NCBI GenBank assembly: GCA_002731945.1
Contig: PCCF01000007.1
Location: 31,040-65,793 of the forward strand
Direction: 5' to 3'
Length of the DNA stretch: 34,754 nucleotides
From: Rhodobiaceae bacterium
GTDB taxonomy: Bacteria > Pseudomonadota > Alphaproteobacteria > MED-G09
Below the pieces are notes generated by a model. It was not told where the DNA came from, ran no database searches, and saw nothing but the letters and a program-made list of their open reading frames with translations. Of the stretch, positions 1-34,754 are shown piece by piece; within the stretch, counting starts at the first letter, position 1; the number at the start of each line of letters is the position of its first letter. The position numbers were made by a program, and so were the translations under genes.

Positions 1-1922
1 TATAGATTAGCTTTTTCTCTTATGAATTCAAATCTTAATTCAGGTTTATTGCCCATGAGTTTCATTACTGTTTCTTTTGCCTTTCTCTCTCCCCTCAATG
101 GTATCACAACTCTTAATAAAGTTCTTTTACCAAGGAGCATTGTTGTTTCTTTAAGTTGAGCTGGCATCATTTCCCCTAATCCTTTAAATCTATTGATTTC
201 AATTTTTTTATCTTTATTAAAATTTTCTTTAATTAGTTTCTCGCGGTGAGAATCATCCCTAGCGTACATGATTTTCTTTCCTTGCGAAATTCTGTATAAA
301 GGAGGAACAGCTAAATATAATTTGCCGTTTTTTATTATTTCAGGCATTTCCTCATGAAAGAAAGTTATAAGTAAAGAAGCAATATGTGCACCATCAACAT
401 CAGCATCTGTCATTATGATTATTTTCTCATAACGTAGATTTTCTTCATTAAAAAGATCTCCATAACCGCACCCCAATGCTTGAACTAGGTCTGAGATTTG
501 TTGGTTATCTTTTATCTTTGACTTTGGTGCGTTAGCAACATTCAAAATCTTACCCCTCAAAGGTAGAATAGCCTGATAAATTCTATCTCTAGCTTGTTTA
601 GCAGAGCCCCCAGCGCTATCCCCTTCAACTATAAATATCTCAGTACCTTCTTTGCTATTTTCTGAACAATCAGCCAATTTTCCTGGTAAACGGAGTTTTC
701 TGATAGCATTTTTTCTTGTTGTTTCTTTTTCTTCCCTTCTCCTCAATCTCGTTTCTGTAATTTCAATAATATAAGATAATAAGTTATCCGCTTGTTGTGG
801 TGAATTTGAGAGCCAATGTTCAAATCTATCTTTAATAATATTTTCAACGTACTTTTGAACTGATTTATTAGATAATCTATCTTTTGTTTGACCTTGAAAT
901 TTTGGTTCTGGTATAAATATTGAAATTGCCCCTATAATATTTCTACCTACATCATCTGAGTTAATTTTTGAGGCCATCTTATTTCCTGTTCTCTCCGCAT
1001 GAGATTTAAGAGCCTTAAGGATTCCTCCCTTTAAACCAATTTCATGAGTTCCACCCTGAGGGGTAGGGACTGTATTACAATAAGAATTTAAAAATGTCTT
1101 TGTTCCCAAAGACCAGTTAATTGCCCATTCGAATGATATGTTATTTCTATCTTTTTCTTTCTTTCCAGAAAAAATTTCATTTAACACACAAGATGATTTA
1201 TCTACTTCATCATTTATGAAATCTATCAAGCCGTTTGAAAATTTGAATTTATCTTTTGACGGGATGTTAAATTTATCAGAAATTTCTTTATCACAACTCC
1301 AGCGTATCTCAACTCCAGCGAATAAGTATGATTTAGATCTGCTAAAATTGTATAATCTTATAGGATCAAAAATACTATCTTCTCCGAATACTTCTATATC
1401 GGGCTTGAAAGATATTTTTGTTCCTTTTTTATTCGTTTTTTTGTTTATTATTTTTATTGGCTTAAGAGGTTCTCCTCGAGAATATTTCTGATAATAAGCT
1501 TTTTTATCTCTATATATGACGACCTCTAGGAACTCCGACAATGCATTTACAACACTTATACCCACACCATGAAGACCTCCTGAGGTTTGATATATTTTAT
1601 CTCCAAATTTTCCACCTGCATGTAATGTCGTCATTATTACTTCAACTGCGGATTTTTCTGGGAAATTTGGATGGGGATCAACAGGAATTCCCCTACCATT
1701 GTCTAGTACAGATACAACATTATTATTTGAAAGGTTAATTTCTATAAATGAAGCGTGATTAGCTACCGCTTCGTCCATAGAATTATCCATAACTTCGGAA
1801 AAAAGATGGTGCATGGAAGCATTATCGGTACCGCCTATATACATACTTGGTCTTCTTCTTACAGGTTCAAGGCCTTCTAAAACTTCAATATCTGATGCTT
1901 CGTATTTATTTTTTTTAGTCAT
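1..1922 (-). CDS. parE: DNA topoisomerase IV subunit B (ParE), 3' end cut by window edge
   Basis: The ATPase subunit of topoisomerase IV, which decatenates daughter chromosomes together with ParC. I translated it by hand from the ATG at 1922; 640 codons are visible and the frame is still open at base 1. The N-terminus has the GHKL ATPase signatures (EVLEGLEPVRRRPSMYIGG, DNSMDEA, DNGRGIPV, GGLHGVGISVVNAL). The TOPRIM part has EGDSAGGSAKQARDR and IIIMTDADVDGAHI. The last visible residues (LRFEFIREKANL) match the family C-terminus, so only a few codons should be missing. ParE is preferred over GyrB because of the IGGTD and HHLFSEVMDNSMDEAVA wording and the QALGCGYGDLF region. It lies downstream of glnII on the same strand but is separated from it by a terminator. 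No good Shine-Dalgarno sequence is obvious. Confidence 0.95.
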   Translation of the reverse strand, partial: MTKKNKYEASDIEVLEGLEPVRRRPSMYIGGTDNASMHHLFSEVMDNSMDEAVANHASFIEINLSNNNVVSVLDNGRGIPVDPHPNFPEKSAVEVIMTTLHAGGKFGDKIYQTSGGLHGVGISVVNALSEFLEVVIYRDKKAYYQKYSRGEPLKPIKIINKKTNKKGTKISFKPDIEVFGEDSIFDPIRLYNFSRSKSYLFAGVEIRWSCDKEISDKFNIPSKDKFKFSNGLIDFINDEVDKSSCVLNEIFSGKKEKDRNNISFEWAINWSLGTKTFLNSYCNTVPTPQGGTHEIGLKGGILKALKSHAERTGNKMASKINSDDVGRNIIGAISIFIPEPKFQGQTKDRLSNKSVQKYVENIIKDRFEHWLSNSPQQADNLLSYIIEITETRLRRREEKETTRKNAIRKLRLPGKLADCSENSKEGTEIFIVEGDSAGGSAKQARDRIYQAILPLRGKILNVANAPKSKIKDNQQISDLVQALGCGYGDLFNEENLRYEKIIIMTDADVDGAHIASLLITFFHEEMPEIIKNGKLYLAVPPLYRISQGKKIMYARDDSHREKLIKENFNKDKKIEINRFKGLGEMMPAQLKETTMLLGKRTLLRVVIPLRGERKAKETVMKLMGNKPELRFEFIREKANL

Positions 1923-1973
1923 ATAATCAATTTTTATCTGTTCTAATGAGTATAAGTATGATTCGAGTAAAAG

Positions 1974-2014
1974 AAAAAAGCCCGTCTTTTAAAACGAGCT
2001 TTTTAAATAAACAT
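1974..2014 (-). terminator. Rho-independent terminator after glnII
   Basis: An inverted repeat with arms AAAAAGC and GCTTTTT, an inner CGT/ACG extension (one C-A mismatch between them) and an AT-rich loop lies between the glnII stop and the parE start. Read on the minus strand it ends in a T-run, as expected for termination of the glnB-glnII transcript. It could work in both directions. Confidence 0.75.
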
Positions 2015-2034
2015 CTGCATCAGTTTTTAGAAGG

Positions 2035-3006
2035 TTAACTAATAAGAGTTCCAACTAAATGAGCTAAAATCTTGTAAGGGTCAGCATTCGATGCTGGTCT
2101 TCTATCTTCCAAATATCCATTCCAATTGTGTTCAAGAGTGAAAATAGGTATACGTATACTGGCTCCACGATCAAATTTAGCATAAGAAAATTCAGTAATT
2201 TTTTGAGTTTCATGAAGGCCTGTCAGTCTTTTATCATTATCCGATCCATATGCAGCAATACCTTTGTCGTGGACACTTCCCAATTTTTCGCAAATAGAAT
2301 TAAATAATTCTTCTGAACCATTTGATCTCATTTCATTATTTGAAAAATTTGTATGCATCCCAGATCCATTCCAGTCACCTTCTTGGGGTTTGGGATGAAG
2401 ATTAACAGATGCACCAAAATCTTCCGCAATTTTATGAAGAAGATATCTGCTAATCCATAGATCGTCAGCAGCTTTAATGCCTCTTCCAAAACATTGATAT
2501 TCCCATTGACCCAAAGCGACTTCTGCGTTAGTTCCACTGAGTTCAATACCAGCTTCTAAGCAGGCATCTAAATGGGCTTCTGAAATCTCTCTACCTTGAA
2601 CATTACTTGAACCCACGCCACAATAATAATCTCCTTGAGGTCTAGGAACACCATCTTCCCAACCAAGAATGACACCGTTTTGATCAGTAAAGAAATATTC
2701 TTGCTCAAATCCAAACCACCACTCGTCTGTAACTACTTCAGCGGCAGCAACTCTAGTGTTTGATGGGTGAGTCTTATGTTCACCAGTTTCAACTTGGCAC
2801 ATAACCAAGGAGTCTGAAAATAAAGGACTTTCATATTCTTGAACCGGTAAAAGAAGACAATCAGATTTAGAGCCTTCTGCTTGTTGAGTCGAAGAACCGT
2901 CAAAAGCCCAATCTGGAGGGTTCCCACTATCTTCAACCTTGATCTTACTTCTTAACATTGGCTCAGGTTTATAGCCATCTAACCAAATGTATTCATATTT
3001 TTTCAT
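2035..3006 (-). CDS. glnII: Glutamine synthetase type II (GSII)
   Basis: Makes glutamine from glutamate, ammonia and ATP in the cytoplasm. The 323-residue length matches the eukaryote-like GSII family of rhizobia, not the ~470-residue GSI. Motifs in order: DGSSTQQAEGSKSDC near residue 37, EQEYFF near 102, NLHPKPQEGDWNGSGMHTNF near 203, KRLTGLHET near 260 and RGASIRIP near 281. The ATG at 3006 follows a strong AAGGAGG, with only 43 bases to the upstream glnB stop, so the two genes should share a transcript driven by the sigma-54 site at 3418-3433. GSII lacks the adenylylation control known for GSI; PII-linked or transcriptional control is the likely route here (inference). The C-terminus is a little shorter than in some relatives but no core motif is lost. 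Confidence 0.96.
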   Translation of the reverse strand: MKKYEYIWLDGYKPEPMLRSKIKVEDSGNPPDWAFDGSSTQQAEGSKSDCLLLPVQEYESPLFSDSLVMCQVETGEHKTHPSNTRVAAAEVVTDEWWFGFEQEYFFTDQNGVILGWEDGVPRPQGDYYCGVGSSNVQGREISEAHLDACLEAGIELSGTNAEVALGQWEYQCFGRGIKAADDLWISRYLLHKIAEDFGASVNLHPKPQEGDWNGSGMHTNFSNNEMRSNGSEELFNSICEKLGSVHDKGIAAYGSDNDKRLTGLHETQKITEFSYAKFDRGASIRIPIFTLEHNWNGYLEDRRPASNADPYKILAHLVGTLIS

Positions 3007-3049
3007 AATTAGCCTCCTTATAATTTTATGATAATTTTATATATTTTTT

Positions 3050-3388
<339 letters not shown>

Positions 3389-3417
3389 TTAAGATCTCCT
3401 GATTTTATTAATACATA

Positions 3418-3433
3418 AGCAAAATTTGTGCCA
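3418..3433 (-). promoter_or_regulatory. Sigma-54 (RpoN) -24/-12 promoter of glnB-glnII
   Basis: On the minus strand the bases read TGGCAC-AAATT-TTGCT, a full match to the RpoN consensus TGGCAC-N5-TTGCW with the GG and GC doublets 12 bases apart. The expected start near 3407 lies about 19 bases before the glnB ATG and leaves room for the Shine-Dalgarno sequence. No clear NtrC palindrome (TGCACC-N5-GGTGCA) was found in the upstream 125 bases. Confidence 0.85.
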
Positions 3434-3559
3434 AATTATATCTCTATCCAAACTCTAAACAAGTATGTAAAGTGTGTAAAATATTTTTTAAGGTACAATA
3501 GTGTTTATTTTCTTTGGACAAAATTAGCAGTTAATAATTTTTAGAAATAAGGTAAAAAT

Positions 3560-4468
3560 ATGAATAGAGTTTTGGTCTATGGAGCGAGTAGCGATCAGGG
3601 TATTCCACTCATTAACGCCTTGATTAGAAAAGGATATAATGTAAGAGCTGCGACACGTAATCCTGAAAAGTATAAAAATGAGATCACTAGTAATATAGAA
3701 ACCATTAAAGCAGATTTGCACGACATTGAGACTCTAAAAGAAGCTTCTAAAGGCGTTGATTCAATAGCTATGAATCTACCTTTCGTTTTTGATAAGAACA
3801 TTGCAAAAGAATGGGGTCTAAATATAACCAGTGCTGCAACAGAGATGGGTGTGAGAAAAATAGTATTTAATACTAGTTGTTATGTTGCCCCTAAGGATAA
3901 TGGTTTAGAGGCCCATGATGGAAGACGTCAAATTGAAAAGGCAATAGAAAATAGTGGCATGGATTATGTGGTTATAAGATCTTTAGTTTTTATGGATAAT
4001 TTATTAAGATTCTGGTCGAAACCTTCAATAGTTAATCACAATATTTTTGCTTACCCATGTGATCCTAATTTAAAAATATCATGGATATGTCTTGAAGACG
4101 TTGCCGCTTTCATGGTAGCAGCATTATCTTCCGATGATCTTAGAAAAGATAAAATCCTAGTTGGAGGACCAGAGATTTTAGTGGGTGATGAGGTTGCTCA
4201 AAGGTTTACAAATGCTCTTGGAAGAGAAATAAAGTTTTCGAGTCTCAAACCTGAAAATTTTGCTGCATCAATGAGTAAATTAATTACAGGGTCGGAAGAA
4301 TACGAAGAAGTTTCGATTTATGGAGGTATGGCAGCTTTTTATAGTTGGTATAATGAACAGGAACCCTCTCCTTTGGATGTGGATATGAATGATCTTTATA
4401 AAAAACTAAAGATTAAACCTACTTATTTCGAAGATTGGATAAAACAACATGATTGGGATAATATATAA
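3560..4468 (+). CDS. NmrA-like NAD(P)-binding atypical SDR
   Basis: A 302-residue Rossmann-fold protein of the NmrA/atypical short-chain dehydrogenase group. The dinucleotide-binding start is VLVYGASSDQGIPLINALIRKG (a GxxxxxG-type loop), followed by AATRNPEKY, where an Arg would fit NADP(H). It continues with VRKIVFNTSCYV and DYVVIRSLVFMDNLLRFW, as in NmrA-like and quinone-oxidoreductase-2-like proteins. Substrate unknown; members act as redox sensors or reductases. The ATG at 3560 has only a weak AAGG upstream. It is divergent from glnB and sits 75 bases before the thiolase-like gene, so it may head that transcript, but no metabolic link is visible. Confidence 0.8.
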   Translation: MNRVLVYGASSDQGIPLINALIRKGYNVRAATRNPEKYKNEITSNIETIKADLHDIETLKEASKGVDSIAMNLPFVFDKNIAKEWGLNITSAATEMGVRKIVFNTSCYVAPKDNGLEAHDGRRQIEKAIENSGMDYVVIRSLVFMDNLLRFWSKPSIVNHNIFAYPCDPNLKISWICLEDVAAFMVAALSSDDLRKDKILVGGPEILVGDEVAQRFTNALGREIKFSSLKPENFAASMSKLITGSEEYEEVSIYGGMAAFYSWYNEQEPSPLDVDMNDLYKKLKIKPTYFEDWIKQHDWDNI

Positions 4469-4543
4469 GTATGACAACAACAGATAGTGAGTCTAACAGA
4501 ATCTGTTCATTCTTAAATATGATTATACAAGAGGTTAAGGAAT

Positions 4544-6079
4544 ATGATAGAACCTAGAACACCTGTTTTAGTAGGATGTGGGCAAGTTACACAGAAGATC
4601 AATAACCCACTGGAAGCTAAAGAACCCATAGAATTAATGAAAGATGCTTCAGAAATAGCTTTGGAAGACACCACTATTGCCGACCTTTCATCTCATATAG
4701 ATTCTGTAGTTACCGTCCGGTTTGTATTTGATTCAGGGGCTGGTCGTAGGCCTCCGTTTAGTATTTATAAAAATCCTCCTAAATCACTTGCTGATCGTCT
4801 AGATATTAAGGACGTTAAAACATTTTATGGATCAACTGGTGGTAATACACCACAATATTTAATAAATATTATCGCAGAAAGAATTACTAAAGGAGAATTA
4901 GATATTGTTTTACTTTCAGGTGCTGAATGCTTTTCTACAATGCGAAAAGCTTCAAGAATGGGACTAAAAACTGGTTGGGGAGAGAGCCCTGGCGGCAACA
5001 GAATAGATTTAGGTTATGAGAAACTTGGGGGAACAGAGAATGAAATAAAACATGGTATTCTTTTGCCGGTAAACGTTTACCCTCTTTTTGAAAATGCGAT
5101 AAGAGGAGAAAAAGGCCATTCAATTGAAAAACATCTACAATATCTCGGAGATTTAATGGAGCCGTTTACTGAGGTCGCTAAAGGACATCCTAATGCATGG
5201 TTTCCAACACACAGATCATCAAAAGAGATATCAGAAGTTACAAAGGCCAATAGATTTATAGGGTTTCCTTATACTAAATACATGAATGCTATTATGGAGG
5301 TTGATCAGGCAGCCTCAATTATTATGATGAGCGAAGAGAGAGCAAACTCGCTAGGGGTTCCAAAAGAGAAAAGAGTTTATTTGCATGGTTGTGCTGATAT
5401 TAATGAGGTTTGGAATGTGACTGAAAGACCAGAATTACATACATCTAAAGCTATTAATCTTATGGGCAAAAAAGCATTAAAAATGGCCAAGTGGGATATT
5501 GACGAGATAAGTTTCTTTGATCTTTATTCATGTTTCCCAAGTATGGTTGAGCTCGGAAGGGATGCTTTAAATATAAGTTCAAATCGAGATGTTAATCTAA
5601 CTGTTACTGGAGGACTCCCTTATTTTGGAGGAGCAGGAAATAACTATGTTATGCATTCAGTTGCTACAATGATGAACCAATTAAGGGCAAATCAGGGAAC
5701 TAAAGGTCTTTGTACTTCGAATGGTTATTATGCAACCAAACATGGAATTGGACTTTACTCATGTGAACCCTTTGAAGGTTTATGGAAAAGGGAGAATCCA
5801 GAAAAATATCAAAAAGAGATAGATAATATGGAAAAACCAGAAGTTGATGAAAACCCCAAAGGAAAGTCTTTAGTTGAAACATATACGGTTGCTAATAGCA
5901 AAGAAGGGCCATATATGGGGATTGTAATAGGACGTATAAGAGAAACAAAAAAAAGGTTTATAGCCATTACTCATGATGAGAAAGATCTAACGATAATGAT
6001 GAACGAAGAGTGTCTGGATAGAGATTGTACAGTTAAACAAAATGATGAGGGCTTAAGTATAGTTTCTCTAGATTCATGA
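4544..6079 (+). CDS. Thiolase-like protein, TLP1 type (acetyl-CoA acetyltransferase family)
   Basis: A 511-residue thiolase-fold protein usually labelled acetyl-CoA acetyltransferase. It starts RTPVLVGCGQVTQK. The region where thiolases carry the nucleophilic Cys (NCASG-like) reads YGSTGGNTPQYL near residues 95-105, with no cysteine. It is followed by LLSGAECFSTMR, matching the GGMESMS segment. Later come FFDLYSCFPSMVELGRDAL, GGLPYFGGAGNNY in place of the GHP loop, and CTSNGYYATKHG near the second catalytic Cys. Residues about 430-505 form an extra C-terminal domain (YTVANSKEGPYMGIVIGR), as in thiolase-like protein type 1. The role is probably acyl-CoA binding or an atypical transfer; classical thiolysis is doubtful. 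The ATG follows AAGGA. Its stop overlaps the next start by four bases (ATGA). Confidence 0.85.
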   Translation: MIEPRTPVLVGCGQVTQKINNPLEAKEPIELMKDASEIALEDTTIADLSSHIDSVVTVRFVFDSGAGRRPPFSIYKNPPKSLADRLDIKDVKTFYGSTGGNTPQYLINIIAERITKGELDIVLLSGAECFSTMRKASRMGLKTGWGESPGGNRIDLGYEKLGGTENEIKHGILLPVNVYPLFENAIRGEKGHSIEKHLQYLGDLMEPFTEVAKGHPNAWFPTHRSSKEISEVTKANRFIGFPYTKYMNAIMEVDQAASIIMMSEERANSLGVPKEKRVYLHGCADINEVWNVTERPELHTSKAINLMGKKALKMAKWDIDEISFFDLYSCFPSMVELGRDALNISSNRDVNLTVTGGLPYFGGAGNNYVMHSVATMMNQLRANQGTKGLCTSNGYYATKHGIGLYSCEPFEGLWKRENPEKYQKEIDNMEKPEVDENPKGKSLVETYTVANSKEGPYMGIVIGRIRETKKRFIAITHDEKDLTIMMNEECLDRDCTVKQNDEGLSIVSLDS

Positions 6080-6657
6080 GCAAGTTTTATCTAATTAGAC
6101 ACGCTCAAGCGGAGGATGGTTGGACTTCGTTAGACCCTGGATTGAGTAAAACAGGGAAAAAGCAATCCAAAGATCTATCTAAGAAAATAAATAGAATAAT
6201 TACTGGAAAAGAAAGTTTTATTTCAAGCCCTCTAAAAAGATGCCTAGAAACAGCAAATATATCTTTAGCTGGAAATGATTTTAATATTGAAATTGACAAA
6301 ACTTTCGCAGAATTGCCGTCCCCTATTTCTGATTTAAATAAAAGGGTGGTATGGTTAAAAAGAGTACTACCTCTAACTTGGAAAGAATTGGAAAATGACC
6401 CTGTTTCAGTGTCTTCATGCATTAGTTACAGTAGTTGGAGGGAAGATGTCATCAGATCTTTATTAAAATTGAAGGGAGATAGCATCATATTTAGTCATTA
6501 CGTCGTCATCAATTCGATTATTGGCTGGGCATTAAATAGCAATAAAGTTGTTAATTTCAATCCTGCCAATTGTTCAATTACTGAATTAGAAATAAACAAA
6601 GGTAAAATTAGTATCTTATCATTAGGTGACGAAAATCTATCAAAAGTTAATATATGA
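6076..6657 (+). CDS. SixA-like histidine phosphatase
   Basis: A 193-residue member of the histidine phosphatase (RHG/phosphoglycerate-mutase-like) superfamily. The catalytic loop is YLIRHAQAEDG at residues 4-14, followed by the SixA-like DPGLSKTGKKQ, the second Arg in SSPLKRCLETA, and the second His in IIFSHYVVINSIIG. SixA removes phosphate from phosphohistidine; other members act on sugar phosphates, so the substrate is uncertain. It overlaps both neighbours by four bases (ATGA at each end), which implies translational coupling with the thiolase-like gene and the NAD(P)HX repair gene. The usual SHGG around the second His is SHYV here, a moderate deviation. Confidence 0.85.
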   Translation: MSKFYLIRHAQAEDGWTSLDPGLSKTGKKQSKDLSKKINRIITGKESFISSPLKRCLETANISLAGNDFNIEIDKTFAELPSPISDLNKRVVWLKRVLPLTWKELENDPVSVSSCISYSSWREDVIRSLLKLKGDSIIFSHYVVINSIIGWALNSNKVVNFNPANCSITELEINKGKISILSLGDENLSKVNI

Positions 6658-8162
6658 ATAAGTTATTATTAAATAAAGAAACTACGTATCTAATTGATAA
6701 AATGGCTGTTGATGAAGGAGTCTCCCTTTCAGATTTAATGGAAACCGCTGGAAAAAAATCAGCCAAAATAATCATTAAAGAGATAGTTCCTAAAATTAAA
6801 AATTTTAATAAGAAAATTTATGTCATATGCGGTCCTGGAAATAATGGCGGTGATGGTTTTGTAGTAGCTAAGTATCTTAAGGAAGAAGGAATTTCAATAA
6901 GGGTTCTTTCTTTAAATTCAAAAAAAGAATTGAACAATGTTGTTATGCAAAAGCTTAAAGATTTAGATACAGAGCTAGAAAATATTGGGGAGATATCTTT
7001 TAGTGAAGCTGATCTAGTCGTTGATGCCATTTTTGGTGTTGGAATTAACCGACCAGTTAGTAAGAATTATGTCAAAGTTTTTAGAGAAATTAACAAAGAA
7101 TCTAAACTAATTGTATCTTTAGATATTCCAAGCGGTGTTGATACCAACACTGGATTGTTAATGCCGGAGGCTATAAAGGCTGATCATACTATTACCTTTG
7201 TATACCCAAAGTTAGGTCATTATTTATTACCAGCAAAGAAATATGTAGGAAACGTTCATGTAGTTGATATAGGTATCCCAACAAGCGTTACTTCTAAGAT
7301 TGAAAATGGATATATGTTTCATCTCAATTCTCCTGATTATTGGATTTCTGACTTCAAGTGGCCAACGGCAGACGATCATAAGTATAAAAGAGGTCACGTT
7401 CTAGTTCAATCTGGCCCAGAATCCTCAACAGGAGCTGCAAGATTAGCTGCAATTTCCGCCTTGAGAATAGGAGCAGGTGCGGTAACATTATCTTCAAGTC
7501 GCGAAGCTCTGAACGTTAATGCGACTCACCTAACTTCGGTGATGATTAAAGAAATCAATAATTCTAAAGAATTTTTTAATTTTATAGATCAAAAGAAAAT
7601 TAATTCTCTAATTATTGGGCCTGGATGTGGGGTAAATAAATTTACTAAAGAGTTAACTCTAAATGCTCTAAATTATAAAATTTCATTAATTCTTGATGCG
7701 GATGCAATAAGTTCTTTTGGAGAAGAGTCCGAGGATTTTATAAAGGCGTTAGAATGCTCAAAAGCTGATGTGATAATAACTCCTCATGAAGGAGAATTTA
7801 ATAAAATATTCGGTAATCTTAAAGGTTCAAAGGTAGAAAGAACAAAGTCAGCTGCCATAAAAAGTAAATCTACTGTAATCCTAAAAGGTAATGATACAGT
7901 TATTGCATCGTCCGATGGCGAGGTAATTATTTCAGACAAAACTTCACCTTTTCTTGCAACGGCTGGTTCAGGAGATGTTTTATCAGGAATTTGCGGAGGT
8001 CTGACAGCTCAGGGTATGAAAAGCTTTAAAGCTGCGTGTGCGGCACAATGGATTCATAGTTCGATTGGATTAATTACTGGACCTGGTCTAATTGCTGAAG
8101 ATATGGTTTCAATTATTAAAGATGATATTCCTGATATTTTAATGAGAATTTATACTAAATAA
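6654..8162 (+). CDS. nnr: Bifunctional NAD(P)H-hydrate epimerase / ADP-dependent dehydratase
   Basis: Repairs hydrated NADH and NADPH (NADHX, NADPHX). The N-terminal YjeF_N epimerase half (about residues 1-220) has CGPGNNGGDGFVVAKYLKEEG, DAIFGVGINRPV and DIPSGVDTNTG. The C-terminal ribokinase-like dehydratase half (about 225-500) has HKYKRGHVLVQSG, SGAARLAAISALRIGAGAVTL-like wording, IIGPGCG, LDADA, ITPHEGEF, LKGNDTVI and the nucleotide-binding ATAGSGDVLSGICGG. The 502-residue length is normal for the fused form. Its start overlaps the phosphatase stop (ATGA). In many alphaproteobacteria this gene lies close to glnB and glutamine synthetase, and here it is within 3.3 kb of glnB with three other genes between. 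Confidence 0.95.
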   Translation: MNKLLLNKETTYLIDKMAVDEGVSLSDLMETAGKKSAKIIIKEIVPKIKNFNKKIYVICGPGNNGGDGFVVAKYLKEEGISIRVLSLNSKKELNNVVMQKLKDLDTELENIGEISFSEADLVVDAIFGVGINRPVSKNYVKVFREINKESKLIVSLDIPSGVDTNTGLLMPEAIKADHTITFVYPKLGHYLLPAKKYVGNVHVVDIGIPTSVTSKIENGYMFHLNSPDYWISDFKWPTADDHKYKRGHVLVQSGPESSTGAARLAAISALRIGAGAVTLSSSREALNVNATHLTSVMIKEINNSKEFFNFIDQKKINSLIIGPGCGVNKFTKELTLNALNYKISLILDADAISSFGEESEDFIKALECSKADVIITPHEGEFNKIFGNLKGSKVERTKSAAIKSKSTVILKGNDTVIASSDGEVIISDKTSPFLATAGSGDVLSGICGGLTAQGMKSFKAACAAQWIHSSIGLITGPGLIAEDMVSIIKDDIPDILMRIYTK

Positions 8163-8180
8163 AGAATATTTATTAAGTTT

Positions 8181-8192
8181 ATATCTAGATAT
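8181..8192. repeat. 12-bp perfect palindrome downstream of nnr
   Basis: ATATCTAGATAT is a perfect inverted repeat in the 68-base gap between the nnr stop and tRNA-Leu. There is no clear T-run after it, so it is a poor intrinsic terminator. Function unknown. Confidence 0.35.
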
Positions 8193-8230
8193 TCCTTCAG
8201 TGTACTGTTATTAGACAGATTGTATTTTTT

Positions 8231-8315
8231 GCGGGCGTGGTGGAACTGGTAGACACGCAGGTTTTAGGTACCTGTGCCGCAAGGCGTGGGGGTTGGACTC
8301 CCTCCGCCCGCACCA
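8231..8315 (+). tRNA. tRNA-Leu (anticodon UAG)
   Basis: A class II tRNA of 85 bases with encoded CCA. The acceptor arms GCGGGCG and CGCCCGC pair fully. The anticodon stem CAGGT/ACCTG holds the loop TTTAGGT, giving anticodon TAG, which reads CUN leucine codons. A long variable arm (TGCCGCAAGGCGT) confirms the Leu class, and the T-loop reads TTGGACT. Only 18 bases separate it from the tig start codon, so tRNA and mRNA are probably made as one transcript and cut by tRNA 3' processing. Confidence 0.97.
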
Positions 8316-8333
8316 AATTTAAGAGAGATATTT

Positions 8334-9734
8334 ATGAAAGTTAAAGAAAAAAAAAGTAAAGGTCTAAAAAGGGAATTTACAATTCAAATTGAATTCAAAG
8401 AAATAAGTTCCTTACGTGAAACAAAATTAAAGGAAATTGCTTCAAAGTCTAAGATTTCAGGATTTCGGCCCGGAAAAGTTCCAATTAGTCACGTAGATAA
8501 GATGCATGGAAAAGATGTAACAGTTGAGGCCATAGAAGAAAAGGTTTCTGAAACATCTAGAGCTGTTCTTGAGGAAAGGGGTTTAAGAGCAGCAATCTCT
8601 CCTCAAATAAGTATGAATAAGGAGATGGAAAAAATTATCAATAGTGAGGAAGACGTCGAATACACTATGTCATGTGAAGTTTTGCCAGACATACAAATTA
8701 TTGATTTCAAGAAAATAAAATTAGAAAATCCAGTAGCAGAACCTCAGAAAAAAGATATTGATGATGCTTTGGCATATATATCGGAGCAAAATCCAGATTA
8801 TACTAAACCAAAAAAGAAAAGAGTGGCTAAGGAGTGGGATAGACTTAATATTAATTACGTGGGCTCAATAGACGGTGAGAAATTTGAAGGGGGTGCAGCA
8901 GATAAAGCCGATGTTATTCTAGGATCGAAAACATTTATTGGAAATTTTGAGGAACAGTTACTTGGTGCTTCCGAGGGAGATAAAAAAAATATAAAAGTAA
9001 AATTCCCAGAGAACTATCAAAATAAGGATTTGGAGAATAAAGATGCTATTTTTGAGGTAGAAGTTAATGGTATTTATGAACCCAAAAATTCTAAAGTTGA
9101 TGATAATCTAGCTAAGAAACTCGGCCAAGAAAGCTTAGATACATTAAAAGATGCTCTTCGCGATCAAATTAAGAAGGATTTTAATCAAGCGTCAAGAATT
9201 CGACTTAAAGATGGTTTGTTTGACTATCTTGAAAAAAATCATAATTTTGAATTACCAAATTCCCTTGTTGATCAAGAGTATGATCAAATGTGGCATCAAT
9301 TAGAACATCAACTAGAAGAACAAAAAAAATCATTAAATGATTTAGAGTTGAAGGAAAGTCAAATTAAAAAGAATTATAAGGAGATTGCAGAAAAAAGAAT
9401 TTCAATAGGGTTACTTGTAGCGGAGATAGGAAGATTAAATAAAATTGAATTAGATAATAATGATATCAATATTGCTCTCCAAAATGAAATGAAAAGATAT
9501 CCTGGTCAAGAAAATGAAATTATTAAATATTACCAAACCAACGCCGAAGCGATGAGAGGTCTTACTGCTCCTATCTACGAAGACAAAGTAGTGGATTATG
9601 TTCTTAGTAAGGTTAATTTAAAAGATAAAAAAATAACTAGAGAAGACCTTTTTGAAACGAAAAAAGATACTCCACAGAAGGTGAATACTAAAAAAAATAC
9701 AAAAAAGTCTGATAAAAATAAAGAAAAAAAGTGA
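8334..9734 (+). CDS. tig: Trigger factor
   Basis: Ribosome-bound chaperone and peptidyl-prolyl isomerase that meets nascent chains at the tunnel exit. The ATG at 8334 (466 residues) is chosen over an in-frame GTG at 8274, which lies inside tRNA-Leu. The N-terminal ribosome-binding domain has the signature GFRPGKVPISHVDKMHG. The middle FKBP-type domain has DRLNINYVGSIDGEKFEGG and FIGNFEEQLLGASEGD (about residues 160-230). The C-terminal chaperone part is helical and ends in a lysine-rich tail (KKNTKKSDKNKEKK). A purine-rich AGAGAGA serves as a modest Shine-Dalgarno sequence. tig followed by clpP-clpX-lon is common in proteobacteria. Confidence 0.96.
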   Translation: MKVKEKKSKGLKREFTIQIEFKEISSLRETKLKEIASKSKISGFRPGKVPISHVDKMHGKDVTVEAIEEKVSETSRAVLEERGLRAAISPQISMNKEMEKIINSEEDVEYTMSCEVLPDIQIIDFKKIKLENPVAEPQKKDIDDALAYISEQNPDYTKPKKKRVAKEWDRLNINYVGSIDGEKFEGGAADKADVILGSKTFIGNFEEQLLGASEGDKKNIKVKFPENYQNKDLENKDAIFEVEVNGIYEPKNSKVDDNLAKKLGQESLDTLKDALRDQIKKDFNQASRIRLKDGLFDYLEKNHNFELPNSLVDQEYDQMWHQLEHQLEEQKKSLNDLELKESQIKKNYKEIAEKRISIGLLVAEIGRLNKIELDNNDINIALQNEMKRYPGQENEIIKYYQTNAEAMRGLTAPIYEDKVVDYVLSKVNLKDKKITREDLFETKKDTPQKVNTKKNTKKSDKNKEKK

Positions 9735-9808
9735 TATAAGATATTATTGTAAATTATTGAAATAACTATATTAAACTGTATCAATACACTTTTCTTTATA
9801 ATAAAACT

Positions 9809-9837
9809 CTTGGCATATTAATAGAATTAACCCATAT
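9809..9837 (+). promoter_or_regulatory. Candidate heat-shock (RpoH/sigma-32) promoter of clpP-clpX
   Basis: CTTGGCA (9809-9815), a 14-base spacer and ACCCATAT (9830-9837) closely match the sigma-32 pattern CTTGAAA-N(11-16)-CCCCATNT; the -10 part differs at one base. The predicted start lies about 15 bases before the clpP ATG. The lon leader has a match with the same spacing, which supports the call. Confidence 0.6.
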
Positions 9838-9858
9838 ATGAAACAGACAGGTTAGAAA

Positions 9859-10497
9859 ATGATAAATAAAACAAGACATACAGAAGCTAATCTAATTCCT
9901 ATGGTTGTAGAGCAAACTAATAAAGGAGAGAGAGCTTTTGATATTTATTCTAGACTATTGAGGGAAAGAATAGTGTTCGTTACGGGCCCTATTGAAGATT
10001 ATATGGCAAGCATTATTACAGCTCAATTGCTATATCTAGAAGCAGAAAATCCAAAAAAAGAGATTTCAATGTATATCAATTCTCCTGGCGGAACAGTTTC
10101 TTCGGGTTTAGCTATTTATGATACTATGCAATATATCAAGCCTGAGATTTCAACCTTATGTATTGGACAAGCGGCTTCGATGGGAAGTTTACTTCTTGCT
10201 TCTGGAACTAAAAATAAGAGATTATCTTTACCAAACTCCAGAATTATGGTTCATCAACCTTCGGGTGGTTTCCAAGGGCAAGCTTCAGATATTGAAAGAC
10301 ATGCCCAAGAAATTTTATCTTTAAGAAGTAGATTAAACGAAATATACGTAACTCATACTGGCAAAGATCTAAGTACTATTGAAAAGGCGCTAGACAGAGA
10401 CACCTTTATGACTGCTATTGAGGCTAAGGAGTTCGGATTAATTGATAAGGTTGTAGAGAATAGAGATGTTGTTGAAGGTAAAGATAATGAAGGTTAA
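9859..10497 (+). CDS. clpP: ATP-dependent Clp protease proteolytic subunit
   Basis: Serine protease that forms the tetradecameric chamber fed by ClpX. The 212-residue length is normal. The catalytic triad is visible: Ser107 in [14 protein letters not shown], His132 in [10 protein letters not shown] and Asp181 in ALDRDTFMT. The oxyanion-region [11 protein letters not shown] is intact. A short N-terminal extension before LIPMVVEQT is probably a propeptide, as usual. The ATG follows AGGTTAG. clpX follows after 12 bases, so the two are co-transcribed. A sigma-32-like promoter precedes the gene. No irregularity was found. Confidence 0.97.
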
Positions 10498-10509
10498 TAA
10501 GGAATAATC

Positions 10510-11775
10510 ATGAGCAAGATTAGTGATAGTGGCGATTCAAAAAATACCTTGTACTGCAGTTTTTGTGGAAAGAGCCAACACGAAGTCAAAAAACTAATTG
10601 CTGGCCCAACAGTTTTCATATGCGATGAGTGTGTTGAATTGTGTATGGATATTATTAAGGAAGAAAATAAACTCAGCGATTCCAAAGCTTCTAGCTTAGT
10701 TCCTTTGCCTCAGGAAATTTTTGATGTTTTACAAGATTATGTAATTGGTCAAGAGACCGCTAAAAGAGTCTTATCTGTCGCTGTTCATAATCATTATAAG
10801 AGATTGGAAGACAAAAGTACGAATGATGATGTTGAATTGGCTAAATCTAACATAATACTCTTAGGGCCTACCGGTTGTGGCAAAACATTGTTGGCTCAAA
10901 CGCTGGCAAGAATACTAGATGTCCCTTTTACAATGGCTGATGCTACTACCTTGACCGAAGCGGGTTATGTTGGAGAGGATGTAGAAAATATAATTCTAAA
11001 ACTCCTTCAGGCTGCAGACTATAATGTAGAGAGAGCACAAAGGGGTATAGTTTATATTGATGAAGTTGATAAGATTACTAGAAAATCTGAAAATCCATCT
11101 ATTACAAGAGATGTATCAGGTGAAGGTGTTCAGCAAGCGTTACTGAAAATAATGGAGGGAACTGTTGCTTCTGTTCCACCCCAGGGAGGAAGAAAACATC
11201 CTCAACAAGAATTTCTTCAAGTTGATACGACAGACATATTATTTATTTGTGGCGGAGCTTTTGACGGTCTAGAAAAAATTATCTCTGACCGTGGGGCTAA
11301 GAGATCTTTGGGTTTTGGAGCTGAAATAAGAGATAAAGATGATCGAAAAACAGGATTAATACTCAAAGATTTACAACCTGAAGATTTACTTAAATTTGGA
11401 TTGATACCAGAGTTTGTTGGGAGGTTGCCTGTTTGGGCATCATTAGATGATTTAGATGAAGAATCTTTAGTCCGGATATTAATAGAACCAAAAAATGCTC
11501 TTGTAAAACAGTATAAGAAGTTGTTTGGAATGGAAGATGTTGAATTGAAATTTTCTGATGATGCATTGAGTGCTATAGCTAAAAAGACAATGTTATATTC
11601 TACAGGCGCTAGAGGTCTAAGATCTGTAATTGAGAGTATCCTTCTTGATACAATGTTTGAAATACCAAGTATTTCGGGTATTACTGAGGTAGTTGTTTCT
11701 GGAGATGTTGTAGAAGGAAAGACAGCTCCTCTTTACATTTATGGTGAAATTGAGAAAGAAAAATCTGCCTTTTAA
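10510..11775 (+). CDS. clpX: ATP-dependent Clp protease ATP-binding subunit ClpX
   Basis: AAA+ unfoldase that selects substrates and threads them into ClpP. The 421 residues start with the C4 zinc-binding domain (cysteines 16, 19, 38 and 41: CSFC...CDEC). Walker A is GPTGCGKT (119-126), and Walker B is in [10 protein letters not shown]. The [10 protein letters not shown] box and the C-terminal sensor-2 arginine region ([23 protein letters not shown]) are present. The ClpP-docking IGF-type loop reads LGFGAEI. The ATG at 10510 follows an AAGGAAT in the clpP-clpX gap. It is followed by a 126-base gap containing the lon promoter candidate. Confidence 0.98.
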
Positions 11776-11792
11776 AAAAAATGTAGTTCTTA

Positions 11793-11821
11793 CTTGATAT
11801 TCGCTATCTTCATACCAATAT
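11793..11821 (+). promoter_or_regulatory. Candidate heat-shock (RpoH/sigma-32) promoter of lon
   Basis: CTTGATA (11793-11799), a 14-base spacer and ACCAATAT (11814-11821) resemble the sigma-32 consensus. The -10 half is weaker than that before clpP, but spacing and register are the same. The predicted start would leave a leader of about 75 bases before the lon ATG. Confidence 0.45.
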
Positions 11822-11901
11822 ATAAGTTTGTGTAGTTTTTTATTTCTCTTTTTTTGAGAATCACTGGATTTTTTTATTAATTACTTAAAGGTATCAATAA
11901 A

Positions 11902-14304
11902 ATGTTAGAAGAAATTAAAAATGTTAATGTCCCAGTCTTACCTTTACGCAATATTGTTGTCTTTCCCAGCATGGTGGTTCCTTTATTTGTCGGCAGGGAA
12001 AAATCGATTAATGCGTTAGAAAGGGTTATGGATAAGGACCAAGAATTATTGTTCCTTGCACAAAAAAATTCCGAAATTGATGATCCTGTAATCAATGACC
12101 TATATTCTGTGGGCACAAAAGGAAAAATTCTTCAGTTATTAAAATTACCTGATGGGACAGTTAAAGTTCTAGTTGAAGGAATACAGAGATGTAAAGTAGA
12201 AGACTTAACAATTACAGAAGATTTTATTTCAGCCCAGATTACTCCTCTGGAAGAAAAAATTTCTAAATCTAAAACTATAACTGCTTTGGTTAGATCAACA
12301 GTTTCTATGTACGAAGATTATTCTAAGATTAATAACAAAATTTCTTCAGATGTACTTTCTTCTGTTAAAGACATTGAAGATGAAAGTAAATTAGCAGATA
12401 CAATTGCGAGTCAAATCAACATTAGTATAAAGGAAAAACAGGAACTACTTGAAGAGGTTAATCTTGAGAAACGACTTAACTCTATCTTAACTAAGCTTGA
12501 AAATGAATTGTCCGTTTTGCAGGTTGAAAAGAAAATACGAAGAAGAGTCAAGAACCAAATGGAAAAGACTCAAAAAGAGTACTATTTGAACGAACAAATG
12601 AAAGCGATTCAAAAGGAACTCGAAGATGGAGAGAGCGGTTCAGGAGATATACAAGAGATTGAAGAAAGAATTAGCAAGACAAAGCTATCTAAGGAGGCTG
12701 CCGAGAAAGTTGATAATGAATTAAAAAAACTAAAACAGATGAGTCCAATGTCTGCTGAAGCGACTGTTGTAAGAAACTATCTTGAATGGATACTAGATAT
12801 TCCTTGGGGGAAAAAGAAGAGAATAAAGAAAGATCTTAAAAGGTCTCAAGAAATTCTTGATGAAGATCATTATGGTTTAGAAAAAGTAAAAGATAGAATT
12901 ACAGAATATTTAGCGGTTCAAAATAGATCAAGTAAAGTTAAAGGTCCTATTCTCTGCTTGGTTGGACCTCCCGGTGTAGGAAAAACCTCTCTTGGTAAGT
13001 CAATAGCAAGAGCAAGTGGAAGAGAATTTATTAGGATGTCATTAGGCGGCATTAGAGATGAAGCTGAGATTAGAGGGCACAGAAGGACCTACATAGGTTC
13101 TATGCCAGGAAGAATTGTTCAGTCGCTCAAAAAGGTGAAAACAACAAATCCAGTTTTTCTGCTTGATGAAATTGACAAACTAGGAGCAGATTTTCGAGGC
13201 GACCCTTCAGCTGCCTTGTTAGAAGTTCTAGATCCTGAACAAAATAATGCGTTTAATGATCACTACTTAGAGGTTGATTATGATCTATCCCAAGTAATGT
13301 TTGTAACCACCGCTAACACTATGAACATTCCTCCAGCTCTAGCAGACAGAATGGAAGTAATAAGAATTGCAGGATATACTGAAGAAGAAAAGACCGAAAT
13401 CGCTAATAGACATTTATTGCCTAAAGCAAGAATCAATAACGCTATTACAGAAAAAGAATGGTCAATTTCTGATGACGCAATTCAGTCTTTAATTAGAAAT
13501 TACACACGTGAAGCAGGTGTCAGGGGCTTGGAAAGAGAGTTAAACTCTCTTGGTAGGAAGGCGGTTAAAGAAATTGCTATAAAACAAAGTGATTCGCTAA
13601 ATGTAACTTCTGACAACATTTCAGATTATTTAGGCGTTAAAAAATTCAGATACGGTAAAAAAGAAAATGATGATTTAATTGGTGTAGTTACAGGCCTTGC
13701 ATGGACAGAGGTTGGAGGTGACATTTTGAATATAGAGGCAGTTTTGGTGCCAGGACAGGGTAAGATTCGAACTACAGGTAAGCTAGGCGAAGTAATGAAA
13801 GAGTCCATTGCCGCAGCATCTTCTTTTGTTAGATCACGCGCAATTTCTTATGGTATTGAGCCTCCTGTCTTTCAAAGAAAAGATATTCACGTTCATGTTC
13901 CTGAGGGTGCAACACCAAAGGATGGACCGTCTGCAGGTGTTGCGATGGTAACTGCTATTATCTCTGTAATGGCGGAAATACCCGTAAAAAATGACGTTGC
14001 GATGACAGGTGAGATGACATTAAGAGGAAGGGTTTTACCTATAGGAGGATTGAAAGAAAAACTTCTATCTGCAGTAAGGTCCGGTATAAAGACTGTAATA
14101 ATCCCCTCTGAAAATGATAGAGAATTATCGGAAGTACCAAAAAATATTAAAGATAAATTAGATATTAAACTTGTTTCTACAATTGACGAGGCTCTTGAAT
14201 TAGCACTAACAAAGAAACCTGATGCAATAGAATGGGATGAAAAAGCTTGGTTGGCAGAGCAAAAGAAAATTAAGAATGATCCCTCTTCTTTTACATCTCA
14301 TTAA
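11902..14304 (+). CDS. lon: ATP-dependent protease La (Lon)
   Basis: Cytoplasmic AAA+ serine protease that degrades damaged and regulatory proteins. The 800 residues carry the N-terminal LON substrate-binding domain (VPVLPLRNIVVFPSMVVPLFVGR), a central coiled-coil region (about 180-285), Walker A GPPGVGKT at 355-362, Walker B in VFLLDEIDKL, and a C-terminal protease domain. Its catalytic dyad is Ser677 (KDGPSAGVAM) and Lys720 (GGLKEKLL). Length and domain order are those of bacterial LonA. The ATG at 11902 follows AAAGGTATC, a weak ribosome site. A heat-shock-type promoter candidate lies upstream, and the stop codon is joined to a long A/T palindrome that may end the transcript. Confidence 0.98.
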   Translation: MLEEIKNVNVPVLPLRNIVVFPSMVVPLFVGREKSINALERVMDKDQELLFLAQKNSEIDDPVINDLYSVGTKGKILQLLKLPDGTVKVLVEGIQRCKVEDLTITEDFISAQITPLEEKISKSKTITALVRSTVSMYEDYSKINNKISSDVLSSVKDIEDESKLADTIASQINISIKEKQELLEEVNLEKRLNSILTKLENELSVLQVEKKIRRRVKNQMEKTQKEYYLNEQMKAIQKELEDGESGSGDIQEIEERISKTKLSKEAAEKVDNELKKLKQMSPMSAEATVVRNYLEWILDIPWGKKKRIKKDLKRSQEILDEDHYGLEKVKDRITEYLAVQNRSSKVKGPILCLVGPPGVGKTSLGKSIARASGREFIRMSLGGIRDEAEIRGHRRTYIGSMPGRIVQSLKKVKTTNPVFLLDEIDKLGADFRGDPSAALLEVLDPEQNNAFNDHYLEVDYDLSQVMFVTTANTMNIPPALADRMEVIRIAGYTEEEKTEIANRHLLPKARINNAITEKEWSISDDAIQSLIRNYTREAGVRGLERELNSLGRKAVKEIAIKQSDSLNVTSDNISDYLGVKKFRYGKKENDDLIGVVTGLAWTEVGGDILNIEAVLVPGQGKIRTTGKLGEVMKESIAAASSFVRSRAISYGIEPPVFQRKDIHVHVPEGATPKDGPSAGVAMVTAIISVMAEIPVKNDVAMTGEMTLRGRVLPIGGLKEKLLSAVRSGIKTVIIPSENDRELSEVPKNIKDKLDIKLVSTIDEALELALTKKPDAIEWDEKAWLAEQKKIKNDPSSFTSH

Positions 14305-14325
14305 AAAAAAATACGTATTTTTTTT
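14304..14325. terminator. A8-TACGTA-T8 palindrome at the lon stop
   Basis: A perfect 22-base palindrome (eight A, TACGTA, eight T) begins at the last base of the lon stop codon. It ends in a T-run, so it could act as a weak bidirectional terminator, but the stem has almost no G+C and no natural loop. Its right arm overlaps the -35 element proposed for hup. Confidence 0.45.
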
Positions 14326-14353
14326 GACCAACACCCTTCATTAGTCATAAATT
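14324..14353 (+). promoter_or_regulatory. Candidate sigma-70 promoter of hup
   Basis: TTGACC (14324-14329) is followed after 18 bases by TAAATT (14348-14353). The -35 matches the consensus at five of six positions; the -10 is weak. Spacing and position before hup are reasonable. Confidence 0.4.
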
Positions 14354-14385
14354 CTAATTATTAAATAATCTAAATGAGGTAAAAA

Positions 14386-14661
14386 ATGAATAAGAACGAT
14401 CTTATAGACTCAATTGCTAGTGGTTCTGGCTTAAGTAAGGCTGATTCTGGTAGGGCTCTTGAAGCATTTATCGGGGCAGTAACTTCATCTCTACGAGGTG
14501 GAGGTAATGTAAAAATTACAGGCTTCGGAAATTTCTCTGTTAGTCACAGAGCAGCAACAACTGGTAGAAATCCTAGGACTGGTGAACCCATTCAAATTCC
14601 AGCTTCTAAGAATGCTAAATTTAAATCTGGGAAAGGTTTGAAGGACGCCGTAAATTGGTAA
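14386..14661 (+). CDS. hup: DNA-binding protein HU
   Basis: Small nucleoid protein that bends and compacts DNA. The 91-residue length is exactly HU-like. The fold shows as MNKNDLIDSIA, KADSGRALEAFIGAV, then KITGFGNFSV and the DNA-gripping arm RAATTGRNPRTGEPIQIPASKN-like region, with its conserved proline, and the C-terminal FKSGKGLKDAV. IHF is less likely because of the RNPRTGEPIQIPAS form and the lon-hup linkage typical of HU (hupB). The ATG follows GAGGT at a good distance. An inverted repeat downstream spans the gap to tRNA-Val. Confidence 0.96.
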   Translation: MNKNDLIDSIASGSGLSKADSGRALEAFIGAVTSSLRGGGNVKITGFGNFSVSHRAATTGRNPRTGEPIQIPASKNAKFKSGKGLKDAVNW

Positions 14662-14666
14662 TAAAT

Positions 14667-14711
14667 CCAAAGACAAAGTAATTATTTTATTATATTTTAT
14701 TCTGTCTTTGG
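14667..14711. repeat. 9-bp inverted repeat linking hup 3' end and tRNA-Val start
   Basis: CCAAAGACA (14667-14675) and TGTCTTTGG (14703-14711) are perfect inverted arms around a 27-base AT-rich loop. The right arm includes the first two bases of tRNA-Val, so folding would compete with the tRNA acceptor stem in a hup read-through transcript. Could be a terminator-like structure, a processing element or chance. Confidence 0.4.
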
Positions 14712-14785
14712 GCGGTTAGCTCAGTTGGTAGAGCATCTGGTTTACATCCAGGGGGTCGGGAGTTCGAGCCTCTCACCGCCCACCA
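14710..14785 (+). tRNA. tRNA-Val (anticodon UAC)
   Basis: A 76-base tRNA with encoded CCA. The acceptor arms GGGCGGT and ACCGCCC pair fully. The D-arm is GCTCAGTTGGTAGAGC. The anticodon stem TCTGG/CCAGG (one G-U pair) holds TTTACAT, giving anticodon TAC. The T-arm has GTTCGAGCC. It is followed directly by a strong terminator, and hup lies 48 bases upstream. Confidence 0.97.
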
Positions 14786-14788
14786 TAA

Positions 14789-14816
14789 TAAAAGGTCTTT
14801 TTAAAAGACCTTTTTT
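14789..14816 (+). terminator. Rho-independent terminator after tRNA-Val
   Basis: AAAAGGTCTTT and AAAGACCTTTT form a near-perfect stem with a three-base loop, followed by a T-run. It begins four bases after the tRNA-Val CCA, as expected for a tRNA transcript end. Confidence 0.9.
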
Positions 14817-14881
14817 ATTCTGACTCCCCTTGATTTAAATTAACTTCAGATTTAATAGTTATCTTGAATTGCTTTTTTAAA

Positions 14882-14958
14882 GGGGGTGTAGCTCAGTTGG
14901 TTAGAGCGCTGGCCTGTCACGCCAGAGGCCGCGGGTTCGAGTCCCGTCACTCCCGCCA
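14882..14958 (+). tRNA. tRNA-Asp (anticodon GUC)
   Basis: A 77-base tRNA with encoded CCA. The acceptor arms GGGGGTG and CACTCCC pair with one G-U. The anticodon stem CTGGC/GCCAG holds CTGTCAC, giving anticodon GTC. The T-arm is GCGGG-TTCGAGT-CCCGT. The discriminator is G73, the aspartate identity base. Because it follows a terminator it needs its own promoter; TTGATT near 14829 with an AT-rich -10 region 17 bases on is a weak candidate. Its 3' end and downstream bases are partly repeated at 17499-17534, which marks it as a likely integration target. Confidence 0.97.
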
Positions 14959-14999
14959 TATAAAAATAGGAATAAAAATGTATCGGGTAGTTATACCGA

Positions 15000-15010
15000 C
15001 ACTCCGACCA
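15000..15010 (+). repeat. Short tRNA-3'-end-like repeat beside the methyltransferase stop
   Basis: CACTCCGACCA looks like a tRNA acceptor 3' strand (CACTCCG), discriminator A and CCA, as in tRNA-Pro. There is no tRNA body to its left. The first ten bases recur exactly at 15926-15935 in the same direction, and the two copies bracket the methyltransferase gene. Confidence 0.55.
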
Positions 15011-15847
15011 TTAACCTTTAGCTTCTGCAGTCACTAGCCATGCTGCCGCAGAAAGTTGTAGTCCAGTCTTTTTCATTCGTCTCTCTAATGATTTTTCTAC
15101 TGCTTCAATAGCTTCTCTACCTCTTTCTTTACTCAAAGACTCAAGCAGGACAGACAGCGGTCCAATATCAAGATGCAAAGACATTAACTCTTCCGTTGTT
15201 TTACCCATATCAAATTTAGTATTCAATGATTGGAATTCAATATTAGAAAAGTTAGCGCTCCTTAGTATGTCAATTACATATTCATTGTCTGCAAAAGAGA
15301 AACCCCCTGGACTCTTAGGATCAGGAGGAATCATATCTTCAGGAAAAAAAGGTTGTAATACTTCACTCGGGCTATTGATCCATTCATTATCTAACAGTCC
15401 CTGCCAGCATAGAAATGTAATCTTTCCTTTATCAATTAATCCTGAGCGAATATTAGAAAAGGCAGCATAAGGGTCTGAAAAAAACATTACTCCAAAGTGA
15501 GAAAAAATGTGATTATATTCAGCTTTAAAATTTTCAATGGCTGCATCAACAGTATGAAATGATACATTAGAAATACCTTCAGATATTTCTTTTGCCTGTG
15601 AAATCATTCTTTCGGCAATATCAACTCCTCTAACTTTGGCGCCAGATTGAGAAAAAGAGATGCTTGTCGAGCCACAACCACATCCAACATCAAGGATATG
15701 ATCACCGGGCTGCGCATTAACTGTATCGATGGCTACTCTTGTGAAAGGCTCTATTATTCTATGTAAATAATCCTCACATCGGATGAAACCTTTGCCAAAA
15801 CTGCCATTCCAAAGTTCTTCCTGTTCAATATTTGTAGAATTAGACAT
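15011..15847 (-). CDS. Class I SAM-dependent methyltransferase
   Basis: Transfers a methyl group from S-adenosylmethionine to an unknown acceptor. The SAM-binding motif I is HILDVGCGCGSTSISFSQSG (about residues 50-70), followed by the acidic VRGVDIAERMISQAKE and VSFHTVDA, and a post-motif IFSHFGVMFFSDPYAAFSNIRSGL as in UbiE/Methyltransf_11-type enzymes. The start is placed at the ATG at 15847 (MSNSTNIEQEELWNG, 278 residues), which fits relatives that begin by the EELWNG segment; the frame extends five codons to a TTG at 15862. No clear Shine-Dalgarno sequence. It is alone on the minus strand, its stop codon abuts a tRNA-end repeat and a matching tRNA remnant lies behind its start, so it looks like an inserted single-gene cassette. 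Confidence 0.88.
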   Translation of the reverse strand: MSNSTNIEQEELWNGSFGKGFIRCEDYLHRIIEPFTRVAIDTVNAQPGDHILDVGCGCGSTSISFSQSGAKVRGVDIAERMISQAKEISEGISNVSFHTVDAAIENFKAEYNHIFSHFGVMFFSDPYAAFSNIRSGLIDKGKITFLCWQGLLDNEWINSPSEVLQPFFPEDMIPPDPKSPGGFSFADNEYVIDILRSANFSNIEFQSLNTKFDMGKTTEELMSLHLDIGPLSVLLESLSKERGREAIEAVEKSLERRMKKTGLQLSAAAWLVTAEAKG

Positions 15848-15901
15848 ACTTATTAATCTCAATTTTTTATTTTAAATTTATAATATTTATGTTTAAGGAA
15901 C

Positions 15902-15936
15902 AAGGGTCGTTGGTTCAAATCCCGCCACTCCGACCG
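15902..15936 (+). repeat. Orphan tRNA 3' end (T-arm plus acceptor, tRNA-Pro-like)
   Basis: The segment reads as variable loop and T-arm (GGTCGTTGG-TTCAAAT-CCCGC), acceptor strand CACTCCG, discriminator A and CCG in place of CCA. An acceptor ending in G72 with A73 points to a C1-G72 pair, characteristic of bacterial tRNA-Pro. The T-stem has one mismatch, and no 5' half, D-arm or anticodon arm is found in the 55 bases to the left. It is therefore a remnant rather than a working tRNA. Bases 15902-15928 match 22 of 27 with the remnant at 17499-17525. Confidence 0.7.
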
Positions 15937-15999
15937 TCATCTATTATTTGCTCTAAAATTTAAGTTGAATTAAGCTAAAAAAAATGAAAGGAGAAACAA

Positions 16000-16416
16000 A
16001 TGGTTACATTATTTTATGCCGGAATCCTTACTTTGATAGGTATATTTCTAGCTGCATGGTCAATGCAACAAAGGCTTGTAACAAATCCACCTACAGTTCT
16101 TGGAACTGGTGATAACTTCAAACTGCTTCAAACCTCTAGAGCCCAAAGCAACCTGGTTGAATATGCACTTTTCTTTATTATCTTATCAGCCTTACTAGAA
16201 ACTATTGGCCAAATTCCTACTCTGGCCATAGGTATACTGGGGGATATTTTTGTATTGGCACGTGTGGCTCACGCTTATGGGATAACAAGATCCGGAGCTA
16301 TTAGTATTTTTAGATTAACAGGGACTGTTCTTACAGTATTGGTTCTAGCAACTCAGTCAATTTGGGCTCTTTGGATCTCAATTAATTGGTTAGTTGATAA
16401 TAATTGGGGTTTCTGA
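16000..16416 (+). CDS. MAPEG-family membrane protein
   Basis: A 138-residue protein with four hydrophobic segments (about residues 3-20, 55-72, 75-90 and 108-130), as in MAPEG proteins (membrane-associated proteins in eicosanoid and glutathione metabolism). Family-like signatures are LQTSRAQSNLVEYALFFI after the first helix and DIFVLARVAHAYGI before the last. Bacterial members may be glutathione-dependent transferases or peroxidases, but most are uncharacterised. The ATG has a strong AAAGGAGA seven bases upstream. It lies between two tRNA-end remnants in the accessory block, convergent with the ECHDC3-like gene. Confidence 0.88.
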   Translation: MVTLFYAGILTLIGIFLAAWSMQQRLVTNPPTVLGTGDNFKLLQTSRAQSNLVEYALFFIILSALLETIGQIPTLAIGILGDIFVLARVAHAYGITRSGAISIFRLTGTVLTVLVLATQSIWALWISINWLVDNNWGF

Positions 16417-16465
16417 TCTTAAATACATATAGTCAAGAGGGGATAAATATTTTCTTACAAAAAAA

Positions 16466-16490
16466 TGGTGATCCCTAGGAGAATCAAAAC
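16466..16490 (-). repeat. Possible degraded tRNA 3' end on the minus strand
   Basis: On the minus strand the bases read GTTTTGATT-CTCCT-AGGGATC-A-CCA, which resembles a T-loop, T-stem, acceptor strand, discriminator and CCA. The T-loop has an extra base and the left T-stem arm does not pair well, so this is at best a decayed remnant. It lies between the convergent MAPEG and ECHDC3-like genes. Confidence 0.35.
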
Positions 16491-16584
16491 CCTTCTAGAC
16501 ATTTGTAGACACTCTAAAGGTAGTTTTGGCCATTATCATGGTTCTTGTCTCCCTTACAAGAAAAAGGATCAAATTACGATATTT

Positions 16585-17367
16585 TTATGAATTTTTCCAT
16601 TTGGGATCTCTTTTGTTTACAAAAGCATTAATTCCCTCTTTTGCGTCGTCGGCTTTTAAATTCTTTATCATTCTTTCAGTAGTATATTCATACGCCTCTT
16701 CAAGATCCATATTTAGTTGCTTATAGAAAGTTTCTTTTCCCATCTCAAGGACATAAGAAGATTTAGAAGAAATAGTTTTAGCAATGGCCATAACCCTATC
16801 GTGGAGTTCTTTAGGTTCAAAGATATCATTTATTAAGCCGAATCTTTTGGCTTCAGATGCTCCTATCAACTCTCCCAAGAGGAGCATTTCCATGGAGTGT
16901 TTTTTAGCTATAGTTCTTGATACTGAAACTAAAGGTGTGTGGCAGAATATACCGATATTTACCCCCGGTGTTGCAAACTTAGTTTCGGTATCAGCATAAG
17001 CTAAGTCACATGCAGCAACTAACTGACATCCTGCCGCAGTTGCCACCCCATGCACCTCAGCAATTACCGGTTTACTTAGATTGGATAAAACTGTCATCAC
17101 TTTTCTTGAGCAAGTTAAGAGGTTTCTATAAAAGGATTCGTCTTGATTTTCTTGAATCTCTTTAAGATTATGTCCAGCGCTAAAACCCCTTCCTACACCC
17201 TTTAATATTAATGTCTTGGTGGAATCATCGTCATCAGCCTCTTTTAAAACAACAAACAGTTTATTCAATAAATCTACTGAAAGTGAGTTAAAAGAACCTT
17301 CATCATTAAGACTAATTAATGAAACCTCTTCTTCCTTTTCTAAAATAACTAGATTTTTTGTTTCCAT
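16585..17367 (-). CDS. ECHDC3-like enoyl-CoA hydratase/isomerase family protein
   Basis: A 260-residue crotonase-fold protein. The CoA-binding and oxyanion segments are present: GRGFSAGHNLKE (near 59-70) and VIAEVHGVATAAGCQLVAACDLA (near 101-123). The two hydratase glutamates are not: Gln115 (GCQL) replaces the first and Gly135 (ATPGVNIGIF) the second. The wording FATPGVNIGIFCHTP, GKETFYKQL and the C-terminal AKEGINAFVNKRDPKWKN closely follows the ECHDC3 branch (human mitochondrial ECHDC3 and bacterial relatives) as I know it. Reaction unknown, so hydration of enoyl-CoA should not be assumed. The start at 17367 fits relatives but has no good ribosome site. Confidence 0.88.
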   Translation of the reverse strand: METKNLVILEKEEEVSLISLNDEGSFNSLSVDLLNKLFVVLKEADDDDSTKTLILKGVGRGFSAGHNLKEIQENQDESFYRNLLTCSRKVMTVLSNLSKPVIAEVHGVATAAGCQLVAACDLAYADTETKFATPGVNIGIFCHTPLVSVSRTIAKKHSMEMLLLGELIGASEAKRFGLINDIFEPKELHDRVMAIAKTISSKSSYVLEMGKETFYKQLNMDLEEAYEYTTERMIKNLKADDAKEGINAFVNKRDPKWKNS

Positions 17368-17498
17368 ATTTAATTCGCTTCACTCTATCTTCACATTAAC
17401 AGATTTAGCAGTATTTTTCTACTCCACAGGTTATCTAAAGAGATTATTTTGATATCAATACCTATTATCAAGCTATGAATTAAAACATTTCAGATTTA

Positions 17499-17534
17499 AA
17501 GGATCGTGGATTCAAATTCCGTCACCATATAAAA
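17499..17534 (+). repeat. Degraded copy of the tRNA-Asp 3' end with its flank
   Basis: A T-arm GTGGA-TTCAAAT-TCCGT (pairing with wobbles) is followed by CACCATATAAAA. Against tRNA-Asp, TTCxAxT, CCGTCA and then CCATATAAAA align, with six acceptor bases (CTCCCG) missing from this copy. The shared CCATATAAAA includes seven bases downstream of the real tRNA CCA, so the copy came from this locus rather than from an unrelated tRNA. No 5' half is present. Confidence 0.65.
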
Positions 17535-17548
17535 CATTTACTAAATAT

Positions 17549-18337
17549 TTAAGTGTTCAAAGTAAAACCTTCTGGCCCACCTGAAATATCAATATATTGT
17601 CCTGATATCCATCCCGCTCCAGGAGATGCAAAGAATACAGCCGCTGTCGCACAATCCTCTGGTTTGCCAATCCTTCCAAGCGGTATAGTTTTATCAAAGG
17701 TTAAATGCGCTTGTTTATCAGTTAGGTTTAACGTCTCTTTCAACATGTCAGTAAGAATAACTCCAGGTGAAATACAATTAACTGTTATTTTTTTATTAGC
17801 TAATTCAACTGCAAATGTTCTGGTCATGCTAATCATTCCAAGATTTGCGGCTGAATAAACTCCAAATCCTGGAGAAGCACGATGAGCAGCTACAGAAATA
17901 ATATTAATTATTCTTCCTCCTTCAGTCATTCTTTTTGCTGCTTGTTGGGATCCCCACCATTTAGTCTTCATATTAAGGGTTAATTGTTCATCAAATTTTT
18001 CGATAGAGATTTCAGGGAGTGAATACATTTTCCTATCTAGGTTTCCTCCTGCATTATTTACCATAATATCAAGATGACCCATCTCTTCACAAACTTTATC
18101 CAGAGCTTTAGGAATGCTATTAAAATCCATAACATCAGCAGAAATAGCAAGTCCATTTTGACCCTTTGACTCGATTTCTTCTACTACACGATCCAAATCT
18201 TCTTGTCGGCGCGCTATAACAGCAACATCGGCACCACATTCTGCAAAGGCCAGTGCTATACCTCTTCCTATTCCACGACCACCTCCAGTTACTACAGCAA
18301 CCTTGCCATCAAGGCGAAATTGATTGTTTATACTCAT
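17549..18337 (-). CDS. Short-chain dehydrogenase/reductase (SDR) with altered active site
   Basis: A 262-residue classical SDR. The cofactor loop is VVTGGGRGIGRGIA (15-28), VIARRQEDL suggests NADP(H) from the basic residues after strand 2, and DIMVNNAGGN is near 90-99. Catalytic Asn122, Ser148 and Tyr161 are in place, but the motif YxxxK reads YSAAN: position 165 is Asn (codon AAT). The C-terminal part (TVNCISPGVILTDML, GRIGKPEDCATAAVFFAS, GWISGQYIDISGG) is typical of fabG-like SDRs. The ATG at 18337 follows AAGGAGTTCCTT. Whether it is an active reductase is unclear. It is divergent from the AMP nucleosidase gene. Confidence 0.9.
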   Translation of the reverse strand: MSINNQFRLDGKVAVVTGGGRGIGRGIALAFAECGADVAVIARRQEDLDRVVEEIESKGQNGLAISADVMDFNSIPKALDKVCEEMGHLDIMVNNAGGNLDRKMYSLPEISIEKFDEQLTLNMKTKWWGSQQAAKRMTEGGRIINIISVAAHRASPGFGVYSAANLGMISMTRTFAVELANKKITVNCISPGVILTDMLKETLNLTDKQAHLTFDKTIPLGRIGKPEDCATAAVFFASPGAGWISGQYIDISGGPEGFTLNT

Positions 18338-18473
18338 AAGGAACTCCTTTTTCTTTTAATTAAGCTAATCTAACTTGAAAATCTGGACAAACAAATGAAA
18401 TAAACTAAGAAAGGTTCTATTGAAAAATCTAATTATTTTGACGTTTCCTAAATATTTAATATAGGGTGTAAAA

Positions 18474-19247
18474 ATGCAGGATAAGCAAGAAATAGCAAGA
18501 GATTGGTTGCCACGTTATACTGGCATGCAATTACAAGATTTTGGCCAATATATATTATTAACTAATTTTTCCGAATATGTAGAGAATTTTGCAAATAGAT
18601 ATAATGCTGATATCTGTGGAGAGAAAAAACCCATGCAGGCCGCTAGTAATAATGAAGGATTAACTATAATTAATTTCGGTATGGGGTCTCCAAATGCCGC
18701 AACAATTATGGATTTATTAGTTGCATGTAACCCTAAGGGAGTACTATTTTTGGGTAAATGTGGGGGATTAAAAGAAACAACTGAAATAGGACATTTTATA
18801 CTTCCTATAGCTTCGATAAGAGGCGATGGAACAAGTAAAGATTATTTTCCTGAAGAAGTGCCTGCTTTACCATCTTTTAAATTGCATAAATTTGTCTCAG
18901 AAAAAATTATAGAACAAGGTCTAGAATATAGGACAGGTGTAATATATACGACAAATAGAAGGGTCTGGGAGCACGATAAATCTTTTCTTGATCATCTTAA
19001 GAAAACAACTTGTATCGGTATAGATATGGAAACTGCTACGATTTTTATCGTTGGCCATTATAACGAGATTGCAAGAGGGGCCCTTCTTCTTGTTTCAGAT
19101 ATTCCTGTGACTCCCGACGGCGTTAAGACAGAAGAATCGGATAAAGAGGTAACTAATGAATGGATGAAACTGCACTTAGATATTGGTATTAAATCCATGA
19201 CAGATATAGGAAAATCAGGAGAAAACATAAAGCACTTCCGATATTAA
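18474..19247 (+). CDS. amn: AMP nucleosidase, short Bacteroidetes-type
   Basis: Hydrolyses AMP to adenine and ribose 5-phosphate (purine salvage, AMP level control). The 257 residues form only the phosphorylase-like domain, without the ~180-residue N-terminal regulatory domain of E. coli Amn. Signatures: RDWLPRYTGMQLQDFGQYILLTNF, NFGMGSPNAATIMDL, LFLGKCGGLK, IRGDGTSKDYFPEEVPALPSF, YTTNRRVWEHDKSFL, DMETATIF and LLLVSDIPVTPDGVKTEESDK. These closely match what I recall of Bacteroidetes enzymes. The ATG has AGGGT nine bases before. TTGACG (18438-18443) and TATAGG (18460-18465) could be a promoter but would leave almost no leader. It lies in the accessory block. Confidence 0.88.
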   Translation: MQDKQEIARDWLPRYTGMQLQDFGQYILLTNFSEYVENFANRYNADICGEKKPMQAASNNEGLTIINFGMGSPNAATIMDLLVACNPKGVLFLGKCGGLKETTEIGHFILPIASIRGDGTSKDYFPEEVPALPSFKLHKFVSEKIIEQGLEYRTGVIYTTNRRVWEHDKSFLDHLKKTTCIGIDMETATIFIVGHYNEIARGALLLVSDIPVTPDGVKTEESDKEVTNEWMKLHLDIGIKSMTDIGKSGENIKHFRY

Positions 19248-19365
19248 ATAGTTTTTTAAGATTTCCACCTCAATTCCTTCAATCTAACTAACTTAAAGAA
19301 TTATTAAAGTCAGAAAACTATTGATGGTTTTGAATAATATTATAGTCTTATCAAAGGGAAAAAAA

Positions 19366-20793
19366 ATGACACAAAATGAAAATCTAAAAGAAATACTGGA
19401 TATACAAAAGAAAGCACACCTTAGAGATGGCCCTATTTCTGCAGAAAAAAGAATAGAATGGATAAATAAATTAATATCAACCTTAATTAAACACCAAGAT
19501 CAAATAGCTGAAGTAATTTCTGAAGATTTTAACCATAGAAGCAATGTCGGTTCAATGCTGACAGATGTATCATCTTCTATAACTTCCCTTAAACTTGCAA
19601 AAAAGAATATAAAAAAATGGATGAAATCTGAGAAAAGAAAAGTTTCACCAGCAATTCTTGGGCTTTTAGGAGCTAAATTAAGAATAGAATACCAACCTTT
19701 AGGCACAGTTGGTGTCATTAGTCCTTGGAATTTTCCTGTTACATTAACTTTTGGACCATTAGGAAGTATTTTTGCTGCAGGTAATAGGGTTATGATAAAA
19801 CCGTCAGAATTTACGCCAAGAACTTCAGATTTAATGAAAAAAATGTTTGAAGAGAGCTTTTCGTCTGAAGAAGTAGCTGTTGTTACTGGAGGTCCTGAAG
19901 TGGGGGCAGATTTTTCTTCCTTACCTTTTGATCACCTCCTATTCACAGGAGCAACATCTGTAGCTCGTCATGTAATGAAGGCGGCTTCAGATAATTTGGT
20001 ACCAGTGACTTTAGAGCTCGGGGGAAAGTCTCCCGTCATAATTTCAGAGTCTTCAGATATTGAAATATCATCTAAAAGAGTTATTGCAGGGAAAACTATG
20101 AATGCTGGTCAGATATGTTTGGCTCCAGATTATGTTTTTCTTCCAAAAAATAAATTACAAGATTTTATTGATTGCTCCAAAAATGCAGTTTCAAAAATGT
20201 TTCCTTCTATTAAAGATAATGAAGACTATACCTCTATTATAAATGAAAAGCATTATGCTAGACTTAACAATTATATTAATGAAGCAAAGAACAAGGGTTA
20301 TGAGGTAATAGAAGTGAATCCATCTGAAGAAGATTTTGAACAACAAGAGCATTATAAAATTCCTCCTACATTTATAGTTAATCCTGGCGAAGAGTTGAGT
20401 GTTATGAAGGAGGAGATCTTTGGTCCAATTTTACCTTTAAAGACTTACGAAAATTTTGACGAAACCATTGATTATATTAATAATAAAGACAGACCCTTGG
20501 GTTTGTATTATTTTGGTGATGATGAGAACGAATTAAATAATGTACTACAAAATACTACATCAGGAGGTGTTACAGTTAACGATGTTATTTTTCATGTAGC
20601 CCAAGATAATGCACCATTTGGTGGAGTAGGTCCATCCGGAATGGGCTCCTATCATGGAATCGAAGGCTTTAGAAATTTTTCTCATGCAAAAACTATTTTT
20701 ACACAGACTAAACTTGATAATCTAATTGATGTTTTTAGACCTCCGTATGGAAAAAAAGCAGAAAAAGCTATAAAATCTCAGATTCAACCTTAA
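19366..20793 (+). CDS. Aldehyde dehydrogenase, coniferyl-aldehyde-dehydrogenase-like
   Basis: Oxidises an aldehyde to its acid with NAD(P)+. 475 residues from the ATG at 19366 (an upstream in-frame start at 19321 is less likely, since GGGAAAAAAA precedes this ATG). Catalytic Asn122 (PWNFP), Glu217 (LELGGK) and Cys251 (NAGQICLAPDYV) are present, as are TGATSVARHVM and EEIFGPILPL. The GQICLAPDYV wording and the C-terminal PPYG segment match class-3-like coniferyl aldehyde dehydrogenases; the true substrate may be any aromatic or fatty aldehyde. Residues PSGMGSYHG near 430 are typical of the group. The alpha/beta hydrolase gene follows after 16 bases, so they are probably co-transcribed. Confidence 0.93.
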   Translation: MTQNENLKEILDIQKKAHLRDGPISAEKRIEWINKLISTLIKHQDQIAEVISEDFNHRSNVGSMLTDVSSSITSLKLAKKNIKKWMKSEKRKVSPAILGLLGAKLRIEYQPLGTVGVISPWNFPVTLTFGPLGSIFAAGNRVMIKPSEFTPRTSDLMKKMFEESFSSEEVAVVTGGPEVGADFSSLPFDHLLFTGATSVARHVMKAASDNLVPVTLELGGKSPVIISESSDIEISSKRVIAGKTMNAGQICLAPDYVFLPKNKLQDFIDCSKNAVSKMFPSIKDNEDYTSIINEKHYARLNNYINEAKNKGYEVIEVNPSEEDFEQQEHYKIPPTFIVNPGEELSVMKEEIFGPILPLKTYENFDETIDYINNKDRPLGLYYFGDDENELNNVLQNTTSGGVTVNDVIFHVAQDNAPFGGVGPSGMGSYHGIEGFRNFSHAKTIFTQTKLDNLIDVFRPPYGKKAEKAIKSQIQP

Positions 20794-20809
20794 TTAGTAG
20801 TTAAAATTT

Positions 20810-21568
20810 ATGCCCACGATAAATAGAAATGGAGTGAATATTTTTTACGAAACCTATGGTGAGGGGCCAGTTGTTTTATTAACACATGGTTTTTCAGCAA
20901 CATCGAAAATGTGGAACGATCAGATTGACTCCCTTTCATCAGATTATTGTTTAGTTCTTTGGGATATGCGTGGTCACGGTTCTTCTGATTATCCAGAGGA
21001 TATTAATCTTTACAATGAAAAGGAAACTATTGAAGATATATTGTCTATTTTAGACAAACTCAATGTCAAAAAAGCAAATATCGGAGGAATGTCTCTTGGG
21101 GGATATATGTCTTTAGCCTTTTATAACCAATTTCCAGAAAGAGTAGATTCCTTAATCATAATCGATACTGGTCCTGGATTTAAGAACGAAGATGCAAGAA
21201 ATAATTGGAACAATTATGCTATTTCTACAGCAGAGAAATTTGAACTTTCAGGATTAGATAGCCTTACTGGCAGAAGTAAAGAGATGGATCCAAAGAACCA
21301 TTTAAATGCAAAGGGGTTGTCAAGGGCAGCAAGAGGAATGTTAACCCAACATGACGACAGAATTATAAGGTCTTTAGAAAAAATAAGTGTGCCAAGTCTT
21401 ATCGTTGTTGGAGAGAACGATAAACCCTTTTTAGCTTCTTCGGATTATATGGAAAGAAAGATAGTAGGCTCAAAAAAAGTTGTAATTTCTGATGCTGGAC
21501 ATGCAGTTAATATTGATCAGCCAGAGACATTTAATCAAACGGTCAGAGAATTTTTAAGTTCAAAATAA
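20810..21568 (+). CDS. Alpha/beta-fold hydrolase
   Basis: A 252-residue hydrolase. The oxyanion segment is LTHGFSATSKMW (24-35), the nucleophile elbow GGMSLGGYMS has Ser95, the acid is in VVGENDKPF and the catalytic His is in DAGHAVNIDQPE. The size and the DMRGHGSSDYP segment match small esterases and enol-lactone hydrolase-like or haloperoxidase-like enzymes. Substrate unknown. It starts 16 bases after the aldehyde dehydrogenase stop, and the pair may act on one ester/aldehyde compound (inference). No signal peptide, so it is cytoplasmic. No strong Shine-Dalgarno sequence is visible; translation may be coupled to the upstream gene. Confidence 0.9.
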   Translation: MPTINRNGVNIFYETYGEGPVVLLTHGFSATSKMWNDQIDSLSSDYCLVLWDMRGHGSSDYPEDINLYNEKETIEDILSILDKLNVKKANIGGMSLGGYMSLAFYNQFPERVDSLIIIDTGPGFKNEDARNNWNNYAISTAEKFELSGLDSLTGRSKEMDPKNHLNAKGLSRAARGMLTQHDDRIIRSLEKISVPSLIVVGENDKPFLASSDYMERKIVGSKKVVISDAGHAVNIDQPETFNQTVREFLSSK

Positions 21569-21696
21569 AAGTTTGTCTTTATAATCTATTTTGCTTGGAA
21601 AAATAACATTATTGATATAAAAATCTTTATAACCTTGACGTGAATCAGGTTAATTTTTGAAAGATTCTGATTTTGGAGGAGATAAGGAGAAGTTGG

Positions 21697-22062
21697 ATGC
21701 AATCCATACTATATGATTATCTTCCTATATTGATATTCATGTGTTTATCGATAGTCTTGACTTTGGTCTTGATTGTGCCCCCATTAATTTTTGCACCATA
21801 TAAGCCGGATAAAGAAAAACTATCACCTTATGAATGTGGTTTTGATCCTTTTGATGATGCTAGGTCAAAGTTTGATATAAGATTTTATCTAGTCGCAATA
21901 CTTTTTATTATTTTTGATCTTGAGATCGCATTCCTTTTCCCTTGGGCAATAATGCTTGGAAAGATCGGAACATTAGGATTTGCTTCAATGATGATATTTC
22001 TGGGTGTACTCACAGTCGGATTTATCTATGAATGGAAAAAGGGAGCTCTAGAGTGGGACTGA
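21697..22062 (+). CDS. nuoA: NADH-quinone oxidoreductase subunit A
   Basis: Membrane subunit of complex I near the quinone site. The ATG at 21697 gives 121 residues, the usual length; an upstream in-frame TTG at 21673 is rejected because AGGAGA lies nine bases before the ATG. Three transmembrane helices are seen (about 10-32, 64-86 and 91-112). The conserved loop is [23 protein letters not shown]-like with its cysteine, followed by [12 protein letters not shown]. First gene of the nuo operon. The 128-base upstream gap contains TTGCTT and GATATA 17 bases apart as a weak promoter candidate. nuoB starts inside its 3' end. Confidence 0.96.
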
Positions 22063-22559
22063 TTTCAGAAAAAGATTCCAAAAAATTATCAACAGAGATC
22101 TCTGATAAAGGTTTTTTTGTTACTTCTGCCGAAGCCCTAGTTAGTTGGGCTAGAACTGGATCATTGCATTGGATGACGTTTGGTTTAGCGTGTTGTGCAA
22201 TTGAGATGTTTCAAACTAACGGTCCTCGTTATGATTTAGAAAGATTTGGAACGGCACCTAGAGGATCTCCAAGACAATCTGATGTTATGATAGTTGCAGG
22301 AACCCTAACAAATAAGATGGCGCCAGCACTCAGAAAAGTTTATGACCAGATGCCAGAACCACGTTATGTAATATCAATGGGCTCATGTGCAAACGGAGGA
22401 GGATATTATCACTATTCTTATTCAGTTGTAAGGGGATGCGATAGAATTGTTCCTGTAGATATATATGTTCCAGGATGCCCACCAACTGCAGAAGCATTAA
22501 TGTACGGAATTTTACAATTACAGAAGAAGATTAGAAGAACCGGAACTTTTGAAAGATAA
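22053..22559 (+). CDS. nuoB: NADH-quinone oxidoreductase subunit B
   Basis: Peripheral-arm subunit holding terminal iron-sulfur cluster N2, which passes electrons to quinone. The cluster cysteines lie in [20 protein letters not shown] and [14 protein letters not shown]. The start is taken as the GTG at 22053 (168 residues, beginning MGLISEKD), with GGGAG (22041-22045) seven bases upstream and a MGL start like relatives; an ATG at 22032 in the same frame is possible but would overlap nuoA by 31 bases. The chosen start overlaps the nuoA stop by ten bases, implying translational coupling. Confidence 0.95.
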
Positions 22560-22573
22560 AAGTAAAATTAATA

Positions 22574-23182
22574 ATGAAAAAAATGAAGTCACCCCACGAA
22601 CTGTTAAAGGAAATCCAGAACTTTGATTTTTTGAATTCTGTTATGTTAGATATTAATGTGTCTGACTATGAGCTTTCCTTTAATATAGAACACACTAATA
22701 TCGTTAAAACTTTAAGGCTCTTACGTGATGAACCATTATTATCTTTCACGCAGTTAATAGATCTATGCGGGATTGATTGGCCTGAGAAAAAGGAAAGATT
22801 TCAAGTTGCCTATAATTTGTTGTCAATGAATAACAATTCAAGAATTCGAGTAAAGTCTTTTACTGATAACAATAATTCCCTTCCATCAATAACCAAATTA
22901 TTCCCTTCCTCTGATTGGTATGAAAGAGAAGCCTTTGATCTATTTGGAATTAAGTTTGAAGGTCACAAAGACCTTAGAAGGCTTTTAACAGATTATGGTT
23001 TTGAAGGTCATCCATTAAGGAAGGACTTTCCTTTAACCGGATACGTTGAAGTCAAATACGACGAAGGGAAGAAAAGAGTAATATATGAGCCCGTCGAATT
23101 AAAACAGGAATATAGAGATTTTGACTTTGAAAGTCCATGGGAGGGCGTTGATTATCCTAACGAAGTATTAAAAGATGATTAA
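22574..23182 (+). CDS. nuoC: NADH-quinone oxidoreductase subunit C
   Basis: 30-kDa peripheral subunit (202 residues), separate from NuoD as in alphaproteobacteria and mitochondria rather than fused as in E. coli. The family signature [29 protein letters not shown]-type region spans about 115-145 and is followed by [13 protein letters not shown]. It ends in EFDFESPW-like wording. A second in-frame ATG three codons on (22583) could be the start; no strong ribosome site separates them. nuoD begins eight bases before its end. Confidence 0.95.
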
Positions 23183-24353
23183 AGATAAGAACAAGAAATT
23201 TAGGATAAACTTTGGTCCTCAACACCCTGCAGCACATGGAGTTTTGAGATTAGTTTTAGATCTGGATGGCGAGGTAGTTGAGAGAGTAGAACCACACATA
23301 GGTCTTCTTCATAGAGGAACCGAAAAATTAATCGAAAACAAAACTTATCTACAAGCTTTACCGTATTTTGATAGATTAGATTATGTGGCTCCTATGAACC
23401 AAGAACATGCATTTTCTCTTGCTACAGAGAGATTATTAGGGATTCAAGTTCCAATAAGAGCTCAACATATTAGAGTTCTTTTTTCCGAGATAGGAAGAAT
23501 CTTAAGTCACATGATTAATGTGCCAGCTCAGGCATTGGATGTAGGAGCTTTAACACCAAGTCTTTGGGGATGGGAAGAAAGAGAAAAGCTTATGGTTTTT
23601 TATGAAAGAGCATGCGGGTCTCGTCTTCATGCAGCCTATTTTAGGACTGGTGGTGTTCATCAAGACCTAGAAGATCAGTTATTAGAAGATATCTATAAAT
23701 TTTGTGATCCCTTTTTAAAAGTAGTAAATGATTTAGAAAGTCTTTTGACTGATAGTAGAATTTTCAAGCAAAGAAATGTTGATATCGGCGTAGTTAAGAA
23801 ACAAGACGTGCTCGATTGGGGTTTAACTGGTGTTATGGCTAGAGGATCAGGGTTTGAGTGGGATTTAAGAAGAGCACAACCTTATGAAACCTATGAAGAT
23901 TATGATTTTCTAATTCCAGTCGGAAAAAACGGAGATAATTATGATCGTTACTTAATCAGAATTGAAGAATGTCGTCAGTCTGCATCAATAATAAAGCAAG
24001 CCATCGAAAAAATGGAAAAAGGACCAATTATTTGTGAAGACAAGAAAATAGCTCCACCAAAGAGGTCAGAAATGAAACGTTCTATGGAAGCTCTGATTCA
24101 TCACTTTAAGCTTTATACAGAGGGATATGATGTAGGCCCAGGAGATATTTATGCTGCTGTAGAGGCACCCAAAGGAGAATTTGGCGTTTATTTGGTTTCT
24201 GATGGTTCAAACAAGCCTTATAGGTGTAAGATTCGTGCCCCAGGTTTTGCACATTTACAATCACTTGATTATTTATCTAAAGGATATTTATTGCCTGATT
24301 TATCAGCAATATTAGGTTCATTGGATTTGGTTTTTGGTGAGGTAGATAGATGA
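23175..24353 (+). CDS. nuoD: NADH-quinone oxidoreductase subunit D
   Basis: 49-kDa subunit that forms the quinone-reduction pocket with NuoB. The 392-residue length is usual. The N-terminal quinone loop is [18 protein letters not shown] with its histidines, then [33 protein letters not shown] and [14 protein letters not shown]. The C-terminal part has [21 protein letters not shown] and the terminal FGEVDR. It overlaps nuoC by eight bases and nuoE by four (ATGA), so the three are translationally coupled. No missing key residue was seen. Confidence 0.97.
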
Positions 24354-24934
24354 CTCAAAAAAGGTTAACTAAAGATCTACTTAAAGAATTTCGATTTAAC
24401 GAAAAAGAAATAAAACACATAAATTCTCATATCATTAAATACCCAAAAGGAAGAGTACAATCAGCCGTTTTAGAGAGTCTTTTTCTTGCCCAAAAAAAAT
24501 CAGGAGGTTGGCTTCCTGAAAGTGCTATTGCAGCAGTTTCAGAAATCTTAAATATGCCAAAAATACGCGTTCTTGAGGTAGCAACCTTTTACTCAATGTT
24601 CAATCTAGAGCCCTGTGGAAATTTTTTTGTTCAGATATGCGGAACAACACCATGCTGGTTAAGAGGATCAGACGAAATTAAAAAAGCTTGCAAAGATCAT
24701 ATCGGTGAAGAAAGAAAAATATCGAATGAAGATATTAGTTGGGTAGAAGTAGAGTGTTTAGGTGCTTGTGTAAATGCTCCTGTAGTTCAAATTAATGAAG
24801 AGTATTTTGAGGACTTAGATTATTCATCAATGTCTGAAATTTTAGTAAAATTAAAAAAAAACCAACCAATAAAAAAAGGTTCTCAAATTAACAGACAATC
24901 GTCAGAACCAATCCAAAGGGAAAAAAATGATTGA
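24350..24934 (+). CDS. nuoE: NADH-quinone oxidoreductase subunit E
   Basis: 24-kDa subunit of the NADH-dehydrogenase module with a thioredoxin-like 2Fe-2S domain. Ligand cysteines are in [12 protein letters not shown] and [10 protein letters not shown] (CxxxxC and CxxxC). The upstream helical part has [17 protein letters not shown] and [13 protein letters not shown], as in the family. The 194-residue length is ordinary, with a lysine-rich low-complexity tail after about residue 165. It overlaps nuoD by four bases and nuoF by eight. Confidence 0.96.
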
Positions 24935-26204
24935 TGAAAAAGATAAAATTTTTACCAATTTGTATGGATTTCGACCTTGGAACTTAAAGGAAGCAAAAAA
25001 AAGAGGTGACTGGGATAATACGATATCCCTTATCTCAAAAGGAAAGAAATTTATTATAGATGAGATAAAGTCTTCTGGGCTACGAGGAAGAGGGGGAGCA
25101 GGATTTCCTACAGGTGTAAAATGGTCTTTTATGCCTAAAAAACTTACTGGAAAGTTGCATTATCTAGTGGTTAACGCAGATGAGTCCGAACCCGGAACCT
25201 GTAAAGATAGAGATATCATACGAAATGAACCTCACAAATTACTTGAAGGATCTATAATTGCCTCTGCAGCTATAGGGGCTCAGGCTTGTTATATTTATAT
25301 TAGAGGTGAATTTGTTGATGAAAGGAAAATTCTGGAAGCTGCTCTTGAAGAAGCTTATTCTGAAGGATTGGTAGGAAAAAATGCATGCAAAACAGGCCTG
25401 GATATAGATATTTTTATTCATAGAGGAGCTGGAGCATATATATGTGGTGAAGAAACAGCACTTCTTGAAAGCCTAGAAGGAAAAAAAGGTTTACCAAGAC
25501 TGAAACCACCCTTTCCAGCTACATCTGGGTTATTTGGCTGCCCTACAACGGTAAATAATGTAGAGAGTATTGCCGTTGTTCCAGAAATCTTAAGAAGAGG
25601 ATCAGATTGGTTTTCGTCTTTAGGAAGACCAAGGAACACTGGAACTAAAATTTTTTGTATCTCTGGTCATGTTAATACACCTTGCAACATCGAAGAAGAA
25701 ATGGGAATCCCTTTAAAAACTCTTATTGAAAAATACGCAGGTGGAGTTCGGGGAGGTTGGGAAAATTTGTTAGCTGTTATTCCTGGAGGCTCTTCTGTTC
25801 CTCTCATACCTAAAAACATATGTGATACAGTTTTGATGGATTTTGATTCTCTTGCTGAGGTTAAATCGGGCTTAGGTACTGCTGCAGTTATAGTTATGGA
25901 TAAATCTACTGATTTGATTAGAGCAATTTCAAGAATTTCATATTTTTATAAATATGAAAGTTGTGGACAATGTACCCCCTGCAGAGAGGGGACAGGTTGG
26001 TTGTGGGAAATGATGGAAAAAATGGCTAAAGGTTCGGCCAAAAAGAAAGATATTGATATTCTTCTAAATTTAACAGAACGAATAGAAGGTCATACTATTT
26101 GCGCTTTAGGTGATGCAGCTGCTTGGCCTATTCAAGGTATCATAAGGCATTTTCGACCATATATAGAGGAGAGAATTGACAATTACAAAGGCGACGCGGT
26201 TTAG
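24927..26204 (+). CDS. nuoF: NADH-quinone oxidoreductase subunit F
   Basis: 51-kDa subunit that oxidises NADH through FMN and cluster N3. The NADH/FMN loop is [16 protein letters not shown] (near 51-66) with [17 protein letters not shown] next. [18 protein letters not shown] and [17 protein letters not shown] follow, and the 4Fe-4S site is [15 protein letters not shown] with a fourth Cys in HTICALGD. The 425-residue length is standard. It overlaps nuoE by eight bases and is five bases from nuoG. All binding motifs are intact. Confidence 0.97.
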
Positions 26205-26209
26205 AAACT

Positions 26210-28261
26210 ATGGTTAATATTGAAATAGATGGAATTGATTATGAAGTTGAAGAAGGATTAGCTTTAATACAGGCTTGTGAGGAAGCCGGAATAGACATAC
26301 CTAGATTCTGTTATCATGAGAAACTGTCGGTAGCTGGAAATTGCCGAATGTGTCTTGTAGATGTAGAAGATAGTAGAGGATTAAGCCCTAAACCAGTTGC
26401 ATCGTGTGCAGTTCAGGTGAGTGAGGGCATAAAAATTTACACCAAAACCGAAAGAGTAAAGAATGCAAGGGAGGGAGTGATGGAATTCCTTCTTATCAAT
26501 CATCCCTTAGATTGTCCAATATGCGATCAAGGAGGGGAATGCGATTTGCAGGACCAAGCTATGGCTTTCGGCCATGGAGAAAGTCGCTTTTTTGATGATA
26601 AAAGGGCAGTAGAGAACAAAGGTATGGGACCTTTTATAAAAACTGAAATGACAAGATGTATACATTGTACCAGATGCGTCCGATTTTCTTCGGAGGTTTC
26701 TGGTAATCACGAAATAGGCTCAATAGGCCGAGGAAATGATATGGAAATAACCACCTACCTGAATAGTTCTGTTGAATCCGAGTTGTCAGGCAATGTTATA
26801 GACTTGTGTCCAGTAGGAGCCCTTACTTCAAGACCTTATGCCTTTTCAGCTCGACCATGGGAATTAAAGAAAACCGAAACAATAGATGTAATGGATGCTT
26901 TAGGGTCAAATATTAGGATTGATTCAAAAGGTTTAAAAGTTATGAGGGTATTACCTAGGCTTAATGAAGAAATCAACGAAGAGTGGATTACCGATAAAAC
27001 ACGCTTTTTTTGGGATGGTTTATCTTCTCAAAGAATTGACAATCCCTATAAAAGAGTGGGAAAAAAATTAGTTAAAACTACCTGGGACGATGCAATCGAT
27101 CTTGCCAAAAAAAATCTAATCTCAAGTAAACCAGAAGAGATAGCTGCAATTTCTGGAGATCTAGTTCCAATTGAATCGGTTTATTCTTTAAAAAAACTTC
27201 TAAAAGGGATTAAAGTTAAGAATTATGATTGTCGACAAGACGGGTCTAAGATTTCTGGCCCAAGAGAAAGATGGTTATTTAATTCCACTATTTCAGGGAT
27301 TGATGAATCGGATGGATGCCTTCTTATAGGAACCAACCCGAGAAAAGAAGCTCCTCTCCTTAACTCAAGAATATTAAGACAATCAAGAAATTTATCCTAT
27401 CCGTTGGGTTTAATAGGAGCTAAATGTGATCTTACTTATGATTATAAACTTTTAGGAGAAGATCCAAAGATTGTTCGAGAAATCTTGGAGGGTAAGAATA
27501 GTTTTTGTGATAAATTGAAACTATCTAAAAAACCGATGATGATAATCGGCCAAGGCGCCTTAACAGGAGTTAAAGGGAGTGAATTCTTAGATTTATGCAT
27601 AGAGTTAGCTTATAAATTTAATTTTATTAGTAATGAATGGAACGGGTTTAACGTTTTACATACCGCTGCTTCTAGGGCCGGCGCCATGAGTATAGACTTC
27701 ATTCCTGAAGAAGATGGTAAGAATACAGAAGAAATAATTAATGGATGCAAGGCAGGTCTTATAAAGACTATATTTTTATTAGGAGCCGATGAACTTCAAT
27801 TATCTGATTTAGATAACTGCTATGTAATTTACCAGGGACATCATGGAGATAAAGGTGCAAACAATGCTGATTTAATTTTACCTTCAGCCGCTTTTAGCGA
27901 ACAAAATGGTTTGTATATGAATACCGAAGGAAGGGTTCAAGAATCGGTCCGTTCAGTTTTTCCTGTTGGAGAAGCAAAGGAAGATTGGGAGATAATAAGA
28001 TTAATTTCTGAAGCCTTGAATCTTAATTCCGATTTCCAAACTCACGAAGGATTAAGAAATAAAATTTACAAGGAATATCCTAATTTAAATCCTTTTGATG
28101 ATTTTCAAAAAAATAATCCTCCTGAAAAAAAAGACAATAATGATATTAGTGGACATAAATTTTCTGAGGCCATAACAAATTACTGGTTTACAAATTCTAT
28201 TGCTAGGGCATCAGCAAATTTATCAGAAAGAAATGATTATATTCAGAAAAGAGATAATTGA
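26210..28261 (+). CDS. nuoG: NADH-quinone oxidoreductase subunit G
   Basis: 75-kDa subunit of the peripheral arm carrying several iron-sulfur clusters. The 2Fe-2S ferredoxin part has [20 protein letters not shown] and PVASCAVQV. The HxxxCxxCxxxxxC site is [19 protein letters not shown]. The 4Fe-4S site has [10 protein letters not shown] with [12 protein letters not shown]. The remaining ~450 residues are a molybdopterin-oxidoreductase-like domain ([40 protein letters not shown]). The 683-residue length matches the alphaproteobacterial/mitochondrial form; the extra N7 cluster motif of E. coli was not seen. Its TGA overlaps the nuoH ATG by one base. Confidence 0.96.
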
Positions 28262-29265
28262 TGGCAAACTTAATTGATTATATTGTTCCAATTGCAATTC
28301 TATTTTTCCATTCAATTTTGGTCTTGTTAGCTGTATTATTGATGGCTTATTTTGGTATTTATGGTGAAAGAAAGATTTGGGCTGCAGTTCAATTAAGACG
28401 TGGCCCTAACGTAGTAGGGCCATTTGGATTATTGCAAAGTGCTGCTGATTTAATCAAATTATTATTTAAGGAAATCATCATTCCTCAAGAAGCAAATAAG
28501 GCTATTTTTATTCTTGCTCCAATAATTACCTGTTTTGTGGCATTATCAGCTTGGGCAGTCATTCCTTTTTCTGAAGGTTGGGTGGTATCTGACTTAAACG
28601 TTGGGATCCTATACATCATAGCTATTTCTTCTCTTGGAGTATACGGAATTATTATGGGGGGTTGGGCCTCGAATTCCAAATATCCCTTTATGGGGGCAAT
28701 GCGTTCTGCAGCACAAATGGTGTCTTATGAAATCTCGATTGGATTAGTTATTATAACGGTACTTCTGTGTGTCGGGTCATTGAATTTAACCAATATAGTA
28801 ATGGCCCAAAGAAACATTTGGTTTGTTTTTCCTTTATTTCCTATGTTCATAATCTTCTTTATTTCCGCATTGGCTGAAACCAATCGGCCGCCCTTTGATC
28901 TCCCAGAAGCGGAAGCTGAATTAGTCGCAGGTTATCAGACGGAATACTCCTCTTCTTTGTTTATGCTTTATTTTTTAGGTGAACTTGCGGCAACCTTTTT
29001 GATGTGTGCAATGATTACTATCTTATTTCTAGGGGGATGGCTTCCACCATTCAATATAGTGCCTTTTACACTTATTCCCGGCGCAGTTTGGTTTATGTTA
29101 AAGGTTGCAACGATTTTCTTCTTATTTGGAATGGTAAAGGCCATTGTACCAAGGTACAGGTACGATCAGCTAATGCGACTTGGTTGGAAAGTTTTTCTAC
29201 CTATATCCCTTTTTTGGGTTGTATTGACTGCTAGCTTTCTTTTTATTTTTAATTTAATGCCATAG
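28261..29265 (+). CDS. nuoH: NADH-quinone oxidoreductase subunit H
   Basis: Membrane subunit (ND1 homologue) that joins the quinone chamber to the proton-pumping arm. The ATG at 28261 gives 334 residues; a TTG one codon earlier is in frame but less likely. About eight transmembrane helices. Signatures: [49 protein letters not shown] and the conserved acidic loop [20 protein letters not shown] with YQTEYS, then [14 protein letters not shown]. Coupled to nuoG by TGATG. All conserved charged residues I know of are present. Confidence 0.97.
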
Positions 29266-29273
29266 GAAATGTA

Positions 29274-29768
29274 ATGAAAAGATTTTTTTATATAATGAAA
29301 AATTTAATAATATGGGACTTTCTCAAAGCTTTTTTTGTCGCGATGAAATATCTCCTTTTTAAGCCCAGAGTTACTATTAACTACCCATTTGAAAAAGGGA
29401 AACTATCACCAAGGTTCCGGGGAGAACACGCCTTAAGAAGGTACCCTAATGGTGAAGAAAGATGCATAGCTTGCAAATTATGTGAAGCAGTTTGTCCTGC
29501 TCAGGCCATTACCATAGATGCCGGACAAAAAAGTGAAGATGGTACAAGAAGAACCATAAGATACGATATTGATATGGTTAAATGTATTTATTGTGGGTTG
29601 TGCCAAGAAGCATGTCCAGTAGATGCAATTGTAGAAGGTCCGAATTTTGAATTCTCAACAGAGACGCGAGAAGAGCTTTTATACACAAAAGAAAAGCTTA
29701 TGGATAACGGAGACCGATGGGAGATCCCAATTAAAAAAAATATCGAAAGGGATTCTCCTTATCGTTAG
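29274..29768 (+). CDS. nuoI: NADH-quinone oxidoreductase subunit I
   Basis: 23-kDa ferredoxin-like subunit carrying clusters N6a and N6b. Two 4Fe-4S motifs are seen: [13 protein letters not shown] (near 63-75) and [13 protein letters not shown] (near 102-114). The N-terminal amphipathic helix ([12 protein letters not shown]) contacts the membrane arm. The 164-residue length is typical. The ATG at 29274 follows AGGAAATGTA eight bases after nuoH; an internal ATG at 29295 is possible. [23 protein letters not shown]-type wording is strongly conserved in the family. Confidence 0.97.
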
Positions 29769-29785
29769 GGAAAGCTAAAATTATA

Positions 29786-30394
29786 ATGTTTACATCTCTC
29801 TTCTTTTATTTATTCTCTTTTCTAATATTGAGCTCCGCTTTAATGGTTGTTTTTTCAAAGAATCCTATTAATTCCGTACTTTTTCTAATTTTCTCTTTCA
29901 TTAACACTGCGGGTATTTTTCTCATAGCTGGGGCTGAATTTTTAGCTCTGATATTAGTTATCGTGTATGTCGGAGCAGTAGCCGTTCTGTTTCTCTTTGT
30001 AATTATGATGCTCGATTTAGATGTAAATCAATTAAAAGGTGAAATTAAGAAATATTACAAAGTTGGCATTCCAATAGGTCTTACAATATTAGTAGAAATG
30101 GGTTTAATTATATTTTTAGATCCTTTTAAGAACGAATCCGCTTTTCTTAATAAGTGGCAAGTTAATTCAGAGTTATCTAACACAGAAAGAATTGGCGAAG
30201 TAATTTATACAGATTATTTTTATCATTTTCAAATCTCAGGTTTAATTCTTTTAGTGGCCATGATAGGGGCTATTGTTTTAACTCTCAGACATCGTGATTA
30301 TGTAAAGCGACAAAATGCTGAAGAACAAATCATGCGTGATCCCGATAGAAGTGTTGAGTTGAAAGATTTGCGAATCAAAGGAGATAGCCAGTAA
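29786..30394 (+). CDS. nuoJ: NADH-quinone oxidoreductase subunit J
   Basis: Membrane subunit (ND6 homologue), 202 residues with about five transmembrane helices. The conserved stretch [22 protein letters not shown] (near 53-74) contains the pi-bulge helix of TM3, and [21 protein letters not shown] precedes it. The last helix is [19 protein letters not shown], followed by a charged tail. The ATG at 29786 follows GGGAAAGC. It overlaps nuoK by one base (TAATG). Confidence 0.95.
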
Positions 30395-30702
30395 TGACGA
30401 TAGGTTTGTCTCATTTCTTAATCTTAAGTGCATGCTTGTTTCTGACAGGTGTTTTTGGAATCTTTCTTAATAGAAGAAATTTGATAATAATTTTAATGTC
30501 TCTTGAGTTACTCTTACTTAGCATAAGTATAAATTTTGTCGGATTTTCGATGTTTTTAGGAGATATTGCGGGTCAGATATTTTCTTTGTTTATTCTAACG
30601 GTCGCTGCTGCCGAAGCAGCTATAGGCTTAGCTATATTAGTTGTCTATTTTAGAAATGTTGGAAATATAAATGTTAAAGAAATTAATAAAATGAGTGGTT
30701 AA
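30394..30702 (+). CDS. nuoK: NADH-quinone oxidoreductase subunit K
   Basis: Small membrane subunit (ND4L homologue) of 102 residues with three transmembrane helices. Conserved acidic residues lie in helix 2 ([18 protein letters not shown]) and helix 3 ([16 protein letters not shown]), which are the glutamates of the proton path. [13 protein letters not shown] precedes helix 2. It is joined at both ends by single-base overlaps to nuoJ (TAATG) and nuoL (TAATG). Confidence 0.97.
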
Positions 30703-32600
30703 TGGATCTTTTTATAATAGTTTTTTTGCCTCTTGCAGGCGCTTTAATAGTAGGATTACTCGGGAAAAGGTTAGGACTGCTTTTAAGTCATATAATTTCA
30801 TGTTCGTTTATAGCAATTCCTTTTCTTCTTTCTTGTTATCTTTTCTATTCCAACTTCTTGTCTAATAATGAAATTTCTCTCTATTTGTTTGATTGGATAC
30901 AATCTGGATCTTTAAGTTCCTCGTGGACATTATATTTTGACACATTAACATCTGTAATGCTGGTAGTTGTAACTTCAGTGTCTGCATTAGTTCATATTTA
31001 TTCTATTGGTTATATGAAGAAGGATCCCCATCAGTATAGATTTTTTGCTTACCTATCATTTTTTACCTTTGCTATGCTGATATTAGTGACATCCAATAAT
31101 TTTCTTCAACTCTTCTTTGGATGGGAGGGAGTAGGACTCGCATCTTACTTACTAATAGGCTTTTGGTATGAGAAACCATCGGCAAACTCGGCAGCCATGA
31201 AGGCATTTGTTGTTAATAGGGTGGGAGATTTTGGTCTTATGCTTGGGATTGCAACTTTATATTTTGCTACAGGTTCAGTTAATTTTGAAGAAATATTTTC
31301 TTTAAGTAACGATTTAGATAACACAATTATAAATTTATCTTGTTTGCTTTTATTTATTGGCGCTATGGGTAAATCCGCACAACTTTTTCTACACACCTGG
31401 CTACCTGATGCTATGGAAGGACCTACCCCAGTTTCAGCATTAATCCATGCTGCTACAATGGTTACGGCTGGCATTTTCCTAATAGCAAGGTGTTCTCCGC
31501 TATTTGAGCAATCAGAAATAATTTCTTCTCTAATAATCTTCATTGGTTCTTCAACAGCATTTTTTGCTGCCTCAGTGGGGTTAGTGCAAAATGATATAAA
31601 ACGAGTAATAGCATATTCAACTTGTTCTCAATTAGGATATATGTTTGTAGCCCTTGGGGTGGGCGCTTATCAGGTAGCAATTTTTCATTTATTTACCCAT
31701 GCTTTTTTTAAGTCATTGTTATTTCTTGGTTCAGGTTCAGTTATCCATGCTCTTTCGGATGAGCAAGACATTAGAAAAATGGGAGGTTTAGCTAAACTAA
31801 TACCCTTTACTTGGTTATCCATGATAATTGGAACTTTAGCTCTTACGGGTGCGCCATTTCTGTCTGGCTATTATTCTAAAGATGGAATTATAGAGGCGGC
31901 TTATTCGTCGCATTCTTCAGGTCATTTATATGCATTTTATTTGCTGGTTTTTTCCGTTTTTCTTACAAGCTTTTATTCTTGGCGTTTAATCCTTTTAACA
32001 TTTCACGGTACAACAAAAACACCAAATGAGATTTTAACAAAAGTTCATGAAAGCCCTTTGACGATGACAGCCCCCTTATTCTTACTAAGCTTAGGTTCTA
32101 TATTCTCCGGTTTTTTCTTTGCAGACTTTTTCATGTCAGTTGATTTTCAGCCTCTTTGGACAAGCTCGCTATACTTAGGATCAAACAGCGAAATAATAGA
32201 TTCAATTCATCGTAGTCCGTCATGGGTTAAAGCTTTGCCCTTAGTAATGATGCTAGCAGGCCTGTTAATGGCTATGTTTATGTATGTTTTTTTTAAATCA
32301 CTACCTAAAAGCCTATCTAAGAGATTTTCATTCTTTTACAATTTTCTTTTAAATAAGTGGTATTTTGATGAGATTTACGACCTTTTATTTGTTAAATCAT
32401 CTAGAAAAATTGGAAATTTTTTATCATTGGTTTTCGATAAAGGTATTATTGATGGAATAGGTCCAGACGGTATATCTTTAAGGGTTCAACAATTGGCGAA
32501 GTACGCTAGTAAGTTGCAGACCGGGTTTATTTACCATTACGCATTGGCAATGTTAGTCGGATTAACGGCATTCATTTTTCTTTTTGTTATATTTGGTTGA
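30702..32600 (+). CDS. nuoL: NADH-quinone oxidoreductase subunit L
   Basis: The distal antiporter-like proton-pumping subunit (ND5 homologue), 632 residues and about sixteen transmembrane helices. Signatures: HIYSIGYMKKDPHQYRFFAYL, LQLFFGWEGVGLASYLLIGFW (with the key Glu), KAFVVNRVGDFGL, HTWLPDAMEGPTPVSALIHA and VQNDIKRVIAYSTCSQLGYM with the channel lysine. The long C-terminal lateral helix region runs from about 480 to the end (YDLLFVKSSRKIGNFLS). It starts in the nuoK stop and is followed by nuoM after four bases. Confidence 0.97.
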   Translation: MDLFIIVFLPLAGALIVGLLGKRLGLLLSHIISCSFIAIPFLLSCYLFYSNFLSNNEISLYLFDWIQSGSLSSSWTLYFDTLTSVMLVVVTSVSALVHIYSIGYMKKDPHQYRFFAYLSFFTFAMLILVTSNNFLQLFFGWEGVGLASYLLIGFWYEKPSANSAAMKAFVVNRVGDFGLMLGIATLYFATGSVNFEEIFSLSNDLDNTIINLSCLLLFIGAMGKSAQLFLHTWLPDAMEGPTPVSALIHAATMVTAGIFLIARCSPLFEQSEIISSLIIFIGSSTAFFAASVGLVQNDIKRVIAYSTCSQLGYMFVALGVGAYQVAIFHLFTHAFFKSLLFLGSGSVIHALSDEQDIRKMGGLAKLIPFTWLSMIIGTLALTGAPFLSGYYSKDGIIEAAYSSHSSGHLYAFYLLVFSVFLTSFYSWRLILLTFHGTTKTPNEILTKVHESPLTMTAPLFLLSLGSIFSGFFFADFFMSVDFQPLWTSSLYLGSNSEIIDSIHRSPSWVKALPLVMMLAGLLMAMFMYVFFKSLPKSLSKRFSFFYNFLLNKWYFDEIYDLLFVKSSRKIGNFLSLVFDKGIIDGIGPDGISLRVQQLAKYASKLQTGFIYHYALAMLVGLTAFIFLFVIFG

Positions 32601-32604
32601 GTTT

Positions 32605-34107
32605 ATGCAAGAGATAAATTTATTGACGATAATAACTTTTTTACCTCTTGTTGGTGCTTTTTTTATTTTATTAGCACGCTCAATTAATAAAGAAAACTCT
32701 GAAAGTAATTCTAAATATATTGCTTTATGGACTTCTTTAACAACCTTCCTAATTTCATTGTTATTAATCTATGGGTTTAATTCAAGTGTGACGGATTTTC
32801 AGTTTTATGAAAGGATTGAGATAGCGGGAGGTATAATGACATACCAGATGGGTATTGATGGAATATCTATCTTGTTTGTTATTCTAACCACCTTTTTAAC
32901 TCCGATAATTATAATTTCAAGTTGGGACAGTATAAAGTACCGAATTGAACAATATATGATTGCCTTTCTGGTGTTAGAGACTCTAATGATAGGCACATTC
33001 AGTGCCTTAGATATTATTTTGTTCTATTTATTTTTCGAGAGCGTATTGATTCCAATGTTTATTATTATTGGAGTTTGGGGGGGAGAAAAGAGAGTCTACT
33101 CAGCTTTTAAATTTTTCCTTTATACTCTTCTTGGTTCAGTATTGATGTTAGCAGCGGTAATTTCAATTATTACGATCACTGGCACTACAGAAATGCCTAT
33201 AATATACAATACTTTAGATTTAAAGGATCAAAGTATTCAATATTGGCTTTGGTTGGCATTTTTTGCTTCATTTGCTATCAAGCTGCCAATGTGGCCAGTT
33301 CATACTTGGCTTCCAGACGCTCATGTCGAAGCACCCACTGCAGGGTCAGTAATATTGGCGGCAATTTTACTTAAAATGGGAGGGTATGGATTTTTGAGAT
33401 TTTCTTTACCATTATTTCCCGAAGCGTGTTTATTTTTTTCAGACTTTGTTTTCTGGTTAAGTATTATCGGAATTATCTATACATCCTTGGTTGCATTTGT
33501 TCAGGATGATATGAAAAAGTTAATTGCTTATTCATCCGTTGCCCATATGGGTTTTGTTACTTTGGGAATTTTTACCTTTACGGTTAATGGTATCCAAGGA
33601 GGAATTTTTCAAATGCTATCACATGGATTAGTTTCTGCGGCCTTATTTCTTTCTGTTGGTATTATTTATGATAGAATGCACACTAGAGAGATTAAAGATT
33701 ATGGCGGTGTAGTTACTGTCATGCCTAAATTCGCAGCTTGTTTTATGATCTTTACTCTTGCAAATGTCGGTTTACCGGGAACAAGTAGTTTTGTTGGTGA
33801 ATTTTTATCTATAGTTGCAGTATTTTCTGTTTCCAAGTTGTTTGCTTTTTTAGCCGCTACTGGAGTTATTCTCTCAGTTGTCTATGCACTCTGGCTATAT
33901 AGAAATGTTATTTTTGGAAAAATAGTAAATGATAGTGTTAAAGCTTTAAAGGATTTGTCAATTAGAGAAAAATTAGTCTTATTTCCTATAGCCTTCCTTG
34001 TTATTCTTTTTGGGTTATATCCAATGCCAATTCTAGATATAATATCTGCTTCTTCCAACCATTTATCTGAAATATATAATTCAGAATCACTTAGCAGTTT
34101 AAAATAG
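32605..34107 (+). CDS. nuoM: NADH-quinone oxidoreductase subunit M
   Basis: Antiporter-like proton-pumping subunit (ND4 homologue). The ATG at 32605 gives 500 residues (MQEINLLTIITFLPLVGA); the frame reaches back to a TTG inside nuoL, which is rejected. About fourteen transmembrane helices. Signatures: MGIDGISILFVILTTFLTPI, LFYLFFESVLIPMFIIIGVWGG with the key Glu, LPMWPVHTWLPDAHVEAPT and VQDDMKKLIAYSSVAHMGF with the channel lysine, then LANVGLPGTSSFVGEF. nuoN starts eight bases after the stop. Confidence 0.97.
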   Translation: MQEINLLTIITFLPLVGAFFILLARSINKENSESNSKYIALWTSLTTFLISLLLIYGFNSSVTDFQFYERIEIAGGIMTYQMGIDGISILFVILTTFLTPIIIISSWDSIKYRIEQYMIAFLVLETLMIGTFSALDIILFYLFFESVLIPMFIIIGVWGGEKRVYSAFKFFLYTLLGSVLMLAAVISIITITGTTEMPIIYNTLDLKDQSIQYWLWLAFFASFAIKLPMWPVHTWLPDAHVEAPTAGSVILAAILLKMGGYGFLRFSLPLFPEACLFFSDFVFWLSIIGIIYTSLVAFVQDDMKKLIAYSSVAHMGFVTLGIFTFTVNGIQGGIFQMLSHGLVSAALFLSVGIIYDRMHTREIKDYGGVVTVMPKFAACFMIFTLANVGLPGTSSFVGEFLSIVAVFSVSKLFAFLAATGVILSVVYALWLYRNVIFGKIVNDSVKALKDLSIREKLVLFPIAFLVILFGLYPMPILDIISASSNHLSEIYNSESLSSLK

Positions 34108-34115
34108 GTATTTTA

Positions 34116-34754
34116 ATGGAAGATTTAGTCAATATTATACCAGAAATTACTTTAGCCTTAAGTTCGATGATATTTTTAATGATTGGTGCTTTTATGAAAA
34201 GCAGATCATTGAATTTAATAATGTTTTTCTCAACTATTGTTCTTTTATCTCTTTCGTCTTTAGAGTTTTTTTCTTCATGGGATATCAAATTCTTTTTTAG
34301 TAACTCATTAATTGAGGATGGTTTATCAAGGTTTTCTAAAGTCATCATTTTTTTATCTTCAGCCTTGTCAATTATTTTATCTACAAAATGGCTCAAAAAT
34401 TTTAATCAGGACTCTTTTGAATTTCCTATTCTAATTTTACTTTCTACCCTGGGGATGGCTTTAATGGTTTCAGCAAACAGCCTAATTTCTCTTTATCTCT
34501 CAATAGAACTACATAGTCTGCCATTATACGTTTTGGCTGCTTACCAAAGAAACAATGTTTATTCGAGTGAGGCTGGTGTTAAATATTTCATCCTCGGAGC
34601 GCTTTCTTCAGCAATGTTTTTATATGGAGCGTCATTAATATATGGATTTACAGGGTCGTTACTATACTCGGATATTTCTAGTTACAGCGTTGGTGCAGTT
34701 AACATAGGGTTTACCTTAGGATTAGTATTCATTATTTCAGGAATAATATTTAAG
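34116..34754 (+). CDS. nuoN: NADH-quinone oxidoreductase subunit N, 5' part (cut by window edge)
   Basis: Antiporter-like proton-pumping subunit (ND2 homologue). I translated it by hand from the ATG at 34116; 213 codons are open to the right edge, about 45% of a normal NuoN. The N-terminus MEDLVNIIPEITLALSSMIF is hydrophobic from the start. Signatures: LISLYLSIELHSLPLYVLAAY with the key Glu, then SSEAGVKYFILGALSSAMFL and YGASLIYGFTG. The usual ELQSLALY reads ELHSLPLY here, a small change. Last visible gene of the nuo operon. Confidence 0.95.
   Translation, partial: MEDLVNIIPEITLALSSMIFLMIGAFMKSRSLNLIMFFSTIVLLSLSSLEFFSSWDIKFFFSNSLIEDGLSRFSKVIIFLSSALSIILSTKWLKNFNQDSFEFPILILLSTLGMALMVSANSLISLYLSIELHSLPLYVLAAYQRNNVYSSEAGVKYFILGALSSAMFLYGASLIYGFTGSLLYSDISSYSVGAVNIGFTLGLVFIISGIIFK

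Follow-up and report, generated by a model that had tools for sequence, protein, structure and literature searches.

The stretch of DNA analysed here (the window; 34,754 nucleotides, G000:C6:31040-65793) is A+T-rich and belongs to a 1.37-Mb draft genome, G000, from a bacterium that is most likely marine. Its genes are arranged in the order lon, hupB, tRNA-Val, tRNA-Asp, a methyltransferase (minus strand), a MAPEG-family protein (plus), an enoyl-CoA hydratase (ECH; minus), a short-chain dehydrogenase/reductase (SDR; minus), an AMP nucleosidase (plus), an aldehyde dehydrogenase, an alpha/beta hydrolase, and the nuo operon. Five of these genes (15011-19247) make up a block that separates tRNA-Asp from the aldehyde dehydrogenase gene, and three fragments resembling tRNA 3' ends, termed frag0, fragA, and fragB, are associated with it (Table 1). 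The tRNA-Asp gene itself terminates in ...CGTCACTCCCGCCA, followed by TATAAAA.

Table 1. Features of the block and its borders, in window coordinates.
Feature	Position	Strand	Basis
Intact tRNA-Asp(GTC), adjoining the block on the left	14882..14958	+	ARAGORN; Rfam tRNA 74.6 bits
CCATATAAAA, CCA of tRNA-Asp plus 7 nt of flank	14956..14965	+	Exact repeat at 17525-17534
frag0, worn tRNA-Pro(GGG) 3' end ATACCGACACTCCGACCATTAA plus 4-5 nt of tRNA-Pro 3' flank	14993..15014	+	Alignment to L064 tRNA-Pro
Class I SAM-dependent methyltransferase gene, between frag0 and fragA	15011..15847	-	Pfam PF13649 1.7e-12
fragA, tRNA-Pro(GGG) 3' end from anticodon loop to CC(G), clearest scar	15892..15936	+	R1 covariance model
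MAPEG-family membrane protein gene	16000..16416	+	PF01124 3.1e-15
Enoyl-CoA hydratase gene (ECHDC3-like)	16585..17367	-	PF00378 8.3e-50; NF006008 322.6 bits, above cut-off
fragB, tRNA-Pro(GGG)-like T-arm plus Asp-like tail CACCATATAAAA	17501..17534	+	R1/R2 models, shuffles, tail test
Short-chain dehydrogenase/reductase gene	17549..18337	-	PF13561 2.4e-55
AMP nucleosidase-like gene	18474..19247	+	NF005500 384 bits
Aldehyde dehydrogenase gene, right border of the block	19366..20793	+	PF00171; synteny in L031-L040

In all ten relatives compared, the five-gene block is absent from between tRNA-Asp and the aldehyde dehydrogenase gene, with gene order otherwise conserved. The aldehyde dehydrogenase gene follows tRNA-Asp within ~60 nt in the relatives of genus g2 (n = 5), and one to a few unrelated genes follow it in those of g3 (n = 5). 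Because none of the relatives has the block and those of g3 carry other genes at this position, 15011-19247 represents extra DNA at a variable spot; the block was acquired. Its AMP nucleosidase gene is absent from the 17 other genomes of the family, and at a cut-off of E <= 1e-40 the methyltransferase is missing from the four family members shown with no hit; its closest homologue elsewhere (55%), from a Porticoccaceae MAG, has no tRNA-Pro end in the vicinity. No relatives of the cargo were found in viral contigs. The block contains no integrase gene, and the only PF00589 genes of G000 are Xer-like and located on other contigs. As a separate observation, a contig of G005 (L100, G005:C29), carrying cox1-, nad4L-, tatC-, and rps4-like open reading frames (ORFs) together with nine tRNAs, resembles algal mitochondrial DNA and is probably contamination of that assembly.

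The clearest of the three fragments, fragA, aligns ungapped to a covariance model of the tRNA-Pro 3' half (R1) with a score of 36.4 bits (E = 1.7e-9 in the window, 6.9e-8 in the genome). The corresponding score of frag0 is weak and by itself not significant (6.1 bits, E = 2.9). Nevertheless, CACTCCGACC is common to frag0 and fragA, CCATTAA is common to frag0 and the true tRNA-Pro end with its flank, and the two fragments constitute a direct repeat pair (21/28 nt, spacing 926 nt) that encloses exactly one gene, the methyltransferase. The tRNA-Pro match of each fragment beats 300 of 300 shuffles (shuffled 4.3-kb blocks for fragB); the tRNA-Asp score of frag0 is not significant, and that of fragB is reached by 0 or 1 of 300 shuffled blocks, depending on the scoring scheme. 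A scan of the block, on both strands, with 27 tRNA 3' ends yielded only these three sites, all on the plus strand and each with tRNA-Pro(GGG) as the best match. Here fragA lies far above the null, for which 60 shuffled blocks gave a 95th percentile of 29 and a maximum of 30, and frag0 and fragB both score 30, at about the top of the shuffled range, so that each of these two, taken alone, is only moderately supported. A genome-wide pattern search returned matches with no mismatch only at fragA, fragB, and tRNA-Pro itself, and matches with three mismatches at tRNA-Met and tRNA-Val; since the pattern was derived from the three sequences, this search measures their rarity and is no independent discovery. 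RNA folding of the fragments was no better than that of shuffles.

The copy at 17.5 kb, fragB, is where the first-pass annotation had placed a displaced 3' end of tRNA-Asp. Its description of the sequence holds: 17499-17534 reads AAGGATCGTGGATTCAAATTCCGTCACCATATAAAA, in which a decayed T-arm-like stretch (GTGGA-TTCAAAT-TCCGT) is followed by CACCATATAAAA at 17523-17534, and the tRNA-Asp end minus CTCCCG does align with the copy. The assignment to tRNA-Asp fares less well, as tRNA-Pro(GGG) fits at least equally. Among the tRNA 3' ends retrieved from G000, tRNA-Pro(GGG) is the best match to the T-arm, at 15/17 identical positions versus 12/17 for tRNA-Asp, and the five differences from tRNA-Asp are all G/C -> A/T transitions. 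The covariance models rank the candidate sources in the same order, with 14.6 bits for R1 (E = 0.007 in the window, 0.3 genome-wide) versus 8.4 bits for the Asp model R2 (E = 1.1). Pairwise scores place tRNA-Asp a close second (31 versus 30, 98 versus 92, and 15 versus 14.5). The only part favouring tRNA-Asp is the last 10 nt, CCATATAAAA, which reproduce the tRNA-Asp CCA and the 7 nt beyond it. This extension into the Asp flank, another element of the earlier description, is real, and a chance match in random sequence is unlikely (p ~5e-5 for tRNA-Asp, 1.4e-3 for any tRNA). The acceptor types are CTCCGACCA for Pro and CTCCCGCCA for Asp, and fragB is followed by CATTTACT.

Other comparisons did not discriminate between the two sources. 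A likelihood simulation of Asp versus Pro origin favoured neither, and flank homology among fragB, the tRNA-Asp flank, and the tRNA-Asp flanks of relatives gave no useful signal, these flanks being too diverged. The shuffles, which do not produce such matches, and the relatives, none of which has the block without the copy, came out as the annotation had anticipated and do not separate Asp from Pro. Because its pieces point to different sources, fragB is, on sequence grounds, ambiguous or hybrid in source and not securely tRNA-Asp. Immediately after fragB begins the first copy of a 19-nt direct repeat (89%) that flanks the SDR gene (17534-17552 and 18441-18459); repeats of this kind arise by chance in such A+T-rich DNA.

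The intact tRNA-Pro(GGG) gene of G000 is located on another contig (C51) and has a decayed end of its own 5.7 kb downstream (21.4 bits). Each of the two tRNA-Pro genes of the relative G003 is followed by an islet of 2.1-2.5 kb that terminates in a displaced tRNA-Pro 3' end. For tRNA-Pro(GGG), this end is a perfect copy of 45 nt and lies 2.1 kb downstream (islet L096:2706-4835); tRNA-Pro(TGG) has its displaced end 2.5 kb on, followed by an older copy (islet L161:1771-4319). The islets are homologous to each other at their ends, where TATGGACA occurs as a pair of repeats 148 bp ahead of the core, and no integrase was recognised in the ORF lists of either. The same islet end occurs in G013 beside a displaced tRNA-Pro(TGG) end.

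Viral contigs display the counterpart of this arrangement. In L110 and L123, tRNA-Pro(GGG) is present only as the part that starts at the anticodon loop and ends with CCA, the 5' half being absent; it adjoins a tyrosine integrase in L110 and an integrase-like ORF (motif only) in L123. A third contig, L162 (IMGVR_UViG_3300002231_000794), carries phage tail genes and a tyrosine integrase beside a tRNA-Pro core, and over 269 bp its attP flank (reverse complement, ~7535-7800) and the end of the tRNA-Pro(GGG) islet in G003 are 87% identical. Its core is odd in being only 17 nt long, and therefore lacks the tRNA 3' end. The relative and the phages offer two independent views of the intact process at tRNA-Pro, and this phage contig and the G003 islets together connect phage and cargo concretely at this tRNA within the bacterial family.

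With moderate confidence, we interpret the block as an acquired additive genomic island that arose by successive tRNA-3'-end integrations of small phage- or satellite-like elements, with scars mainly of tRNA-Pro(GGG). A phage-supplied tyrosine integrase would recombine an attP that carries the tRNA from anticodon loop to CCA with the matching stretch of the chromosomal gene, and every integration would leave behind its cargo and, after it, a displaced 3' end subject to decay. Along the window, scars and cargo are arranged as frag0, methyltransferase, fragA, MAPEG and ECH, fragB; that the scars were made in this way, and in what order, we infer. The elements would now be reduced to cargo and scars, with no integrase or arm repeats remaining. 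Counting against a series of integrations are the wrong location for tRNA-Pro elements, the missing integrase, the weakness of frag0, and the Asp-leaning tail of fragB. No TATGGACA end sequences or arm repeats were found in the block, and the sequence upstream of the fragments shows no likeness to known element ends (p > 0.19). Between the MAPEG and ECH genes, TAGACATTTGTAGACA (16496-16511) resembles in degenerate form the TGGACA pairs of the islet ends; as an integrase arm site, this TAGACA pair at 16496 was rejected, its spacing misfitting the G003 elements, and it may be due to chance.

What is unusual about the locus is that scar and neighbour belong to different tRNAs (Pro and Asp, respectively), islands at tRNA genes being already known. 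A segment of a tRNA-Pro island may have moved here, or an integration at tRNA-Asp may have carried Pro scars inside it. It is also conceivable, if rather improbable, that a tRNA-Pro 3' end, once arrived, served as attB, such that later Pro-specific elements entered the dead fragment and not the living gene; if this were true, cassette arrays could grow at sites without a cognate tRNA gene.

A single integration, as proposed in the first-pass annotation, would have entered the tRNA-Asp 3' end through a core that reaches 7 nt beyond CCA, regenerating the gene and pushing the old end to 17.5 kb, where it would have lost 6 nt and decayed from G/C to A/T; the inner tRNA-Pro ends would have come with the element, and clean removal of 14966-17534 would give the junction tRNA-Asp...CCATATAAAACATTTACT. 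We regard this as unlikely, although several observations speak for it: the exact 10-nt repeat, the correct orientation and side of fragB, pairwise scores barely below those of tRNA-Pro, T-arm differences confined to one class of transition, and the Islander data, in which some displaced fragments are damaged and have small deletions close to their 3' ends (PMC4383910). Against it stand the lower T-arm identity and model score, and an additional 1-nt insertion that would be required in the variable loop. Moreover, fragB does not bound the whole block, because the SDR and AMP nucleosidase genes, two further foreign genes, lie beyond it and before the aldehyde dehydrogenase gene. Nor is it the only displaced end, given the two further tRNA-Pro 3'-end fragments (15892-15936 and 14993-15014), and one tRNA-Asp integration leaves these inner Pro scars unaccounted for. 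None of the ten relatives has a tRNA-end remnant or displaced tRNA-Asp end beside tRNA-Asp, and a family-wide listing of Asp-model matches, read through as a list, contained none recognised as a displaced end. What survives of the proposal is that the block was acquired with the involvement of tRNA-3'-end scars; the best preserved of these is tRNA-Pro(GGG) at 15.9 kb.

Both halves of fragB, its Pro T-arm and its Asp tail, would be accounted for if an island segment bordered by Pro ends (frag0 on the left, a truncated fragB on the right) had landed at the 3' edge of the tRNA-Asp gene and thereby duplicated a 10-bp target, CCATATAAAA. Pro ends are indeed present at both borders. However, no transposase or inverted ends are recognised in the block, and the scheme depends on 10 A+T-rich bases and requires a mechanism unseen elsewhere here; we consider it quite unlikely. 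Least probable, and only slightly credible to us, is an origin without integration, in which fragA is the remnant of a whole tRNA-Pro gene once downstream of tRNA-Asp and frag0 and fragB are look-alikes: this would suit the fragA sequence taken alone and puts a tRNA-Pro end beside tRNA-Asp without any movement, but all three fragments are significant, no 5' half of a tRNA is present near fragA, and tRNA-Pro adjoins an ihfA-like gene in both G000 and G003 and lies beside tRNA-Asp in 0/10 relatives.

Among published systems, the closest kind for the block interpreted as a multiply integrated island is the additive flexible genomic island (fGI) at tRNA genes of streamlined aquatic bacteria, exemplified by fGI1 of 'Ca. 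Actinomarinales' (PMC7771536) and fGI-2 of Methylophilaceae (PMC10872708), in which tRNAs receive cassettes of metabolic or unknown cargo and direct repeats of the tRNA end mark the insertions. The block likewise comprises small cassettes of metabolic or unknown cargo next to a tRNA, with tRNA-end direct repeats, and it is variable at one conserved position, where the g3 relatives carry other genes. Additive fGIs, however, repeat the neighbouring tRNA, whereas the clear repeat here, fragA, is tRNA-Pro beside tRNA-Asp, and fragB is Pro or Asp.

Islander-type islands (PMC4383910) share with the block a 3' tDNA fragment that is displaced downstream and keeps its orientation, and damaged fragments are known among them. 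In contrast, the block has no integrase inside, the adjacent tRNA-Asp is not certainly the cognate of the fragments (it is not that of fragA; that of fragB may be Pro or Asp), and the 45-nt core from the anticodon loop is intact only in relatives and phages. Because the integrase is missing and the cognate identity ambiguous, we do not classify the block as a tRNA-Asp island of the Islander type. Tycheposons share the tRNA-linked carriage of cargo in a small-genome lineage; they are defined by a tyrosine recombinase and 4-200 kb of cargo, whereas the block has no recombinase and units of ~0.9-1.6 kb. A putative likeness to phage satellites (PICMIs and similar) lies in the att-flank similarity of G003 alone, not of the window: the G003 islets have no integrase yet carry phage-like attP flanks, with no satellite genes or packaging shown.

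These findings suggest that metabolic genes may enter a streamlined genome one or two at a time via phage-type integration, and that arrays scarred by another tRNA would escape island scanners that match each tRNA with its own fragments alone.

The tRNA-Pro islands also show several minor features. The G003 islets have ends of identical type with different tRNA cores, as if the core were swappable. Within one of them, L096:2840-2910 is a worn tRNA-like sequence that resembles the greater part of tRNA-Pro, including the D-arm, and has a changed anticodon loop; a proteorhodopsin-like gene (L096:7294-7995) is located a few kb downstream of this tRNA-Pro(GGG) islet. Finally, similar small proteins (tentatively DUF2237-like) with SnoaL-like neighbours are encoded at L076:5321-5692, in the tRNA-Pro(GGG) island of G000, and at L161:5202-5627, in the tRNA-Pro(TGG) island of G003, representing like cargo at different tRNA-Pro genes.
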